Shown here: piece by piece, positions 1 through 64,000 of the stretch | How the letters are laid out: every line of letters begins with the position of its first letter | Numbering within the stretch: the first letter of the stretch is position 1 | DNA from: Halorubrum sp. CSM-61 | GTDB taxonomy: Archaea > Halobacteriota > Halobacteria > Halobacteriales > Haloferacaceae | Assembly (NCBI RefSeq): GCF_003781945.1 | Contig: NZ_RJJW01000003.1 | Location: forward strand, 258,260 to 322,259 | Reading direction: 5' to 3' | DNA: 64,000 nt | Position numbers and translations under genes: made by a program | Notes under the pieces: generated by a model | The model's database searches: none | What the model was told of the DNA's origin: nothing | Seen by the model: only the letters and a program-made list of their open reading frames with translations

Positions 1-776
1 CCGCCCTCGCTCCCGGCGACCGTCCCGGAGGGCAGGAGCGCGCACACGTCGTCCTGGATCATCTCGACGCCCTCCGGGTCGTCGAGCCAGAGGCCGTGGC
101 TGGTCAGTGTCGACTTCCCCGTCCCGGAGAGCCCCAGGAACAGCTGTCCCACGTCGCGGGTGTCGTCCCCGTCGGCGAGCGTAACGCGCTTGCTCCCCGC
201 GTGAAGGCCCAGTCCGCCCTGTCGCTTCGCGCGGTGCATGAACAGCCGGAGGAACGACTTCTTCGCCTCGCCCGTGTAATCGCTCCCGAGAACCGTCGTG
301 GCGCCGTCTTCCGGGTGGACCCGGATCCGCGGATCGTCGGTCGCGTCGGGCAGCTGCACCGTGACGAAGTCCGGGGACCGACCGTGAGACGGTTCGAGGA
401 GCTTCGCCCACGACAGCGCGATCCGGCCGTACTCCGCGGGGAGGAACAGCCGACACACGTACGAGGTGTCCGGGTGCCGACCGACGACGCGGTCGACGCA
501 GACCACGTCGTTCTCCGGGTCGTTGACCCACTCGACGCCGCGCGCGAACACGCCGTAATCCTCGTCGTCGAAGTCGTCGTCGAGGGTGTTCGCCGTCGCC
601 TCGGCGCTCCGCGACCGATAGTCGCTCACGTACGACGGCGATCCGTACTCCGTCGTCACCTCCTCGTCCGCCGACAGCTCGCGCAGTTCAGCGAACGAGG
701 GGTTGTACGTGACGTGGTCCGCCGTCTCCGGATCCGGATACGCCGTGGGTTCCGGGACCGGATCTTGAGTGGCCAT
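1..776 (-). CDS. pckA: Phosphoenolpyruvate carboxykinase (ATP), N-terminal part
   Basis: The gene runs off the left edge; about 258 N-terminal residues are visible. ATP-type PEP carboxykinase converts oxaloacetate and ATP to phosphoenolpyruvate and CO2 in the cytoplasm, the entry step of gluconeogenesis. The identification rests on the kinase-1a loop FLGLSGTGKSTL near residue 215, followed by the downstream stretch DDPEGVEMIQDDVCAL, as in the PckA family. The start MATQDPVPEP at 776-774 is chosen because a TATA-like sequence lies just upstream and the acidic N-terminus is typical of haloarchaeal copies. No frameshift is visible in the part seen. It is transcribed away from rdfA. Confidence 0.88.
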   Translation of the reverse strand, partial: MATQDPVPEPTAYPDPETADHVTYNPSFAELRELSADEEVTTEYGSPSYVSDYRSRSAEATANTLDDDFDDEDYGVFARGVEWVNDPENDVVCVDRVVGRHPDTSYVCRLFLPAEYGRIALSWAKLLEPSHGRSPDFVTVQLPDATDDPRIRVHPEDGATTVLGSDYTGEAKKSFLRLFMHRAKRQGGLGLHAGSKRVTLADGDDTRDVGQLFLGLSGTGKSTLTSHGLWLDDPEGVEMIQDDVCALLPSGTVAGSEG

Positions 777-796
777 GTACGGAATTTCGTTTGAGA

Positions 797-806
797 GTAT
801 ATAAGC
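797..806 (-). promoter_or_regulatory. TATA-like promoter of pckA
   Basis: On the minus strand CTTATATACT lies about 21-30 nt before the pckA start codon. That is the usual TATA position for a leaderless or short-leader haloarchaeal transcript. I see no other clear element in the 267-bp gap up to rdfA. Confidence 0.5.
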
Positions 807-1043
807 GTGCTGAACGGTGGGACACTGGCCAGCGACGCCCGCCGACGCCCGCTGGCGATGACGCTCGGCGCGCGCTCGGGACCTGTGAACACACATACGA
901 AAAATTACCAATTTGAAGAATTATACGAATATCGTAATGAATGCTGCCGGGGCCACGGGCCGTCGTCTCCCTTCGATTCCCCCTGAACGACCGGTGGGGC
1001 GGTACACCGATGATTTTGTCACGCTCGGGGTCGAACCCAGGGT

Positions 1044-1670
1044 ATGACCACCGAAGCGAGTGGCGCGAACACGAAGGTCGCCCGGGTGATCCGGGAGTAC
1101 GACCTCGACGGCATGGGCGCGAACTTGGAGGCCGCGTGGACCGGCGAGGCGGGCGAGCGGACGAGCCTGCGGGACCTCGCCGACGAGTTCAACGAGGCGG
1201 TGCTGGAGGCGGCCCTCCGCGAGGTCGGCGTCTCGTCGCTCAACGTCGACGTGTCGAGCACGTACGAGGCCCTCCGCGGCGAGTCGGGGTCGTCCGCGAC
1301 GCGGGCGCGTCGTCGCCTCGAACGCGAGGGGATCGACGTCGACGAGCTCACCGGCGACTTCGTCACTCACCAAGCGATCCACACGTACCTCACGCAGGAG
1401 CGCGAGGCGAGCCTCCCGGCGGCGGACGACGACATGGCCGACCGGAAGGTCGAGACCATCGAGAAGCTCCAGGGACGGGTCTCGGCGGTCGCCGAGTCGG
1501 CCATCTCCTCGCTCGCGAACGCCGAGGAGCTGGACCGGGGCGACTACGACGTGCTCGTCGACGTGCGCGCCGTCTGCCCGAACTGCGGCGCCGACTCGCC
1601 CGTCGGGGAACTGATCCGGCGCGGCGGCTGCGGCTGCGCGGCGGAGTCCGAGACCGCCGGCGACGAGTGA
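1044..1670 (+). CDS. rdfA: Rod-determining factor RdfA family protein
   Basis: The protein has 208 aa, is soluble and has no signal peptide. It matches the haloarchaeal RdfA family: an N-terminal block KVARVIREYDLDGMGANLE, then an LRDLADEFN segment, then RRRLEREGIDVDELTGDFVTHQAIHTYLT, and a C-terminal pair of cysteine pairs (CPNCG and CGC, residues about 180-198) that could bind zinc. Members affect rod versus disc cell shape in Haloferax; the mechanism is not evident from sequence. The start follows a short leader; upstream in-frame sequence is unlike the family. The gene stands alone, divergent from pckA and convergent with the liv operon. The family call is from remembered motifs. Confidence 0.72.
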   Translation: MTTEASGANTKVARVIREYDLDGMGANLEAAWTGEAGERTSLRDLADEFNEAVLEAALREVGVSSLNVDVSSTYEALRGESGSSATRARRRLEREGIDVDELTGDFVTHQAIHTYLTQEREASLPAADDDMADRKVETIEKLQGRVSAVAESAISSLANAEELDRGDYDVLVDVRAVCPNCGADSPVGELIRRGGCGCAAESETAGDE

Positions 1671-1882
1671 GCCGGCGGCCGGCTCGCTGGTTGGAACACG
1701 GTGGCGGTAGTACGGCGGTAAGTCATCAGTTTCCAATGTATTATATTTATTTTATATATCTTGGTCGGGTTCGGGGACCGAACCACCCCTCGGGCCGTCG
1801 TTTCCCTCGATCGGTCTCCGCACTCGCGCAGGTAACAGAGAGAAGGGTGGATTGCCGTGACGCCCGAAACCGTTCAACCCCG

Positions 1883-2626
1883 TCAGTCGAGCTGTTGAGA
1901 CCTGTCGGTCCCGACGCCGAGATACTCCAGTTGCACGTCCTCGTCCGCTCGGAGTTCGTCGATCGAACCGTCGTAGACGACCCGGCCCTGATCGAGGATG
2001 TACACTCGGTCCGCGACTTCTAACACGGTGTTCAGGTTCTGTTCTACGAGCAGGATGGGGATGTCCCGGCCCTTGATCGTCTCGATAGTCTCGATCACGT
2101 CTTCGACGATCTGGGGAGCCAGTCCCTCGGTCGGCTCGTCGAGCAGCAGGAGTTCCGTCTTGCTCATCAGTGCGCGCCCGATCGCGAGCATCTGCTGTTC
2201 GCCGCCGCTGAGCTTCGAGGCCTTTAGCGACTTCCGCTCCTCGAGGCGGGGCATCCACTCGAGGATCTCCTCGATCGTCATGATACCCTCGCTCCCCGTC
2301 ACGCCGCCCATGCGCAGGTTCTCGTGGACGGTGAGGTCGGGGAACACGTCGCGTCCCTCCGGGACGTAGCTGATTCCGCGCTGGCTGATTTCGTAGTCGG
2401 GCACCGCCGTGATGTCCTCGCCGCCGAAGCGGACCGCGCCCTCTGTCGGCTTGATGACGCCGGATATCGTCCGGAGCGTGGTGGTCTTCCCGGCGCCGTT
2501 CCGTCCGAGGAGCCCCACGACTTCGCCGTCGTCGACGTCGAGCGATACGTCCCACAGCACGTGTCCGGAGCCGTACGAGGCGTACACGCCGTCCATTTCG
2601 AGGAGGGAGTCGGGCGCCATCGTCAC
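1883..2626 (-). CDS. livF: Branched-chain amino acid-type ABC transporter ATPase LivF
   Basis: This is a 247-aa cytoplasmic ATPase subunit of a LivFGHM-type importer. Walker A is GLLGRNGAGKTTT (about residues 38-50), the signature is KLSGGEQQMLAIGRALM and Walker B is ELLLLDEPTEG, followed by the H-loop-region segment ILLVEQNL typical of LivF. Its ATG overlaps the livG stop (ATGA), so the two are translationally coupled. It is the last gene of a leftward operon (binding protein, fused permease, livG, livF). The true substrate need not be an amino acid: family members also carry urea, amides and other carboxylates, and the neighbours here are catabolic enzymes. Confidence 0.9.
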   Translation of the reverse strand: MTMAPDSLLEMDGVYASYGSGHVLWDVSLDVDDGEVVGLLGRNGAGKTTTLRTISGVIKPTEGAVRFGGEDITAVPDYEISQRGISYVPEGRDVFPDLTVHENLRMGGVTGSEGIMTIEEILEWMPRLEERKSLKASKLSGGEQQMLAIGRALMSKTELLLLDEPTEGLAPQIVEDVIETIETIKGRDIPILLVEQNLNTVLEVADRVYILDQGRVVYDGSIDELRADEDVQLEYLGVGTDRSQQLD

Positions 2627-3369
2627 TCCCCCTCCCCGGTGCCGATGTACGCTTCCTGCACGTCCTCGTCCGCCTGTATCGTCTCGGGATCGCCCTCCTT
2701 GAGTATCGCGCCGCGATTGAGTACGGTGATCCGGTCGGAGATCTCCATAACCATCTCGAGGTCGTGTTCGATCAGGACGAGCTTGATGTCCCGCTCGTCC
2801 GCGATCCGCCGTATCGTCTGCACCATCTTGGCGGATCCCTCGTTCCCCATCCCGGCGGTCGGCTCGTCCAAGAGCATCAGGTCCGGCTCGACGGCGATCG
2901 CCAATCCCACCTCGAGCTTCCGACGGTCGCCGTGGCTGAGCGCGTCCGCCCGGGTGTCGGCGAACTCCGTCAGGTCGAGGTCTTCCATGAGCGTCTCGGC
3001 CTTCCGCGTCGAGTCGATCGAGTCAGACCGCTTCCAGACCGAGTTGCGGTTCTCGTCGAGCGACTGCGTCGCGATCCGGACGTTCTCCTCGACCGTGAGG
3101 CCGTCGAACAGATCCGATATCTGGAACGATCTGCTGATCCCCTTGTCGACGATCGTCCGCGGGGATTTCCCCTCGATGTTCTCGCCCTCGAACCGGATCG
3201 TCCCCTCGGTCGGTTGGTGGTACCCCGTCAACAGGTGGAACAGCGTCGACTTCCCGGCGCCGTTGGGCCCGATTATGGAGTGGATCCCCTCGCGCTCGAT
3301 CGTCAGGTCGACGCTGTTGACCGCGGTCAGTGCACCGAACGTCTTCGTGAGGTTTCGTGTTTCCAACAT
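2623..3369 (-). CDS. livG: Branched-chain amino acid-type ABC transporter ATPase LivG
   Basis: This 248-aa ATPase pairs with LivF. Walker A is IGPNGAGKSTLFHLLTG near residue 35, Walker B is PDLMLLDEPTAGM, and the H-loop lies in IKLVLIEHDLEMVM. The ABC signature reads ALSHGDRRKLEVGLA, with H in place of the usual second glycine-region residue; this variant is normal for LivG proteins. The longer region between Walker A and the signature, with ISRSFQISDLF, is also LivG-like. It starts 3 nt after the permease stop and overlaps livF by 4 nt. Confidence 0.9.
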   Translation of the reverse strand: MLETRNLTKTFGALTAVNSVDLTIEREGIHSIIGPNGAGKSTLFHLLTGYHQPTEGTIRFEGENIEGKSPRTIVDKGISRSFQISDLFDGLTVEENVRIATQSLDENRNSVWKRSDSIDSTRKAETLMEDLDLTEFADTRADALSHGDRRKLEVGLAIAVEPDLMLLDEPTAGMGNEGSAKMVQTIRRIADERDIKLVLIEHDLEMVMEISDRITVLNRGAILKEGDPETIQADEDVQEAYIGTGEGE

Positions 3370-3372
3370 CTG

Positions 3373-5322
3373 TCAGTCACCCCTCTCTTCGACCGGTTCC
3401 GGTTCGGCGCTTCCAAACGGCCCCCGTTCCCCGCGGAGCAGCTCCGCTCCGATCGCGTAGAAGCTGACGAGCCCCCGCGGCGCGAACAGCACGATCACGA
3501 TCAGGATGAGCCCGAGCAGCATCCGCCAGTGATCGAAGTAGATCGTCAGGATCTGGTCGAGCCCGATCAGCACCGCTCCGCCGATGATCGGTCCGTACAG
3601 GGTTCCCACGCCGCCGAGGACCATGGCGAACAGCGCGTCCCCGGAGACGACCCAGAACAGCGTCTCCGGGCTGGTGAACGTCTGGAGCGTGACGAACAGC
3701 CCGCCGGCGACCCCTCCTAGGGCGCCGGAGACGGCGAAGATCCGTCGCTTGGCCATGTTCGTGTTGTAGCCGAGGAACGTCGTGCGACGCTCGCTCTCGC
3801 GGATCGCCTGTAGCTGGAGCCCGAACGGCGAGTCCATGATGCGCTTCGCGACGTAGTAGGACGCGACGAGCATCGCGAGTGCGAGGTAGTAGAACGTGAC
3901 CGTGTCCGACACGTCGACGAACCCGAGCAGTTCGACGCGGTCGATCGAGAGGCCGTTGCTCCCGCCCGTCAGGCCGCTCCACGACACCGACATCTGATAC
4001 AGTAGCTGCCCGATCGCGAACGTGATGATCGCGAAGTAGAGCCCGGAGAGCCGCGCGGAGATGGCGCCGACCAGCCACGCGATGGACGCCGCGACCAGAA
4101 TCGCGGCGCCCATGCTGAGGAGGAAGGAGTTCGTGACGTTCAGCGTCGTCAGCGCCACCACGTAGCTCCCCACCCCGTAGAACGCCGCGTGGCCGAACGA
4201 GATCAGGCCCGTGTACCCGGTGACGGTGTCGAGGCTGAGCGCTAAGATCCCCCAGATGAACATGAGCGCCACCAGTCCGACGCCGTAACTGCTCATGACC
4301 GTGTTGAGCCCGACCACCGGGAGGAGCAGGAGCGCCCCGAGAAGCGCGAGGACGCGGCGGTCGGTCAGCGGAACCGGGGGGATCCGCTCGTCGTACGAGA
4401 GCTTGGCCGCGTGCTTTCGGATCTCGTAGTCGCCGAGGATCCCCTCGGGTTTGATCAGCAGCGCGGCGAGCAGCAGGATGTAGAACACGAACCCAGACAG
4501 CGCCGGGACGAACGTGTCGACCGCCGCTTGGGTGAACCCGACGAGCAGCCCCGCGACGACCGCCCCGGCGAAGCTCCCGAGCCCGCCGATCGCGACCACG
4601 ACGAACGCGATGATGAGCGCGCCGTTCCCCATCTCCGGGTTGACGCTCAGGAACGGGCTCGCCAGCCCGCCGGCGATCGCGGCCAGGAACGTCCCGAGCG
4701 CGAACGTGAGCGTGTAGTACTTCTTGATGTTCACGCCCATGAGACGCGCCGTCGCCTGGTCCTGTGCGCCCGCACGGAGGATCAGGCCGAACCGCGAGTA
4801 CCGGATCAGAAGCCACGTGCCGAGCGCGATGACCGCGCCCGCGAGGATGGTGAAGAGGCGGTACTTCGGGTACGCGATCGGACCGACCTGGACCGCCCCG
4901 GCGAGGAGCTCCGGCGTCTGGAAGAACTGCGTGCCGGTCCCCCAGACGATCTCCACCAGCTCGGTGACGATGAGCAGGACGCCGAAGGTGATGAGCACGT
5001 GATACAGCGGCGACCGGTCGTAGATGTTCGAGAGGGTGAGCCGCTCGGCGACCACACCGATCCCCGCCACCGCGATAGGACCGACGATGAGGGCCACGAA
5101 GAAGCTCCCCGTGGCGTCGACGACCGCGAGCGTGAGGTACGCGCCTACCATGTAGAACGCGCCGTGCGCGAAGTTGAGTACGTCCGTGATCCCGAAGATA
5201 ACGGCGAACCCCGCGGCGATCAACACGTACAGCACGCCGAGCGCCAGTCCGTTTAAGAGCAGAAACGCCGCTTGCTCCACGCTGATGAAGGCTAACAGCG
5301 GCAGCGATTGAGATGCGATCAT
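3373..5322 (-). CDS. livHM: Fused LivH-LivM permease of the ABC importer
   Basis: This is a 649-aa membrane protein in which the two inner-membrane permeases, normally separate proteins of about 300 and 330 aa, are one chain. Residues about 1-295 are LivH-like (GITDVLNFAHGAFYMVGAYL near residue 45, ending PEGILGDYEIRK). A short hydrophilic linker (about 296-325, KLSYDERIPPVPLTDRR) follows. Residues about 326-649 are LivM-like (YTGLISFGHAAFYGVGSY; GLTGGSNGL; closing APRGLVSFY). No stop or frameshift interrupts the reading frame. The binding-protein gene lies 11 bp upstream and livG 3 bp downstream. A genuine fusion is likelier than sequencing error because the linker is sensible haloarchaeal protein sequence. 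Confidence 0.88.
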   Translation of the reverse strand: MIASQSLPLLAFISVEQAAFLLLNGLALGVLYVLIAAGFAVIFGITDVLNFAHGAFYMVGAYLTLAVVDATGSFFVALIVGPIAVAGIGVVAERLTLSNIYDRSPLYHVLITFGVLLIVTELVEIVWGTGTQFFQTPELLAGAVQVGPIAYPKYRLFTILAGAVIALGTWLLIRYSRFGLILRAGAQDQATARLMGVNIKKYYTLTFALGTFLAAIAGGLASPFLSVNPEMGNGALIIAFVVVAIGGLGSFAGAVVAGLLVGFTQAAVDTFVPALSGFVFYILLLAALLIKPEGILGDYEIRKHAAKLSYDERIPPVPLTDRRVLALLGALLLLPVVGLNTVMSSYGVGLVALMFIWGILALSLDTVTGYTGLISFGHAAFYGVGSYVVALTTLNVTNSFLLSMGAAILVAASIAWLVGAISARLSGLYFAIITFAIGQLLYQMSVSWSGLTGGSNGLSIDRVELLGFVDVSDTVTFYYLALAMLVASYYVAKRIMDSPFGLQLQAIRESERRTTFLGYNTNMAKRRIFAVSGALGGVAGGLFVTLQTFTSPETLFWVVSGDALFAMVLGGVGTLYGPIIGGAVLIGLDQILTIYFDHWRMLLGLILIVIVLFAPRGLVSFYAIGAELLRGERGPFGSAEPEPVEERGD

Positions 5323-5333
5323 GGCGGGGGCCG

Positions 5334-6653
5334 CTAGAGGTCCGGCATCTCACAGCCGGTGTCGGTGCAGGGACGGGTGACCTCTTCGGCACCGAGTTCG
5401 CCGACGATCTCCTGACCCGGCCAGTCGTGTTCGTTCGGCTCCGTGATCCGGCCGACGAACCCCTTGCGCATCGCCTGGTGGTCGCACTCGCGCATCGTCG
5501 CGGGGCCCATCGGCTCCTCGCTCTCCATCCCCTCGAGCTCGCCGATGATCGCTTCCGTCTCCACCGAGCCAGCGGCTTCGGCGGCCTCCGCGTATCGCAG
5601 GAGGCTGCTCCAGATCACGAGCGCGAAGTCGGTGGGCGGCTGGTCGTGAAGCTCCGTATGAAGGTCGACGAGCGTCTGATTCGCCTCGGTATCGTACGTC
5701 GGCTCGTAGCGGATCGTGGTGTAGGTCCCGACGGCCGAACTCCCCGCCCCCTCCCGGAGCGGGCGGTAGGTGTTCGTCGTGCTCATGATGTCCTGTTCGA
5801 GGCCGAACTGGGTTGACTGGCTCAAGAAATTCACCGCGTCGGACCCGCTGAACCCCTGGAGGACCCAGTCCGCCTCGGAGGACTGGATCTGGCTGAGGAC
5901 GGACGAGTAGTCGTCGTGACCAAGCGGCGTCTGCGTCTCGTCGACGATGTTGTACTCGAGGTCGGACGCCTCGAAGGCCTTCTTCCACTCGCGACTGATC
6001 GACTGGCCGAACGCGTAGTCGGCGACGTGGATCCACACGTTCTCGCCGAGGTTCTCCAGCGCCCACTTCGCGCCGGTCCGCGCGATCTGACTGTCGGAGT
6101 ACTGGTACCGGAAGGTGGTGGGGCGACACTCGCTGCCCGTGATCTCCTCGGGACCCCCGTACGCGAAGTACGGGACGCCCTCGTCGTGGGCGTAGTCCGC
6201 GATCGAGAGGTTCACCGCGCCCGAGACGGCCCCGATGAGCACGTCCACGTCGTTCGTCTCCACGTGTCGACGCGCCATGTCCCGCCCCTGACCGGGGTCG
6301 CCCTCGGTGTCTTCGATGAACCCCGCCACGTCGCGGTCCAGGATGCCGCCGACCTCCTCGTTGAGCTGGTGAAGCGTCGTCTCCGCGCCGCGCTCCATGG
6401 CCTCGCCTTGGGCGGCGAAGATGCCGGTCTGCGGGATGAGGAAGCCGATCCGAACGGGGTTGTCGCCCACGTCGCCGCTATTGAGGTCGCCGTCGTCTCC
6501 GTCGCCGTTTCCGCTTCCGTCTCCATCTCCGTCTCCGTCCCCGCCTCCGTCGTCCGCACAGCCCGCGAGCAGCGACAGCGAGGCGGCGCCGAGCGCGCCG
6601 CCGCCGGCGCGTTTGAGAACGGTGCGTCTGCGCGTATTGTCACTCGGTCGCAT
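5334..6653 (-). CDS. ABC transporter substrate-binding lipoprotein (Liv type)
   Basis: The 439-aa extracellular binding protein is anchored outside the membrane. It begins with a twin-arginine signal (RRRTVLKRAGGGALGAASLSLLAGC); the cysteine at the end is a lipobox. An Asp/Gly-rich linker (residues about 33-55) follows, then a type-1 periplasmic-binding fold: VRIGFLIPQTGIFAAQGEAM and RDVAGFIEDTEGDPGQG are characteristic of the leucine/amide-binding family. It is the first transporter gene of the operon and has its own TATA-like sequence upstream. The substrate is not readable. The adjacent CoA-transferase and thiolase locus suggests a carboxylate or amide. Confidence 0.85.
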   Translation of the reverse strand: MRPSDNTRRRTVLKRAGGGALGAASLSLLAGCADDGGGDGDGDGDGSGNGDGDDGDLNSGDVGDNPVRIGFLIPQTGIFAAQGEAMERGAETTLHQLNEEVGGILDRDVAGFIEDTEGDPGQGRDMARRHVETNDVDVLIGAVSGAVNLSIADYAHDEGVPYFAYGGPEEITGSECRPTTFRYQYSDSQIARTGAKWALENLGENVWIHVADYAFGQSISREWKKAFEASDLEYNIVDETQTPLGHDDYSSVLSQIQSSEADWVLQGFSGSDAVNFLSQSTQFGLEQDIMSTTNTYRPLREGAGSSAVGTYTTIRYEPTYDTEANQTLVDLHTELHDQPPTDFALVIWSSLLRYAEAAEAAGSVETEAIIGELEGMESEEPMGPATMRECDHQAMRKGFVGRITEPNEHDWPGQEIVGELGAEEVTRPCTDTGCEMPDL

Positions 6654-6674
6654 AACGAATCAATAATAGTGATA

Positions 6675-6683
6675 TATGATAAA
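6675..6683 (-). promoter_or_regulatory. TATA-like sequence before the binding-protein gene
   Basis: TTTATCATA on the minus strand lies 22-30 nt before the start codon at 6653, in the short AT-rich gap after the SDR gene. It suggests the importer genes can be transcribed separately from the two metabolic genes upstream. Confidence 0.4.
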
Positions 6684-6706
6684 CCTTCGCCTTGAGGTAT
6701 CGGACG

Positions 6707-7506
6707 CTACTCCCAGCAGGACCCCGCGTCGACGTTGATCGCCTGTCCTGAGATGTGGCGCGCGCGCGCTCGGAGGCGAGGAAGGCCACCGCCTCCGCGG
6801 TGTCCTCCTCGTCGACGAGCGTTCCGAGGGCGGCGTCGCCGGTGAAGAGGCGCTCCTTCGCCTTCTCGAACGAGACACCCATATTCGCCGCCTGTTGCTC
6901 GATGGAGTTATCGATCCGGTCCCCCGAGGTCGCGCCGGGACAGACCGCGTTGACCGTGACGCCGTCGTCGCCGAGGTCGAGCGCCAGCGAGCGGGTGAGC
7001 GCGATGACGCCCATCTTCGAGACGTTGTACGGCGACCGGCTCGGAAGCACGTCCTTGGCCGCCGTCGACGAGATGTTCACGACCCGCCCGCGAGCGCTCT
7101 CCCGGAGGTGCGGCGCCGCGGCCCGCACCGTGTGGACCTGCCCGAGGAGGTTGACGTCGAGCGTCCGCTCCCAGTCGTCGACGGTGGTGTCGTCGATACG
7201 CGCGGTGGGGCCGGCGATCCCCGCGTCGTTGACGACGCAGTCGAGGCCGCCGAACGCCTCGACGGTCTCCCGGACCGAGGACTCGATCGAATCGACGTCG
7301 GTCACGTCGGTCTCGACCGCGATCGCCCGGTCCGGATCGTCGATCAGCTCGACCGTCTCGTGGATCCCCTCGCCGCGGGCCGCGACGGCGACGTTCGCCC
7401 CGTAGTCGGCGAGGGTCAGCGCGATCCGCCGCCCGATGTTCTGGCTCCCTCCGGTGACGAACGCGGTGGTGTCCCCGAGCATGGACGAGTCGTCCGATCG
7501 AACCAT
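6707..7506 (-). pseudogene. SDR-family oxidoreductase, frameshifted near its C-terminus
   Basis: This is a short-chain dehydrogenase/reductase acting on an unknown hydroxyl or keto substrate with NAD(P). The start at 7506 overlaps the previous stop. The nucleotide-binding motif is VTGGSQNIGRRIA (about residues 15-27), followed by the NDAG motif, the serine of NISSTAAKDV, and the catalytic YNVSK. Near residue 245 the frame is broken in an alternating CG tract. As read, the protein continues with unrelated residues past the binding-protein start. Removing one CG unit restores HISGQAINVDAGSCWE and a stop at 6707, giving 265 aa, the usual SDR length. It may be a real phase change or an assembly error; the catalytic core is intact either way. 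Confidence 0.85.
6758..6769. repeat. Alternating GC dinucleotide tract at the SDR frameshift
   Basis: Twelve bases of strict G/C alternation sit exactly where the SDR reading frame fails. One unit fewer would restore the family C-terminus. Such tracts are prone both to slippage in the cell and to sequencing error. Confidence 0.85.
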
Positions 7507-8420
7507 CAGATCAACACCCGGTCGAGGAACGCGGTCGAATGCTCCATACCGCTGTGGAGCGGCTGCGGCGTGTTGAGCTGTTGGATGCTGACGGGCCCGT
7601 CGTAGCCGACTAGATCGAGGGCGGTGACGATCTCCCGCCACGCCTCCTCGTCGTGTCCGTACCCGATCGGGCAGAACGACCACGGGCGGTTCTCGGCGTC
7701 GTCGAGCGGCGTCATGTCCCACCGCCCCTTGACCGCGAGGTTCGCCTCGTGGGTCTGCACGTCGGACGCCTCGACGTGGAACAGCGCGTCGTCTTCCGCG
7801 AGGTACCGGACCGAGGCCACGGGATCGATGTCTTGGAGCCAGAGGTGGCCGGGATCGAGGTACCCGCCGATCCGGTCGTGCGTGGCGTCCCGGAGCCGCC
7901 GGAGCGCCGCCGGGCTGTTGACGAGCGTGTTGACGTGGATCTCGATGGCGACGTCGATCCCGTAGTCGTCTGCGTACGCCCCGAGATCGGTCCAGTAGGG
8001 GATCGCCACATCCTCCCACTGGTAGTCGAAGCGCTCCCGCTGGTCGCCGGGCGGTATCGGCGTCGCGGTCCAGTTCGGGGTCCGGTCGTCGGGGTGACCG
8101 CCCGGCAGGCCCGAGAACGCGGAGACGGTGTCGACGCCGAGCTGATCCGCCAGTCGGATCGTCTTCCGGAGTCGCTCGTCGGCCGCGTCTGCCTGCTCCG
8201 ACACGGGGTGAAGCGGGTTGTAGCCGGTCACGCCGAGCATCGATATCTCCATCCCGTGTGCGCGGACCGTTTCGAGAAGCTCCGCTTGGTCCGTCTCCGC
8301 GTCCAAATACTCGTCGGGATCACAGCGCCAATCGATGCTCTCGACGCCCAACGGGGCGAGAAATTCGAGCGTGGATTCGAGCGGTTCCTCGAACGGTAGC
8401 GTCTGTACCGCCAAGTGCAT
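7506..8420 (-). CDS. Sugar phosphate isomerase/epimerase-like TIM-barrel protein
   Basis: The 304-aa soluble protein belongs to the xylose-isomerase-like TIM-barrel / AP-endonuclease-2 superfamily. Visible elements are a first strand HLAVQTLPFEEPLESTLEFL, ADQLGVDTVSAFSG, IDVAIEIHVNTL, RIGGYLDPGHLWLQ, FHVEASD and YDGPVSIQQLN, which spread candidate metal ligands (Glu, Asp/His, Glu) over the strand ends as the fold requires. I chose MHLAVQTLPF at 8420 because the longer reading frame upstream is low-quality sequence and a TATA-like GTTAAGTC lies 23-31 nt upstream. It overlaps the SDR gene by 1 nt, so an isomerase plus dehydrogenase pair probably processes the imported compound. The exact reaction is unknown. 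Confidence 0.8.
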   Translation of the reverse strand: MHLAVQTLPFEEPLESTLEFLAPLGVESIDWRCDPDEYLDAETDQAELLETVRAHGMEISMLGVTGYNPLHPVSEQADAADERLRKTIRLADQLGVDTVSAFSGLPGGHPDDRTPNWTATPIPPGDQRERFDYQWEDVAIPYWTDLGAYADDYGIDVAIEIHVNTLVNSPAALRRLRDATHDRIGGYLDPGHLWLQDIDPVASVRYLAEDDALFHVEASDVQTHEANLAVKGRWDMTPLDDAENRPWSFCPIGYGHDEEAWREIVTALDLVGYDGPVSIQQLNTPQPLHSGMEHSTAFLDRVLI

Positions 8421-8967
8421 GGCTGTGAGTCTCACTCGCACCGACTTAACGTTGTGCCCGGCCGGAGCCACGCCCTCAAGCCACTCACGGGGGTCCGGCA
8501 GCGACACGAGGAGGTCGCTCTCCCGACACCTCGCGTCACCCGATTCCCCGAACCGACGGAATCGGTGTGTTCGAAAGGCATAATCCCGCATATTGAGACA
8601 GATTGCAATCCGTTGATCTACGGTTTGTGTAATTTAGTCCCGAATTCTATAGGTACCAAGGCCGATATCGGTCGTTCAGAATACGGGATCTATGTATCGG
8701 ATTAGTTGACTCAAACATTACACACATATGTTTGTAATTTCTATCGTCGTTACTGCCGTCCGGCTTGGCAGACGTCGATCGACGCCGGTTCGAGGTGTCG
8801 AGCGCACGGAGCGACGGCTGGCGTCGATCGACCCTGAACCGAACGGGTGTCCGAGTATATGCGATTTTTGTCGTCTCGGATCGATTCGGATCACGCTCAC
8901 TGCCACCGATTTTTATTTATATCTGAATATACGGGATGTTTAAGTACGATTAGCCGGTAACAACGGT
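8421..8967. promoter_or_regulatory. Divergent control region between isomerase operon and iclR
   Basis: This 547-bp gap separates the leftward catabolic/import operon from rightward iclR. It contains a TATA-like TTAAG element near 8443-8451 for the left operon, a long AT-rich stretch around 8620-8740, and TTTAAGTA at 8939-8946 about 22-29 nt before the iclR start. The small open frames here look non-coding. An IclR operator is expected in this gap, but I cannot pick out a convincing palindrome. Confidence 0.5.
8939..8946 (+). promoter_or_regulatory. TATA-like promoter of iclR-type gene
   Basis: TTTAAGTA lies 22-29 nt before the ATG at 8968, the position expected for a leaderless haloarchaeal transcript. 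Confidence 0.5.
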
Positions 8968-9732
8968 ATGAACAACCCGCCCGCGTCGACGGTCAAAACG
9001 ACGGCGAAGAGCCTCGAGATCGTCGAACTGCTGTTCGATCGGGGACCGCTCACGCTCGAAGCGGTCGGTAACGAGGCCGAGATGACCCGAAGTACGGCGC
9101 ATCGGCACCTGTTCACCCTCCAAGAGCACGGGTACGTCGTGAAAGACGGGAACGAGTACGGACTGAGCTTCAAGTTCCTCACCGTCGGCGGCGATCTACA
9201 GCGAGAGATCCCAGAATATCAGATGATCAAATCGAAGGTGGACGACCTCGCGGAGCAGACGAGCGAGCGGGCGCAGTTCATCGTGCGGGAGGGGCTCGAA
9301 CGCGTGTACATTTACACGGAGACCGGCGAGAATCCCGTACAGACCGGTGCGCACATGGGTCGGCGGGGAACCCTCTACGCGAGCGCCGCGGGGAAGGCGA
9401 TCCTGGCCAACCTGCCGGCGTCGACGCGGGAGCCGCTCGTCGACGCCTTCGAGTTCGAGCAGACGGGGCCGAACACGATCACGAACCGGGAGGAGCTTCG
9501 GGAGGCCCTCGCGGAGGTCCGCGATCGGGGGTACGCGCTGAACATCGAGGAGTCGACGGGGGGCGTCCACGCCATGGGGACGTGCATCCGCGGGCGAGAC
9601 GACGACGTGATCGGGGCGCTGAGCGTCTCTGGACCGGGAACGAGACTTCGGACCGACCGCCTGGAGAACGAGATCCGCGAGACGGTGCTGGCGGCGGCCA
9701 ACGAGCTCGAACTCCACATCGAACACACGTAG
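8968..9732 (+). CDS. IclR-family transcriptional regulator
   Basis: The 254-aa DNA-binding regulator has a winged helix-turn-helix in residues about 8-65 (TTAKSLEIVELLFD; LEAVGNEAEMTRSTAHRHLFTLQEHGYV). The IclR effector domain follows in residues about 80-250 (LAEQTSERAQFIVREGLERVYIYT; RRGTLYASAAGKAILANLP; RDRGYALNIEESTGGVHAMG). In this family the C-terminal domain binds a small carboxylate or aromatic ligand. It diverges from the isomerase/SDR/liv operon and precedes the CoA-transferase cluster, so it probably controls both sides in response to the pathway substrate. Confidence 0.9.
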   Translation: MNNPPASTVKTTAKSLEIVELLFDRGPLTLEAVGNEAEMTRSTAHRHLFTLQEHGYVVKDGNEYGLSFKFLTVGGDLQREIPEYQMIKSKVDDLAEQTSERAQFIVREGLERVYIYTETGENPVQTGAHMGRRGTLYASAAGKAILANLPASTREPLVDAFEFEQTGPNTITNREELREALAEVRDRGYALNIEESTGGVHAMGTCIRGRDDDVIGALSVSGPGTRLRTDRLENEIRETVLAAANELELHIEHT

Positions 9733-9875
9733 CCGGCGATAGTTTTACTACCCGATACGCCGACGTGTCGTACACGGAATCCAACAAGATCGCGGATCCG
9801 GCTTCGCGCGCGACGATCAGAACCCGACCCGCGACCGTCCACGAGTCCGTGACGCACGAGACCGTGACACGCAAA

Positions 9876-9920
9876 TTCACGACACACGAGCTCACGAGCT
9901 CACGACACACGAGCTCACGA
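9876..9920. repeat. Short tandem direct repeat before the CoA-transferase gene
   Basis: A 22-bp unit with core ACGACACACGAGCTCACGA occurs at 9876-9897 and 9899-9920 with one mismatch. Degenerate CACGA-rich copies extend through the rest of the 244-bp gap between the IclR gene and the next gene (9733-9976). The gap has no clear TATA box. Confidence 0.7.
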
Positions 9921-9976
9921 CACAAACCCATGACACGCGAACACGCGACGCACGCAACTACCGAGGGGCACCGAAC

Positions 9977-11191
9977 ATGACCGACACGGGAAAGATACTC
10001 GAGGGGGTGAAGGTCCTCGACCTCTCCACCTTCGTCACCGGCGGCTTCTGTTCCGCGATGCTCGCGAATCAGGGCGCCGAGGTGGTGAAGATCGAACAGC
10101 CGGGGTACGGCGACGCGGTGCGCCATTCCGGGCCGCCCTTTATCAAGGGCGAATCGCCGTACTACTGGTCGCTGAACTACGGGAAGAAGAGCCTCGAACT
10201 CGACCTGAAGAACCCGGAGGCCAAGGAGGCGCTCTACGAACTCGTCGAGGAGGCCGACGTGTTCATCCAGAACTTCCGGCCGGGGACCGCAGAGCGGCTC
10301 GACGTCGACCACGAGACGCTGGGCGAGTACAACGACGACCTGATCTACCTCGCGATCTCCGCGTTCGGCCAGACCGGACCGTGGCGCGAGCGGTCGGGGT
10401 ACGACCTCCTCATTCAGGGGATGAGCGGGATCATGAGCGTCACCGGCGAGGAGGGTCGTCAGCCGGTGAAGGTCGGGCTGCCGATGACGGACCTCATCAC
10501 GGCCATGTGGGCCGCGTTCGGGACGATGACGGCGCTGTATCGCCGGGAGCGGACGGGCGAGGGCGAGTACATCGACCTCGGGATGCTCGAAGCGACGCTG
10601 CCGTGGCTCACCAAGCAGGCCGGGATGGTGTTCGCCGGCGAGGAGACCAAACGCATGGGGACGAAGGACCCCGTCCTCGCCCCGTACCAGACGTTCGAGA
10701 CGAAGGACGGGTTCATCAATATCTGCATCCTCAACGAGAAGCTATGGGGGGAGCTGTGCGAGGCGCTCGACCGGCCGGACCTCCCCGAGGACGACCGGTT
10801 CGAGGAGAACGCCGACCGGGTCGACCACCTCGACGAGCTGGAGGCCGAGATCGAGGAGACGCTCGCCGAGCACACGACCGACGAGTGGATCGAGATCATC
10901 GCCGAGGACGCCGGGGTCCCCGCGGGCCCGGTGTACGACGTCGAGGAGGCGCTGCACAACCCCCAGATCGACGCGCGCGGGACGGTGACCGAGATCGAAC
11001 ACCCGGAGCTCGGCGAGATCCCGGTGATCGAACACCCGCTGCGGTACGGGGACGCGGAGAGCGGGTTCGACCGCGCGCCCCCGACGCTGGGCGAGCACAA
11101 CCGCGACGTGTTCCGGGAGCTCGGCTACTCCGACGCCGAGATCGACGAGCTCGCGGACGCGGGCGCGTTCGGCTCCGACGACGAGCGCTGA
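9977..11191 (+). CDS. CaiB/BaiF-family (class III) CoA-transferase
   Basis: This 404-aa cytoplasmic enzyme moves CoA from an acyl-CoA donor to a carboxylic acid, activating the pathway substrate. Family hallmarks are VLDLSTFVTGGFCSAMLANQ at the N-terminus, GAEVVKIEQPGYGD, YYWSLNYGKKSLELDL, ADVFIQNFRPGTAERL, YDLLIQGMSG, and GEYIDLGMLEA, where the aspartate is the expected catalytic nucleophile. The length is normal (about 400 aa). The thiolase starts 3 bp downstream. The acid it acts on is not readable; relatives use carnitine, formate/oxalate, benzylsuccinate or mesaconate. Confidence 0.9.
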   Translation: MTDTGKILEGVKVLDLSTFVTGGFCSAMLANQGAEVVKIEQPGYGDAVRHSGPPFIKGESPYYWSLNYGKKSLELDLKNPEAKEALYELVEEADVFIQNFRPGTAERLDVDHETLGEYNDDLIYLAISAFGQTGPWRERSGYDLLIQGMSGIMSVTGEEGRQPVKVGLPMTDLITAMWAAFGTMTALYRRERTGEGEYIDLGMLEATLPWLTKQAGMVFAGEETKRMGTKDPVLAPYQTFETKDGFINICILNEKLWGELCEALDRPDLPEDDRFEENADRVDHLDELEAEIEETLAEHTTDEWIEIIAEDAGVPAGPVYDVEEALHNPQIDARGTVTEIEHPELGEIPVIEHPLRYGDAESGFDRAPPTLGEHNRDVFRELGYSDAEIDELADAGAFGSDDER

Positions 11192-11194
11192 GCG

Positions 11195-12367
11195 ATGACC
11201 GGAGTCGCCATCTCCGGCGTCGGGATGACCGAGTTCCGGGCCGCCGCCGACGCGTCGATCCTCGAACTCGCCGCGACGGCCGCGGACCGCGCGCTGGCCG
11301 ACTCGCACCACTCGCGCGAGGCGGTCACCTCGCTGCACGTCGGCAACGCGCTCGCGGAGTCGCTCGGGACGCGCGCCGGCGTCGCGAACGCCCTGGCCTC
11401 CGCCCTCGGCGTCGAGGGCGTCTCGGCCGACCGGATCGAGAACACCAGCGCCAGCGGCGCCAGCGCGTGCCACCGCGGGGTGGAGGCGGTCGACGGCGGC
11501 AACGAATCCGTCGCGCTCGTCGTCGGCGTCGAGAAGATGTCCGTCCGCGACACCCCCGAAGTCACCGAATCGATTAGCCGGCTCGTCCACGACCGCGAGT
11601 ACCGGCAGGGGCTCACCCTCCCGTCGTTCGGCGGGCTCGCGGCCGGGGCGTACCTCGACCGCTACGACGCGCCCCGCGAGTCGCTCGCGGCGGTCGCGGC
11701 GAAGAACCACCGGAACGCGAGCGCCAACCCCGTCGCGCAGTTCCGGAAGGAGATCACCGTCGAGGACGCGCTCGACTCCCCCGTCGTCGCCGACCCGCTC
11801 CGGCTGTACGACTGCTGTCCGATGACCGACGGCGCCGCCGCGCTGGTCCTCTCGCCCGAGGGGAGCGCCGGGGACGGGGACGGCCGCCGCGGCGACCGGA
11901 GCGTCCGGATCGAGGGGATCGGGAGCGCGACGGGGACCCACGCCGTCGCCGAGCGCGACGATCCGCTCGCCATCGAGAGCGTTCGGACCGCCGGCGAGCG
12001 GGCGTTCGACGGGACCGGACTAACCGTCGACGACGTCGACGTGGCGTGTATTCACGACGCGTTCACGATCCTGGAACTCCTCGAACTGGAGGAGCTGGGG
12101 TTCTACGACCCCGGCACCGCGTGGGAGGCCACGCTCGACGGCGAGACCGCGATCGACGGCTCGCTCCCGGTGAACCCGGGCGGGGGGTTGAAAGCGCGGG
12201 GGCACCCGCTCGGCGCGACCGGGCTCTCCCAGCTCGTCGAGCTGGTCTGGCAGCTCCGCGGCGACCTCCCCGACGAGCGCCAAGTGGCGAACGCCGAGGT
12301 CGGCTTCGCGATTAATGTCGCGGGGTTCGGGAACAACAGCGTCTGCACGGTGGTCCGGCATGGGTGA
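11195..12367 (+). CDS. SCP2-type thiolase / acetyl-CoA acetyltransferase
   Basis: The 390-aa protein is of the SCP-x / lipid-transfer thiolase type, which cleaves 3-ketoacyl-CoA. The nucleophile cysteine is in SASGASACHRGVEAV (about residue 92). C-terminal catalytic blocks are CIHDAFTILELLELEELGF and NPGGGLKARGHPLGATG, with the conserved His. These archaeal thiolases usually work with a small zinc-ribbon/OB-fold partner, and one follows here with an 8-bp overlap. It is co-transcribed with the CoA-transferase, which supports a CoA-thioester degradation pathway. Confidence 0.9.
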   Translation: MTGVAISGVGMTEFRAAADASILELAATAADRALADSHHSREAVTSLHVGNALAESLGTRAGVANALASALGVEGVSADRIENTSASGASACHRGVEAVDGGNESVALVVGVEKMSVRDTPEVTESISRLVHDREYRQGLTLPSFGGLAAGAYLDRYDAPRESLAAVAAKNHRNASANPVAQFRKEITVEDALDSPVVADPLRLYDCCPMTDGAAALVLSPEGSAGDGDGRRGDRSVRIEGIGSATGTHAVAERDDPLAIESVRTAGERAFDGTGLTVDDVDVACIHDAFTILELLELEELGFYDPGTAWEATLDGETAIDGSLPVNPGGGLKARGHPLGATGLSQLVELVWQLRGDLPDERQVANAEVGFAINVAGFGNNSVCTVVRHG

Positions 12368-12749
12368 GACGACCGGCGGACGCACCGGCGGAGAGCGACC
12401 CGCCGAGCAAGGCGTCCCCGTCGACCGCGCGTTCGTCTGCGACGACTGCGGCGCCAGGTGGTACTACGACCGACACCGCTGTCCGGACTGTTCGGGCCGG
12501 ACGATCGGGACGTACGAGCTCGGCGAGGGCGTGCTCGTCGCCCGGACGACGGTCGAGATGACGCCCCCGGACGTCCGCAGTCCGAACCACCTCGGGATCG
12601 CCCGGTTCGGGAAGGTCCGACTGACCGCGCAGCTGGTCGACGGCGACGTCGCCGTCGGCGACCGAGTCGCGTTCGCGGGCGCGCACCGACTCCGAGAGGG
12701 CGGTGACGCGACGGACCCGCGACTGACCGCGATCGCCGACGAGGAGTGA
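12360..12749 (+). CDS. Zinc-ribbon/OB-fold (DUF35) thiolase partner
   Basis: The 129-aa protein has an N-terminal rubredoxin-like zinc ribbon (CDDCG and CPDCSG, residues about 26-48) followed by an OB fold (IGTYELGEGVLVARTTVEM, VRLTAQLVDGDVAVGDRV). DUF35 proteins form complexes with SCP2-type thiolases or HMG-CoA synthase. Its ATG at 12360 lies inside the thiolase 3' end, implying coupled translation; a longer reading frame upstream is simply thiolase sequence in another frame. Confidence 0.88.
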   Translation: MGETTGGRTGGERPAEQGVPVDRAFVCDDCGARWYYDRHRCPDCSGRTIGTYELGEGVLVARTTVEMTPPDVRSPNHLGIARFGKVRLTAQLVDGDVAVGDRVAFAGAHRLREGGDATDPRLTAIADEE

Positions 12750-12807
12750 TCGGTCGGCGTTGAACGACCGCTCGGGGTCGGTGCCCCGTCCGCCGCCTCG
12801 CACAGGC

Positions 12808-12817
12808 ACTATTATTA
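12808..12817 (+). promoter_or_regulatory. TATA-like promoter of the FAH-family gene
   Basis: ACTATTATTA lies about 25-34 nt before the ATG at 12842, suggesting separate transcription from the thiolase operon. Confidence 0.4.
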
Positions 12818-12841
12818 CGCCACCGAATCAGTACCACACGT

Positions 12842-13735
12842 ATGCGCGTCGGACAATACCGAGCGGAGCCGGCAGAACAGCCGTGGTGTGGCGTGGCGAC
12901 GGGAGACGAGACGGTCGTCAAGCTCTCCGAGGCGGGCGCCGGGGCGGGCGTCGACCTCGGACCGCAGACGAGCGACCTCCTCGAAGCGTGGGAGTGTCGT
13001 CGAAAGGCGGAGCTGGCGATCGAGTACGCCGAGGAGACGGGCGTCGGCGTCTACGACGCCGCCGACCTCTCGCGGGCGGCGCCCGTCTCCGACCCGGAGA
13101 AGGTCGTCTGCGTCGGGCTCAACTACCGCGACCACGCGGAGGAGGGCGACAACGAGATCCCCGACGAGCCCGTGCTCTTCTCGAAGTTCCCGACGACGGT
13201 GGCGGGGCCGGAGGACACGGTCTCGTGGGACCCCGACCTCACGCAGAAGGTCGACTACGAGGCGGAGCTGGTCGTCGTCATCGGCGAGGAGGCGCGCCGG
13301 GTCGATCCCGAAGAGGCGATGGACCACGTGGCCGGCTTCCTCGTCGGCAACGACGTGTCGGCGCGGGATCTCCAGCACGGCGACGGGCAGTGGGTCCGCG
13401 GGAAGAGCCTCGACTCGTTCGCGCCGACCGGGCCGGAGCTCGTCACGACCGACGAGGTGTCTGACCCGCACGACCTGGACATCTGGGCCGACGTGAACGG
13501 CGAGCGGCTCCAGGAGTCGACGACGGCGAACCTGATCTTCGGGATCGACGAGCTCGTCTCCTTCTGCAGTCAGGCGTTCACGCTCACGCCGGGCGACCTG
13601 CTGTTCACCGGCACGCCGCCGGGCGTGGGCGTGTACCGCGAGCCGCCGGTTCTGCTGGAGGACGGCGACAGCGTCACGATCGGCGTCGAGGAGGTCGGCG
13701 AGCTGACGACCGAGTTCGCGTTCGACGGGGAGTAA
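12842..13735 (+). CDS. Fumarylacetoacetate hydrolase-family protein
   Basis: The 297-aa protein has an N-terminal cap (about 1-90) and a C-terminal FAH domain: VVCVGLNYRDHAEEGD, PVLFSKFPTTVAGPED, VDYEAELVVVIGEEA, GFLVGNDVSARDLQ, WVRGKSLDSFAPTGPELV, and FTLTPGDLLFTGTPPGVG. The Glu-x-Glu (YEAEL) and Asp (NDVSARD) residues match the family's divalent-metal ligands. Members hydrolyse, hydrate or decarboxylate beta-keto acids such as acylpyruvates and 2-keto-3-deoxy sugar acids. Its place beside the IclR, CoA-transferase and SDR/isomerase genes suggests it acts on an intermediate of that pathway; which one is unknown. Confidence 0.88.
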   Translation: MRVGQYRAEPAEQPWCGVATGDETVVKLSEAGAGAGVDLGPQTSDLLEAWECRRKAELAIEYAEETGVGVYDAADLSRAAPVSDPEKVVCVGLNYRDHAEEGDNEIPDEPVLFSKFPTTVAGPEDTVSWDPDLTQKVDYEAELVVVIGEEARRVDPEEAMDHVAGFLVGNDVSARDLQHGDGQWVRGKSLDSFAPTGPELVTTDEVSDPHDLDIWADVNGERLQESTTANLIFGIDELVSFCSQAFTLTPGDLLFTGTPPGVGVYREPPVLLEDGDSVTIGVEEVGELTTEFAFDGE

Positions 13736-13805
13736 ACGGCGCGTCGGCTCTTTATAAGTGTCTGAGTGGCCTCGTCGGAGGCTGTTTATGGCTCGTTGCT
13801 AGCGC

Positions 13806-14016
13806 GGTGAACACCTCCAAGGCCTCAGCCGCTCGGTACAACGTGTTCGACTCCCCTCCGGTGAACACCTCCAAAGCCCCAGCCGCTCGGTACAACGTGT
13901 TCGACTCCTCTCCGGTGAACACCTCCAAAGCCCCAGCCTCGTCGCTCCCTTCGGTCGCGACTCCCTCGCGCGTGCTGCTCGGCCGCGGTGCGGCCTCGCA
14001 GGCACGCGCCACCGCA
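13806..14016 (+). repeat. Modular hairpin element, copy A (internally shortened)
   Basis: This is a non-coding element of a family seen three times in this window. It has three head-to-tail starts of a 54-bp unit (13807, 13861 and a partial at 13915), each beginning GTGAACACCTCCAAAG and CCCCAGCC. It then joins directly to the conserved tail (13960-14016, ACTCCCTCGCGCG to GGCACGCGCCACCG). The middle part present in copies B and C is missing, as if lost between two CCCCAGCC(TCGTC) direct repeats. TTTATAAG (13751) and TTTATAGG (14027) flank it. The frames across it encode only repeat translations. Confidence 0.8.
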
Positions 14017-14108
14017 CAGTGTCGGTTTATAGGGGATCGTCGCTGTCACTCAAATATCTGCGCGAAGAACGAGACGCCGATAGGGGGTCCACCGGCGAGA
14101 ATCGCGGA

Positions 14109-15137
14109 CTACTCTTCTTCGAACCCGAAGACCTCGCGGGGGTTCTCCAGTACCACTTGTCGGATGTCGTCGACGTCGATCCCGTACCGGTACAGCTCGA
14201 AGATCGCGCGCTTGAGGGCGTACGGGTCGGTCCGGAGGACGTTCGCGCAGTCGGTGTCGACCATGACCCGGTCGGGGCCGTACTCGTCGATGGCGTTCGC
14301 CACGTCGGCGGCGTCGACGCCGACCAGCCACGAGTGGCCGATCGTGTAGCTCAGGTAGCAGTCGGTCTCCTCCATCAGGTACGCGGTGTTGTTGGCGTCG
14401 GCGTGCGAGGCGACGACGCGCTCCTCGGGGAGCCGGGCGTCGCGCGCGGCCGCCACGTCGCGTTTCACGGACTCCAGCGCGGGGTTGTCGCCGTCGAGGA
14501 CCGGGTCGGCGCCGAGGCCCGTGTTCTTCTCGTAGCCGGGGGTGACCCCGAGGCCGTCGCGGTAGGAGCGCTTCGCGTCGGTCGACGTGTTCGGCGTGTG
14601 GAGGAGGACGGGGAGGTCGTGGTCCCGCGCGAGTTCCATCTGGGCCTGCACGACGGCCTGCTGCTCCTCTACCCCCCAGCGCTCGACGTGTTGGGAGGGA
14701 ACGACGCCGGTCTCGCCGACGGCGACGACCTCGTCGAGCGCGCAGTAGTCGTCCATCGCGTCCAGCAGTTCGTCGGGGTTCTCGATGCGGACGCCGGTGT
14801 GGACGCCGAGCCCGAGCTTCGCCTCGAAGAAGTGGTTGCGCTCGATCGCCTCGCGGCGGTTGATCGCGTCGTCCCACAGGAAGCGGATGTCGTCGGCCTC
14901 GACCGGCTTATAGGGGGTCCAGTGGTAGCCGGACGCGACCATCATCATCGACCGACAGCCCGAGAGGGCGTACCGCTCCCGGTCGTCCCACGAGAGCGTG
15001 TGCGCGTGGTTGTGGATGTCGATCCACGGGAGGGTGAGGAGCTCCCGCGGCGGGTCGAGCGTCGGGGCATCGCCGCCGTCTCGCTCGTCTAAGTACGCCG
15101 CGTCAGTCGGGCGTTTCGTCGGGTGAGAGCCCGTCAT
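14109..15137 (-). CDS. TatD-family / amidohydrolase-like metal hydrolase
   Basis: The 342-aa soluble protein belongs to the metal-dependent TIM-barrel hydrolases. The first-strand metal motif is WIDIHNHAH (about residue 43). Then come VVAVGETGVVPS (Glu), LPVLLHTPN (His), VVASHADANNT (His) and VMVDTDCANVL (Asp), in the order expected of TatD/PHP-like barrels, and it ends in the family-like VVLENPREVFGFE. MTGSHPTKRP at 15137 is the likely start; the longer frame runs into the promoter of the divergent gene. The substrate is unknown and DNase activity should not be assumed. Confidence 0.75.
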   Translation of the reverse strand: MTGSHPTKRPTDAAYLDERDGGDAPTLDPPRELLTLPWIDIHNHAHTLSWDDRERYALSGCRSMMMVASGYHWTPYKPVEADDIRFLWDDAINRREAIERNHFFEAKLGLGVHTGVRIENPDELLDAMDDYCALDEVVAVGETGVVPSQHVERWGVEEQQAVVQAQMELARDHDLPVLLHTPNTSTDAKRSYRDGLGVTPGYEKNTGLGADPVLDGDNPALESVKRDVAAARDARLPEERVVASHADANNTAYLMEETDCYLSYTIGHSWLVGVDAADVANAIDEYGPDRVMVDTDCANVLRTDPYALKRAIFELYRYGIDVDDIRQVVLENPREVFGFEEE

Positions 15138-15225
15138 GAGTTGTGGGTCCGAGCGAGGCGAATCGCCCCGTGATCGGTGTACCTCCGTCTTGCCCCGAGA
15201 CCACTTAGGTGTACACATTGAGAAC

Positions 15226-15234
15226 CTTTATTGT
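15226..15234 (+). promoter_or_regulatory. TATA-like promoter of the BNR-repeat gene
   Basis: The AT-rich CTTTATTGT lies about 23-31 nt before the ATG at 15257, in the gap between two divergent genes. Confidence 0.4.
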
Positions 15235-15256
15235 GGCTCCTCGTCTCACATCGGAT

Positions 15257-16303
15257 ATGCCACTATTGATCGGAACAGACAGCGGTCTGTACCGCGTCGA
15301 CGGCGTCCCGTTCGATCGGGGCGAGGCGCGCGAAGTGCTCGACTGCGGGGTCGTCACCGCCGTGAAGTCGTGGGACCACACCGAGGGCGTCTTCGTCGCA
15401 TCTTCGACGGGGGCGTACCGCTCGCTGGACGGCGGCGAGACGTGGGCGGACCTCGGCGTTCCCCTCGGAGACCGGTTCTGGCACGCGGGACAGAGCGAGG
15501 TCTGGTCGATCCTCGCGACCGCGGACGGCGCGCTCTACGCCGGGACGAACGATCCGTACATCTTCCGCTCGGTCGACGGCGGGGAGACGTGGACCGAACT
15601 GAAGGGGTTCCGCGAGCTCCCGTCGCGCGGTCACTGGGAGTCGCCGATCGACCCGCACTACGCTCGGTTGCGGGCGCTCCAGGCGGTTCCCGGCCGTCCG
15701 GACCGGCTGATCGCGGGCGTCGAGGCGGGGGGGATCCACCTGAGCGCGGACGGGGGACAGACGTGGACCGACCGACGAGATACGATCGTCGACGACGTCC
15801 ACCAGATCCTGCCGATCTCGGAGGACGTCTGGCTGGCGGCGACGGGATACCTCGACCATAACCTGGAGAATCTGGGACTGGGTCACGCTGTCGGCGAGGG
15901 CGGGCTCTGGCGCACCACCGACGCGGGCGAGTCGTGGACGCGGATCGACACCGGCAACGACTTCTCGTACGTCCGGCGCGTGTTCGTCCACGACGGCACC
16001 GTCTTCTTCTGCGGCGGCGAGGAGGCGCCGCCGGCCTGGGTGAACGACGACCACGGGGTGGCGCTGTTCGAGTCGACGAACTTCGGTCGCGACTTCGAGC
16101 GCGTCTCCTTCCCCGGCGAGCCCCACGAGATCGTCGAGACGTGGGACGTGTACGACGGCGACGTGATCTGCGGGTCGGGGCTGTTCGACGTGCCGGACCA
16201 GCGCGACGACGTGGAGGGCCGGATCATGCGCCGGACCGACGACGGGAGCTACGAGACGGTCGGACGCATCGACGCGAACGTCAGCCGCATCGAGGTGGTG
16301 TGA
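15257..16303 (+). CDS. BNR/Asp-box beta-propeller protein
   Basis: The 348-aa protein contains repeated sialidase-type Asp boxes: STGAYRSLDGGETWADLG, YIFRSVDGGETWTEL, GIHLSADGGQTWTDR and GLWRTTDAGESWTRI, each S/T-x-D-x-G-x-T/S-W, spaced about 60-110 residues apart as in six- or seven-bladed propellers. No signal peptide is evident from the start MPLLIGTDSGLYRV. Related haloarchaeal proteins are annotated as glycosyl-hydrolase-like or photosystem-stability-like, but catalytic residues of a sialidase are not recognisable. DoxX follows after 2 bp, so the two are probably one operon. Confidence 0.8.
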   Translation: MPLLIGTDSGLYRVDGVPFDRGEAREVLDCGVVTAVKSWDHTEGVFVASSTGAYRSLDGGETWADLGVPLGDRFWHAGQSEVWSILATADGALYAGTNDPYIFRSVDGGETWTELKGFRELPSRGHWESPIDPHYARLRALQAVPGRPDRLIAGVEAGGIHLSADGGQTWTDRRDTIVDDVHQILPISEDVWLAATGYLDHNLENLGLGHAVGEGGLWRTTDAGESWTRIDTGNDFSYVRRVFVHDGTVFFCGGEEAPPAWVNDDHGVALFESTNFGRDFERVSFPGEPHEIVETWDVYDGDVICGSGLFDVPDQRDDVEGRIMRRTDDGSYETVGRIDANVSRIEVV

Positions 16304-16305
16304 GC

Positions 16306-16731
16306 GTGACCGACGGCGAGCGGACCGGCGAGTCGAAGCCGGTCGCCGACCCGAAATCGACCGGCAACCCTCCGTCCGCGATCGGTCGAGCGCTGTACGC
16401 CGGCGTCCTCGCGTACATGGCGCTCGACGGGTTCAAGAACAACGCAAAGCGCGTCGAGGTCGCCGAAGCGAAGGGCGTGCCGATGCCCGACGTGCTCGTC
16501 CCGTTCGTCACGGGGATGCTGTTCGTCGCCAACCTCGGCGTCGTCTTCTGGAAGCTCCCCCGACTGTCGGCCGGCGCGCTCGTCACGTTCTTCATCGGCA
16601 CCACTCCAGCGATCCACGACTTCTGGACGATGGAAGGAAAGGAACGCCACGACAACAAGATCAACTTCCTGAAGAACCTCGCGCTGCTCGGCGGCGCGAT
16701 CACGCTCCTCGACGCCGCCGACAAGGAGTGA
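16306..16731 (+). CDS. DoxX-family membrane protein (first of two)
   Basis: The 141-aa protein uses a GTG start 2 bp after the BNR gene stop. After a polar N-terminus (about 1-28) it has about four membrane segments: ALYAGVLAYMALDGF, DVLVPFVTGMLFVANLGVVFW, LSAGALVTFFIGTTPAI and FLKNLALLGGAITLL. The motif HDFWTMEG near residue 108 is typical of DoxX/DoxD-like quinone-linked membrane proteins. A paralogue with the same layout is at 61345-61773. The function is unclear. Confidence 0.75.
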   Translation: MTDGERTGESKPVADPKSTGNPPSAIGRALYAGVLAYMALDGFKNNAKRVEVAEAKGVPMPDVLVPFVTGMLFVANLGVVFWKLPRLSAGALVTFFIGTTPAIHDFWTMEGKERHDNKINFLKNLALLGGAITLLDAADKE

Positions 16732-17476
16732 GGCGCTCGCACTGACTCGCCAACCGATTCGATCGGACCCGAGCGATCGAGTTTCCGCTCCGGCGTCTCT
16801 GGAGCGCGGAATTCATATGAAAGCAGGTAATAGTGTGATCATATGATTTTAAATATGTATTCCCAAATCAGCAAATCATACTGAACTTATTCAATTAATA
16901 GTCGCGAATAGGTCTGTATAATTCACTCATATCTTCTGAATATCGCATATTCGACCAGTATACGCGGTTATAATAGTGGATTAAGGCCATCTGGAAGGGA
17001 TCTAAATATTCTTAAAAATAACGCTGAAAACGATCGACCGAGGAGACGAATCACGGCGGTATCTCTCGTCTACAACCGTCTAAAGCGATTTTCTCGACGA
17101 GCCGAGGTAGATCGGTCCCGAGTTTGAATCCCGCTCGGTACGCAGTCGTCTAGAAAAGTATCGGAAATATATTGTATATGCCAATTTGGTATGTCTCTAT
17201 TCCGCTGCTCATGCGTACTCACCCACGGTCGGGGCGTCGCGGTCACCATCGCGGCGCGGAACCGGATGTACCATCCTGATCGACGGCGTGGCGGGCGAGC
17301 TGCACGCGAGCGATCTCTTTCTCCTCGACCCCGATCTCACGTCCTGCAACAGGATGATACGTCGAGATTAGCAGATTTTTCACCTACTGAAAAGTAGTAA
17401 TTCAGCCTATACTTATCACGTATTTTCCTGATGGACGTGTTGCCCGACGGAGGGGTCGGGTGCTACCAGCAAGAAC
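16732..17476. other. AT-rich intergenic region
   Basis: This gap of about 745 bp is much richer in A/T than its surroundings, especially 16810-17200. The short open frames around 17190-17400 do not look like proteins. It could hold the promoter of the exported protein gene at 17477 and may be acquired DNA. I see no RNA gene, inverted repeat or transposase remnant. Confidence 0.5.
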
Positions 17477-19849
17477 ATGAGCGACTCAGATCAAACGGAG
17501 AAAGCGAGTGGAAACGGGCGAAAAACGGCGAACCGCCGGAGAGTGCTGCAGGGAATCGGCGCTGTCGGAATGAGCGGTTCCCTCGCGGGACTCGGAACGG
17601 CACAGCCCGACGAGGGGCAAGGCGAGGGACGGGGGCGCGGGAGTGAGAATCCCGGACGGGGGAGAAGCGAGATCCCGACCTCCACCCAGTTCTGGACGTA
17701 CAACAACTCCGACCTGTCGGTCGCGGAGCTCGTCTACGAGAGCGCCAACGCGGGCTACGACACCGTCGAACCGTACTATATCGACGACGAGGAGGCAGTC
17801 GCTACCGCGCTCGAGGAAACCGGGCTCGAACTGTCCAGCGCCCACGTCGGCATCGAGCAACTGGAGGACAATTTCGAGGAGACGATCGAGACGTACTCCG
17901 AGTTCGGTGCCGACGCGCTGATCCACGCCTACAAGGGCGACGGCACGTGGGAGAGCGAAGACGGTATCGTCGAATGGGCCGAGCGCGTCAACGAGATGGC
18001 GGACAGGGTCGCCGAGGAGGGGATGGAGTTCGGCTACCACAACCACGACCAGGAGTTCCAGACGATAGACGGGACGTTCGGGTTCGACATCTTCGCCCAG
18101 CACGTCAACGACAACGTCCACCTGCAGCTGGACGTCGGGTGGGCGCTCGTCGGCGGCGCCGACCCGGTCGCGGTCCTCAACAGACACCGGGACAAGGTCG
18201 GGTCGCTCCACATGAAGGACATGACCGCCGACGGGGAGTTCACCGAGATCGGCGAGGGCGACGTTAACATGACCGCGCTCGCGAACGTCGCCCGGAACAA
18301 CACGGACGTCGACTACCTCATCTACGAGTACGACGGGGCGCCCGAGCCGGTTCACTCCCTCTACTACGGCGCGGAGTACCTCGACCGGATAAACGGCCCA
18401 CAGGAGCGACCCCCGCGCGTCGTTCCGGGCGACGACGGGCTGAGCGGCGACCCGCCGTCGGACGCGACGGTCCTCTGGGACGGCGACGAGGCGACGCTCG
18501 AGGGCTGGGAGCACACCGACGGGAGCGAGGCGGAGTGGAACGAGGCCGAGGACGGCGAGTACTTCGAGGTGAACCTCGGTTCCGGTAACGTTCGGACGGG
18601 CGAGGCGTTCGGGGACTGTCACCTGCACCTCGAGTGGCGCGTCCCCGAGGAGTACGACGGCTACGTCGACGTCGAGAACGACGGCGACGGACAGACCCCG
18701 GGGAACAGCGGCGTCTTCCTGATGGAGACCTACGAGATTCAGGTGCTCCAGAGCCACGACAACCCCACCTACCCGAGCGGCTACGCCGGGTCGTTCTACC
18801 TCGCCTCGCCCGAGGGCGGCGCCGTGCCGCTGGTGTTGCCGATCAACCCGCCGGGCGAGTGGAACGCGTACGACGTCCTCTGGCGCGGCCCCCGGTTCGA
18901 CGACGGGGAGCTACAGCGGTATCCGCAGCTAACGGTGCTTTTCAACGGCGTCGCGGTCATCAACCACTTCGACGTTCCGGGACCCAACTACTGGGTCGAT
19001 CTGTTCGAAGACGAGTTCGACAACGATACCAACCCGCACCCGCAGGACGACGACGGGAACTTCCTCGAGGAGGCGCCCCTCGTTCTGCAGGACCACGGCG
19101 CGGAGACCGACGAGGTGCACTACCGGAACGTCTGGTACCGCGATCTGCCCGAGTCGCCCGTCGAGATCGACGACCCGAGCGACGTGCCGGACTACGACAG
19201 CGAACGGGGCGTCTGGGAGGAGCGCGAGGACTGGCCGGACCGCGACGCCGCGACGGACCTCGACCACCCGGACCACCCCGAGCAGATCGAGCCCGGCGAG
19301 GAGCCCGGCGACGCGCCGAGCGACGCCGACCTCCTGATCGACGACGAGCTCACGCTCGAACCGGGCGACGGCGACTGGACCAGCGACGAGGCGTACGGCG
19401 ACGCGCAGATCCACGTCGAGTTCCGCGTCCCCGAGGACGTCGAGGGAGACGGCACGGACCGGGGCAACAGCGGCGTCCTGCTGTTCGGGCGGTACGAGCT
19501 CCAGATCCTCGACACCTACATGAACCGCGTCGACCTTGACGAGTGGGCGGGCGCGTACGTCGATCAGGCGCCGCCCCACCACGACGCCGTCCGTCGCCCC
19601 GGGGAGTGGCAGCAGCTCGACATAGTCTGGCAGGGGCCGCGGTTCGAGGACGGCGACCTCGTACGGGAGGCCCAGACCACCGCGTTCCTGAACGGCGTCG
19701 CCGTCCAGACGCGACTGCAGGTCGAGGGGCCGAACGCCGACGGCTCGCTCGACGAGTACGAGGCCCACGACTCGGAGCTGCCGCTCCGCCTCACGGAAGA
19801 GGGGAGCCGGATGCAGTTCCGCAACACGTGGGCGCGATCGCTCGACTGA
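17477..19849 (+). CDS. Exported TIM-barrel protein with two DUF1080 domains
   Basis: The 790-aa protein begins with a twin-arginine signal (RRRVLQGIGAVGMSGSLAGLG, residues about 22-42; no lipobox), so it is exported folded. Residues about 70-305 form a sugar-phosphate isomerase/epimerase-like TIM barrel (YDTVEPYYI, SSAHVGIEQ, GYHNHDQEF, LQLDVGWALV, SLHMKDM, YEYDGAPEP). Residues about 330-575 and 620-790 are two DUF1080 (3-keto-disaccharide hydrolase, LamG-like) domains, each with the GNSGV(F/L)L...YE(I/L)Q(V/I)L motif. DUF1080 proteins act on glycosides, so extracellular carbohydrate processing is likely. Fusing a barrel with two DUF1080 domains is uncommon. It has no operon partner. Confidence 0.82.
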   Translation: MSDSDQTEKASGNGRKTANRRRVLQGIGAVGMSGSLAGLGTAQPDEGQGEGRGRGSENPGRGRSEIPTSTQFWTYNNSDLSVAELVYESANAGYDTVEPYYIDDEEAVATALEETGLELSSAHVGIEQLEDNFEETIETYSEFGADALIHAYKGDGTWESEDGIVEWAERVNEMADRVAEEGMEFGYHNHDQEFQTIDGTFGFDIFAQHVNDNVHLQLDVGWALVGGADPVAVLNRHRDKVGSLHMKDMTADGEFTEIGEGDVNMTALANVARNNTDVDYLIYEYDGAPEPVHSLYYGAEYLDRINGPQERPPRVVPGDDGLSGDPPSDATVLWDGDEATLEGWEHTDGSEAEWNEAEDGEYFEVNLGSGNVRTGEAFGDCHLHLEWRVPEEYDGYVDVENDGDGQTPGNSGVFLMETYEIQVLQSHDNPTYPSGYAGSFYLASPEGGAVPLVLPINPPGEWNAYDVLWRGPRFDDGELQRYPQLTVLFNGVAVINHFDVPGPNYWVDLFEDEFDNDTNPHPQDDDGNFLEEAPLVLQDHGAETDEVHYRNVWYRDLPESPVEIDDPSDVPDYDSERGVWEEREDWPDRDAATDLDHPDHPEQIEPGEEPGDAPSDADLLIDDELTLEPGDGDWTSDEAYGDAQIHVEFRVPEDVEGDGTDRGNSGVLLFGRYELQILDTYMNRVDLDEWAGAYVDQAPPHHDAVRRPGEWQQLDIVWQGPRFEDGDLVREAQTTAFLNGVAVQTRLQVEGPNADGSLDEYEAHDSELPLRLTEEGSRMQFRNTWARSLD

Positions 19850-20010
19850 TCGCCTCGGGCTCACCCGCCTCATCGCGGCTTCTGTTTATTTCGGGCGTCG
19901 AGGAACTGCCGGTCGCCGAGCGGTTCTTTCGCGTTCCTGGAAACGATCCAGAACCCGGGTTAACCTCCGGTTATTCACGACGAAAATCGGGAGAAGGGGT
20001 CGAATGAGGA

Positions 20011-20085
20011 TGCTCCGGCTGGGATTCGAACCCAGGTCATCACCGTGAGAGGGTGATATGATTGGCCGGACTACACCACCAGAGC
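20011..20085 (-). tRNA. tRNA-Glu (anticodon CTC)
   Basis: This 75-nt gene folds as a cloverleaf: acceptor GCTCTGG/CCGGAGC (one T-G pair) with discriminator A; the D-arm GTGTAGTCCGGCCAATCAT typical of haloarchaeal tRNA-Glu; anticodon stem TCACC/GGTGA with loop CTCTCAC, anticodon CTC; and T-arm CTGGG-TTCGAAT-CCCAG. CCA is not encoded and there is no intron. Confidence 0.95.
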
Positions 20086-20217
20086 GCACGTCCGTTCGAC
20101 GCAATTACGGGTACGGCAGGATATTGTAAAACAGTTCCGTTTCGCCCCCGCCATGTCCCGGTTTACCGTGGCCAGAAGTCTCTCTGTCGCCGACGGAACG
20201 CGTCGCTCACGTCGACT

Positions 20218-21282
20218 TCACACGTCGACCGCGAAGGGGGCGGCGTCGCCCGCGTCCTCGGCGATCGCGGCGAGGAGGTCGGCCACGGCGTCGAGGTCGC
20301 CGGTGTCGACCACCTCGACCGGCGTGTGCATGTAGCGGTTCGGGATGGAGACGGTGAGCGACGGGACGCCGCCTCTGGAGGTGTAGAAGGCGTCGGCGTC
20401 GGTGCCGGTCCGAGAGCCCGCCGCCTGCAGCTGCACGTCGATGTCGGCGGCGTCGGCGGCGTCGCGCGCGAGGTCGACGAGGACGGGGTGGTTCGCGCTG
20501 CCGCGAGCGATCACGGGGCCGGCGCCGAGCTCGACCGGGCCCTGGTGCTCGCGGTCGACGTCGGGGTTGTCGGTAGCGTGGGTGACGTCGACGGCGACGA
20601 ACGCGTCCACCGCGTCGAGGTCGACGCCGACCATCTGCGCGCCCTTGAGCCCGACCTCCTCCTGTACCGTGGAGGCGGCGTAGACGGTGGCGTCGGCGTT
20701 GCGTTCGGCGGCGCGCCGGAGCCCTTCCGCGGCCGCCCACGTGCCTGTCCGGTTGTCGATCCCGCGGGCGGCGATCCGGTCGCCGACCAACTCCTCCACT
20801 TCGGTCGAGAACGTGACGGGATCGCCGATCTCGACGTGTTCGCCGGCCTCCTCGGCGTCGGTCGCGCCGATGTCGACGAACTGGCCGGCGATCTCCTCGT
20901 ACTCGTCCGTCGAGGCGTCGCGCAGATGGATCGCGGTCTGCCCGATCACGCCCTGGACCGGCTCGTCCGCGTGGACGGTGACGTGCTGGCCCTTCGAGAC
21001 GGTTCGGTCGGAGCCGCCGATCCGGGCGATTCGAAGGAAGCCCTCGTCGAGCACGTCGCGGACGATGAAGCCGATCTCGTCGGCGTGGCCCGTCAGGGCG
21101 ACGGTGGGCGCGTCGGGGTCGCCCTCGTGGACGGCGACGGCGTTGCCGTAGGCGTCGACGGAGACCTCGTCGGCGAAGCCGCGGACGTAGTCGGTCCAGA
21201 CCCGCTGGCTCGGGGTCTCGAAGCCGGAGGGGCTGGCGGTCGCGAGCAGATCGTCGAGGAACGCTCTCTGGGAGCCGCGCAT
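20218..21282 (-). CDS. M42-family metallo-aminopeptidase
   Basis: The 354-aa cytoplasmic protein belongs to the M42 (TET aminopeptidase / endoglucanase-like) family, zinc- or cobalt-dependent, forming large tetrahedral complexes that trim peptides. Seen motifs: DLLATASPSGFE at the N-terminus, VALTGHADEIGFIV (first metal His), RGIDNRTGTWAA (bridging Asp), STVQEEVGLKGAQM (catalytic and metal Glu), FVAVDVTHATDNP (metal Asp), and SRGGVPSLTVSIPNRYMHTPVE (metal His), all in family order. Its length is normal. It stands alone, divergent from the DUF2342 gene. Confidence 0.9.
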   Translation of the reverse strand: MRGSQRAFLDDLLATASPSGFETPSQRVWTDYVRGFADEVSVDAYGNAVAVHEGDPDAPTVALTGHADEIGFIVRDVLDEGFLRIARIGGSDRTVSKGQHVTVHADEPVQGVIGQTAIHLRDASTDEYEEIAGQFVDIGATDAEEAGEHVEIGDPVTFSTEVEELVGDRIAARGIDNRTGTWAAAEGLRRAAERNADATVYAASTVQEEVGLKGAQMVGVDLDAVDAFVAVDVTHATDNPDVDREHQGPVELGAGPVIARGSANHPVLVDLARDAADAADIDVQLQAAGSRTGTDADAFYTSRGGVPSLTVSIPNRYMHTPVEVVDTGDLDAVADLLAAIAEDAGDAAPFAVDV

Positions 21283-21434
21283 ACGCGTGGCTGAATCCGG
21301 CGGTCGGCAAGAAACCGCCGATACGGGGCGGCGAGACGGTGGAAGGGTTCGGAGCGTCGGAGCGGCGAGATCGCGGAACGCGCTGACAGCTCCACCGACA
21401 CAAGGGACTTGAGGCGTGCTCCCCTCCGGTTCGC

Positions 21435-22574
21435 ATGGACATTCTCCGAAGCCTCCGAACCGTCTCCGAGGCCAGCGGGCCGGGCGTCGTCGACTGGGAG
21501 CGGGCGGCGGCCGCCGCGAAGGAGGGCACCGACCCCGGATCGCTCGCGCTCACCGACGCGGACCGGGCGGGGTACGCGACCGACGTGCGCGATGCGCGGG
21601 CCCGGCTCCGCGAGGTGGCGGGGCTCGAGTTCGACGTGCCGGACGCGATCGAGGTGCAGAACCGTCATCACTGGATCGACGCCAGCGTCGGCACGTTCCG
21701 GAACGTGATGGCGCCGATCGAGGCGGCCGCGACCGGGGACGGGGAGTCGATCGGGGCGACCGACGGAATCGGCGACCCAGCCGGCGGAGTCGGCGGGTCG
21801 AGCGGCGGGATCGTCGAGCCCACCGGGGGGCCCGTAGGCCTCCCGAGCGGCGACCTCACGCGGGAATTCGTCCGGGACGTCTCGCGGGTCGCGAACACGG
21901 GATCGATGGCGTTCACGCTCGGCTTCCTCGCGCGCAACGTGCTCGGCCAGTACGACCCGCTGCTCTTGGCCGACGAGCCCGACGCCGACCACGGGCTCTA
22001 CTTCGTCCACCCGAACATCGTCGAGGTCGCGAGGTCGCTCGACGTCGATTTCCCGCGATTCAGGCGCTGGATCGCCTTCCACGAGGTGACGCACGCGGCC
22101 GAGTTCGGCGCGGCGCCGTGGCTTCCCGAGTACCTCGAATCGCGGGTCGAGCAGGGGATCGAGGGGCTCACGGGCGGCGCGGGAGAGGCCGGCCGCGGCG
22201 GACTGACGGCGGGCAATCTCCCGGTCGACGCCCTCGACACCGAGCCGTTCGCGGAGCTGCAGGCGGCGATGACGGCGGTCGAGGGGTACGCCGAGGTGCT
22301 GATGGACCGCGCGTTCGACGGCGAGTACGCCGACCTCCGCCGGAAGCTCGACGAGCGTCGGGGCGGGGGGAACCCCGTTCAGCGGCTCGCGCGCCGGCTG
22401 CTCGGGCTGGGACTGAAGCGCCGGCAGTACGAGCAGGGCGCCGCCTTCTTCCGCGAGGTCGTCGACGCCCGGGGGATCGAGGCGGCGGGCGCCGTCTGGG
22501 AGCGTCCCGAGAATCTCCCGACACGCGCCGAACTCGACGATCCCGCGGCGTGGCTGGTGCGCGTCGATCCCTGA
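21435..22574 (+). CDS. Zinc-dependent metalloprotease of the DUF2342 family
   Basis: The 379-aa protein carries the zinc-protease motif HEVTH (about residues 216-220, FHEVTHAAEFGAAPWL) with the helix-rich surroundings of the DUF2342 / 'coenzyme F420 biosynthesis-associated' family: an N-terminal IEVQNRHHWIDASVGTFRNVM, GQYDPLLL, and C-terminal AVEGYAEVLMDRAFDG and KRRQYEQGAAFFREVVDARG. A Gly/Ser-rich stretch (residues about 105-135) is a likely linker. There is no signal peptide. The substrate is unknown; the family name reflects co-occurrence, not demonstrated activity. Confidence 0.82.
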   Translation: MDILRSLRTVSEASGPGVVDWERAAAAAKEGTDPGSLALTDADRAGYATDVRDARARLREVAGLEFDVPDAIEVQNRHHWIDASVGTFRNVMAPIEAAATGDGESIGATDGIGDPAGGVGGSSGGIVEPTGGPVGLPSGDLTREFVRDVSRVANTGSMAFTLGFLARNVLGQYDPLLLADEPDADHGLYFVHPNIVEVARSLDVDFPRFRRWIAFHEVTHAAEFGAAPWLPEYLESRVEQGIEGLTGGAGEAGRGGLTAGNLPVDALDTEPFAELQAAMTAVEGYAEVLMDRAFDGEYADLRRKLDERRGGGNPVQRLARRLLGLGLKRRQYEQGAAFFREVVDARGIEAAGAVWERPENLPTRAELDDPAAWLVRVDP

Positions 22575-22600
22575 GGGGTCAATCGGTGAACAAAATGAAT

Positions 22601-23050
22601 GCGGTGGCGCGTGCCTGCGAGCGCCCTGATAAGGGCGCGAGGAGCACGCGCGAGGGAGTCGGGCGCGACGAGGGCGACCGAGGGGAGCCCGACAGACGCG
22701 CCCGACGAGGCTGGGGAGGCGTGAGGCTGCGGTGCTGTGCGGGGCGGGACTCAAAGGGGCAGCCGCGAGGCGGGCAGAGGCGACGCAAGCATCGCAACGT
22801 GTGAGTGGAGCGAACGAGTGAGGAGCGCAGCGAGCGTCTGCCCGCCTCGCGGCTGGGGCTTTGGAGGTCTCGTCGGCGACACCGATAGCGTCACTCACGT
22901 ACGGCCGAGCGGCTGGGGCTTTGGAGGTCTCGTCGGCGACACCGATAGCGTCACTCACGTACGGCCTCGCGGCTGGGGCTTTGGAGATGTTCACCGCTGA
23001 TCCGTCGGCAGGTGCTTATAAGCGAACGGCTGGGGCTTTGGCGGTGTTCA
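22601..23050 (-). repeat. Modular hairpin element, copy B (longest)
   Basis: This has the same block order as copies A and C, reading on the minus strand. It begins with four GGCTGGGGCTTTGG cores on the + strand at 22851, 22911, 22971 and 23028, two of them in an exact-period 60-bp tandem (22861-22920 and 22921-22980, differing at only two bases). Next is a perfect 18-bp stem (22760-22777 with 22838-22855), the block holding GGGACTCAAAGGGGCAGCCG, then GGTGCTGTGCGGGG and GAGGCTGGGGAGGCG, and the tail ending near 22601 with its own hairpin (GCGCCCTGATAAGGGCGC, 22621-22638). It is not coding, although several long frames cross it. Confidence 0.82.
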
Positions 23051-23076
23051 CCGCCGATCCACTACACCACCGATCC

Positions 23077-23571
23077 TCACGCCAGTCGCTTATCGCGGAA
23101 CGCCCGAATGACGTCCTGCCGGGCGATGATCCCCACAATTCTCCCGTCATCATCGACGACCGGCACCCGGTTGATGTTCGGGTCGTCGCCGGAGAGCAGA
23201 TCGAGCACCTCGTTCACGTCGGTGTCGGGCGAGACGGTCGCCGCGTCGGTGCTCATCACCTCGGAGATCGGCTTGTCCGCGTTCCGGACCATGTCGACGC
23301 CCAGGTCGAGGTCGGCCCACGGCGCCTTCACCTGATAGGTGAGCGTGTCGACGAACGGGGGAAGCCCGATCGGGATCCACAGCGTCTCGTCGTCGGGCTC
23401 GAACAGGTCGACGAGGTCGGACTCGGTGACGACGCCGACCAGCCGGTCCTCGTCGTCGACGACGGGGAAGCCGCTGAACTCGTAGCGAGCGAACTTCTTG
23501 AACACGTCGGCGACGTCGTCGTCCGGCGAGACGGTCTTCACGTCGGACTCCATCAGGTCGCGAGCTTGCAT
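23077..23571 (-). CDS. Two-CBS-domain protein
   Basis: The 164-aa soluble protein consists of two CBS domains: residues about 1-62 (LMESDVKTVSPDDDVADVFKKF; YEFSGFPVVDDEDRLVGVVTESDLVD) and about 92-162 (ISEVMSTDAATVSPDTDVNEVLDLL; INRVPVVDDDGRIVGIIARQDVIRAF). The pair would form one Bateman module binding adenosyl ligands. I start at MQARDLMES (23571), since the upstream frame runs into the tRNA-Met gene. It has no catalytic domain; it probably senses energy state for an unknown partner. Confidence 0.88.
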   Translation of the reverse strand: MQARDLMESDVKTVSPDDDVADVFKKFARYEFSGFPVVDDEDRLVGVVTESDLVDLFEPDDETLWIPIGLPPFVDTLTYQVKAPWADLDLGVDMVRNADKPISEVMSTDAATVSPDTDVNEVLDLLSGDDPNINRVPVVDDDGRIVGIIARQDVIRAFRDKRLA

Positions 23572-23694
23572 ACGGTCGCCGTCGCGTCGCTGATGGGTAG
23601 GCGTTTCGGCCGGCGTATCGGCCGACGTCGCGCTCGGAGAATCGGTCGTGACCCGCGACGAGATGTCGACGCCGCTCGGGATATGAAAACTGAG

Positions 23695-23848
23695 TGGCCG
23701 GGGTGGGCTCCGAACCCACGATCTCCGCATGTCCCAGGTCCGAGGCTCGGCGGAGCCACGGGAAGGACGCGGACGCTTCCAAGGCGTCACCGCACCGAAT
23801 CTCCGAACCCTATGAGTGCGGCGCTATGTCCAGCTAAGCCACCCGGCC
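23695..23848 (-). tRNA. Intron-containing elongator tRNA-Met (anticodon CAT)
   Basis: This 154-bp gene has perfectly paired acceptor arms GGCCGGG/CCCGGCC and discriminator A, a D-arm with GCTTAGCTGGACATAGC, anticodon stem CCGCA/TGCGG with loop CTCATAA after splicing, and T-arm GTGGG-TTCGGAG-CCCAC. About 80 nt (roughly 23731-23810) interrupt the anticodon loop just after position 37, the usual site of the archaeal elongator tRNA-Met intron removed by the tRNA splicing endonuclease. Exact splice points are estimated. Confidence 0.92.
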
Positions 23849-24026
23849 TCACCCTTTCGTACCGCGATGATACCCTTTAACCTTCCCATCCGTCGGAAGG
23901 TTGCGAACCCGTGACAGAGTCGCCGCGGGCGATCCGGCGGCGAGATCGATCCGATTCCGACCCCTCCGCGACCACGGTCGACGCGGACCCCGCGGATTTA
24001 TGGCCGACGGGTCGGATCTCCGCGGT

Positions 24027-25406
24027 ATGAGCCTTCCCGAACTGCTCGCGGGGACCGTCGGCGACGAGGAGGTCGTGGCCGAGGTCCCGCTCGGGGGAGC
24101 CGACCGACTCGCGGTCACGCCGACGCGGACGCTCGTCTATCGCGGCGACGGCCTGCTGTCGGACGAGTCGGTCGCGGAGTACTCCCACGACGTCGAGCGC
24201 ATCGCGGTCTCGACGGGTCGCCGCAAGGCGAAACTCACCCTCGGTTACGGCCTCGACGGCGACGAGACGATCTCGGTGCCGGCCAAGCGCGCCGACGACG
24301 TGCTCCACCCGATCCTCGCCGGCGTCCTCTCCGCGACGGGCGTCACCGGGCCCGGCGAGTCCGTCGTCCGCACCTTCCGCTTCTCCGAGCTCACGCTCGT
24401 CGTCACCAGCGACCGGCTGGTCAAACACGTCGGCTCCGCCGTCTGGGACGAGGAGTTCGAGGAGTTCGCCTACGACGACATCACCGACCTCGACTTCGAG
24501 GAGGGGACCGTCGCCACCGCCGTCGTGTTGACCCACGGCGGGCGCTCCGAGCGGTTCAAGGCCCCCAACGAGTCCGCCCGGGCGGTCCGGGAGACGCTCG
24601 TCGACGCCGTCTGCACGTATCACGGCGTCGACAGCCTCGAGGAGTTCCGCGTGACCGTCGCCGAGGAAGGCGACGACGAGGCGGCCGCCGGGGAAGCGGA
24701 CGCCGGCGGCACCACCGACTTCGGCGAGGGCCCCGACCCGCTGTCGGCGTCGCCGGTCGCCGACGCGGAGGCGGAAGCGGAGGGGGCCGACGCACCTCCG
24801 GAATCGGGCGACGAGACGGCTCCGGAGTCGGGATCCGGGGCGACCCCGGAAGCCGGATCCGTGGCGGAGGCGGAACCCGAAACGCCCCACGAGGACGGGA
24901 CGGAACCCGCGTCCGGAAGCGGGGCGTCGGTAGACGAGGGTGCGGTCGGTGCGGGAACGGGTACCGTCGAGGAATCGACCGCCGATCGCGCGATCGACTC
25001 CGACCCGCTCGGCGACGATCCGCTCGACGACGATCCGCTGGCTGACGACCCGCTCTCCGACGACTCGGTCGCGGACCCGGTGACGGACTCGGCTGCCGAG
25101 GCCGACCCGGCGGCGGGATCGACGACCGACTTCGCGGACGACGCGGCGGGAGAGGCGACTGCGGAGGAGATCGCGTCGACCGGGGCGGCCGATCCGGCGG
25201 GCGCCGCCGACGCACCGGACGAACCCGGGCCGGCCGACGCGGACGCCTTCGACGGCTCGCCGTTCGAGAGCGCCGGCGTCGAGGGAGAGGACCTCGCGAC
25301 CGAAGTGGCCGAGCTGCGCCACACAGTCGAGCAGCAGTCCGAGCGCCTCGACAGGCAGTCCGCGCTGATCGAACAGCTGATCGAGGAGCTCCGCCGCGGT
25401 CGCTGA
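24027..25406 (+). CDS. Haloarchaeal PH-like (DUF7115) protein with acidic tail and coiled coil
   Basis: The 459-aa soluble protein has three parts. Residues about 1-210 are two beta-rich, PH-like repeats (RLAVTPTRTLVYRGDGLLSDESVAEY; ELTLVVTSDRLVKHVGSAVWDEEFEEFAYDDITDLDF). Residues about 215-420 are a very acidic, Ala/Gly/Ser/Pro-rich, low-complexity linker with a DDPL repeat. Residues about 430-459 are a short coiled coil (LATEVAELRHTVEQQSERLD). I start at MSLPELLAG (24027), since upstream sequence is unlike protein. The family name is remembered and the function unknown. Confidence 0.7.
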   Translation: MSLPELLAGTVGDEEVVAEVPLGGADRLAVTPTRTLVYRGDGLLSDESVAEYSHDVERIAVSTGRRKAKLTLGYGLDGDETISVPAKRADDVLHPILAGVLSATGVTGPGESVVRTFRFSELTLVVTSDRLVKHVGSAVWDEEFEEFAYDDITDLDFEEGTVATAVVLTHGGRSERFKAPNESARAVRETLVDAVCTYHGVDSLEEFRVTVAEEGDDEAAAGEADAGGTTDFGEGPDPLSASPVADAEAEAEGADAPPESGDETAPESGSGATPEAGSVAEAEPETPHEDGTEPASGSGASVDEGAVGAGTGTVEESTADRAIDSDPLGDDPLDDDPLADDPLSDDSVADPVTDSAAEADPAAGSTTDFADDAAGEATAEEIASTGAADPAGAADAPDEPGPADADAFDGSPFESAGVEGEDLATEVAELRHTVEQQSERLDRQSALIEQLIEELRRGR

Positions 25407-25535
25407 CCCCGGCTCGGCGGTCGGTGATCTCGGGCTCGCCGATCCGGCCTTTCCGCCCCCGGTTTTCCGCCCCCGGTTCTCTCGGGCGATAGTTGCAGGA
25501 GTCCATTTTTAACTACGAGGGAAAACCGTCGGACA

Positions 25536-26777
25536 GTGACCGCACAACTGACGCGCCTCGACGCGCTGTTGGGGAGCGTCGCGACCACGGAGGCCCGCGT
25601 CGCGGTGACCGCCGGGATCCTGCTCGCGACGCTCGCCGTCGGCTGGCTGCTCCTCCCTCGGGTCGTCCGGGCCGCAGAGCGCGTCGCGACGCGCTGGCTG
25701 GAACGGTTCCTCGACGGGCGGGCGGAAAGCTCGATAGAGACGATGCGCGAGGCCGTTCCGGTCTCGTTCGCGCTGCGGCTGTTCGTCGGCCTCCTCCAGC
25801 TCGCGCTGTTCGCGCTCGCCGCCGTCGCGATCTTAGCGCTGTGGGGACGGTTCGCGATCGTGATCGCGGTGCTTCCGGTCGCGGAGAACGCGCTCGCGAT
25901 CGGCGCGCAGGCGTTCCTCTCCGCGCTGCTCCTCGGTGCCGCCTACGTCGCGAGCGACGTGTTAGACGAGTACGTCGAGGACCTCTCGGCCGACAGCGAC
26001 CGCATCACGGCCCACCAAGAGCAGCTCCTCAGCCGGATCATGCAGGTCGGTGTGCTGGTGATCGCGGGGGTAACCGTCCTCGGGATCTGGGGCGTGAACC
26101 TCGGCGGGCTGCTCGTCGGGGCGGGCTTTTTAGGGATCGTGCTCGGGATGGCGGCCCGCCAGACGCTCGGGTCGCTGATCGCCGGCTTCGTCCTGATGTT
26201 CGCGCGCCCGTTCGAGATCGGCGACTGGGTGGAGATCGGCGACGAGGAGGGGTTCGTCACCGACATCACCATCATGAACACCCACATGCGAAACTTCGAC
26301 GGCGAGTACGTCGTGGTGCCCAACGACCTGGTCACCAACCAGGCGATCACGAACCGGAGCCGCGAGGGCCGGCTCCGGATCCACATGGAGGTCGGGATCG
26401 GGTACGACGACGACCCCGACGAGGCCAGCGAGATCGCCGAGGCGGTCCTGACCGAGATCGAAACCATCGCCAACAACCCGAAGCCGTACGTGATCCCCTC
26501 GGGCTTCGGCGACTCCGCAATCTTACTCGACCTCCGCTTCTGGATCGAGCCGCCGACCCCGCAGGCGCGGTGGCGCTCGAAGGCGACCGCCGTCGAGATG
26601 ATACAGGACCGCTTCGCGGACGCCGGGATCTCCATCCCGTACCCGCAGCGGACCGTGTCGTACCCGCCGGGGACGGCGGAGACGGACGAGACCGTCGAGC
26701 GCGTCGAGCGTGTCGACGCCGACGACGAGCGCTCGTCCGGCGGCAGCGTCGGACGCGCGAGCGACCGCCCTACCTGA
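25536..26777 (+). CDS. MscS-family mechanosensitive channel
   Basis: The 413-aa membrane channel protein starts at GTG. Four hydrophobic segments occupy about residues 15-45, 72-98, 104-140 and 165-210, the last being the glycine/alanine-rich pore helix GVNLGGLLVGAGFLGIVLGMAA. The MscS beta domain follows (FARPFEIGDWVEIGDEEGFVTDITIMNTHMRNFDGEYVVVPND in two parts, about 225-268) and a C-terminal domain to about 375. It releases solute during hypo-osmotic shock. Its 3' end overlaps that of the convergent beta-helix gene by 8 bp. Confidence 0.92.
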   Translation: MTAQLTRLDALLGSVATTEARVAVTAGILLATLAVGWLLLPRVVRAAERVATRWLERFLDGRAESSIETMREAVPVSFALRLFVGLLQLALFALAAVAILALWGRFAIVIAVLPVAENALAIGAQAFLSALLLGAAYVASDVLDEYVEDLSADSDRITAHQEQLLSRIMQVGVLVIAGVTVLGIWGVNLGGLLVGAGFLGIVLGMAARQTLGSLIAGFVLMFARPFEIGDWVEIGDEEGFVTDITIMNTHMRNFDGEYVVVPNDLVTNQAITNRSREGRLRIHMEVGIGYDDDPDEASEIAEAVLTEIETIANNPKPYVIPSGFGDSAILLDLRFWIEPPTPQARWRSKATAVEMIQDRFADAGISIPYPQRTVSYPPGTAETDETVERVERVDADDERSSGGSVGRASDRPT

Positions 26778-28542
26778 GCGGCGTCGCGCCGTCGACCGAC
26801 GCTTCCGGCTCCACCGGCTCGAACGTTATCCGCACCACGGCGTCGACCGTCTCAGAGAACCCGTTCGTGTCGACGTCTTCCCGATAGGGCGACGGGCCGT
26901 GAACGTCGGCGATTCGGTACGCGCGATCGGCGGAGAGCGGCTGGTTCAGCTCGACGAACAGCACGGACTCGCAGTCGCCCCGCTCGCCGCCCCACGTGGG
27001 GAGCGTAACGGGAACCGCATCCGCCTCGGCGCGGATGACGTGCCCCTCCGCCAACCGCTCGTCCTCTCCGACGATCGCGCCGGAATCACCGTATCCGTTG
27101 GGATCGATATCCGACGGATCGGTCAGGTAGAACGTCCCGTCCCAGCACCCCCCGCCGTACGGATCGGCGCCCGTGATCCGTCGGTACGACTTCTCCGAGA
27201 CGTAGCCGACGCCGCCCTCGCCGGTCTCGAGACCGCCGGTGCAGGATCGTTCGGAGTCCTCGGCGGGGTCGGAGTCCTCGGCGGAGTCGGAGTCTTCGGC
27301 CGGGTCGGCGTCCTCGGATCGACCGGCGTTTTCGGGCCGGTCGGCGCTCCACGGCAGGAACTCGACGCGGTCGCTCACCGACTGCCCGCTCGGGTCGTCG
27401 AGGGGATTGTCTCGGTGGCTGGGGCCCGTCTCGTCGCCCCACCAGTTACACGTCGCATCGACCGCTTTCGGGAACGACGCCGCGTCCGCGACCGCACCGC
27501 CCGCCTCGTTGCCCTCGACGACGTTGCGCCGGAGCCGCGCCTCGAACGCGGCGGCCGCCCGCAGTCTGTACCCCGCCTCGTTCCCGGCGAGGACGCACCC
27601 TCGCACTTCGAGGAAGCCGTTCGTGTGCTCGACGCCCGGGCCGGCGTTGTCCCGAACGTCGCAGCGGCGCACGAGGACGGGATCGTCGAGCTGCGGACCG
27701 TCGGGAGGAGCCCTCTCGACTCCCGAGCCGCCGGTCGCCTCGATCGGCGACCGGGCGACGAGGGTCGTCTTGCCTGCCCAGCCGTCGTCACCCTCGGTCC
27801 GCGAGCGACCGACGGGGGCCGTCTCCACTCCCGGGCCGTCGTTCGTCTCGATCAGCGTCCGCTCGACGCTCGATCCGGCGGTCGTCGGCAGCAGGACGCC
27901 GCCGCCGTTGTCCGCGACGACGGAGTCCTCGACGACCGTCGTCGCGCGAGCGCCCGACTCGACGACGAGCGCTCGTCCGGCGTTCTCCCGTATCTCGCAG
28001 TCCCGTATCGAGACGCGGCCGTCGTCCACCGCTATCCCGACACCTCCGTTCCCACGGACCGCCGAGTCCGCGCACGCGATCTCCGCCCCGCCCTCGCTCC
28101 GCACGCCGGCGGCGGCGTTCCCCTCGACCGTCACGGAATCGAGCGTGAGAGAGGCGCCCCAGCGAACGTCGACGCCTCGCCGGAAGTTCCGCACCGTGAG
28201 GTTCTCGACGGTGACGCCGCGCGCGCCGTCCCGCACTTTGATCCCCGTTCTCTCCCCGTCCCCCTCGATCCGGTGTCCTCGTCCGTCGATCGTCACGTTG
28301 CTCGCGGCGATTTCGATCCCCTCGCCCGCCGCGGAGACGTCGTCTTCGAGGAGGTATCTCCCCGACTCGTCGACGGTGGTCGGCTCGGCGATCGTCTTCG
28401 GGAGCTGGTAGTCGCCGACGGTTCCCGTCCGAACGCCCCCGATGCCGGCGAAGGCGAACCCCCCGCCGACGCCCCGCTGGAGGAACTTCCGCCGCGAGTA
28501 TCCGTCCTGCGCGTCGTCCGGTGGGTTCGCTTCCCTTGGCAT
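26770..28542 (-). CDS. Exported right-handed beta-helix (NosD-like) protein
   Basis: The 590-aa protein has a twin-arginine signal (YSRRKFLQRGVGGGFAFAGIGG, residues about 15-36). Repeated strands follow (IEIAASNVTIDGRGHRIEGDG; VTVENLTVRNFRRGVDVRWG; SLTLDSVTVEGNAAAGVRSEG; RVSIRDCEIRENAGRALVVESG; VLVRRCDVRDNAGPGVEHTNG) in the roughly 22-residue rhythm of parallel beta-helix domains. It then has CNWWGDETGPSH (about 355), a segment of DSAEDSDPAED-type repeats, and a C-terminal domain. This fold is common among surface polysaccharide-acting or adhesive proteins. MPREANPP is preferred to the longer start because it places the RR correctly. Confidence 0.8.
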   Translation of the reverse strand: MPREANPPDDAQDGYSRRKFLQRGVGGGFAFAGIGGVRTGTVGDYQLPKTIAEPTTVDESGRYLLEDDVSAAGEGIEIAASNVTIDGRGHRIEGDGERTGIKVRDGARGVTVENLTVRNFRRGVDVRWGASLTLDSVTVEGNAAAGVRSEGGAEIACADSAVRGNGGVGIAVDDGRVSIRDCEIRENAGRALVVESGARATTVVEDSVVADNGGGVLLPTTAGSSVERTLIETNDGPGVETAPVGRSRTEGDDGWAGKTTLVARSPIEATGGSGVERAPPDGPQLDDPVLVRRCDVRDNAGPGVEHTNGFLEVRGCVLAGNEAGYRLRAAAAFEARLRRNVVEGNEAGGAVADAASFPKAVDATCNWWGDETGPSHRDNPLDDPSGQSVSDRVEFLPWSADRPENAGRSEDADPAEDSDSAEDSDPAEDSERSCTGGLETGEGGVGYVSEKSYRRITGADPYGGGCWDGTFYLTDPSDIDPNGYGDSGAIVGEDERLAEGHVIRAEADAVPVTLPTWGGERGDCESVLFVELNQPLSADRAYRIADVHGPSPYREDVDTNGFSETVDAVVRITFEPVEPEASVDGATPLR

Positions 28543-28672
28543 GACAACGAATGCGACTCTCCAGAGCGTCATCGTTATGTGCCGGCTGAACGCCGCGTTA
28601 GAAGGCCGCTACTCGGCCTCTATCGGTGTATCATCGAGAGGTTCCGTCCCGCCGATCCGTCCCGTATCGCAT

Positions 28673-30433
28673 TCACCGATCTCGTCCGAACCCCGCGGCG
28701 AACGTCGGCTCGTCCACCGAGAGGACGGTCGGCCGCCCGTGCGGACACGCGTACGGGCGGTCGCACTCGCCGAGTCGGTCGAGCAGCGACCGGAGCTCTT
28801 CACGCGTCAACTCCCCGATCGCTCCGCGCTTCAACGACGGGTGACACGCCAGGTCGGCGAGCAGCGTCTCGCGGGCATTCCGCGGCGACTCCCCGTCCGC
28901 GAGCGTCGCGAGCGCGTCGCGGAACGCGTCCGCGTCGGCCGCCCGCCCGAACGGCGCCGGGACGGCCCGGAGCCTGACGGTCCCGCCGCCGAACGGCTCC
29001 GTCTCGAACCCGAGCGCGGCGAGGGCGTCGGCGTGCGCCTCCGCGGCCGCCGCCTCGTCGGCCGACAGCGACGCGGTCGCCGGCGGGTCGAGCGGGGCGG
29101 TCGGCACCGCCTCGCCGTCGAACGCCCGGGCGAGCCGCTCGTAGTTCACGCGCTCGTGGGCGGCGTGGCCGTCGATCACGAGCAGCTCGTCGCCGGCCTC
29201 CGCGAGGAGGTAGAGGTCCCGGAAGGTCCCGATCGGCTCCGCGTCCGCGAACGCCGCCGGGCGCTCGCCCTCGTCGCCGCCGACCGGCTCCAGCGCGCCT
29301 TCGAGCCCGGTGTCGACCTCGGCCTTCCGCCGGAGGTCGGCGCCAGTGAGCGCGTCGGCGACGACCGACTCGACCGCGTCCGCGACCGCGTCGGCGTCGC
29401 GGAGCCCGACCTCCCGCTTCGCCGGGTGGACGTTCGGGTCCACGCGGACCGGCGGCAGCGACGCGTCCACGACCGCCACCGGCTCGCGACCGTCCGGGAT
29501 CAGGCGGCCGTATCCCGCGCGGACCGCGGCGGCGAGCCGGTCGTTCCGGACCGGGCGCCCGTTCACCGAGACCCGGACGTGGTCGCGCGAGGAGCGCGTC
29601 ACCGAGGGGTACGCGAGGGCGCCGGCGACGTCGATCGACGCGGATTCGTCTCCGTCCCCCGCCCCCTCGATCTCGGCGCTCGCCGCGACCTCCGTCGACC
29701 GGCTCGCGGTCTCTCGGTCGTACACGCCGAGCAGCGCCTCCGTGATCCCGGATCCCGGCGTCGACAGCGTCCGCGACCCGTCGTGCTCCAGCGTGAACGC
29801 GACGCCGGGGTTCGCCAGCGCGTAGTCCGCGACCAACGAGGAGACCCGCGCGAACTCGGCCGCCGACCCGGCGAGCGACTCCCGGCGCGCGGGGCGGGTC
29901 GCGAACAGGTCCTCGACGACGACGGTGGTGCCGCGGGCGCGCCCGGCGTCGGTGACGGTCGGGCCCTCGGAACCGCGGTCGAGTGCCGACCCGCCGCCCG
30001 ACGCCGCGCCGTCGACGACCACCCGCGTCCCGACCGCGTCGCCGTCGCCGGTGACGAGTTCGAGCCGCGCGGCCTCGGCGATCGCCGCCAGCGCCTCGCC
30101 GCGGAAGCCGAGCGAGCCCGCGCCCACGGGGTCGCCGTCGGGCGCGAGCTTGCTCGTCGCGTGGCGCTCGACCGCGAGCCGGGCGTCCTCGCGGCTCATC
30201 CCCCGCCCGTCGTCTGCCACCCGGATCCGGTCGGTGCCGTCGCCCTCGACCGCGATCTCGACCCGCGAGGCGCCGGCGTCGAGCGCGTTGTCGATCAGTT
30301 CGCCGACGACGCGGGCGGGCCGGGTCACCACCTCGCCGGCGGCGATCCGGCCGACGGTGGCGGGGTCGAGCCGGCGGACGCGGTCCGGATCCTCGGAGTT
30401 GGTTCCCCCGGCAGGCCGTTCCTCACCCGTCAT
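28673..30433 (-). CDS. mutL: DNA mismatch repair protein MutL
   Basis: The 586-aa protein couples mismatch recognition by MutS to downstream repair. It has a GHKL ATPase at residues about 20-240: [44 protein letters not shown] and [16 protein letters not shown] transducer domain with a [21 protein letters not shown] segment, a charged linker, and a C-terminal dimerisation domain ([49 protein letters not shown]) follow. The endonuclease motif DQHAxxER appears as DGHAAHER, with Gly for Gln. It starts inside the 3' end of mutS (11-bp overlap). Confidence 0.93.
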
Positions 30434-33266
30434 TGTCGACCCGCGACTGGAGGTCGTGGAGGGCGTTCAGCGCCTCGATCGGCGTCATTCGGGCGAGGTC
30501 GAGGTCGCGGAGGGCAGCGGTCAGTTCGGTCTGGGCGCCGGCCGACCGGTCGGTCCGGGGGTCGCCGTCGGCCGCGGAGTCGCCGTCGGTCGCGGCGCTC
30601 GCGTCCTCTGTCCCCTTCGGATCTGCCTCCCGTTCCGTCTCCTCCTCCGCGAGGAACTCCCGTAGTGACGCGTCGGGGTCGTCGCCCTCGTCGCTGCCGA
30701 CCGCGGGATCGGACGCGTCCGTCTCCGCGTCGACCCCCTCGGCGTTGACCCCCTCCGCGCCGCCCGTCTCCGCGGCCACGAGGTCGCGGGACCGGTCCAC
30801 GACCGGGGCCGGGACACCGGCGAGCTCGGCGACCTCGACGCCGTACGACGAGGAGGAGGCGCCGGGAACGACCCGGTGGAGGAACGTCACGTCGCCGTCC
30901 TCGCGGGTCGCCGTGAAGTGGAGGTTGAAGGCGCGCTCGCGCTCGTCGGCGAGGTCGGTCAGGTCGTGGTAGTGCGTGGCGAAGAGGGCGGTCGCGCCGA
31001 GCTCGTCGTGGACGAACTCGGCGGCGGCGCGGGCGATGGCGCGCCCGTCGGTCGTGGCGGTGCCGCGGCCCACCTCGTCTAAGAGGACGAGCGAGTCCGG
31101 GCCGGCGTCGTGGAGGATCTCGGTCAGCTCGCTCATCTCGCGCATGAACGTCGACTGGCCGCCCGCGATGTCGTCGGAGGCGCCGACGCGGGTGAACAGC
31201 CGGTCGAAGACGGGGAGCGTGGCCGCCTGCGCGGGGACGAACGAGCCGGTCTGCGCGAGCACGACCGCGAGCGCGACCGACCGCATGTACGTCGACTTCC
31301 CGCTCATGTTCGGGCCCGTGATCACCGCGATCGACCCGCGCGGGAGGTCGGCGTCGTTCGGGACGAACGACTCCTCGGCGCGCTCGACGACCGGGTGGCG
31401 TCCCCCCTCGACCTCGACGCCGGCGTCGGGGTCGTCGACGACCTCCGGGCGGACGTAGTCCCGCTCGACGGCGACGGTCGCCAGCGAGCGGAGCGCGTCG
31501 AGCGCCGCGATCGCGTCCGCGAGCCCCTGGATCCGCTCCGTCTCGCTCGCGACGCGCTCGCGCACGTCGACGAACAGCTCGTACTCCAGGGCGTCCGCGC
31601 GCTCCGCGGCGCCGACGATCTCCTCCTCGCGCTCCTTCAGCTCCGGCGTGTAGTAGCGCTCGCTGTTCTTCAGCGTCTGTCGGCGGCGGTAGTCGTCTGG
31701 GACGCGGTCGAGGTTGGCGTCGGTCACCTCGATGTAGTAGCCGTGGACCTGATTGTGGCCGACCGACAGCGAGTCGATCCCGGTGCGCTCGCGCTCGCTC
31801 GCCTCCAGGTCGGCGACCCACTCCCGGCCCTCGCGCTCGGTCGTGCGGAGGTCGTCGAGATCGTCGTCGAATCCCGAGGCGATCACGCCGCCGTCGGTGA
31901 TCTCCGGCGGGGGGTTCGCGGCGATCGCGTCGTCGATCAGCTCGCGGACCTCGGTCAGCTCGTCGAGGCTGTCGCGGAGGTCGCGAAGGTGGTCGGTGCG
32001 GGGGCGGGCGGCGTCGGTGTCGCCGACATCCTCTCCGTCCGCGCCGTCTCCCGCTCCCGCCTCCCCGTCCGCCCCCGCCAGCGTCGCTTTCAGCTTCGGC
32101 ACGACCGCGAGCGTCGCGTGCAGCGAGCGCAGGTCGCGGGCGTCGGCGCGCCCCCGAGAGATCCGGCCGACGAGGCGTTCGAGGTCGTAGGCGGCCCCGA
32201 GCGCGTCGGACAGCTCCTCGCGGACGAGGGTGCGGTCGACCAGCTCGCCGACCGCGTCGTGGCGGCTCCGGATCGCGTCGGCGTCGACGAGGGGGCGCCG
32301 GAGCCAGCGCTCTAAACACCGTCGGCCGAGCGCGCAGCTCGTCTCGTCGAGCGCGCCGAACAGGGTGTCGCTCGCGCCCAGCCCGCGGTTCTCGAACAGT
32401 TCGAGGCTGCGCTGGGCGGCCGCGTCGAGCCGGAGCCGGTCGCGGGGGTCGTACCGCCGGATCCGGGTGACGTACGAGAGCGGGCCGTCGTCGCCCTGCG
32501 TGTACTCGGCGTACGCGAGCACCGCCCCCGCCGCCCGCAGTTCGGCGTCGCCGTCGAACCGGCGGTCGGGGGCGGGGAGGTACGGCTCCAGCCGGTCGGT
32601 CGCGGCCCGGCGCTCGAAGGCACCAGGGTCGTACGCGTGGGTCGTCCAGCCGCGCTCGGCGTCCGCCAGCTCGAAGGCGGGGGCGTCCGGTCCCGCGATC
32701 AGCTCCGCGGGCGCGATCCGGTCGAGCTCCTCCGCGACCGCGTCGCGGTCGCCCGACGTGACGAGGCACTCGCCGGTGGAGACGTCGACGGCGGCGAGGC
32801 CGACGGTCTCTCCCTCTCTCGCGGTCGCCGCCACGTAGTTCGTCGTCCCGGCCTCCAGCAGCTCGTCCTCGACGACGGTCCCGGGGGTGATCACCTCGGT
32901 GACGGCGCGGTCGACGAGCCCGGACGCCTGCTCGGCGTCCTCGACTTGGTCGCCGACGGCGACGCGGTAGCCCGCGTCGAGCAGCGATTCGAGGTACGGC
33001 GCGGCGTTGTCGATGGGGATCCCCGCCATCGGGTAGTCGCCGGTGGAGTCGGAGCGCTCCGTCAGCGCCACCTCGCAGACGCGGGCGACGGCCTCGGCGG
33101 CCTCGCAGAACGCCTCGTAGAAGTCGCCGACCTGGAACAGCACGAGGGCGTCCTCGTGGGCGGCACACAGGTCGGCGTACTGCGAGAGCATCGGCGTCAG
33201 CTCCTCGCGGGCGTCGGCGATCCCCGGCGGGAGCCCGGTCACCGTCTCGCGGTCCGCAGTCGGCAT
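30423..33266 (-). CDS. mutS: DNA mismatch repair protein MutS
   Basis: The 947-aa mismatch sensor has an N-terminal mismatch-binding domain with [17 protein letters not shown] (about residue 35), which carries the intercalating Phe and Glu region in a G-D-F-Y-E context. Then come connector, lever and clamp domains ([23 protein letters not shown]), and the ATPase [16 protein letters not shown] with [29 protein letters not shown] and [13 protein letters not shown]. The C-terminus has an acidic, low-complexity insertion (about 855-920) before the final helices. The start [15 protein letters not shown] at 33266 fits family alignment. It forms an operon with mutL. Confidence 0.94.
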
Positions 33267-33390
33267 ACCACGGATCCGGGCGCCCGCGGTCATAAACGGT
33301 GCGGAGCCGGGCGGTGGGACCGACCGGTCGACCGGTCCGGTCGATCCGCGGCGCCCGAGCGCTTACAACGCTGGAACCCCGAGAGAACCC

Positions 33391-33948
33391 GTGACGAACC
33401 GCGCGATCGTCGTCGGCATGGCAGCGACGTTCATCGGACTGACGGCCTTCCTGCTCGTCGCCGGAGTCGTCGTCTCCCCCGTCCTGCTGGCGGTCGCCGT
33501 CCCGTTCGGCGTCGTCTCGTACTTCCTCTGGTACCACGCCAGCGGCCGGCTCCGCGACCGCGTCCGGCGCGAGGCCACGCAGGTGGGTCCCGGAGAGCAC
33601 GCACGAGCGCGTCAGCGCGCCCGAGCCGCCGAACACCGCCGGTCCGCCGGGGCGACGGACGGCGGGTTCGGTCGCGGGGCCGCTAGAGGGGGCCGCGGTC
33701 GTGGGCGCCGAGCCGCGTCCGGACCGGGAGGCCCCGAGGCCGGAGACCCCCGCGACCGCGCTCCGCCGACGAGCGGGATGTCCGAGCGCGAGGCCTACGC
33801 GGCGCTCGGGCTCGACCGGACCGCCGACAGCGAGGCGATCCGGTCCGCCTACCGGGGGCGGGCGAAGCGGATCCACCCGGACGGCGAGGAGGGCGACGAG
33901 GCGGCGTTCAAGGAGCTGAACGAGGCGTACGAGCTGTTGACGGACTGA
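33391..33948 (+). CDS. Membrane-anchored J-domain protein
   Basis: This 185-aa protein starts at GTG. Two hydrophobic segments (residues about 6-28 and 29-48) anchor it in the membrane. A basic, Arg/Gly-rich linker (about 55-125) is followed by a C-terminal J domain (about 130-185): YAALGLDRTADSEAIRSAYRGRAKRIHPDGEEGD, with the HPD signature that stimulates Hsp70 ATPase. It thus resembles membrane-tethered DnaJ-like co-chaperones rather than full DnaJ, lacking zinc-finger and C-terminal substrate domains. Confidence 0.85.
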   Translation: MTNRAIVVGMAATFIGLTAFLLVAGVVVSPVLLAVAVPFGVVSYFLWYHASGRLRDRVRREATQVGPGEHARARQRARAAEHRRSAGATDGGFGRGAARGGRGRGRRAASGPGGPEAGDPRDRAPPTSGMSEREAYAALGLDRTADSEAIRSAYRGRAKRIHPDGEEGDEAAFKELNEAYELLTD

Positions 33949-33986
33949 CTGCGGTTCCGCTCGCGATTCTCCGCTCCGCCCGCCGA

Positions 33987-34676
33987 TCACCGAGCGTCGG
34001 CGTCGCCGAGCGCATCCGCGATCGCGGTCTCCGCCTCCGCGAGCTCCGACCGCGTGTTGACGTTGGTGAACGTCCGTTCGGTGGTTCGATCGCGAATCTC
34101 GGCGTCGTCGACGACGACGCGGTCGAGGTCGTCGATCGGCGCCAGCACCTTCCGGTCGCCGCGGGCGAGGGCGCGGTCGCAGGCGGCCGCCATCGCCTCG
34201 GCGTGGTACACCGCCTGCGTCGTCTGGAGCCAGCGGTCGTCGAGCCGCGGGATCGCCCCCTCGCGTCCCGCGGCGTCCTCGCGGAGCGACCTGAGGAACC
34301 CCGGGTCGACGAACGGGGTGTCGCAGGCGACGACGGCGACGTACTCGTCGTCGGCGACTCGGCAGGCGTTCCGGATCCCCGCGACCGGCCCGAGATCGGG
34401 CTGGTCGTCGACCGCCCAGCGGAGGGGGAGCGGGAGACCGTCGAGCGCGTCCGCGAACGCCTCCCGCTGATCGGGCCGACAGTTGACCACGATCTCGTCG
34501 ACGATCGGGTCGCCGCCGGCGGCGCGGTCGGCACCCGGCGGGACGGGGTCGTCGTCGCCCGCGAGTCGGTCCGCGACGCGGCGGACCATCGGCACGCCCG
34601 CGAGGGGGGCGACGGCCTTGTCGCGGTCGCCGAAGCGCGTCGAGCGCCCCCCGGCGAGGATGGCTCCGGTGGTCAC
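33987..34676 (-). CDS. mobA: Molybdenum cofactor guanylyltransferase-like NTP transferase
   Basis: The protein has 229 aa if it starts at the GTG of 34676 ([16 protein letters not shown]); an upstream ATG at 34733 would add 19 unconserved residues. Signature features: [19 protein letters not shown] (nucleotide-binding loop and Lys), [26 protein letters not shown], and [16 protein letters not shown] with the metal-binding Asp. MobA transfers GMP from GTP to molybdopterin to make the cofactor of nitrate and DMSO reductases, but related nucleotidyltransferases have other targets, so specificity is inferred. Confidence 0.8.
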
Positions 34677-34771
34677 GGGGCGCGGTTGGACGCCGGGGGA
34701 CTTCGCGGTTGCGGTCCCCCCAACTCCCGGCAAAGCGACCCGTTAAGTGGCCGGCGGTCCAGGGATCGAAC

Positions 34772-35680
34772 ATGGCAGAGGCCACGGATCTCGAGGAGCT
34801 GAAGCGGGGGACCGACCTGGTGAAGCGCGGCTTCGCGCGGATGCAGAAGGGCGGTGTGATCATGGACGTCGTCACCCGCGAGCAGGCGCGGATCGCGGAG
34901 GACGCCGGCGCGGTCGCGGTGATGGCGCTGGAGGCGGTCCCGGCCGACATCCGCAAGCGCGGCGGCGTCGCGCGGATGCCCGACCCGCAGAACGTCACCG
35001 AGATCATCGACGAGGTGTCGATCCCGGTGATGGGGAAATCGCGGATCGGCCACCGCAAGGAGGCGGAGATCTTGGAGTCGCTCGGCGTCGACATGATCGA
35101 CGAGTCGGAGGTGCTCACGCCCGCCGACGACGAGTACCACACCGACAAGCGCGACTTCGCGTCGCCGTTCGTCTGCGGCGCCCGGAACCTCCCCGAGGCG
35201 CTCCGGCGGATCCGCGAGGGCGCGGCGATGATCCGGACGAAGGGCGAGGCCGGCACCGGCGACGTGAACCAGGCCGTCCAACACCAGCGCACCATCAAGA
35301 ACCAGATCCGGACGCTCACCGGGCTCAACTACGAGGAGCGCGAGAAGTGGGCGCGCGAGCACGGCGCCCCCCGCGATCTGGTCCACGAGACGGCCGAGGC
35401 CGGCCGGCTCCCGGTCGTCAACTTCGCGGCCGGCGGCATCGCGACGCCCGCCGACGCCGCGCTGATGATGCACCACGGCTGCGACGGCATCTTCGTCGGC
35501 TCGGGCATCTTCGGCGCGGAGGACCCCGAGTCGATGGGTACGGCGATCGTCGAGGCCGTCAACAACTGGGACGATCCCGACGAGCTCGCCGACATCGCCT
35601 CCGGCATCGGCAAGGGGATGAAGGGTCAGTCCAACGAGGACATGACCGACGAGGAGAAGCTGCAGGGACGCGGCGTTTGA
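34772..35680 (+). CDS. pdxS: Pyridoxal 5'-phosphate synthase subunit PdxS
   Basis: The 302-aa TIM-barrel synthase makes pyridoxal 5'-phosphate from ribose 5-phosphate, glyceraldehyde 3-phosphate and ammonia supplied by PdxT. Near-invariant blocks are [53 protein letters not shown] (in overlapping parts), [42 protein letters not shown], and the C-terminal [17 protein letters not shown] and [12 protein letters not shown]. pdxT is not adjacent. A TATA-like GTTAAGT lies about 30 nt upstream of the ATG. Confidence 0.96.
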
Positions 35681-35716
35681 GCGACTGTTTATAAAGAGCT
35701 CTGAGAGTTGGCCCGC

Positions 35717-35790
35717 TCAGGCCGACCCCTCGGTCCCCGGGTCGTACACGTCCGGATTCGGTTCGCCGTCGACCTCTCGGACCTCCAGGC
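35717..35790 (-). pseudogene. Remnant of a third nirK 3' end
   Basis: On the minus strand this short piece reads EVDGEPNPDVYDPGTEGSA and a stop. It is almost the same as the C-terminus of the NirK at 39039-40136 (VDGEPNPDVYDPGTDE), and the DNA of 35738-35773 matches 39055-39090 with about one difference. Nothing upstream continues the homology. It is therefore the cut-off tail of another nitrite reductase copy, in the same orientation as the intact gene 3.3 kb away. Confidence 0.8.
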
Positions 35791-35857
35791 GTCGATCGGT
35801 CTCGTTTCGCTCAGTGGCCGTATCTGTTCACGCGTCGATCAGGAGGTGCGTATCCCT

Positions 35858-35871
35858 CCGAACGTATTCGG
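35858..35871. promoter_or_regulatory. Palindrome CCGAA-N4-TTCGG near the nirK remnant
   Basis: CCGAACGTATTCGG is identical to the sequence at 50777-50790 upstream of the second nirK. Here it lies beyond the 3' end of the DtxR-like gene with no obvious gene to control, so it may be a leftover of the lost nirK copy's control region. Confidence 0.5.
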
Positions 35872-35892
35872 GGACGTACCCGTCGGTAGCTT

Positions 35893-36375
35893 TCAGCACT
35901 CCGTTCCTGCGAACGGGCACTGTTCGAATCCAGTTGATGGGGTCGCAGCACACGTGTTCGACGTTCCGTCTACGAGCACTCGCAGGCGTTCGATCGCCTC
36001 GTCCGGGAGCACGTATCCGATTCGGTACCCCACTTCGAGCGGCATATCGAACCCCGTTCGACGACCAAAGAACGTTCGGACTGCACACTGGCGCGCCTCG
36101 AGCTCCAACGCGACCTCCCTCCCGTGATCGGTGAGCTCGACTCCGGCTCGCTTCTCGTGTCGGAGGAGCCCAGCGGCGGCGAGTCGCTCGAACATCTCCG
36201 TCACGCTCGACGGCGCGACACCGAGGCGGTCGCTCACCTCCCCGGTCCGAACCCGGTCGTCGCGGTCGGTACCGAGCCGCCTGACGGTGACAAGATACAG
36301 CCCGCCGTTCCGATCGACGCAGGCGGTGGGTCGCGCGCAGCCGCAGACGTCCATCTGTGCGTGGTCGATAGCCAT
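35893..36375 (-). CDS. DtxR-like metal-dependent transcriptional regulator with extra cysteines
   Basis: The 160-aa DNA-binding protein has a winged HTH at residues about 28-85 (LYLVTVRRLGTDRDDRVRTGEVSDRLGVAPSSVTEMFERLAAAG in two runs), as in DtxR/MntR/SirR repressors, followed by the start of the dimerisation domain (RQCAVRTFFGRRTGFDMPLEVGYRIGYVLPDEAIERL). It is unusually rich in cysteine: C-G-C-(6)-C before the HTH, RQCAV, and CAATPSTGFEQCPFAGTEC at the end, so Fe-S, heme-NO or metal sensing is conceivable. A CGAAC-type palindrome sits 39 nt before its start, suggesting autoregulation within the respiratory regulon. Confidence 0.78.
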   Translation of the reverse strand: MAIDHAQMDVCGCARPTACVDRNGGLYLVTVRRLGTDRDDRVRTGEVSDRLGVAPSSVTEMFERLAAAGLLRHEKRAGVELTDHGREVALELEARQCAVRTFFGRRTGFDMPLEVGYRIGYVLPDEAIERLRVLVDGTSNTCAATPSTGFEQCPFAGTEC

Positions 36376-36414
36376 TATCGTCTGTTCGACACGCTCAGGA
36401 CATGAGGATACCTC

Positions 36415-36426
36415 CGAACATGTTCC
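36415..36426 (-). promoter_or_regulatory. CGAAC-N2-GTTC(G) palindrome before the DtxR-like gene
   Basis: CGAACATGTTCC contains a perfect 10-bp palindrome and ends 39 nt before the start codon at 36375. It also lies about 136 nt before the rightward membrane-protein gene, so it could serve both. Confidence 0.6.
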
Positions 36427-36562
36427 CGCATGTCGTCGATTTCAGATCTCGCCCACGCTCGTCGACGTACCGTTCCGCTCGCGTACCAGTAGAACCCGCG
36501 ACCGACGGAAGGGGAACATCTTCGGTGGTACCGTCAGGTGTGCGGAGACCGTACCCGCATCC

Positions 36563-37921
36563 ATGGGCGCGATCCCGGGTACCATCGAGACGGACCAACA
36601 GCCCCCGATGACGGTCCCGTTACGACACTTCGTCGTCGGCCTCGTCTTTCTCGTCGCGGGTATCGGAGTCGGGGTCGGCTTACACCTGAACGCCGTTCCG
36701 GGACTGGGCCGGCTCGCTCACGTCCATCTCCTGTTAGCCGGGTGGATATGTATCACGATCATGGGGGCGATGACGCAGTTCGTGCCCGTCTGGTCGGGCG
36801 CGACCCTCTACTCGCGGCGACTCGCGAATCTGCAGTTGGGGCTGGTCGTCGCCGGTCTCTCGGGATTCGTCGTCGCGTTTCTCCTGGTCGAGATGAGGTG
36901 GTTGATCCCGTTCGCAGCGCTCATGCTCGTCGGCTTCTGGGCCTTCGCGTACAACATCGTCCGAACGCTCGGCACCGTCGAGGAGTACGACGTCACCGAG
37001 CGGCACTTCCTCGGGGCGCTCGGCTTGTTCCTCCTGTTGACCGTTCTGGGCGTCCTCCTCGCGATCGATTTCACGGTTCCGACGTTCTCGCGGATCGGCG
37101 TCAGCCGGTCCGGGGTGGTGGGCGCCCACGCGACCCTCGCGGTGTTCGGTGCCGTGCTCACGACGGTGTACGGCGCGGTGTACCAGCTCGGAACGATGTT
37201 CACACAGACGGAGCTCCACGGGATCGACCACCAGCTCCGCTCCGTCGAAGAGATCGCGCACCCCACCGGCGTCGTCGTACTCGCGGTCGGTCGGCTCGTG
37301 GCTCACGCCCCCGCCGCGCGGGTCGGCGGTCTGTTGATCCTGTTCGCCGCGTCGGCGTTCTGTCTCATCCTGGTACGCAAACTGTACGAGATGCAGGTCG
37401 AACGGACCCCGATGCACACGCGGTACATGGTGGCAGTGGGGGCGCTCGTGCTGTGGATCGCCGTCACAGTACCCGCGTGGATATCTGACCCGTTGACGCG
37501 CGATCACCTGCTCGGCGCGGCGAACGCCGGCCATCTGCTCCTGTTGGGAGCGATCGGGTTCGTCGTCGTGGGAACGCTGTATCACATCATTCCCTTCGTC
37601 ATCTGGGTCAACCGGTACAGCGATCTGTTAGGGTTAGAGGACGTCCCGATGATCGACGACCTCTACGACGACCGGATCGCCGCGATCGACGGGATGCTCC
37701 TCGGGGCCGGAAGCGCACTGATCGTAGGCGCAGAGCTACTGGAGGTCGCCGGAACACCGGCGCTCCTCGGCGGACTGCTAGTGGGCGGCGGCGTCGTGGC
37801 GTTCGTGTCCAACATGTTACTCGTGTTAGTCCGTCACAGCCCACACGCGATCGATCGAATCGTGTTGGGTTCGTTCTCGCCGCGCCGAGTGCGCGATCTT
37901 GACGAGGCGGCCGACGACTAG
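36563..37921 (+). CDS. Heme-copper-oxidase subunit I-like membrane protein
   Basis: The 452-aa protein has about twelve hydrophobic segments. It resembles the NorB/cbb3 subunit I superfamily: ARLAHVHLLLAGWICITIMGAMTQFVPVW near residue 50, VGAHATLAVFGAVLTTVYGAVYQLG near 190, and NAGHLLLLGAIGFVVVGTLYHIIPFVIWVNRYSDLLG near 325. Isolated His residues could bind heme, but the paired histidines and H-x-H expected of a full heme-copper centre are not seen, so it may be a non-catalytic relative. A second possible start is MTVPLRHFV at 36608. It lies among nirK-linked genes, so a role in NO or nitrite metabolism is inferred. Confidence 0.65.
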   Translation: MGAIPGTIETDQQPPMTVPLRHFVVGLVFLVAGIGVGVGLHLNAVPGLGRLAHVHLLLAGWICITIMGAMTQFVPVWSGATLYSRRLANLQLGLVVAGLSGFVVAFLLVEMRWLIPFAALMLVGFWAFAYNIVRTLGTVEEYDVTERHFLGALGLFLLLTVLGVLLAIDFTVPTFSRIGVSRSGVVGAHATLAVFGAVLTTVYGAVYQLGTMFTQTELHGIDHQLRSVEEIAHPTGVVVLAVGRLVAHAPAARVGGLLILFAASAFCLILVRKLYEMQVERTPMHTRYMVAVGALVLWIAVTVPAWISDPLTRDHLLGAANAGHLLLLGAIGFVVVGTLYHIIPFVIWVNRYSDLLGLEDVPMIDDLYDDRIAAIDGMLLGAGSALIVGAELLEVAGTPALLGGLLVGGGVVAFVSNMLLVLVRHSPHAIDRIVLGSFSPRRVRDLDEAADD

Positions 37922-38058
37922 ATCTGCCAGCAGAAAGCCCGATAATCGTCTAGGACTTCTGAGAACACTCACGAACGCGGGATCAGCTGGACTCCGGATG
38001 TGGACACAACGCTTCACGGCGGCGAGCGCCGATCGCCCCCGACGACGAGGCCACCATC

Positions 38059-38070
38059 CGAACATGTGCG
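38059..38070 (+). promoter_or_regulatory. CGAAC-type palindrome (one mismatch) before 38109
   Basis: CGAACATGTGCG ends 38 nt before the ATG at 38109; one base breaks the right arm. The distance is the same as at copA and ctaB. Confidence 0.5.
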
Positions 38071-38108
38071 GGAGCAGGAGTACCCTCCACGATCGCGAAC
38101 GAACGGGT

Positions 38109-38732
38109 ATGCCCAGCTTTCCGTCTCCGTTCGGATCCGACGACAGCGATCTGTTCGACGGCTACGACGAGTTCGCTTCGGATCACCTCCCGCGACCGGG
38201 CGAGTTCCTCGACTCTCACCGCCTGCTCACCGGAGCGGATCACGTCGCGTTTCACCGACTCACTCGCGACTGCTTCGAGGAGCGAAAAGTGTACGATATG
38301 ACGTTCAACTACAACCTCGCCCGGCTGAACCTCGACACGCGTCACACGAGCGCCGGCTACCGGTACGCCGACGAACGCGACGACGCCGACGACGCCGTCG
38401 AATCGGACGATATCGACCGCGTACTCCGCGCGGAGTTCACGCCGACGACCCCGTTCTGTCCGCAGACCCACACGCTCACGATAGGATCGTTCCGCGCGTG
38501 GAATGGGCTCTCTGAACGGCACGAGTATGACCTCATCCGCGTCCGCGCGGCACCGATGCACCATCAGAGCGGGGCGATCAACGAGCAGCTCGCCGACCTC
38601 GAGCGGACGTATCTCGAGACGGGAGACGTGACCGCCGACCCGGAAGGCGGCACCGAAATCGGGTCGAACCCGATGGAACGCTCGATGGAGAACGAGGGGC
38701 CGAGCCGGGGATCGCCGGACGCACCGTTCTGA
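38109..38732 (+). CDS. Conserved haloarchaeal nirK-neighbour protein, possibly MIP18/DUF59-like
   Basis: The 207-aa acidic soluble protein was not confidently recognised. Residues about 105-160 (LRAEFTPTTPFCPQTHTLTIGSFRAWNG ... HEYDLIRVRA) resemble the end of DUF59/MIP18 iron-sulfur assembly domains, where a Thr-Pro-x-x-Pro-x-Cys stretch is followed by a beta strand. A second conserved-looking part is FERTYLETGDV-like sequence after AINEQLADLER. A histidine/cysteine-bearing N-terminal half (HRLLTGADHVAFHRLTRDCFEERK) precedes it. A palindrome lies 38 nt before its start, tying it to the nirK/oxidase regulon. A maturation role is only a guess. Confidence 0.5.
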   Translation: MPSFPSPFGSDDSDLFDGYDEFASDHLPRPGEFLDSHRLLTGADHVAFHRLTRDCFEERKVYDMTFNYNLARLNLDTRHTSAGYRYADERDDADDAVESDDIDRVLRAEFTPTTPFCPQTHTLTIGSFRAWNGLSERHEYDLIRVRAAPMHHQSGAINEQLADLERTYLETGDVTADPEGGTEIGSNPMERSMENEGPSRGSPDAPF

Positions 38733-38825
38733 AGGGAGCCGGTCGGCCGGGACAGCGGTCACTGCGTGGTCGGCACCGTGATCCGCGGTCTCGCTCCGGA
38801 TCCGTCCGTCTTCGAAATCGCCTCG

Positions 38826-39026
38826 TCAGAACGGGGCGTTCGGATCCTTCGAGACGGTCGAATCACCACCATCGTGTGCTTCGGCCTTTCCGATCAGCAC
38901 CCTGAACTCGCCGGGATCACGCTTGCGGTATTCTCAGTAGAACTCCGGGCCGGCTTCAGTCTCGAACTGGTGGTACAGCGGCTTCGGGTCGTGGTCGTTC
39001 ACGAGGGTGAAAAATACGACACGGCG
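38826..39026 (-). pseudogene. Dead DUF2249 gene fragment
   Basis: A frame of 67 codons on the minus strand reads LVNDHDPKPLYHQFETEAG, PEFY, stop, EYRKRDPGEFRVLIGKAEAHD and ends DPNAPF. This is the C-terminal half of a DUF2249 protein (typical core: ndhdPkPLyhqf...fxWeyxxxxPgxfxVxIgK). The internal TGA at 38934-38936 stands where the family has Trp, so TGG to TGA is the likely lesion. The N-terminal half is absent; homology starts directly after the nirK stop. DUF2249 proteins are regular companions of haloarchaeal nirK. Confidence 0.8.
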
Positions 39027-39038
39027 AACTATCGGTCC

Positions 39039-40136
39039 CTACTCGTCCGTGCCGGGGTCGTACACGTCCGGATTGGGTTCGCCGTCGACGTCGACGACCG
39101 CGAGCGCGCCGCGACGGCCGGCCCGCGAGAGCGCGTGGTCGACGATTTTGATCGGGCCCGGAACCGCGAGGTCCATCTCGCCGACCGTCGCCGTCCCGGG
39201 CGCGACCGGCGTCGTCTCGACGTATCGGCCGGGCGGGGAGACGAGGTCGCCGTCGCGGTACAGCCGCGACCAGACGTTCCCGATCGGGTGCCACGAGCTG
39301 CTGAGGTTCGGGCCGCCGTTCACGAAGAACACGCGGACGGTCTCGTCGACCGCGGCGTCGATCGCGCCGAGGCGGTCCGTCGTGAAGCCGTGGTGCTCGC
39401 CGTTGAAGACGACGTACGTCGGGTCCTCCGCGAGCATCGCCCCGTGGTCGAACGCGTGGTGGCCCTTCTCGCCCAGTTCGCCCTCGGTGTAGAGCTCGTG
39501 TTGACCGAGGTAGAGCTCGCGGTCCACCGCGGGCAGTCCCGCCTCGGGCTCGACGAGGATCGCGCCGAACATCCCGGCGCTGACGTGGTGGTCCATCGCC
39601 GGCACCGCGCAGTGGTAGGTGAACAGGCCGGGGAACTCGGCGCGGAAGCTGAGTTCCGCCGCGTCGTCGCCGGGCACGAGCGTCGTGTCGACGGCCCCGC
39701 CGCCGGGCCCGTACACGGCGTGGAAGTCCACGTTGTGGATGTCGTCGTTGTCGTCGGGCGGAACTTCGAACCGGAGGTTCACGGTGTCGCCCCGCCGGAC
39801 GCGGATCGTCGGCCCCGGGACCTGCCCCTCGAAAGTCATGTACTTGAACGTCACGCCCGGCTCGACCTCCGCGACGAGCTCCTTCGTCCGAAGGGTGACG
39901 TCGTGCTCGCGCGGCTCGTCCCAGTCGACGGGAGCCGGCACGTCGGTCGGGTCGGCCGCGATCCGGCCGACGTCGACGTCGCGTGCGGGGTCCAGTTCGG
40001 GGGCGACGTCCTCGCTCGCGTCCTCCGGCGGCGGCGTCTCCGCGTTCACCGGCGCACCGATACAGCCGGCCACCGCGCCGACCGCCCCGCTCCCGAGCGC
40101 TGCAACCATCTTCCGCCTGCTGAGGTCTTGTGACAT
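39039..40136 (-). CDS. nirK: Copper-containing nitrite reductase, first copy
   Basis: The 365-aa exported enzyme reduces nitrite to nitric oxide. Its N-terminus has a twin-arginine signal with lipobox (LSRRKMVAALGSGAVGAVAGC). Two cupredoxin domains follow. Type-1 and type-2 copper ligands are seen in NVDFHAVYGPGGGA (His), FTYHCAVPAMDHHVSAGMFG (His-Cys-His-Met) and LSSSWHPIGNVW (His). It shares the motifs and length of the copy at 50922-52019. MSQDLSRRK (40136) is preferred over an upstream ATG because it starts just before the signal. A degenerate DUF2249 gene follows it. Confidence 0.93.
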   Translation of the reverse strand: MSQDLSRRKMVAALGSGAVGAVAGCIGAPVNAETPPPEDASEDVAPELDPARDVDVGRIAADPTDVPAPVDWDEPREHDVTLRTKELVAEVEPGVTFKYMTFEGQVPGPTIRVRRGDTVNLRFEVPPDDNDDIHNVDFHAVYGPGGGAVDTTLVPGDDAAELSFRAEFPGLFTYHCAVPAMDHHVSAGMFGAILVEPEAGLPAVDRELYLGQHELYTEGELGEKGHHAFDHGAMLAEDPTYVVFNGEHHGFTTDRLGAIDAAVDETVRVFFVNGGPNLSSSWHPIGNVWSRLYRDGDLVSPPGRYVETTPVAPGTATVGEMDLAVPGPIKIVDHALSRAGRRGALAVVDVDGEPNPDVYDPGTDE

Positions 40137-40170
40137 GATTCTTCTCTGTCTCAACGGAGGCGACCTCGTG

Positions 40171-40186
40171 ACATATAGCGTATATA
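40171..40186 (-). promoter_or_regulatory. AT-rich promoter of the first nirK
   Basis: The minus strand reads TATATACGCTATATGT, 35-50 nt before the start codon. A further perfect inverted repeat, GATATT-A-AATATC, lies at 40235-40247. Confidence 0.45.
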
Positions 40187-40329
40187 CTGTTCCCTAACAC
40201 CGAGACGAGATCGGCTCTCTACCCCCATATGTGGGATATTAAATATCTCCTGTAACCGGATACGACTGGGACAGATCGGGTCCCGTCGGTTTCGTTTTCG
40301 TAGCGGTGAGCGGGGTCGGTCCGGCCCGT

Positions 40330-40341
40330 CGAACGTGTTCG
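40330..40341 (+). promoter_or_regulatory. CGAAC-GT-GTTCG palindrome before ctaB
   Basis: This palindrome (5-bp perfect arms) ends 37 nt before the ctaB ATG. No TATA-like sequence lies in those 37 nt, which suits an activator site at a weak promoter. It is also about 194 nt before nirK on the other strand. Confidence 0.6.
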
Positions 40342-40378
40342 GGAGAAGAAACGCGGGGACGGAACGCGAGGCCGACGT

Positions 40379-41779
40379 ATGGACCGACCACGGCTCGCGA
40401 CGCTCCTGACCTGGTCAGTCGTGGGGACGTATCTGCTCGTCGCGCTCGGAGCGACCGCCGCCGCTGACGCGGGCGCGGCGCTCGCTGCGTTCCATTACGC
40501 CTCCGCGGTGGCCGTCGGCGTCCTGCTCGCCGCCGCCGCCCTTCTCGCCCACCGAACGGCGGCCTCGCGCGGCGTCCGCGTCGGAACGATCGCGGTCCTG
40601 ATCGCCTATGTAGCGCAGGCCGGTGTCGGGCTCGCGGGTCGCACCGGCGTCCTGCCGTTCGACGGCGGCGCTCACCTGCTGGGCGGGATCGCGGTCTTCG
40701 CCGTCCTCCTCGCGACGCTCGTGATCAGGGTTGAAGAGAGCGCGGACGCGCCGACCCCAGACGACGACGCGTCTACCCGCGACGACGGCGCTCCGACCCG
40801 GTCGGTCGACCCCGGGACGCCGACTGCGCTGGACGGGGATGCCGACCCTCGGGCGTCGGGAAGCGACACGATCCGGCTTCGCGGCCGGGTTCGGGCGTAC
40901 CTCGAACTGACCAAGCCCCGGCTGATGTGGCTGCTGTGCCTGCTCGCGCTGGCGGGGATGGGACTGGCCGTCGCCGGCGGGACCGAACTCGACGGCGTGA
41001 CGGTCGTCGCGACCCTCGGCGGCGGCGTCCTCGCGACCGGCGCGTCGGGGGCGTTCAACCACGTGTACGAGCGCGACCGCGACCGCAAGATGCGGCGGAC
41101 CGCGGACCGACCGATCGCGACCGATCGGGTCGGCGTCCGGCGCGCGACCGGCTTCGCCGTCGCGCTCGTCGTCGCCTCGATGGCGGTCATGCTCGCGTTC
41201 GTCAACGCGCTCGCGGCCGCGCTCACCGCGGCGGCGGTCGTCTACTACGCGTACGTGTACACGGTCCTGTTGAAGCCGACGACCCGGTGGAACACCGTGA
41301 TCGGCGGCGGTTCGGGCGCCCTCCCGGCGCTGATCGGGTACGCCGCGGTGACCGGGACGGTCGGGCTCCCCGCCGTCCTGCTCGCGGTCGTCGTCTGCTG
41401 TTGGACCCCGGCGCACTTCTACAACCTCGCGATCGCCCACCGCGAGGACTACGCGCGCGCCGACTACCCGATGTTGCCGGTCGTCGCGGGCGTCGAGACC
41501 GCGCGCCGGCGGATCCTCGCGTGGCTCGGCGTCACCCTGATCGCCGCGGTCCTGTTGGGGAGCGTCTCCGACCTCGGCCTCCTCTACGCGGTCACCACCA
41601 CGGCGCTCGGCGCGCTGTTCGTGCGAAGCGTGGTCCGCCAGTACGACGCCGCCGGACGGGGATCCGGAGACGAGGACGAACGGGCCGCCGCCTACCGGAG
41701 CTTCCACGCCTCGAACGCCTACCTCGGCGCCGTCCTCGCCGCGATTCTCGTGGAGACGCTCGCACTGGTACCGACGTGA
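40379..41779 (+). CDS. ctaB: Heme O synthase (CtaB) with an extra N-terminal membrane half
   Basis: The 466-aa membrane prenyltransferase adds a farnesyl group to protoheme to make heme O for terminal oxidases. Residues about 165-466 are the UbiA-type synthase: YLELTKPRLMWLLCLLALAG, the Asp-rich NHVYERDRDRKMRRTADRPI, YAYVYTVLLKPTTRWNTVIGG, and WTPAHFYNLAIAHREDYARADYPMLPVV. Residues about 1-118 have four membrane spans resembling half of CtaA (heme A synthase), joined by an acidic linker (about 120-160). Standard CtaB is about 300 aa. It precedes the ba3 oxidase genes that need its product. Confidence 0.9.
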   Translation: MDRPRLATLLTWSVVGTYLLVALGATAAADAGAALAAFHYASAVAVGVLLAAAALLAHRTAASRGVRVGTIAVLIAYVAQAGVGLAGRTGVLPFDGGAHLLGGIAVFAVLLATLVIRVEESADAPTPDDDASTRDDGAPTRSVDPGTPTALDGDADPRASGSDTIRLRGRVRAYLELTKPRLMWLLCLLALAGMGLAVAGGTELDGVTVVATLGGGVLATGASGAFNHVYERDRDRKMRRTADRPIATDRVGVRRATGFAVALVVASMAVMLAFVNALAAALTAAAVVYYAYVYTVLLKPTTRWNTVIGGGSGALPALIGYAAVTGTVGLPAVLLAVVVCCWTPAHFYNLAIAHREDYARADYPMLPVVAGVETARRRILAWLGVTLIAAVLLGSVSDLGLLYAVTTTALGALFVRSVVRQYDAAGRGSGDEDERAAAYRSFHASNAYLGAVLAAILVETLALVPT

Positions 41780-41811
41780 CGCCGGCGCGCGCACCGGGCC
41801 CGAACCGCGCG

Positions 41812-41823
41812 CGAACATGTGCG
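41812..41823 (+). promoter_or_regulatory. CGAAC-type palindrome (one mismatch) before the ba3 oxidase genes
   Basis: CGAACATGTGCG, the same variant as at 38059, ends 49 nt before the small subunit's start. Confidence 0.45.
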
Positions 41824-41872
41824 GGCGAACGCTCACCATGCGTATCCGTGTATCGGGCCGTGTGAGCGACCG

Positions 41873-42028
41873 ATGAGCAACCGTACGACATCCGACGGCG
41901 GAGACGTCCCTGCGATGCAACGCCTCTATAACCGCATCTGGCTGTTGGCCGCGGCGGCCATCGCCTTCTTTCTCGTGGCCTACGTCGGGTGGGGACTGCT
42001 CGACCTCCTGTCGCTTCCCGTGAGGTGA
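41873..42028 (+). CDS. cbaD: Small single-span subunit of ba3-type oxidase
   Basis: The 51-aa protein has one membrane helix (IWLLAAAAIAFFLVAYVGWGLLDLL, residues about 22-46) and a short polar N-terminus. It lies 7 bp before the subunit II gene and matches in position and size the small CbaD-type protein of haloarchaeal ba3 oxidase clusters. Sequence alone is weak evidence; the name comes from context. Confidence 0.6.
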   Translation: MSNRTTSDGGDVPAMQRLYNRIWLLAAAAIAFFLVAYVGWGLLDLLSLPVR

Positions 42029-42035
42029 TCGACGC

Positions 42036-42578
42036 ATGAGCAACCCACTCGACGACCCCGACGACGACTGGTGGAACACCCCGGTGCACCGACGGGAGAG
42101 CATCTGGCTCGGGCTCGCGGGCGCGTGGTCGCTCGGCATCTTCTCGTGGATGGCCGGGTTCACGCAGTTCGGCGACCAGAACCCGATCGGCACGACGTAC
42201 GACGTCGACCCCGACGAGTACCAGGAACGCGTCGGCGAGTACAAAGAGGCCGCCGAGGAGACCGAAGACGGCTTGGTCCCGCCCGAGGACGACGTGTACG
42301 TCGGCGCGATGCGGTTCAACTGGGACGGGCTCCCGGTCGTCCTCGAGGCGGGCCGCGAGTACGACATCCACCTCGGCGCCTACGACGTGCAACACGGCTT
42401 CTCGGTCCGGCCGGAGGAGAACCTGAACAAGCAGATCAACCTCCAGGTGTTCCCGGGCTCCGAATGGGTGATCCCGATGACCTTCGACGAGCCGGGCACC
42501 TACCACGTCGTCTGCAACGAGTTCTGCGGACAGGGGCACCGGACGATGCACGGCCGCTTCACGGTGGTGGAGGGGTAG
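42036..42578 (+). CDS. cbaB: ba3-type cytochrome oxidase subunit II (CuA)
   Basis: The 180-aa protein has one N-terminal membrane anchor (residues about 20-42) and an external cupredoxin domain. The binuclear CuA ligands are visible: His in YDVQHGF (about residue 117) and CNEFCGQGHRTMHG (about 152-165; two Cys, His, Met). It receives electrons from a soluble or membrane cupredoxin such as halocyanin and passes them to subunit I. The single-span form is typical of ba3 (B-type) oxidases. Subunit I starts 1 bp after its stop. Confidence 0.9.
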   Translation: MSNPLDDPDDDWWNTPVHRRESIWLGLAGAWSLGIFSWMAGFTQFGDQNPIGTTYDVDPDEYQERVGEYKEAAEETEDGLVPPEDDVYVGAMRFNWDGLPVVLEAGREYDIHLGAYDVQHGFSVRPEENLNKQINLQVFPGSEWVIPMTFDEPGTYHVVCNEFCGQGHRTMHGRFTVVEG

Positions 42579-42579
42579 C

Positions 42580-44304
42580 ATGTCGGCGATCGCCTCCCTG
42601 TTCCGGAACGACTACGACGCGGACGGCTTCCGGACCTGCTCGGTCACCGGACTCGACGTCCACCGGTCGGTGGAGAACTACGTGAAGCTGTTCGGGCTGA
42701 CCGCGGTGATCGCGCTCGCGGTCGGGGGCAGCTTCGCGTTCTCGGTCGCGATGACCCGCTGGGAGTTCGTCGGGCTGATCGACCCGAGCAGCTACTACAC
42801 GCACCTGAGCATCCACGCGTGGAACCTGCTCATCTTCTGGATGGTGTTCATGGAGATCGCCGTCCTCTACGTCGGCGGTCCGATGGTGCTCGGCCGAAAG
42901 CTCCCGCTTCGGCGGCTCGCGACGGTCGGATACGTCACGATGCTGGCCGGCGCGGTCGGCGTGAACGCGTCCATCTGGCTGGCAGAGGCGCCCAACGAGG
43001 CGCCGCTCCTGACGGCGTACGTCCCCCTCCCCGTCTCGCCGTGGTTCTACGGCACCGCAATCGTCTTCCTCTTGGGAACCACGATCGCGGCGCTGCCGTT
43101 CTTCGCGACGATCTGGTCGGAGACCCGCGACAGCGGCCGGACGCTCCCGCTCGTCGCCTTCGGCGCGTTCATCACCGGGATCATCGCCGTGGAGGCGATC
43201 CTCGGCGGGATCGCGGCGTTCGCGTACGCGCTCGCGTGGCGGATCGACCTCATTGCCTCCGTGGACCCGGGGATCTACCGACAGCTCTACTGGATCGTCG
43301 GCCACGGGACCCAGCAGATCAACTTACTCGCGATGATCACGGTGTGGTACTTCCTGACGCACGTCGTGGGCGGCGCCGTAGTGATCTCCGAGAAGGTCTC
43401 TCGGACCGCCTTCATCCTCTACCTCTTCTTCATCAACCTCGGGGCGGCCCACCACCTGCTCGTCGACCCCGGCATGTCCGCGGGCTGGCGCATCTGGAAC
43501 ACCTCCTACGCCTTCTACGGCGCGGCCTTCGCGAGCATGATCCACGCGTTCGCGATCCCGGCCGGGATCGAGGCCGGCCGCCGCCGTCGGGGGCAGGGCG
43601 GCGGGCTCTTCGGCTGGCTCACCTCCGCGCCGTGGCGGAACCCCGTCTTCGCCTCGACGATGTTCAGCATCATCCTCTTCGGGTTCCTCGGCGGGATCAC
43701 CGGCGTCGTGATGGGACAGGTGCAGGTGAACATGACCTGGCACAACACCCTCGCGACGGTCGGGCACTTCCACGCGACCGTCGCGCTCGGGACGACGCTC
43801 GCGTTCTTCGGACTCGTCTTGTTCGTCATCAAGACGATGTTCCGCCGGGACTACGTCTCGGACACGCTGGCGTCCGCGATCCCGTACGCGTACGGGGCCG
43901 CGATGAGCGTCGCCACGCTCATGCTGATGTACGCCGGGATCCTCTACGGCGTGCCGCGCCGGACCGCCGAGGTCGTCAGGAACATCCCCGGATCGGAGTT
44001 CAGCTTCTCGGCCGCGATCCCGATATTCATGATCTTCGGGATCTTCGCCCTGTTGGCGATCCTCTCCGGCGTCCTGTTCGTCGGCGTCTCGGTCGGGTCG
44101 CTGCTGTTCGGCGACCGGCTTCCCGTCGGCGACGACGGGGGGATGCTCCCCGAGGGCGGGCTCCACGCCGACGGCGGCGAGCCGATCCACGCGGTCGAGC
44201 TCCGCGGGACCTTCGCGCTCTGTCTGATCTTCCTCGGCGTCTTCGCCGCCGTCTACATATTGAACTGGTACCTGTTGACCCAGCTCTGGGCGATCGGCGC
44301 GTAG
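42580..44304 (+). CDS. cbaA: ba3-type cytochrome oxidase subunit I
   Basis: The 574-aa protein with about 13 membrane helices is the oxygen-reducing, proton-pumping core. Ligands: low-spin heme His in HLSIHAWNLLIFWM (about 73), CuB His in IVGHGTQQINLLAM (about 245), the His pair in GAAHHLLVDPG (about 292), and H-x-H in TVGHFHATVALG (about 388) for the two hemes. It has the ba3-like features of B-type oxidases. It is the third gene of the operon after the small subunit and CuA subunit. The upstream ctaB and the copper ATPase probably supply heme and copper. Confidence 0.93.
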   Translation: MSAIASLFRNDYDADGFRTCSVTGLDVHRSVENYVKLFGLTAVIALAVGGSFAFSVAMTRWEFVGLIDPSSYYTHLSIHAWNLLIFWMVFMEIAVLYVGGPMVLGRKLPLRRLATVGYVTMLAGAVGVNASIWLAEAPNEAPLLTAYVPLPVSPWFYGTAIVFLLGTTIAALPFFATIWSETRDSGRTLPLVAFGAFITGIIAVEAILGGIAAFAYALAWRIDLIASVDPGIYRQLYWIVGHGTQQINLLAMITVWYFLTHVVGGAVVISEKVSRTAFILYLFFINLGAAHHLLVDPGMSAGWRIWNTSYAFYGAAFASMIHAFAIPAGIEAGRRRRGQGGGLFGWLTSAPWRNPVFASTMFSIILFGFLGGITGVVMGQVQVNMTWHNTLATVGHFHATVALGTTLAFFGLVLFVIKTMFRRDYVSDTLASAIPYAYGAAMSVATLMLMYAGILYGVPRRTAEVVRNIPGSEFSFSAAIPIFMIFGIFALLAILSGVLFVGVSVGSLLFGDRLPVGDDGGMLPEGGLHADGGEPIHAVELRGTFALCLIFLGVFAAVYILNWYLLTQLWAIGA

Positions 44305-44365
44305 GCGCCGACCGCCCGTATCACTCCCAGAGAACCCGACCCAACGACCGCGAGACACACCACGA

Positions 44366-45055
44366 ATGACCGATACGTCTCGGACAAATCCCCTGACGCG
44401 ACTCGGCGGTATCGCACGCCAGACGTGGCGCGACTTCCTGAGCGTGTACTACGCCAACACGCCCGTCTGGCGCTGGCTCAAGAGCGGCGCGCTCGTCTTC
44501 CTCGGGCTCTTCCTGTGGATGGGCGGGAACGTCTTGGCGGCCTACTGGATAGACGCGGTCGCGCTCCGGTACGCGATCGCCTACGGCTTCGTCCTGATCG
44601 CGTGGGGGCCGCTCACCCACGTGCTGGTCGTCCCGACCGTGATCCGGCTGCGCCGCACCGCCGAGAACCCCACGGTGCGGCGGATCGTCCGCAACGGGTC
44701 GAAGATCAACTTCACGACGTTCCTCGTGATCGTCGCGGTCGTCGGCACCCTCGCGCCGGGCGTGATGCTGCTCGACTTCTCGTCCGGCTTCGGCGCCGAC
44801 GGCGGCGACGTGACCGCGGACCTCGTCTGTGAGACGGACGGCGACCCGGTCACCTGCGAGCTCGAGACCGCCGAGGGGGTCGATCACGTCGTGCTCCTCT
44901 CCGGGGACGAGGAGATCGACCGCAGCGACGAGCCGCCGTACGCGGTGTCGGCGCCCCGCGAGTCGCTCTCGGACGGGCCGTCCGGGAAGCAGTTCGAGAT
45001 CGAGCTCCGGGACTCGGACGGCGAGACGCTCCGGCGGTTCATCCGGACGGTGTAG
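44366..45055 (+). CDS. Membrane protein downstream of the ba3 oxidase
   Basis: The 229-aa protein has three membrane segments: residues about 37-60 (SGALVFLGLFLWMGGNVLAAYWI), 65-90 and 115-137 (FTTFLVIVAVVGTLAPGVMLLDF). A C-terminal external part (about 138-229) is acidic and contains two cysteines (DLVCETDGDPVTCELE). I do not recognise the family. Its position 61 bp after subunit I and the haloarchaeal style suggest an accessory or assembly protein of the oxidase. The Cys pair could bind copper or form a disulfide. Confidence 0.6.
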   Translation: MTDTSRTNPLTRLGGIARQTWRDFLSVYYANTPVWRWLKSGALVFLGLFLWMGGNVLAAYWIDAVALRYAIAYGFVLIAWGPLTHVLVVPTVIRLRRTAENPTVRRIVRNGSKINFTTFLVIVAVVGTLAPGVMLLDFSSGFGADGGDVTADLVCETDGDPVTCELETAEGVDHVVLLSGDEEIDRSDEPPYAVSAPRESLSDGPSGKQFEIELRDSDGETLRRFIRTV

Positions 45056-45295
45056 GGAGGACATCAGGGAGTCTCTCGTTCCGATACGATCGGAGCGATC
45101 AGCTCGGATTCGGCCGCGCGGCTCTCACTGGGTGACCGCGCGCTCCGACACGCTACTTGTGTGCCTTCCACCGCTCCTGTGAGGGGCAGCGACGATCGAT
45201 TACGGGAGTGAGTATAGTACGTTGTGGGAGCGGTTGTTTATAAGCGATCGAGTGGTGTTGCTGTCGGCTGTTTATACGTGATCGGTGACGCTGTG

Positions 45296-45623
45296 GTGAA
45301 CACGTTCAAAGCCCCAGCCGCTGTGGGCGGCGCACGCTCGCTGCGGTGCTTGCGTCGTCATCAGAACGCTTCGCGTTCTGATTGGCTCACGAGAGCTCCG
45401 CTCTCGTGAACGCCTGCGCCGCCCGCAGCGACTGCCCTTTTGAGTCCCACCCCGCACAGCACCGCAACCGCGCCTCACGCCTCCCCAGCCTCGTCACCGG
45501 ACTACGTCCGGTTGCTAGCGAGAGCTTCGCTCTCGCCCTGTCGCTGGCGGCTGTCGCCGCCAGCGACTCCCTCGCGCGGTGCTGCTCGGCCGCGAAGCGG
45601 CCTCGCAGGCACGCGCCACCGTA
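45296..45623 (+). repeat. Modular hairpin element, copy C
   Basis: The order is: core with CAAAGCCCCAGCCGC (45307-45321); arm 1 of the long stem (45315-45334); a variable segment with hairpins at 45361-45381 and 45388-45408; arm 2 (45415-45434; 18 of 20 paired); CTTTTGAGTCCCACCCCG; GCCTCCCCAGCCTCGTC-type block; three more hairpins (45496-45512, 45518-45536, 45542-45565); and the conserved tail (45566-45623). TTTATAAG-type sequences flank it at 45238 and 45630. The 794-bp gap 45056-45849 otherwise holds only the left part of the adjacent cassette. Confidence 0.82.
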
Positions 45624-45740
45624 CTCGTTATTTATAAGCGATCGTCGCCGTCGCTCAGTATGCTTTAAATACGTCCTCTCCGCCACCGATCTGCAACACT
45701 CACTCCCGTCGTCGTTTAACCGACGCCGTTTAGCGATCTC

Positions 45741-46401
45741 GGCTCTGTTGAAATCCCATTCTCCAGATAGATTTTCACCTGGAACGGCCGGTCGATGAGA
45801 GACGCACACTTGACCGAACAACTAACAATACCGTAGGAAAACAACAGGTATGGAACATATCGACGGTGGTCGGGTCTGGAGGTCTCTCTTCGGTGACCGT
45901 CTCCCTCGTCGGGCTGTTCTCGGTTCTGTTGTCGGTCTCTTGGGTCTCGCGTCTGTCGCGTTCCTCCTCGGGATGGGTGTTCGCCTCTACGAGTTCTGGG
46001 GCTGGCTTGTGATCGTTCCGGGAACTGCTGTCATCGCGGGGATTCTCGGTGCGGGCTTAGTCCCAACTGTCGGCTCACTGTGGCTGATCAGCCTCTGGGG
46101 GTACGCCTTTCCACCACTCGTCGGTTATCTCACTGGTGAGTGGATGGGCGTGGGCCGGTACACCTCGCCGAGAATGCTGGGGTTCGCATACGGGTCTGCC
46201 CGCGCCGAATTACTCGGGGGACTCGAAACAAGCGTTAGTTTTGGACTGGCGCTTGCGGTCATCGTCGGAACGACCGGCTACGTTGCGGGGTCCGTCATCA
46301 GATGGATGGCGACGCGTATACGGTCGGCTTGATTACTGAAGACCCTATATTGACCGCTGCTGGGGCAGAATATGTCGCTTGTTGAGGATTTCAACAGAGC
46401 C
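45741..46401. mobile_element. Transposase-less cassette with 16-bp inverted repeats
   Basis: GGCTCTGTTGAAATCC at 45741-45756 is exactly inverted at 46386-46401. The 8 bp on either side are GCGATCTC (45733-45740) and GCGATCCC (46402-46409), a target duplication with one difference. The 661-bp interior has no transposase, only one membrane-protein gene. It therefore looks like a mobile insertion cassette moved by a transposase encoded elsewhere; the 8-bp duplication and repeat sequence suit the IS6 or IS1595 types. The insertion lies just past the 3' end of the copper ATPase gene and breaks no recognisable gene. Confidence 0.8.
45850..46332 (+). CDS. Small membrane protein carried by the cassette
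   Basis: The 160-aa protein has about four hydrophobic segments (residues about 22-44, 48-75, 76-96 and 128-152) separated by short polar loops (YLTGEWMGVGRYTSPRMLG, ELLGGLETS). No family was recognised. It uses more T-rich codons than its neighbours (visible around 45,880-46,000), which fits foreign origin. As the sole gene between the inverted repeats it is the passenger of the cassette; its function is unknown. Confidence 0.65.
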   Translation: MEHIDGGRVWRSLFGDRLPRRAVLGSVVGLLGLASVAFLLGMGVRLYEFWGWLVIVPGTAVIAGILGAGLVPTVGSLWLISLWGYAFPPLVGYLTGEWMGVGRYTSPRMLGFAYGSARAELLGGLETSVSFGLALAVIVGTTGYVAGSVIRWMATRIRSA

Positions 46402-46428
46402 GCGATCCCCCGTTTCGCAGGGCCGCCC

Positions 46429-48990
46429 TCACAGCACCGACCGCGTCGAGTTCGTCACGACGATACCGCTGCTGGCGGCCATCGCCAGCGCGGCGAAGAA
46501 GGGGTTGAGCGCCCCCGCGACCGCGAGCGGGATGGCGACCGCGTTGTAACACAGCGCCCACGCCACGTTCTCGCGGATGCGCCGCCGCGTCCCGGCCGCG
46601 AGGTCGAACACGGTCTCGACCGCGCGAAGGTCCTCGTCGGCGATCACCACGTCCGCGGCCTCGACGGCGCGGGCCGTCCCGTCGCCCATCGCGATCCCGA
46701 GGTCGGCCGCCGCGAGCGCCGGCGCGTCGTTGGTCCCGTCGCCGACCATCGCGGTGGTCCCGGACGCGGCGAACCCGCGGACCGCCTCGAGCTTCCCGTC
46801 CGGCGGCACGCCGGCGAAGACCTCGTCCACCGCGGGGTGGTCCCGGAACCGGTCGGCTCGGGGGCCCTCGTCGCCGGTCAGGACCGCGACCTCGCGGTCG
46901 GCGAACGCCTCGAGCGCCGCGTCCCACCCCTCTCGCTCGCGGTCCTCGACGGCGATCACCCCGCGGGCCGCGCCGTTCCACCCCACCGCGACCGGCAGGG
47001 CGCCCCGGTCCGCGACGGCGTCGACGCGCTCCCGCAGGTCGTCGGGCATCGGGCCGCACTCGCGTTCGACGAGGTCCGCGGTCCCGACGACGACGCGCGC
47101 CGCGGTCGCCCGGGAGTCGGACCCCTCCGGGTCGGCGGCGACGATCTCTCCCGAGATCCCCGCGCCGGGGTGGCGGGCGAACGACTCCACCTGCACCTCC
47201 TCGGAGAGGGTGTCGGTCGCCGTCTCGTCTCCGGCCGCCGCCTCCCGGATCGCGTCCGCGACGGGGTGGTCGGCGCGGCGCTCGATCGCGGCGGCGCGGC
47301 GGAGCGTCCGGTCGTCGCCGTGCGTCTCGCCGACGCGCATCTCGCCCGCGGTGAGGGTCCCGGTCTTGTCGAACACGACCGTCTCCGCTTCCCGAGCGAC
47401 CTCGAACACCGAGGCGTCCGTGACGACCACGCCGCGGTCGAGCGCGTCGCGGAGCCCGCCGGAGACGGCGAGCGGGGTCGCGAGCCCCATCGCGCACGGA
47501 CAGGAGACGACGAGCACGGTCAGCCCGGCGAGCATCGCGGCGGCGACCGGCTCCCCGGTCGCGAGCCCCCAGCCGGCGACGAGCAGCCCGAGCGTCAGCA
47601 CGACCGGGACGAAGGCGGTCGCCAGCGCGTCGACGAACCGCTGGATACCCGGCGTGGCGGTCTGGACCTCCCAGAGCGCGGCGGCGAGCCGGTCCGCGGT
47701 GCTCTCGGCGTCCTCGCCGACCCGAATCGCGATCGCGCCGGCCGACTCGCCTCCCTCGATCGCCCGTCCGTCGACCGCTCCCCCGTCGGTCTCCCGGGCG
47801 TCGCCGAGGAGGGTTGCGCCGCCGATCACCGTCTCACCGGGTCCCTTCCGCACCGGGAGCGACTCCCCCGTTATCACGGACTCGTCGACGTCGGCGGCCC
47901 CCTCGATCACGGTGCCGTCGATCGGCACGCGCTCGCCGGGCGTGACCCGGACTCGGTCGCCCGGTTCCAGGTCCGCGATCGGGACGGATTCCGATCCCGC
48001 TCCGGTGACTCGCGTCGCCGACTCGACGCGCGCGGCCGTGACGGTCTCGAGCAGATCGGTCGCTCGCGCCCGGACTCGCCCCTCGTAGAACCGGCCGAGC
48101 GAGACGACCATCACGACGGCGACCGTGACGTCGTAGTACAGGTGCGTACTCCCGGTCGCGAGCGCGAGGGTGCTGTAGGCGTACGCGGACAGCGCGGCGA
48201 CAGCGACGAGCAGGTCCATGTTCGGCCGGCGCGCCCGCACGCTCACGTACGCGCCTCGGAGGAGCGGCGCGCCCGTGTACGCCAGCAGGACGGTCGTGAG
48301 GAGCGCGATGAACGCCAGCGGCAGGTACCGCCCCGCGGCGGTGGTCGTGTCGATCGCGAGGACGTTCGTCTCGACGCCGAGGTAGCTCGGGTACAGCGAC
48401 AGGACGTACCACGGCATCACCAGCATCGCGAGGAAGCCGCCCACGACGAGCCGTTCGATCGTACGATCGTCCGGGCGCGCTCCCGCGCGATCGTCGCCGG
48501 CTGTCGAGTCCTCGTCTCCGGCCCCCGATCCCTCGTCCGTCCCCGCTCCGTCTCGGAACCGGAGCGTGTAGCCGTATCCGGAGAGCGACTCCGGGAGCTC
48601 CGCTCGTTCGATCTCTTCCGGATCGTAGACGACGCGGGCGGTCTCGGTGCCGTAGTTCGCCTCCACGGCGCGGACTCCCGGGCAGTCGTCGCCGCGCACG
48701 CCGAGGAACGCCTCGCAGGTGGTGCAGTGCATCCCGTCGACCGCCAGATAGGCCTCGGCGGCGTCCGGTGGAAAGCCCGTCTCGTCCGCCGCTCGGTCGT
48801 TTTTCGCCGTCTCCGGATCGCCGCCGAGCCTCGCCTCGCCGGTCCCCTCCGGCTCCGTCCCGGGGTCGTCGGGGTCGTCGAGCCGGCGAGCCACCTCCAG
48901 ACAGCCGCGGCAGCAGAACTCGCCGTCGACGCCGGTCGCCGTGACGGGTGAGTCCGGAGTCGGGAGGTCACAGAGCCGACAGTGTCCCAT
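46429..48990 (-). CDS. Copper-type P1B ATPase (CcoI/FixI-like)
   Basis: This is an 853-aa heavy-metal transport ATPase. The N-terminus is cysteine-rich (CRLCDLP, FCCRGCLEV, residues about 4-36), as in CcoI/FixI proteins that supply copper to oxidases. An HMA domain with MHCTTCEAF follows (about 88-150). The core has eight predicted spans, DESVITGESLPV, the CPC ion-binding motif (SCPCAMGLATPLAV), DKTGTLTAGEM with the phosphorylated Asp, HPVADAI, and GDGTNDAPALAAADLG. It probably exports copper for NirK and CuA assembly outside the membrane. A perfect CGAAC palindrome lies 38 nt before its start at 48990. Confidence 0.9.
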   Translation of the reverse strand: MGHCRLCDLPTPDSPVTATGVDGEFCCRGCLEVARRLDDPDDPGTEPEGTGEARLGGDPETAKNDRAADETGFPPDAAEAYLAVDGMHCTTCEAFLGVRGDDCPGVRAVEANYGTETARVVYDPEEIERAELPESLSGYGYTLRFRDGAGTDEGSGAGDEDSTAGDDRAGARPDDRTIERLVVGGFLAMLVMPWYVLSLYPSYLGVETNVLAIDTTTAAGRYLPLAFIALLTTVLLAYTGAPLLRGAYVSVRARRPNMDLLVAVAALSAYAYSTLALATGSTHLYYDVTVAVVMVVSLGRFYEGRVRARATDLLETVTAARVESATRVTGAGSESVPIADLEPGDRVRVTPGERVPIDGTVIEGAADVDESVITGESLPVRKGPGETVIGGATLLGDARETDGGAVDGRAIEGGESAGAIAIRVGEDAESTADRLAAALWEVQTATPGIQRFVDALATAFVPVVLTLGLLVAGWGLATGEPVAAAMLAGLTVLVVSCPCAMGLATPLAVSGGLRDALDRGVVVTDASVFEVAREAETVVFDKTGTLTAGEMRVGETHGDDRTLRRAAAIERRADHPVADAIREAAAGDETATDTLSEEVQVESFARHPGAGISGEIVAADPEGSDSRATAARVVVGTADLVERECGPMPDDLRERVDAVADRGALPVAVGWNGAARGVIAVEDREREGWDAALEAFADREVAVLTGDEGPRADRFRDHPAVDEVFAGVPPDGKLEAVRGFAASGTTAMVGDGTNDAPALAAADLGIAMGDGTARAVEAADVVIADEDLRAVETVFDLAAGTRRRIRENVAWALCYNAVAIPLAVAGALNPFFAALAMAASSGIVVTNSTRSVL

Positions 48991-49028
48991 CACCCGTGAT
49001 CGGTCGGCCACCCACGAGTGGCTATCCG

Positions 49029-49040
49029 CGAACATGTTCG
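49029..49040 (-). promoter_or_regulatory. Perfect CGAACATGTTCG palindrome before the copper ATPase
   Basis: This 12-bp perfect palindrome ends 38 nt before the ATPase start codon and about 200 nt before the rightward DUF4112 gene. It is the best match in the window. Confidence 0.65.
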
Positions 49041-49242
49041 ACCGGTTGCCCGACGGGCGGGGTCGGTCACGGCCCGGGTGACGGAGGCGAGGACGATCCG
49101 GGAGGCGGAGCGATCGCGCCCGCCGAGTAATCCGTCCGCGATCGAGCCGCGACCGCGGGACGCTTGCGCACGCAAGGACACGCCGGAGAGCCCGTCTAAA
49201 GCCGTGTCGGGTACCTTTCCGTGTTCGTCTCCAACCGGGAGT

Positions 49243-49746
49243 ATGGACGACAGCGACGAGACGGACGTGACGGTACTGACCCCTGATACCGAGTCGACCG
49301 TCGGTACCGATCGAACCATCGACCGAGAACGAACGGGAGAGACTGGAGGCCTCGAGCGGCTCCGAGAGCTGTTCGCGTCCCGCGGCGAATCGATGTCGCG
49401 CGCCGACGCCGAGCGCGCGGTCGAGCGCAGCCGACGCGTCAGCGGGCTCTTAGACGAGGCGTTCACGATCCCCGGGCTGGGCTATCGGGTCGGACTCGAC
49501 CCGGTGGTGGGGATCCTGCCGGTCGCGGGGGACTCGGTCGCGGCGGCGGCGTCGCTGTACATCGTCGTCGAGGCGTTCCGCGCCGGCGCCCCGGTCCGAA
49601 CGCTCGCGACGATGCTGTTCCTCGTCGGCGTGGACTTCGCGTTGGGCTCCGTCCCGGTCCTCGGGACGCTGATCGACGCGGTCCTGAAGGTCAACAAGCG
49701 AAACGCGTCGATGCTCGAATCGCACGTGGAATCCTCGTTCGACTGA
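49243..49746 (+). CDS. DUF4112 family membrane protein
   Basis: The 167-aa protein has an acidic N-terminus (about 1-50) then RRVSGLLDEAFTIPGLGYRVGLDPVVGILPVAGDSVAAAASLY and LFLVGVDFALGSVPVLGTLIDAVLKVNKRN, the two conserved halves of DUF4112, with two to three hydrophobic stretches. I start at MDDSDETDV (49243); upstream frame sequence is not protein-like. The last codons and stop are partly duplicated just downstream. The function is unknown. Confidence 0.85.
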   Translation: MDDSDETDVTVLTPDTESTVGTDRTIDRERTGETGGLERLRELFASRGESMSRADAERAVERSRRVSGLLDEAFTIPGLGYRVGLDPVVGILPVAGDSVAAAASLYIVVEAFRAGAPVRTLATMLFLVGVDFALGSVPVLGTLIDAVLKVNKRNASMLESHVESSFD

Positions 49747-49789
49747 AAGGGCCGCGTCCGCCCCTTGTTCGACTGAACGGGCCGCGTCG
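49738..49789. repeat. Tandem 22-bp duplication at the DUF4112 stop
   Basis: GTTCGACTGAAAGGGCCGCG (49738-49757) recurs at 49768-49787 with one mismatch, a 30-bp-period duplication of the gene's last codons, stop and 3' flank. The rest of the 317-bp gap before the HTH gene shows nothing definite. Confidence 0.7.
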
Positions 49790-50063
49790 AGGGCCGCGTC
49801 TTCCCCGCCGAGGCGGGCCGTCGCGGCGAGCCAGTTCCGCCCAGAGGCGGGTATAGGGTAACGCCTCGAATAATTCGGTCGACGGTGTCATTCCGTGAAA
49901 AGCCCCCGGAGAACCCTTTTAATTCGAGCCGTACGTGAACCCGTCCGACGATGGCCGAACGCGACCTCGACCGACGACGCGTCACGCTCACGTCCCGGCG
50001 GTCGGGGAGGGGGCGACCGCTCCCGCGACCGCGGCCCGAACCGACACCTCGCCCGCGAGACCC

Positions 50064-50723
50064 ATGACACAAGCACGCCTCGTCGTCGAGCTCCCCGACG
50101 GCCCGTGGGCCGCCGACGTCTCCCGAGAGTTCCCGGCGGCGACGCTTCGGGTGATCGCCGCGCTCCCGGGGGACGGTCCGGGGTTCGCGCTCGTGTGGAT
50201 AACCGCCCCGGACATCGACGCGGTCCTCGACGCCATGAAGTCGCACCCGGCCGTCACCGACACCTCGGTGATGGACCGGTCCGACCGCGAGGCGACGGTG
50301 CAGTTCGAGACCTCGGCGCCGCTGCTGCAGCTCGCGGCGAAGCGGTCGGGCGTCCCCATCGAGATGCCCGTCGAGATCAGCGACGGCGAGGCGATCATCG
50401 ACGTCACCGGAGCCCACGACCGGATCGCGGAACTGGGCCGCCAGTTCGACGAGCTCGACCTGGAGTTCCGCGTCAAGTATGTCCGCGAGCGGCTGTCGGC
50501 GAGCGGGCTGTTGACCGAGACCGAACAAGAGCTGCTCCTCCGGGCGATCGAGGAGGGGTACTACGACACGCCGCGGGCCTGCTCTCTCACCGAGCTGGCC
50601 GACCGCGTCGGGGTCGCGAAGTCCACCTGCAGCGAGGCCCTCCACCGCGCCGAGGAGATCGCCGTCAAGCGGTTCGTCGAGGATCTCCCCCCGCAGACCG
50701 ACGACGGCGAGACGGGCCACTGA
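50064..50723 (+). CDS. HTH-10 (Bat-type) transcriptional regulator
   Basis: The 219-aa protein has an N-terminal ligand-sensing-like domain (about 1-150) and a C-terminal HTH-10 domain with the family's LTETEQELLLRAIEEGYYDTPRACSLTELADRVGVAKSTCSEALHRAEE in order (about 152-200). It belongs to the group including Bat, DmsR and NarO. The cysteine cluster expected at the N-terminus of NarO-like redox sensors is missing; there is only one Cys outside the HTH region or none. It lies 200 bp before nirK on the same strand, making it a good candidate regulator of nitrite reduction. MTQARLVVELP is the preferred start; an upstream ATG adds non-conserved residues. Confidence 0.82.
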   Translation: MTQARLVVELPDGPWAADVSREFPAATLRVIAALPGDGPGFALVWITAPDIDAVLDAMKSHPAVTDTSVMDRSDREATVQFETSAPLLQLAAKRSGVPIEMPVEISDGEAIIDVTGAHDRIAELGRQFDELDLEFRVKYVRERLSASGLLTETEQELLLRAIEEGYYDTPRACSLTELADRVGVAKSTCSEALHRAEEIAVKRFVEDLPPQTDDGETGH

Positions 50724-50777
50724 GGTTCGGTCCCCTCCGATCTGCGGGGCCACGAGCCGTCGCGACTACCCGCCGAC

Positions 50778-50789
50778 CGAACGTATTCG
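50778..50789 (+). promoter_or_regulatory. CGAAC-type site upstream of the second nirK
   Basis: CGAACGTATTCG (within CCGAACGTATTCGG) lies 132 nt before the nirK start and 26 nt before a TTTAAG TATA-like sequence at 50817-50822, a plausible activator position. Confidence 0.55.
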
Positions 50790-50814
50790 GACCTCCGGTA
50801 TCACACCCGGACAC

Positions 50815-50822
50815 CCTTTAAG
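50815..50822 (+). promoter_or_regulatory. TATA-like promoter of the second nirK
   Basis: CCTTTAAG is about 100 nt before the ATG, implying a leader of roughly 70-75 nt for this gene. Confidence 0.4.
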
Positions 50823-50921
50823 TCAAAACGGCGATGATGTTCAGGAATTTGCTCACGAAATGAGAATAATTGTGGTGTTATACTGGGTGTAGCCTCCAAT
50901 CCGTAACCAGAGGGAGAGCCA

Positions 50922-52019
50922 ATGACGCTACTACCCAACATCGAACGGCGTTCGTTCCTGAAAGTGGCGGGCCTCGGCGGCGCGGCCGCGCTCGCCGGCT
51001 GTGCCGAGAACAGCGCCCCCACCGCGACGACCGACGCGGCCCAGACGTCGGACTCGTCCGAGGCCGCGTCGGTCGACGTGGACCGGATCGCCGCGGACCC
51101 GACCGACATCCCCGATCCCGTCGACTGGAACGAGCCGCGCACGCACGACATCACGATGGAGACGACGGAGGTGACCGCCGAGATCGAGCCCGGGGTCACC
51201 TTCGACTACATGACCTTCGAGGGGCAGGTCCCCGGGCCGATGGTCCGCGTCCGTCGGGGAGACACGGTGAACCTCACGCTGCGGAACCCCGAGGACAGCG
51301 ACATGCCGCACAACATCGACTTCCACGCCGTCTACGGGCCCGGCGGCGGAGCCGACGCGACGACGATCGCTCCGGGCGAGGAGGCCACCATCGAGTTCAA
51401 GGCCACCTACCCCGGTAGCCACATCTACCACTGCGCGGTCCCGAACATGGACCACCACATCAGCGCGGGCATGTTCGGCGCCATCCTCGTCGAGCCGAAG
51501 GAGGGGCTTCCGAAGGTCGACCGCGAGCTCTACTTCGGCCAGCACGAGATCTACACGGACAAGGGGGCGGGCGAGGAGGGCCACCACAAGTTCAGCCTCG
51601 AGGCCGCGAAGTCGGAGGATCCGACGTACGTGACCTACAACGGCGAAGCGTACGCCTTCACCGAGTCGGGGTACGGCCCGGTCCAGGTCGACCAAGACGA
51701 GCGGATCCGGATCTTCGTGTCCAACGGCGGCCCGAACCTCAGCAGCTCGTGGCACGCCATCGGCAACGTCTGGGACAAGCTCTACCGGGACGGTGACCTC
51801 GTCTCAGACCCGGCCCGGTTCGTGGAGACGACGCCGGTCTCGCCCGGTACCGTCACCGCCGCCGAGATCAAGACGCCGGTCCCCGGCCCGATCAAGCTCG
51901 TCGACCACGCGCTGACCCGCGTGGTCCGTAAGGGGATGCTCGGCGTCCTCGACGTGCAGGGCGAACAGAAGCCGGAGATATACGACCCCGATCCCGACGG
52001 CGATTCCGGCGGCGAGTGA
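50922..52019 (+). CDS. nirK: Copper-containing nitrite reductase, second copy
   Basis: The 365-aa exported enzyme has the same length and layout as the first copy. Its signal is ERRSFLKVAGLGGAAALAGC, with a lipobox and RR. Copper ligands are in NIDFHAVYGPGGGA, IYHCAVPNMDHHISAGMFG and LSSSWHAIGNVW. The linker MTFEGQVPGPMVRVRRGDTV is shared with copy 1. The C-terminus differs (DPDPDGDSGGE). It lies upstream of halocyanin-like, Sco, TlpA and CcdA genes, a natural electron-transfer and copper-assembly neighbourhood, so this may be the main enzyme. The two copies might be expressed under different conditions. Confidence 0.94.
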   Translation: MTLLPNIERRSFLKVAGLGGAAALAGCAENSAPTATTDAAQTSDSSEAASVDVDRIAADPTDIPDPVDWNEPRTHDITMETTEVTAEIEPGVTFDYMTFEGQVPGPMVRVRRGDTVNLTLRNPEDSDMPHNIDFHAVYGPGGGADATTIAPGEEATIEFKATYPGSHIYHCAVPNMDHHISAGMFGAILVEPKEGLPKVDRELYFGQHEIYTDKGAGEEGHHKFSLEAAKSEDPTYVTYNGEAYAFTESGYGPVQVDQDERIRIFVSNGGPNLSSSWHAIGNVWDKLYRDGDLVSDPARFVETTPVSPGTVTAAEIKTPVPGPIKLVDHALTRVVRKGMLGVLDVQGEQKPEIYDPDPDGDSGGE

Positions 52020-52056
52020 TCGCCGCGGGACAGCCCTCGAACCACCCAACAGGCCC

Positions 52057-52698
52057 ATGTCGAACACTCACACTCGGCGCCGCGTGCTCGGACTCGCCGG
52101 GTCGGCGACCGCGCTCGGTCTCGCCGGCTGTCTCGGGAGCGCCGCGGGCGGCGCGAACGGCGGAACGGGCGCTGACGGAGTCGACAGCGCCGGCGACGGG
52201 GCGACCGAAGACGCGTCCGGCGGTGCGGCGAGCGACGGCGCCGCCGGGAAACTCGGCGCGCCAGCGTCCGAGGTCGCGGTGTCGATCGCCTCGATCCCGA
52301 GCCCGTCGATCGAGCCGGGGATCGTCCACGTCGAGGCCGGCGGGACGGTCACGTGGGTCGGCGACGGCCAGCGCAACGCCGTCGCGACCTACCACCCGGA
52401 GACGCACGGCGACGGCCGACGGATTCCCGAGGGCGCCGAGCCGTGGTCGAGCGACCTCCTCCGCGACGGGAGCCGGTTCTCGGTGACGTTCGAGCGGGAG
52501 GGGATCTACGACTACGCAGACACGGTCGTGCTCTGTGGCACTCACGAGTCGTTCGGGAACGTCGGCCGAGTCGTGGTTGGCGAACCCGACCTCGACGGCG
52601 CGCCCGCGATCGAACGCGGCCCCGACGAGCTACCCGGCCTCGCGGCGGACACCATGGCCGAATACGACGAGCGGTGCCGCGAGACGCTCGGCGAGTAG
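52057..52698 (+). CDS. Halocyanin-like blue-copper lipoprotein with an altered ligand site
   Basis: The 213-aa protein has a twin-arginine lipoprotein signal (RRRVLGLAGSATALGLAGC, about 7-25), an acidic Gly/Ala linker (about 28-65), and a plastocyanin-type domain (VEAGGTVTWVGDGQRNAVATYHPETHGDG; YDYADTVVLCGTHESFGNVGRVVVG). Expected copper ligands His, Cys and His are present, but where halocyanins have Met (typically GMxG after CTPHE) it has Asn in FGNVG. The copper site may thus lack its axial Met or use another residue. It probably donates electrons to NirK or the CuA oxidase. Confidence 0.8.
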   Translation: MSNTHTRRRVLGLAGSATALGLAGCLGSAAGGANGGTGADGVDSAGDGATEDASGGAASDGAAGKLGAPASEVAVSIASIPSPSIEPGIVHVEAGGTVTWVGDGQRNAVATYHPETHGDGRRIPEGAEPWSSDLLRDGSRFSVTFEREGIYDYADTVVLCGTHESFGNVGRVVVGEPDLDGAPAIERGPDELPGLAADTMAEYDERCRETLGE

Positions 52699-52783
52699 GT
52701 CTCCGTGACGCGTCTCATCATACCGACCGGGGCGGACCGAGCCCCTGATCAAACCGAACCGACGAACGCGGATCCACGCACCC

Positions 52784-53503
52784 ATGTCACCGACACCCAC
52801 CGTCGATCGGCGAACGATGCTTCGGAGCGTCGGCGCGGCCGCGCTCGGCGCCTCGCTGGCCGGCTGTGCCGGGCTGCCGATCGGATCGACCGGCGCCGCC
52901 GAGAACGCCGTGTTGGACGCGCCCGACAACTACGAGACGCTCGCGGAGCGAGACCTCCCGTACCCGATTCACGGCGAGCGGCTGCCCGAGGTCTCGGTCC
53001 CGGCGCCGAGACACGACCGCGAGGTGTCGACGCGGGAGTTCGTCGGCGAGCGCCACGTCATGCTCACCTTCGTGTTCACCCGGTGTTCGATGACGTGTCC
53101 GGCCCTGACCGCCAACCTCGTACAGGTACAGGCCGAGTCGGTCGCGGAGGGGTTCGCTGACGAGGTCGCGTTCCTGCCGACGACGTTCGATCCCGAACAC
53201 GACACCGCGGCCGAACTCGAGACGTACGGCGAGGACCGCGGCGTCGACTGGGACGCCGGCAACTGGTGGTTCCTCCGGCCGGAGAGCGAGGCCCGCGCAC
53301 GGGAGGTCGTCACCGACGCGTTCGGCGTCGCGTTCGAGCGCGTTCCGGAGGAGGACCGAGAGACGGAGAACATGGCGTACGTCCACGCCAACACGGTCCT
53401 GCTGGCGAACGCCGACGGCTACGTCGAGCGGGCTTACACCGGCCGGCCGCCGAACCCCGCCGACGTCGTAGACGACGTCCGGACGCTTCGGGAGAGGTGG
53501 TAG
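52784..53503 (+). CDS. Sco1/SenC-family copper chaperone
   Basis: The 239-aa exported protein has a twin-arginine/lipobox signal (DRRTMLRSVGAAALGASLAGC). The thioredoxin-fold domain carries the Sco copper site: FTRCSMTCPALTANL (C-x3-C, about residue 105) and the distal His in MAYVHANTVLLAN (about 202). Sco proteins deliver copper to CuA of subunit II; here delivery to NirK is also possible. It is the first of a run of three electron-transfer assembly genes separated by 1-4 bp. Confidence 0.9.
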   Translation: MSPTPTVDRRTMLRSVGAAALGASLAGCAGLPIGSTGAAENAVLDAPDNYETLAERDLPYPIHGERLPEVSVPAPRHDREVSTREFVGERHVMLTFVFTRCSMTCPALTANLVQVQAESVAEGFADEVAFLPTTFDPEHDTAAELETYGEDRGVDWDAGNWWFLRPESEARAREVVTDAFGVAFERVPEEDRETENMAYVHANTVLLANADGYVERAYTGRPPNPADVVDDVRTLRERW

Positions 53504-53504
53504 G

Positions 53505-54023
53505 ATGCGCCGACGAGACCTCCTCGCGGGCGCGGCGGGGATCGGGGTCGCCGGCCTCGGCGCCGGCGCCGTCTACGGCGACGTGTTCGGCGGCGACGAC
53601 GCGATGGCTTCCGTCGACCTCCCTCGGATCGAGGCGCCCGGAAGCCCGCCCGGTACCGAGACGGTCCCGGAGCCCGGCCGCGTCACCCTCGTGGAGGTGT
53701 TCGCCACGTGGTGTAGCGTCTGCGCGCGCTCGATGGCGCCGCTGAGCGAGGTCGCCGCGAGCGTCGCGGACGCGCAGGTCGTCTCCGTGACGAACGAGCC
53801 GGTCGGGCAGACGGTGACAGAGGACGATGTCGCCGAGTGGTGGCGCGAGCACGACGGCGACTGGCCGGTCGCGTACGACCCGGAGCTGACGCTCACCGAA
53901 CGCCTCGACGCGGCGGGCGTCCCGTACACCGTCGTGCTCGACGCCGACAACCGGATCGTCTCGACCGCCCGCGGCCACCAGTCCGCGGAGCGACTCCGGG
54001 AGCGACTCGCGGCCGCGAGGTGA
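53505..54023 (+). CDS. TlpA-like thioredoxin-fold protein
   Basis: The 172-aa protein has a short hydrophobic N-terminus (RRDLLAGAAGIGVAGLGAGAVY; twin Arg at 2-3) and a thioredoxin fold with the redox motif FATWCSVCARSMAPL (about residue 67) and the cis-Pro region VPYTVVLDADNRIV. It probably keeps Sco and CuA cysteines reduced outside the membrane. It is translated just after Sco and before CcdA, which would feed it electrons. Confidence 0.88.
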   Translation: MRRRDLLAGAAGIGVAGLGAGAVYGDVFGGDDAMASVDLPRIEAPGSPPGTETVPEPGRVTLVEVFATWCSVCARSMAPLSEVAASVADAQVVSVTNEPVGQTVTEDDVAEWWREHDGDWPVAYDPELTLTERLDAAGVPYTVVLDADNRIVSTARGHQSAERLRERLAAAR

Positions 54024-54027
54024 GCCC

Positions 54028-54690
54028 ATGAACGCCCAACTCGCCGGGACCGCGTCCTTCGCGCTCGGGGCGGGCGCCGCGACGTTCTTCTCGCCGTGCG
54101 CGTACGCCCTGCTCCCCGGCTACGTCGGCTACTACGCCGCCGCAGTCGACGACGGGGGCGTCCCGATCGCCGACGCGGCCGTCCGCGGTCTCGCGGCGGC
54201 GACCGGCGCGCTTCTCGCGTTCGGCGTCCTCTCCGGGATCGCGCTCGCCGCCGCCGAGGCGGTCGAGCGGCTCCTCCCCGTCGTCGAGCCGCTCGTCGGC
54301 GTCGCGCTCGTCGCCCTCGGCGGCGTCGTTCTCTCCGGCCGGAGCCTCGGCGCGCACGTCTCGCTCCCGGAGCGCCGGACGAGCGTGCTCGGGTTCGCCC
54401 TCTTCGGCGGCCTCTACGCGCTGGCCGCGACCGCCTGCGTGCTCCCGCTGTTCCTCGCGGTCGCGGTCCAGTCGATGACGTTCGGGACGGCCGGCGCCGC
54501 CGCGGTCCTCGCGAGCTACGCGGGGAGCTTCGCCGGCCTCATGCTGGCGGTGACAGTCGCGACCGCGGTCGGCCACCGCGTCGGTGCGGGCGCGGTCGCC
54601 GGGGGCGTCGACCGGTTCACCACGGTCGCCGGCGCCCTGCTCGTCGTCGCCGGCGTCGGACAGGTCGCCTACGCGCTCGGCGTCGTCTGA
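54028..54690 (+). CDS. ccdA: CcdA/DsbD-type membrane thiol reductant transporter
   Basis: The 220-aa protein has six hydrophobic segments. Characteristic blocks: FFSPCAYALLPGYVGYY near residue 22 (first conserved Cys) and GGLYALAATACVLPLFLAVAVQ near 130 (second Cys). CcdA moves reducing equivalents across the membrane to extracytoplasmic thioredoxins. The operon Sco-TlpA-CcdA is a copper-site or cytochrome assembly set. Confidence 0.88.
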   Translation: MNAQLAGTASFALGAGAATFFSPCAYALLPGYVGYYAAAVDDGGVPIADAAVRGLAAATGALLAFGVLSGIALAAAEAVERLLPVVEPLVGVALVALGGVVLSGRSLGAHVSLPERRTSVLGFALFGGLYALAATACVLPLFLAVAVQSMTFGTAGAAAVLASYAGSFAGLMLAVTVATAVGHRVGAGAVAGGVDRFTTVAGALLVVAGVGQVAYALGVV

Positions 54691-54696
54691 GATACC

Positions 54697-54708
54697 CGAA
54701 CGTGTTCG
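54697..54708 (+). promoter_or_regulatory. CGAACGTGTTCG palindrome after ccdA
   Basis: It is identical to the site before ctaB. It lies 96 nt before the start of the SRPBCC gene, with a TATA-like TGTATACC near 54738 between them. Confidence 0.5.
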
Positions 54709-54804
54709 AGACACGCACGAAGGGGTCGGAGCATCCTCTGTATACCGTCGAATGACCGCCACACATCCGAGACGCTCGTCGCGTTCCGACGAGGGGAGCG
54801 GCCC

Positions 54805-55222
54805 ATGAACTCGGTGACGCTCTCCCGGAGGATCGACGCGCCCCCGGTGACCGTCCGCGAGTCGATGAGGCGGATCGGCCAGTTCATTCGGGCGTCGGGG
54901 TTCGACGAGGTGACCGTCGACGGCGAGGCGGTCCGCGTCGCGAACGAGGTGGGGAATCACGACGATCGAGCTCGCGCTCGAACTCGTCGACCGCCCCGGA
55001 GCCGACCTCGCCTACGACCAGCGCGAGGGGATCTTCGAGGAGATGCGGACGACGCACGCCGTCTCCTCCGCGCCCGACGGCAGTGAGGTGGAAGCGACGA
55101 CGGCGTTCACGCCCGACGTCGCGATCGTCGGCGACGTGCTCGACGCGACGGTCATCGAGCGGCAGCGACGGACGGAGCTGACGGCCCAGTTCGACTGGCT
55201 CGAAGCGGTCTGCGTCGAGTGA
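54805..55222 (+). pseudogene. SRPBCC-like gene disrupted by a +1 frameshift
   Basis: The start reads MNSVTLSRRIDAPPVTVRESMRRIGQFIRASGFDEVTVDGEAVRVANEVG (residues 1-50), a polyketide-cyclase/SRPBCC-like N-terminus. The frame is then lost at GGGAATC (54952-54958). Dropping one A near 54955 restores ITTIELALELVDRPGADLAY and continues to a stop at 55220-55222, giving about 138 residues. The total length (418 = 3n+1) confirms one extra base. It may be a real pseudogene or an assembly error. Confidence 0.78.
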
Positions 55223-55319
55223 GGTCGGTGCCAGCGCGGCCGCGGTCGCTTGCGTCGCGGTACCACTCGCCAGTACCGTTATGCGGTCGCGGAGCGTACG
55301 CCAGCGTGGTGTTGCACAC

Positions 55320-55913
55320 ATGACTGGACAACGGATACTGATGATCGTCGGCGACTTCGGCGAGGACTACGAGATCATGGTCCCGTTCCAGGCGCTTCGG
55401 GCGGTCGGCCACGAAGTCCACGCGGTCTGTCCGGAGAGGGAGGGCGGAGAGACGGTCAAGACGGCGATCCACGACTTCCGGGGCGACCAGACCTATCTCG
55501 AAGAGCGCGGCCACGACTTCGAACTCACCCACGGGTTCGACGCGGTCGACCCGGCCGACTACGACGCCTTGGTCGTCCCCGGCGGGCGCGCGCCCGAGTA
55601 CCTCCGCGGCTACGACGAGGTGCTCGACGCGGTGCGGCACTTCTTCGAGGCCGACAAGCCGGTCGCGTCGCTCTGTCACGGCCCGCAGATCCTCGCGGCG
55701 GCGGGGGTGCTCGACGGCTACGAGATGACGGCGTACCCCGCGGTCAGGCCCGAGGTCGAGGCCGCGGGCTGCTCGTGGGTCGACGGCGTGACCACCGACG
55801 GGAACCTCGTCACCGGGCAGGCGTGGCCCGATCACCCCGAGTGGATCGCGCAGTTCCTCGACCTGCTCGGCACCGAGATCGAGCACGGCGCGCCCGCGGC
55901 GACCGCGGACTGA
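55320..55913 (+). CDS. DJ-1/PfpI-family protein
   Basis: The 197-aa soluble protein has a flavodoxin-like fold: RILMIVGDFGEDYEIMVPFQAL, YDALVVPGGRAPEYLRGYDEV and PVASLCHGPQILAAAGVLDG, with the nucleophile Cys in CHG (about residue 117), and DGNLVTGQAWPDHPEWI near the end. Members are deglycases, chaperones or proteases with disputed activities. It has no near operon partner. Confidence 0.9.
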   Translation: MTGQRILMIVGDFGEDYEIMVPFQALRAVGHEVHAVCPEREGGETVKTAIHDFRGDQTYLEERGHDFELTHGFDAVDPADYDALVVPGGRAPEYLRGYDEVLDAVRHFFEADKPVASLCHGPQILAAAGVLDGYEMTAYPAVRPEVEAAGCSWVDGVTTDGNLVTGQAWPDHPEWIAQFLDLLGTEIEHGAPAATAD

Positions 55914-55933
55914 CGCGCTCGCTACTTCTCTTC

Positions 55934-56536
55934 ATGGCCGATCCCCGCGCCGTCGCCGTCAACGTCGCCGCCAACACGAACCAGCCCGGCTTCCGCGGCC
56001 CCGTCTACCCCGACGGGTCGTTCGCCTACGTGCCGATCCCCGAGTCGGCGGCGACGCTCCCGCGCGAGCGGTTCCCGGTCGACGAGCCGCCCCCGACCTA
56101 CAGCGACCTCGACCTCCCCTTCGCGGTGCCGGCCGACCTGCGCGAGACTCCGGTCCACCTCGACCCGGAGCTCCCCCGCGTCCACGGGCGGGATCGCGCG
56201 ACCTACGGCGACCCCCACGGCGTGAAGGCCGGCCGGATCGCCGGGCTCGGCCCGGGCGACTGGCTGCTCTTCTACGCGACGCTGTCGCTGCGGCCGCACG
56301 GCTGGGCGGGCCCGGACGAGGGGAGCCGTCGCGGCGGGATCGAGGACGGCGACCCGGCGACCTCGGGGGCGTTCGAGCGCGTCGTCCCCCTGAGTACGCC
56401 GGAGGCTGGCGCGGACGCGAACCGCCTCGTCACCGCGCTCTCCAGCGACTCGGGGAAGGGGCCGTGGTGGCGGCGACCTATGGCGTTCGACGCCGACGCG
56501 GCGGAAAGTCTCTTTGAACGCATCGAGAAGGCCTGA
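55934..56536 (+). CDS. Nmad3-like putative nucleotide-modification-associated protein
   Basis: The 200-aa protein begins MADPRAVAVNVAANTNQPGFRGPVYPDGSFAYVPIPES, which fits the opening of Nmad3-type domains (an N-terminal strand followed by a DGxFxxxPIPE loop), then TYSDLDLPF, GLGPGDWLLFYATL and a Trp-Trp-Arg-Arg C-terminus. Nmad3 was named from linkage to modified bases; activity is unknown. The assignment is from remembered motifs. Confidence 0.5.
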   Translation: MADPRAVAVNVAANTNQPGFRGPVYPDGSFAYVPIPESAATLPRERFPVDEPPPTYSDLDLPFAVPADLRETPVHLDPELPRVHGRDRATYGDPHGVKAGRIAGLGPGDWLLFYATLSLRPHGWAGPDEGSRRGGIEDGDPATSGAFERVVPLSTPEAGADANRLVTALSSDSGKGPWWRRPMAFDADAAESLFERIEKA

Positions 56537-56676
56537 GAAGCCGCTTTTCGCGATCACGGGAGGAACGAACAAATATTGTGGCTACCTCTGACGGCTTCGG
56601 TCGCGAAACGGACGGAACGACGCCTTTCGGACGGGTTAAAGCGGGGAAAACGCGATATCGACGGGCGAATCGGCGA

Positions 56677-56690
56677 CCGAACACGTTCGG
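56677..56690 (+). promoter_or_regulatory. CCGAAC-AC-GTTCGG palindrome before the ABC operon
   Basis: Six-base perfect arms surround a 2-bp spacer. The site is about 90 nt before the start of the signal-less binding-protein gene, whose TATA-like sequence is near 56748. Confidence 0.55.
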
Positions 56691-56779
56691 TCGTCGCAAT
56701 ATTTGCGCGAAGATGGTTTCACCGCTCATCCTTGTCGGTTTCCGGAGTTATACCTTACAATAAAACCAAGAGGTATTCG

Positions 56780-57733
56780 ATGTCAGATTTGAATGTCTCC
56801 CACGAATACTTCACGTGGAGGCTGGTCCAGGACGTCGCGGAAGAGAACGGATACTTCGAGGACGAGGGCGTCGACGCCGACCTCTCGTACTTCGCGCCGG
56901 GCACGCAGGACTTCGAGGGCGAGAACGCCTTCGACGCCGACTGGTGGGACGACATGGACGAGGACGGCGGCACGCACGGCGTCTGCGAGTGGAACGCGGT
57001 CCAGGAGGTCTCCGAGACCGACCGCGACATCGTCGGCTCCTACAGCGAGTGGGACCGCGTCGTCTTCGTCGACGCCGACGACGACGCCGAGACCATCGAC
57101 GACCTGCGCGGTCGCTCCGTCGGGATCAACAAGTACGCCACCTCCTTCTACTCGATGCGCGAGATGCTGGAGAACGAGGGGTTCGACGAGGACGATATCG
57201 TCTTAGAGCACGTCGGCGAGGCCGAGGAGCGCTTCGACGCGGTGAAAGCGGGCGAGGTCGACTCCATCGCGGTGCTGGAGCCGTTCGTCACGCTCGGCCG
57301 CTACGACGAGGAGCTGAAGGAGGTCTTCGACGGCCCGTGCCGCGCCGCCATCACGACGCGCGAGCAGCCCGAGCCGGAGAAGCTGGAGGGGTTCCTCGCG
57401 GCGCTGAACCGCGCGGTCGCCGACATCAACGACGACCTCGACGGGTTCACCGACCGGTACGTCGAGCTCCTCGAGGACGAGGCCGGCGACAAGCCGGCGT
57501 TCGACGACGTGAACTTCGAGCGGCTCCGCGAGGAGTTCGAGCTCCGCGAGTTCCTCCCCGTGCGCGCCCCCGACGAGAAGCGGATCGACGCGACCACGGA
57601 CTGGATGCGCGAGAAGGGCTTCGTCCCGGACGACGCCGACATCGGGACCGCCGAGGAGCTCGACAACGAGGGCGTGCTCCCGGACGACGAGGCCGAGTCC
57701 GAGGAGGACGAGCCCGAGGCGACGGCGGACTGA
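56780..57733 (+). CDS. ABC substrate-binding-like protein without signal peptide
   Basis: The 317-aa acidic protein belongs to the NMT1/SsuA binding-protein superfamily: an opening strand with FTWRLVQDVAEENGYFEDEGVDADL, IDDLRGRSVGINKYATSFYSMREMLENEG (about 118-150), and RFDAVKAGEVDSIAVLEPFV (about 165-185). It starts directly at MSDLNVSHEYF, with no twin-arginine or lipobox sequence and no upstream extension in frame. It therefore should stay in the cytoplasm. It lies 3 bp before an ABC ATPase and is followed by a genuine exported binding protein. The thiamine-synthase THI5 Cys cluster is absent. It may be a sensor or a donor for the pathway. Confidence 0.7.
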   Translation: MSDLNVSHEYFTWRLVQDVAEENGYFEDEGVDADLSYFAPGTQDFEGENAFDADWWDDMDEDGGTHGVCEWNAVQEVSETDRDIVGSYSEWDRVVFVDADDDAETIDDLRGRSVGINKYATSFYSMREMLENEGFDEDDIVLEHVGEAEERFDAVKAGEVDSIAVLEPFVTLGRYDEELKEVFDGPCRAAITTREQPEPEKLEGFLAALNRAVADINDDLDGFTDRYVELLEDEAGDKPAFDDVNFERLREEFELREFLPVRAPDEKRIDATTDWMREKGFVPDDADIGTAEELDNEGVLPDDEAESEEDEPEATAD

Positions 57734-57736
57734 TCG

Positions 57737-58630
57737 ATGTCGATCGAGTCCCGCGCGGCGACGACCGAGGACGACGGGGAGTCGGACGCCCGATCCGAGG
57801 CGGAATCCGGCTCGCACTCCGAGTCCGACTCCGCGTCCGCGGTCGGAGCCGACGGTACCGCCGACGCCGAGACGGCCGGCCGTCGCGCCGCCGACGCCGC
57901 GCCGATCGCCGCCAGCGACCTCACGAAGCGGTACGACGAGACCCTCGTCTTCGACGGGCTCGACCTCCGGGTCGACCCCGGCGAGGTCTGCTGTCTGCTC
58001 GGGCCGTCCGGCTGCGGCAAGACGACGCTGCTGCACCTACTCGCGGGACTCGAGGACCCGACCGACGGCCGCGTCGAGATCGACGGCGAGGCCGTGACGG
58101 GGCCCGACTACCGGTGGGGCGTCGTCTTTCAGGACCCCCTGCTGTACCCGTGGCTCTCGGTGCGCGAGAACGTCGAGATCGGCCCGCGGCTCCGCGGCGG
58201 GGAGCCCGACGCCGACCACGTCGACGAGCTGTTAGAGCTGGTCGGGCTCGACGGCTTCGCGGACGCCGACACCGCGGACCTGTCGGGCGGGATGGCGCAG
58301 CGCGCGTCGCTCGCGCGGACGCTCGCGAACGACCCCGACGTGCTGCTCTTAGACGAGCCGTTCTCCGCGCTCGACCAGCTGACGAAGATGGAGCTGCAGG
58401 ACGAGCTGCTCCGGATCGTCGACGAGCTCGGCGTCACCGCCGTGTTCGTCACGCACGACATCGACGAGGCGGTGTACCTCGGCGACCGCGTCGCGATCAT
58501 GGGACCGGTCCCCGCGGGCATCGAACACGTCGAGCGCATCGACAGCGAGACGCGCTCCCGCGACGACGAGGCGTTCCTCGAGGAGCGCGCGGCGACCTTC
58601 GAGCAGCTGGAGGCGGTGGGACTCGAATGA
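57737..58630 (+). CDS. ABC transporter ATPase, nitrate/sulfonate/taurine type
   Basis: The 297-aa cytoplasmic ATPase has an acidic, Ser/Glu-rich N-terminal extension of about 50 residues, then Walker A LLGPSGCGKTTLLHLLAGL, Q-loop VVFQDPLLYPWLSV, signature DLSGGMAQRASLARTLA, Walker B DVLLLDEPFSALD and H-loop VFVTHDIDEAVYLGDRV. This is the SsuB/TauB/NrtD type. It overlaps the exported binding protein by 4 bp (ATGA). Confidence 0.9.
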   Translation: MSIESRAATTEDDGESDARSEAESGSHSESDSASAVGADGTADAETAGRRAADAAPIAASDLTKRYDETLVFDGLDLRVDPGEVCCLLGPSGCGKTTLLHLLAGLEDPTDGRVEIDGEAVTGPDYRWGVVFQDPLLYPWLSVRENVEIGPRLRGGEPDADHVDELLELVGLDGFADADTADLSGGMAQRASLARTLANDPDVLLLDEPFSALDQLTKMELQDELLRIVDELGVTAVFVTHDIDEAVYLGDRVAIMGPVPAGIEHVERIDSETRSRDDEAFLEERAATFEQLEAVGLE

Positions 58631-59964
58631 CGCGCGACCACGATAGCGGCCGAAGGCACGACCACGGCGCGGACCGCGACGACGAGGTCGACCCCGACGT
58701 CGCCGCGAGCGCGCGCGAACTCGTCGGCGGCGCCGGCTGGCGGAACCCATCGGAGAAGGCCCGCACGAGCGGGCTCTCTCGACGCGAGTTCATGAAGGAG
58801 TCGGGGCTGGCGTCGCTCGCGGCGGCCGGCGTCGGCGCGACGGCCGGCTGTCTCGGCGGCGGGAGCGGCGACGGCGGTCCACCGACCGCGGAGATCGGCT
58901 ACCTCCCGATCACGGACGCAGCGCCCCTGCTTACGGGGTACGCCAACGGCCACTTCGCGGACCACGGCGTCGACGCCGCGGAGCCGACGCTGTTCCGCGG
59001 CTGGTCGGACCTCGCGGAGGCGTTCCTCTCCGGCGAGGTCAACGTCGCCCACTTCCTGATGCCGATGACGGTGTGGATGCGCTACGGCGACGAGCTGGAC
59101 GCCAACGCGAAGGTCGTCGCGTGGGACCACACGGACGGCTCCGCGCTGACGGTCCAACAGGAGATCGACGAGTGGGCGGACCTCGGCGGCGGCACCGTCG
59201 CCGTCCCGTTCTGGTACTCCATCCACAACGTCATCCTCCAGATGGGGCTCCGCGAGCACGGGCTCACGCCCCGGACCGACTCCTCGGCCGACGAGGTGGC
59301 GGACGACGAGGTCAACCTCGTCGTGACGCCGCCGCCTGACATGCCCGCGGCGCTCGAGAACGGCTCCATCGAGGGGTACATCGTCGCCGAGCCGTTCAAC
59401 GCGATCGGCGAGCTCGACGCCGGCGGCAAGATCCTGCGCTTCACCGGCGACGTGTGGCGCGAGCACGCCTGCTGCGTCGTCGTGATGCGCGAGGAGCTGG
59501 TGGAGTCGCGGCCGGAGTGGACGACCGACGTGATGAGCGGGATCGTCGACGCTCAGCAGTACCTCCGCGAGAACCGGTCGGAGGCCGCGCAGCTGCTCTC
59601 CTCCGAGGGGAGCGGGCTGCTCCCGCAGGGCCCCGAGCCGATCGACCGCGCGCTCACGCACTACGACGAGCACCAGCCGTACCTCGACTCGGGCGCGATC
59701 CGGAACGCCGACTGGGACATCGACCGGATCGGCTTCTACCCGTACCCGTACCCCTCGTACACGGAGGAGCTGGTGCGCCGCATGAGCGAGACCCGCGTGG
59801 AGGGCGAGGACGCCTTCCTCGACGAGTTGGACCCCGCCGAGGTCGCCGACGACCTCGTCGCGTACGACCCGGTTCGCACAGCGCTGGAAGCGGCCGGCGG
59901 CCCGCCGGCGTTCGACGTTCCCGAGGACAATGGCTACGAGAGACAGGAGACGATACGGTTCTGA
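58627..59964 (+). CDS. Exported ABC substrate-binding protein, nitrate/sulfonate type
   Basis: The 445-aa protein has an unusually long acidic N-terminal segment before its twin-arginine lipobox signal (SRREFMKESGLASLAAAGVGATAGC, about 49-73). The binding domain starts IGYLPITDAAPLLTGYANGHFADHGVD, as in NrtA/CmpA/SsuA, with VNVAHFLMPMTVWMRYGDELD, GTVAVPFWYSIHNVILQ and IEGYIVAEPFNAIGELDAGG. Substrates of this group include nitrate, bicarbonate, sulfonates and thiamine precursors; none is certain. An internal start nearer the signal is possible. Confidence 0.85.
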   Translation: MTRDHDSGRRHDHGADRDDEVDPDVAASARELVGGAGWRNPSEKARTSGLSRREFMKESGLASLAAAGVGATAGCLGGGSGDGGPPTAEIGYLPITDAAPLLTGYANGHFADHGVDAAEPTLFRGWSDLAEAFLSGEVNVAHFLMPMTVWMRYGDELDANAKVVAWDHTDGSALTVQQEIDEWADLGGGTVAVPFWYSIHNVILQMGLREHGLTPRTDSSADEVADDEVNLVVTPPPDMPAALENGSIEGYIVAEPFNAIGELDAGGKILRFTGDVWREHACCVVVMREELVESRPEWTTDVMSGIVDAQQYLRENRSEAAQLLSSEGSGLLPQGPEPIDRALTHYDEHQPYLDSGAIRNADWDIDRIGFYPYPYPSYTEELVRRMSETRVEGEDAFLDELDPAEVADDLVAYDPVRTALEAAGGPPAFDVPEDNGYERQETIRF

Positions 59965-60709
59965 GCTGGTCGGGGAGAGCGGCCGCCTGCTGCCGGCGGT
60001 CGGGCTCCTCGGCGGCCTCGCCGTCTGGTGGGCGGTGACGGCGCTCGGCAGCGGCATCATCACCAACTTCGCGCCGGCGGCGACGTTCGCCGTCCTCGCG
60101 GAGCTGGTCGTCTCGCCCGCGTTCTACGACCACGTCCTCGTCAGCATCTACCGGTTCGCGATCGCCTTAGGCCTCTGTCTGGCGGTCGGGCTCCCGATCG
60201 GGATCGTCGTCGGCTACTTCAAGGCGGCAGAGCGCGCGACGACCGTGCTCTTCCAGTTCATGCGAATGATCTCGCCGTTGGCGTGGTTCCCCATCGCCAT
60301 CATCGTCTTCGGCGTCGGGACCCGGTCGGCGGTGTTCGTGATGTTCATGGCCGGCCTCTGGCCGATCGTGTTGAACACCGCCCACGGGATCGCGACGATC
60401 GACGACGACTGGATCACGGTCGGCGAGTCGCTCGGCGGCGACACGCGCGCCCTGCTCCGCCGGGTCGTCGTCCCCGCGGTGATCCCGGACATGCTCACGG
60501 GGATCCGCCTGTCGATCGGCATCCTCTGGATCATCCTCGTCCCCGCGGAGATGCTCGGGGTCAACACCGGGCTGGGCTACCTCATCTTAGACGCCCGCGA
60601 TCGGTTCTCCTACGCGGAGATCCCCGCGATCATGCTGGTGATCGGCTTTATCGGGTTCTGGCTCGACCTATCCGTCCGTCGGCTTCACACACGGTGGAAC
60701 TGGGGGTAG
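59930..60709 (+). CDS. ABC transporter permease, nitrate/sulfonate type
   Basis: The 259-aa membrane protein has six predicted helices and the EAA loop GESLGGDTRALLRRVVVPAVIPDMLTGIRL near residue 165-195, as in SsuC/TauC/NrtB permeases. It overlaps the binding-protein gene by 35 bp in a different frame. With the ATPase and binding protein it forms a complete importer. Confidence 0.9.
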   Translation: MATRDRRRYGSELVGESGRLLPAVGLLGGLAVWWAVTALGSGIITNFAPAATFAVLAELVVSPAFYDHVLVSIYRFAIALGLCLAVGLPIGIVVGYFKAAERATTVLFQFMRMISPLAWFPIAIIVFGVGTRSAVFVMFMAGLWPIVLNTAHGIATIDDDWITVGESLGGDTRALLRRVVVPAVIPDMLTGIRLSIGILWIILVPAEMLGVNTGLGYLILDARDRFSYAEIPAIMLVIGFIGFWLDLSVRRLHTRWNWG

Positions 60710-61007
60710 TCGGCTCTGCCGACGCCCTCGATTGACAGATCGCGTCTATCGAAGCACTACATTTCAAATAAACTATATTATAACGGCAGGCTGCCGGGAT
60801 TGCGAATACATTATTTATCGGTTCACGGAGAGAATCTATCGGGTACCGTTTCGACGGCAGCTCTGAATACAAGTAGTATACTCGAAGCGAGATTAGGGAG
60901 GCCTATTTCAGAGAGAGTACAGGGCTCAGAGACGGCGTTTCGAGTAATGTCAGGTTATACGTAATACGGTATCTGTTACTACTGGGGAAGAATAACGATA
61001 GTGAGTC

Positions 61008-61292
61008 ATGAGTGAGTCTTCGGAAGAACTGCTTCTGAGTATCGCCGAGACGGTTTCCGACGCGTTGAGCACGCCGATAGAGGAGTTACCCCCGCTCTCT
61101 CAGTCGGTTGACCTCGAGGGACTGGAGGCGATCGTTACGGACGACCGAGCCCGCGATGTGACGGTCACGTTCCCGTACGCTGGTCACAGGGTCATCGTTC
61201 ACTCGGACAGCCTCGTCTACGTTCGCCCGATTCAGAACGATACCACAGACCGATGTGACAGCTGCACACAGGACACGAGTCATCACGTGTGA
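61008..61292 (+). CDS. HalOD1 output-domain protein
   Basis: This small protein has 94 aa. The HalOD1 pattern is present: LLLSIAETVSDALSTPIEELPPLSQSVDLEGLEAIV, then DVTVTFPYAGHRVIVHSDSLVYV. HalOD1 proteins are haloarchaeal output domains linked to signal transduction, usually stand-alone. The C-terminal CDSCTQDTSHH is unusual and could bind a metal. The AT-rich 298-bp gap before it (60710-61007) shows no clear feature. Confidence 0.8.
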   Translation: MSESSEELLLSIAETVSDALSTPIEELPPLSQSVDLEGLEAIVTDDRARDVTVTFPYAGHRVIVHSDSLVYVRPIQNDTTDRCDSCTQDTSHHV

Positions 61293-61344
61293 AACAACCC
61301 CTCCCGCACGTCGATTTATGTGTCATGCTACCGTGCGTACAGGC

Positions 61345-61773
61345 ATGACCGAAGACGACACCGACGGCGTCGATGACACCGGCCGCATCGATGACACCGA
61401 CGACACCGGCGCGCCCTCCCGGCTCGGCCGGGTCCTGCTCGGCGTCGGCCTCGCCGCGCAGGCCTCGGAGGACTTCCGCGACATGGAGGACACGATCGAG
61501 TACGCCGAGTCCGCGGGGGTGCCCGCCCCCGACCTCGCCGCCCCGTTCGCGTCCGGGATGATGGTCGCCGCGGGCGTCGGCATCGCGGTCTGGCGGCTCC
61601 CGCGGGTCGCGACCGGCGCGGCCGTCGCCTTTCTGACGGTCGTGACCGCGACGATGCACGACTTCTGGAACGCCGACGAGGACGACAGGAGCGGCGAGCG
61701 GCTCGCCTTCTTCGGGAACCTCGCGATGCTCGGCGGCGCGCTCGTGTTCCTGCGGGAGGCGTACAGGAACTGA
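61345..61773 (+). CDS. DoxX-family membrane protein (second)
   Basis: The 142-aa paralogue of the gene at 16306-16731 has an acidic N-terminus (MTEDDTDGVDDTG...) then four membrane segments with GRVLLGVGLAAQASEDFRDME, AAPFASGMMVAAGVGIAVWRLP, TGAAVAFLTVVTATMHDFWN and GNLAMLGGALVFLREAY. The HDFWN motif matches HDFWT in the first copy. The function is unclear. Confidence 0.75.
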   Translation: MTEDDTDGVDDTGRIDDTDDTGAPSRLGRVLLGVGLAAQASEDFRDMEDTIEYAESAGVPAPDLAAPFASGMMVAAGVGIAVWRLPRVATGAAVAFLTVVTATMHDFWNADEDDRSGERLAFFGNLAMLGGALVFLREAYRN

Positions 61774-61808
61774 GCGAAGACCCGGAGACGGTTCCGGAGC
61801 CGCGGTCG

Positions 61809-61815
61809 TTTTTTT
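61809..61815 (+). terminator. T-tract terminator after DoxX
   Basis: Seven consecutive T residues follow the DoxX gene by 35 nt and overlap the stop codon of the convergent CNNM gene. Poly-T runs of this kind terminate archaeal transcription. Confidence 0.55.
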
Positions 61816-62890
61816 ATAAGTCGCCGGCGTCCAACGGGTCCTCCAACTGGCCCATGACCGCCTCCATCGCGTCGGTCGCGGTGATCAGCCCGACGACCTC
61901 GCCGTCGTGGATGACGACCGCCAGCTCCTGGTGTTCCGCCTGGAACCGGTCGTAGGCGTCGCTCACGCTCGCGTCCGCGGCCACGGTCATCGGCGGCGCC
62001 GCGACGTCCGCGAACGTCAGCGACCCGCCCGCGAGCTCCGCGAAGTGGGTGACGACCGACGGGGCGTACACGATCCCCTCGATCTCGGTGCGGTCCGCGC
62101 CGAACAGCGGGAAGCGGCTGTGGGGCGTGTCGCTGATCCGGTCGAGGTTCTCCTCGACCGAGGCGGTCGTCGACAGCGATACGATGTCGTCGTCGGGCGT
62201 CATGATCTCGCTCACGGGGACCTCGTCGACATCGAGCGCGTTGAGGACCTCCCGGCGGCGCTCCTCCGGCAGCTCTATCTCCTCCATCATCGAACCGAGG
62301 CGGGTGCGGAGCTGCGCTCGCGTCTCCAACACGTCCCCTTCGGTCTCCGTCCACGCGCCGGTCATCTCGACGCCGAACAGCCGGAGCGTCGCCTTCGCGA
62401 CCCAGTCGCCGAACGTGATCAGCGGGGAGATGAGCCACGCGAACCAGTAGAGCGGGCGCGCGCCGTACTCGGCGACCTGCTTCGAGCGCTCGACGCCGAG
62501 GTACGTCGGCGTCTGCTCGCCGTGCGTGAGGTGGACCATGTTGATGAGAAAGAAGGCCAATAGAGAGCCGGCACCGGCCGACGCGAGCGCGGTGTTCTCG
62601 AAGAGCGGCGCGAAGACGGCCGCGAGCCCGGGTTCGGCGACGATTCCGAGCGCGATGCTCGTCCCCGAGATCCAGATCTGACAGGTCGTGAGGTAGAACT
62701 CCAGATCGTCCGTCATCTCCCACGCGCGGCGGAGTCCGGGAGTGTCGATGTCGGACTCGGGGTACTGTCTGAGGCGGGTCAGTCCGAACTCGATCGCCAC
62801 GAAGTACGCGTTGATCAAGATGAGGGCGACGCCGGCCGCCACGCGCAGACCGATCTCGCCGGGAGGCATCGCGGTCGCGAGCGGGATCAT
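61814..62890 (-). CDS. CNNM/CorC-type membrane protein with CBS pair
   Basis: The 358-aa protein has an N-terminal DUF21/CNNM transmembrane domain (about 1-185, AYFVAIEFGLTRLRQYPE, WISGTSIALGIVAEPG, NMVHLTHGEQTPTYLGVER) and a CBS pair (about 205-345, VSEIMTPDDDIVSL, HSRFPLFGADRTEIEGIVY; AVVIHDGEVVGLITATDAMEAVMG). It lacks the C-terminal CorC_HlyC domain of longer homologues. Family members transport or efflux magnesium, or regulate it. Confidence 0.88.
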   Translation of the reverse strand: MIPLATAMPPGEIGLRVAAGVALILINAYFVAIEFGLTRLRQYPESDIDTPGLRRAWEMTDDLEFYLTTCQIWISGTSIALGIVAEPGLAAVFAPLFENTALASAGAGSLLAFFLINMVHLTHGEQTPTYLGVERSKQVAEYGARPLYWFAWLISPLITFGDWVAKATLRLFGVEMTGAWTETEGDVLETRAQLRTRLGSMMEEIELPEERRREVLNALDVDEVPVSEIMTPDDDIVSLSTTASVEENLDRISDTPHSRFPLFGADRTEIEGIVYAPSVVTHFAELAGGSLTFADVAAPPMTVAADASVSDAYDRFQAEHQELAVVIHDGEVVGLITATDAMEAVMGQLEDPLDAGDL

Positions 62891-62951
62891 CGTGTCGGGG
62901 TCTCGCCGCGCGATTGAAAAGCGTTGAGGCGGGTCGGTTCGAAACCGGTCG

Positions 62952-64000
62952 CTACTCGTAGTCCTCGTAGGTCGGCAGCCCCTCCTCGGGCGGGAACTCC
63001 TCGACCGGAACGGTCGTCTCGTCGCCGCTCTCCATGTCCTTCACCGTGTACTCGCCGTTCTCTAAGTCGCGCTCGCCGACGACCACGACGGTCTCGGCGT
63101 TGATCGAGTCGGCGTAGCCGAGCTGCGCGCCGAACGAGCGGTCGGAAACGTCCCCCTCGACGACCACGTCGTCGCCGAGCGCGCGGAGGTCGCGGGCGAG
63201 CGCGGCGGCCTCGGCGCGGGTGTCGCCGACCGAGAGGACGTAGTAGTCGGTCGAAAGCTCCTCGTCGGGCCAGACGCCGGCGCGCTGACAGAGGAGCTTG
63301 AGCGTGGCGTGGCCGGGCGCGACCCCGACCGCGGGCGTCGGCTGGCCGCCGAAGCTCTCGATGAGGTCGTCGTAGCGCCCCCCGCCGAAGACGGAGCGAG
63401 ACACCTCCCCGGTCGAGTCGAAGCACTCGAAGACGACGCCGGTGTAGTAGTCGAGCCCGCGGGCGGTCGTCAGCGACACCTCGCAGAACTCGCCGGCGCC
63501 GAAGTCGTCGGCGGCGGCGAGCACGTTCCGGAGGTTCTCGACCGCCGCTTCGACCTCGTCGCCGCCGGCCTCGGCGACCGCGTCGAGGTCGTCGGGAGTC
63601 TCCACGTCCGAGATGAGGTCGTCGAACTCGCGAGCGGTCGCGCGGTCGAGCCCGGCGTCGGAGAGGAGTCCGAGGTACTCGCCGTCGTCGACCTTCTCGC
63701 GCTTGTCGACCGCGCGGATCGCGGCCTTCGCGTCGACCGCGTCGGGGTCGTCGGAGAGCGCCCGGACGAGACCGCCGAGGATGTCGCGGTGCGAGACGCG
63801 GAACTCGAAGTCGTCGCCGGTGAGCCCCAGGCTCGTGAGCGCGTCGGCGGCGACCGCGAGCACCTCGGCGTCGGCCTCGGGCGCCGAGGAGCCGAACACG
63901 TCGATGTTCGTCTGGTAGAACTCGCGGAACCGGCCCTGCTGGACCTGCTCGTAGCGCCAGAACGGGCGGGTGGACATCCACTTGATCGGCTTCGACAGCT
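62952..64000 (-). CDS. hisS: Histidyl-tRNA synthetase, C-terminal part
   Basis: About 350 residues are visible; the gene runs off the right edge. Class II motif 2 is seen in PIKWMSTRPFWRYEQVQQGRFREFYQTNIDVFGS. The His-specific motif LDYYTGVVFECF follows, motif 3 lies in FGGGRYDDLIESFGG and VGVAPGHATLKLL, and the C-terminal anticodon-binding domain follows from about DYYVLSVGDTRAEAA to the end (EEGLPTYEDYE). It aminoacylates tRNA-His. No fragmentation is seen. Confidence 0.95.
   Translation of the reverse strand, partial: LSKPIKWMSTRPFWRYEQVQQGRFREFYQTNIDVFGSSAPEADAEVLAVAADALTSLGLTGDDFEFRVSHRDILGGLVRALSDDPDAVDAKAAIRAVDKREKVDDGEYLGLLSDAGLDRATAREFDDLISDVETPDDLDAVAEAGGDEVEAAVENLRNVLAAADDFGAGEFCEVSLTTARGLDYYTGVVFECFDSTGEVSRSVFGGGRYDDLIESFGGQPTPAVGVAPGHATLKLLCQRAGVWPDEELSTDYYVLSVGDTRAEAAALARDLRALGDDVVVEGDVSDRSFGAQLGYADSINAETVVVVGERDLENGEYTVKDMESGDETTVPVEEFPPEEGLPTYEDYE

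Follow-up and report, generated by a model that had tools for sequence, protein, structure and literature searches.

BOX elements of Streptococcus pneumoniae (boxA-boxB(n)-boxC) are dispersed in about 100 or more intergenic copies, in which fixed modules are combined with variable tandem units of about 45–60 nt; they can fold and are non-coding. In the haloarchaeal field, halovirus HF2, a Halorubrum virus, carries class I intergenic repeats of 56–58 nt with AT-rich promoter motifs (PMC8707807), and one paper contains a mention of MITEs for Haloquadratum (PMC3119063). We analyzed three copies (A, B, and C) of an intergenic element in a 64,000-nt stretch of Halorubrum sp. CSM-61 DNA (the window). 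On balance, we favor the reading that they represent an ancient family of dispersed, non-coding intergenic elements in Halobacteria, one that is strongly amplified in Halorubrum and shaped by ectopic gene conversion and selection for the fold. The family is apparently undescribed. No paper describing it was found in the open-access literature, to which the search was confined, and this status is provisional.

In the orientation of copies A and C, the element begins with 1–7 tandem units, followed by a hairpin (P1), a linker, and two further hairpins (P2 and P3). The units are mostly 51–69 nt long, 57 nt being the commonest length, and each consists of GNNGAACACCTCCAAAGCCCCAGCCGCTCG and a spacer that often holds CTTATAAAT; many also contain a TATA box. 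The last core serves as the 5’ arm of P1, in which an outer helix (CAAAG/CTTTG) leads through a 3x3 internal loop to an inner helix that starts from CAG/CTG and has a long, variable distal part. The internal loop is fixed as CCC/CCC on the strand as given and GGG/GGG on the other. P1 is followed by GAGTCCCRCCC, a linker of ACCGC and ACAGC pieces, CCTCCCCAGCCTCG, P2, (C/G)TCCCTCGCGCG, P3, and the tail CACCG. In L015, L022, and L083, the linker contains an extra hairpin-rich insert (ACCGCCGGAAGACGGTC...). In L259 and L273 (from the genus of G169), it is hugely expanded into long ACCGC/ACAGC runs, and the match there excludes P1. A second architecture was seen in other families, where the P1 module often forms a tail-to-tail inverted pair with a constant start-to-start spacing of 42–43 nt (e.g., G266 C8 1811777(+)/1811820(-), L260, and L263).

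Direct reading of the regions confirmed the places and strands that the earlier note had given for the three copies. The single block order that it described holds for B and C but not for A, which lacks the long-stem (P1) and GAGTCCC blocks. Copy C (plus strand) has a single core, GGTGAACACGTTCAAAGCCCCAGCC (45295–45319), preceded by an outer TATA-like TTTATAAG (45237–45244) and a TATA-like TTTATACG (45271–45278). Its long P1 hairpin, with extra inserted hairpins, spans 45314–45434 and is followed by CTGCCCTTTTGAGTCCCACCCC (45432–45453), the linker GCACAGCACCGCA... with CCTCCCCAGCCTCG (45454–45493), a P2 region of several hairpins (45494–45566), and GACTCCCTCGCGCG, hairpin P3, and the tail (45565–45621). 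The TTTATAAGCGATCG at the outer box recurs after the tail, where a TATA-like TTTATAAG is located at 45631–45638. In copy B (minus strand), tandem units of 57, 60, and 60 nt (22864–23052), with a TATA-like CTTATAAG within unit 1 (23015–23022), precede the last core CAAAGCCCCAGCC (22851–22863). Then come the long P1 hairpin (22762–22853), the 3’ side of its outer helix with GAGTCCCGCCCC (22741–22762), the linker GCACAGCACCGCA... with CCTCCCCAGCCTCG (22706–22740), P2 as a GTCGGGCGCG...CGCGCCCGAC cassette (22658–22706), and P3 with the tail CACCG (22602–22651).

Copy A (plus strand) has three cores. An outer TATA-like box, TTTATAAG (13751–13758), and a TATA-like TTTATGG (13785–13791), the latter at the -38/-39 position peak described below, precede two 54-nt tandem units (13806–13859, with the degenerate core CAAGGCCTCAGCC, and 13860–13913). 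The last core joins the second CCCCAGCCTCG block directly, without P1 or GAGTCCC, so that core and second CCCCAGCC block are fused (13914–13938) and P1 and the linker are missing. A short P2 cassette (13941–13961), the conserved GACTCCCTCGCGCG (13959–13972), P3 (GCGCGTGC...GCACGCGC) with the tail CACCG (13968–14014), and a tail TATA-like box (14026–14032) follow. Because orthologous copies in relatives keep the missing blocks, we read copy A as an internally deleted member, as after a deletion between two CCCCAGCC repeats. The window also holds a tRNA gene on the minus strand (20011–20085). Four inverted repeat pairs (72–83%) between 39044–39977 and 51072–51999, about 11–12 kb apart, suggest an inverted duplicated gene.

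The count of three copies proved true of the window only. In the 3.72-Mb host genome, the tail CAGGCACGCGCCACCG (at most two mismatches) gave 121 matches and the core CCAAAGCCCCAGCC (at most one mismatch) 249, against 10 for the reversed control in each case, which excludes chance. The homologue search proposed in the earlier note, run here with patterns and BLAST, revealed abundant copies in Halorubrum and other haloarchaea. The element was present in all 52 Halorubrum genomes searched, and in a pattern scan of named genomes all of the matches listed were from Halorubrum or an uncultured archaeon. Across the host family, matches were found in 123 of 170 genomes, which represent 23 of the 28 genera; the genera other than Halorubrum have diverged copies, some with dozens. 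The most conserved block, GCCCCTTTNAGTCCCRCCC (at most two mismatches), was detected in 228 of 292 Halobacteria genomes, where one or two matches per genome mean little because the control gave about 0.3 per genome. Genomes with 20 to 141 matches come from at least six families. Within Halorubrum, the number of GCCCCTTTNAGTCCCRCCC matches ranges 20-fold, from 9 to 192 per genome, and several relatives have only about 10 copies. None of the viral contigs and phages searched contained the element, and the plasmid set searched gave two partial matches only. A virus- or plasmid-borne element was rejected on these grounds.

Support for a conserved structure is strong. P1 modules of Halorubrum and of other genera (33 in all) were aligned without gaps after the distal loops had been cut out. 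In this alignment, 94.9% of cells were paired compared with 66.6% after shuffling, and sliding the partners reduced pairing to 37–43% (at most 43.4%). Double changes were found in 15 of the 19 P1 pairs, and 146 cells had changed on both sides (45 when shuffled). P1 thus shows the compensatory base changes by which structured RNAs are recognized. The first pair is C-G in 283/283 Halorubrum copies and G-C in 16/16 copies from other genera; the search patterns fix this pair in each set, so the evidence is the contrast between the sets and not the uniformity within them. Of 171 copies, 170 have either A-T or G-C at the second pair. P2 and P3 pair too, with frequent base swaps.

Mismatches in P1 bear on the folding strand. 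On the top strand, A.C (117) exceeds G.T (43), and A.C corresponds to G.U on the other strand. This asymmetry comes mainly from one column (51 vs 1), the remainder being 66 vs 42 (p = 0.026); in P2 and P3, the counts are 59 A.C and 44 G.T. The wobble excess weakly favors the bottom strand as the one that would fold. The bottom strand also had the lower RNA folding energy in all 65 cases; we discount this as a guide because it probably arises from the G-rich linkers. The bottom strand reads GGGYGGG-ACTCAAAG-GGG-(P1 hairpin)-GGG-CTTTG. Its four conserved G-tracts around P1, two of which face each other between covarying helices, are all intact in 176 of 191 copies and could form a quadruplex. 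We regard as unlikely, though worth stating, that the family is an archaeal structural element of class-wide range whose basis is a quadruplex-duplex hybrid that drives cassette exchange. Such a hybrid, if true, would be stable in molar intracellular K+ and would stimulate recombination. Cassette exchange among some 200 fixed chromosomal sites would then amount to a dispersed, self-homogenizing structural system.

To compare sites, copies of other species were located by both flanks in the single-contig genome G022. Place and orientation were both conserved in 77 of the 92 comparisons that could be tested, or at 46 of 59 distinct sites; the comparisons are not all independent because loci A and B give several species each. 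In the other 15, the copy had the opposite orientation (2) or none was detected (13, one of which proved present on inspection). The contents of these fixed sites are hardly more alike than those of unrelated ones. Identity between orthologous and non-orthologous copies was 0.771 vs 0.756 for the body, 0.652 vs 0.635 for P2, and 0.793 vs 0.778 for P3, and the agreement of P2 and P3 hairpin classes at orthologous sites was near random. At the same time, identical P2 cassettes of at least 24 nt recur at different loci and in different species: 32 of 202 occur in more than one genome or record, and one in 12 genomes or records. P2 and P3 classes are weakly linked within G022 (p 0.047) and significantly when species are pooled, so the cassettes are not fully independent.

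A base-pair change has also spread in concert. In the copies examined from the clade of G045, G015, and G046 (support 0.97), the second P1 pair is uniformly G-C (29/29 in G045). The orthologous G022 copies mostly have A-T, and 15 distinct sites differ at both partners, a count that pools G038 and G033 with this clade. Fixed sites with moving contents suggest ectopic gene conversion together with selection that keeps the helices paired. Polyploid Haloferax is known to carry out gene conversion efficiently (PMC8223754, PMC11276520). Orthologous sequence could also be erased by rapid drift in unconstrained loops, but the occurrence of identical cassettes at unrelated loci speaks against drift as the whole cause. 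Our best reading is a structured intergenic element, selected for its fold and homogenized by cassette exchange through gene conversion. Among the roles suggested earlier, a recombination substrate fits in this sense, as exchange between copies is supported.

Whether the element moves is a separate question. It is unlikely, in our judgment, that it is a non-autonomous, MITE-like element still or recently mobilized in trans by a transposase, with the conserved sites representing only old insertions. High copy number, location between genes in either orientation, and the 20-fold copy-number range in the genus (9 to 192 matches) would all fit such an element. So would the 13–14-nt TATA-containing direct repeats present on both sides of 8 of 206 copies, an excess of about fivefold over the 0.7% expected. 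However, no terminal inverted repeats were seen: in the copies examined, the right end GCACGCGCCACCG does not repeat the left end GAACACCTCCAAAGCCCC in inverted form. Nor was there a clean empty site, since in the absent cases the whole intergenic stretch differs. The site conservation and the lack of viral and phage copies, with only the two partial plasmid matches, also argue against present-day mobility, and this part of the earlier note is unsupported. Past mobility must nevertheless have been needed to reach some 200 sites. The flanking direct repeats include 45237–45250 and 45631–45644 in the window and were also seen at L098, L245, and L200; they are partly locus-specific.

Genomic context was surveyed over 1.6 Mb of G022, with genes called by a crude composition-based method. 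Across this region, 122 clusters were found, or about one per 13 kb, split almost equally between the strands (62 and 60). Neighboring genes are convergent in 39 cases, tandem in 59 (26 same, 33 opposite), and divergent in 22, with convergent gaps enriched only about twofold. As copies occupy all three kinds of gap, a terminator or 3’-UTR element of one gene orientation was rejected. The clusters are more regularly spaced than if placed at random between genes (CV 0.744 vs 0.949 +/- 0.083; 2/2000), with 18 pairs under 5 kb where 35 were expected. Even spacing, the lack of orientation bias, and the intact G-tracts with their hairpin loop (176/191) would suit a regularly spaced chromosome-organizing site, whether as a target of a nucleoid or SMC-type protein or as a G-quadruplex barrier, and G-quadruplexes have been reported in Haloferax (PMC12873603). 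We nonetheless consider this role quite improbable: the loss of closely placed copies through recombination would account for the spacing as well as a function does, and several relatives have only about 10 copies.

TATA-like boxes are positioned and not merely close by, which refines the earlier mention of promoter-like sequences near all copies. They form a sharp peak 38–39 nt before the core and a second one after the tail; of 217 copies, 122 have such a box downstream, mostly at 7–10 nt. The usual archaeal distance from TATA box to start, applied to the first peak, would place transcription start near AACACC. Homology with other genera begins at this same AACACC. The tail box is too near the end of the element for a transcript starting exactly at P3.

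These boxes bring up a host-encoded multicopy structured RNA with its own promoters, for example a protein-binding or sponge RNA, whose copies act together and coevolve with one partner. We treat it as a tentative alternative. A top-strand transcript starting where cross-genus homology begins, the covarying fold, and the concerted pair switch are all consistent with it, and AT-rich motifs in Halorubrum virus repeats were shown to be promoters (PMC8707807). The wobble asymmetry, however, favors the strand opposite to the best-placed promoter, upstream TATA boxes are missing from the other-genus copies examined, and a 20-fold variation in copy number between species is awkward for such an RNA. 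Strict and permissive Rfam searches gave only the tRNA at gathering score, other matches falling far below threshold. The annotated-RNA match raised in the earlier note as a refutation was thus not found, and homologues, whose lack it had also named, are abundant.

Unit lengths point to a further candidate. Counting distinct lengths per element (n=137), 132 are multiples of 3 (51, 54, 57, 60, 63, 66, or 69 nt) and 5 are not. Remnants of a repetitive protein gene would explain this but are very improbable, as each frame is stopped in 32–76% of arrays, no Pfam or NCBIfam match was found, and body module lengths are not multiples of 3. A protein-coding tandem repeat was rejected for the same reasons, in agreement with the earlier view that no credible protein is encoded; the stop codons rule out a conserved reading frame. 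The multiples of 3 occur despite unrelated spacers and without an open frame (e.g., L034, L049, L119, and L143). Spurious ORFs do cross the element and invite false gene calls. A CRISPR array was rejected too, since most spacers of any one array are nearly identical, as tandem copies.

Each full copy forms a single-strand fold in which the two-part hairpin P1 and the conserved linker are joined to the exchangeable hairpins P2 and P3. We propose that, in polyploid, recombination-proficient cells, ectopic gene conversion would keep the copies alike while swapping hairpin cassettes at short conserved motifs, and selection would maintain the fold of each copy. The fold would more likely act from the strand opposite to the one in the earlier note, as RNA or single-stranded DNA. 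In Halorubrum, transcription of the element would be driven by the TATA boxes that lie within tandem units and behind the tail. Haloarchaeal genomes apparently carry an unnamed repeat family that occupies about 1 in 10 intergenic gaps in Halorubrum and is found across the class. Genus-wide site conservation combined with a near-complete loss of sequence orthology makes it a natural experiment on how gene conversion drives concerted evolution in polyploid archaea. The element is a concrete, genetically testable structure in laboratory-tractable archaea.

The family can be filed under a known kind, the dispersed structured intergenic repeat. Like the enterobacterial ERIC/IRU and RU sequences, it is dispersed, structured, about 100–200 nt long, and intergenic, but ERIC is one imperfect palindrome, whereas the present family combines three hairpins in a set order with tandem units and has mosaic copies. 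REP/BIME sequences with their RAYT transposases likewise place hundreds of hairpins between genes; their units are 20–40 nt with a GTAG-type foot, and no such foot was noticed in the haloarchaeal element. MITEs are also short, non-coding, and dispersed, but require inverted ends and target duplications, and inverted ends were not found here. The HF2 class I repeats share nearly the same unit length, intergenic location, and AT-rich motifs; they are viral, however, and the P1–P3 body is unmatched in phages. BOX is the closest analogue in layout, a likeness of architecture with no sequence relation claimed. Both have a variable number of tandem units beside fixed blocks (here 1–7 units, mostly of 51–69 nt, and a constant body). 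Unlike BOX, the present element is archaeal, has three hairpins, two of them exchangeable cassettes, and carries TATA boxes inside its units. It also spans a whole class and exchanges cassettes at fixed sites, a set of features that is its own.
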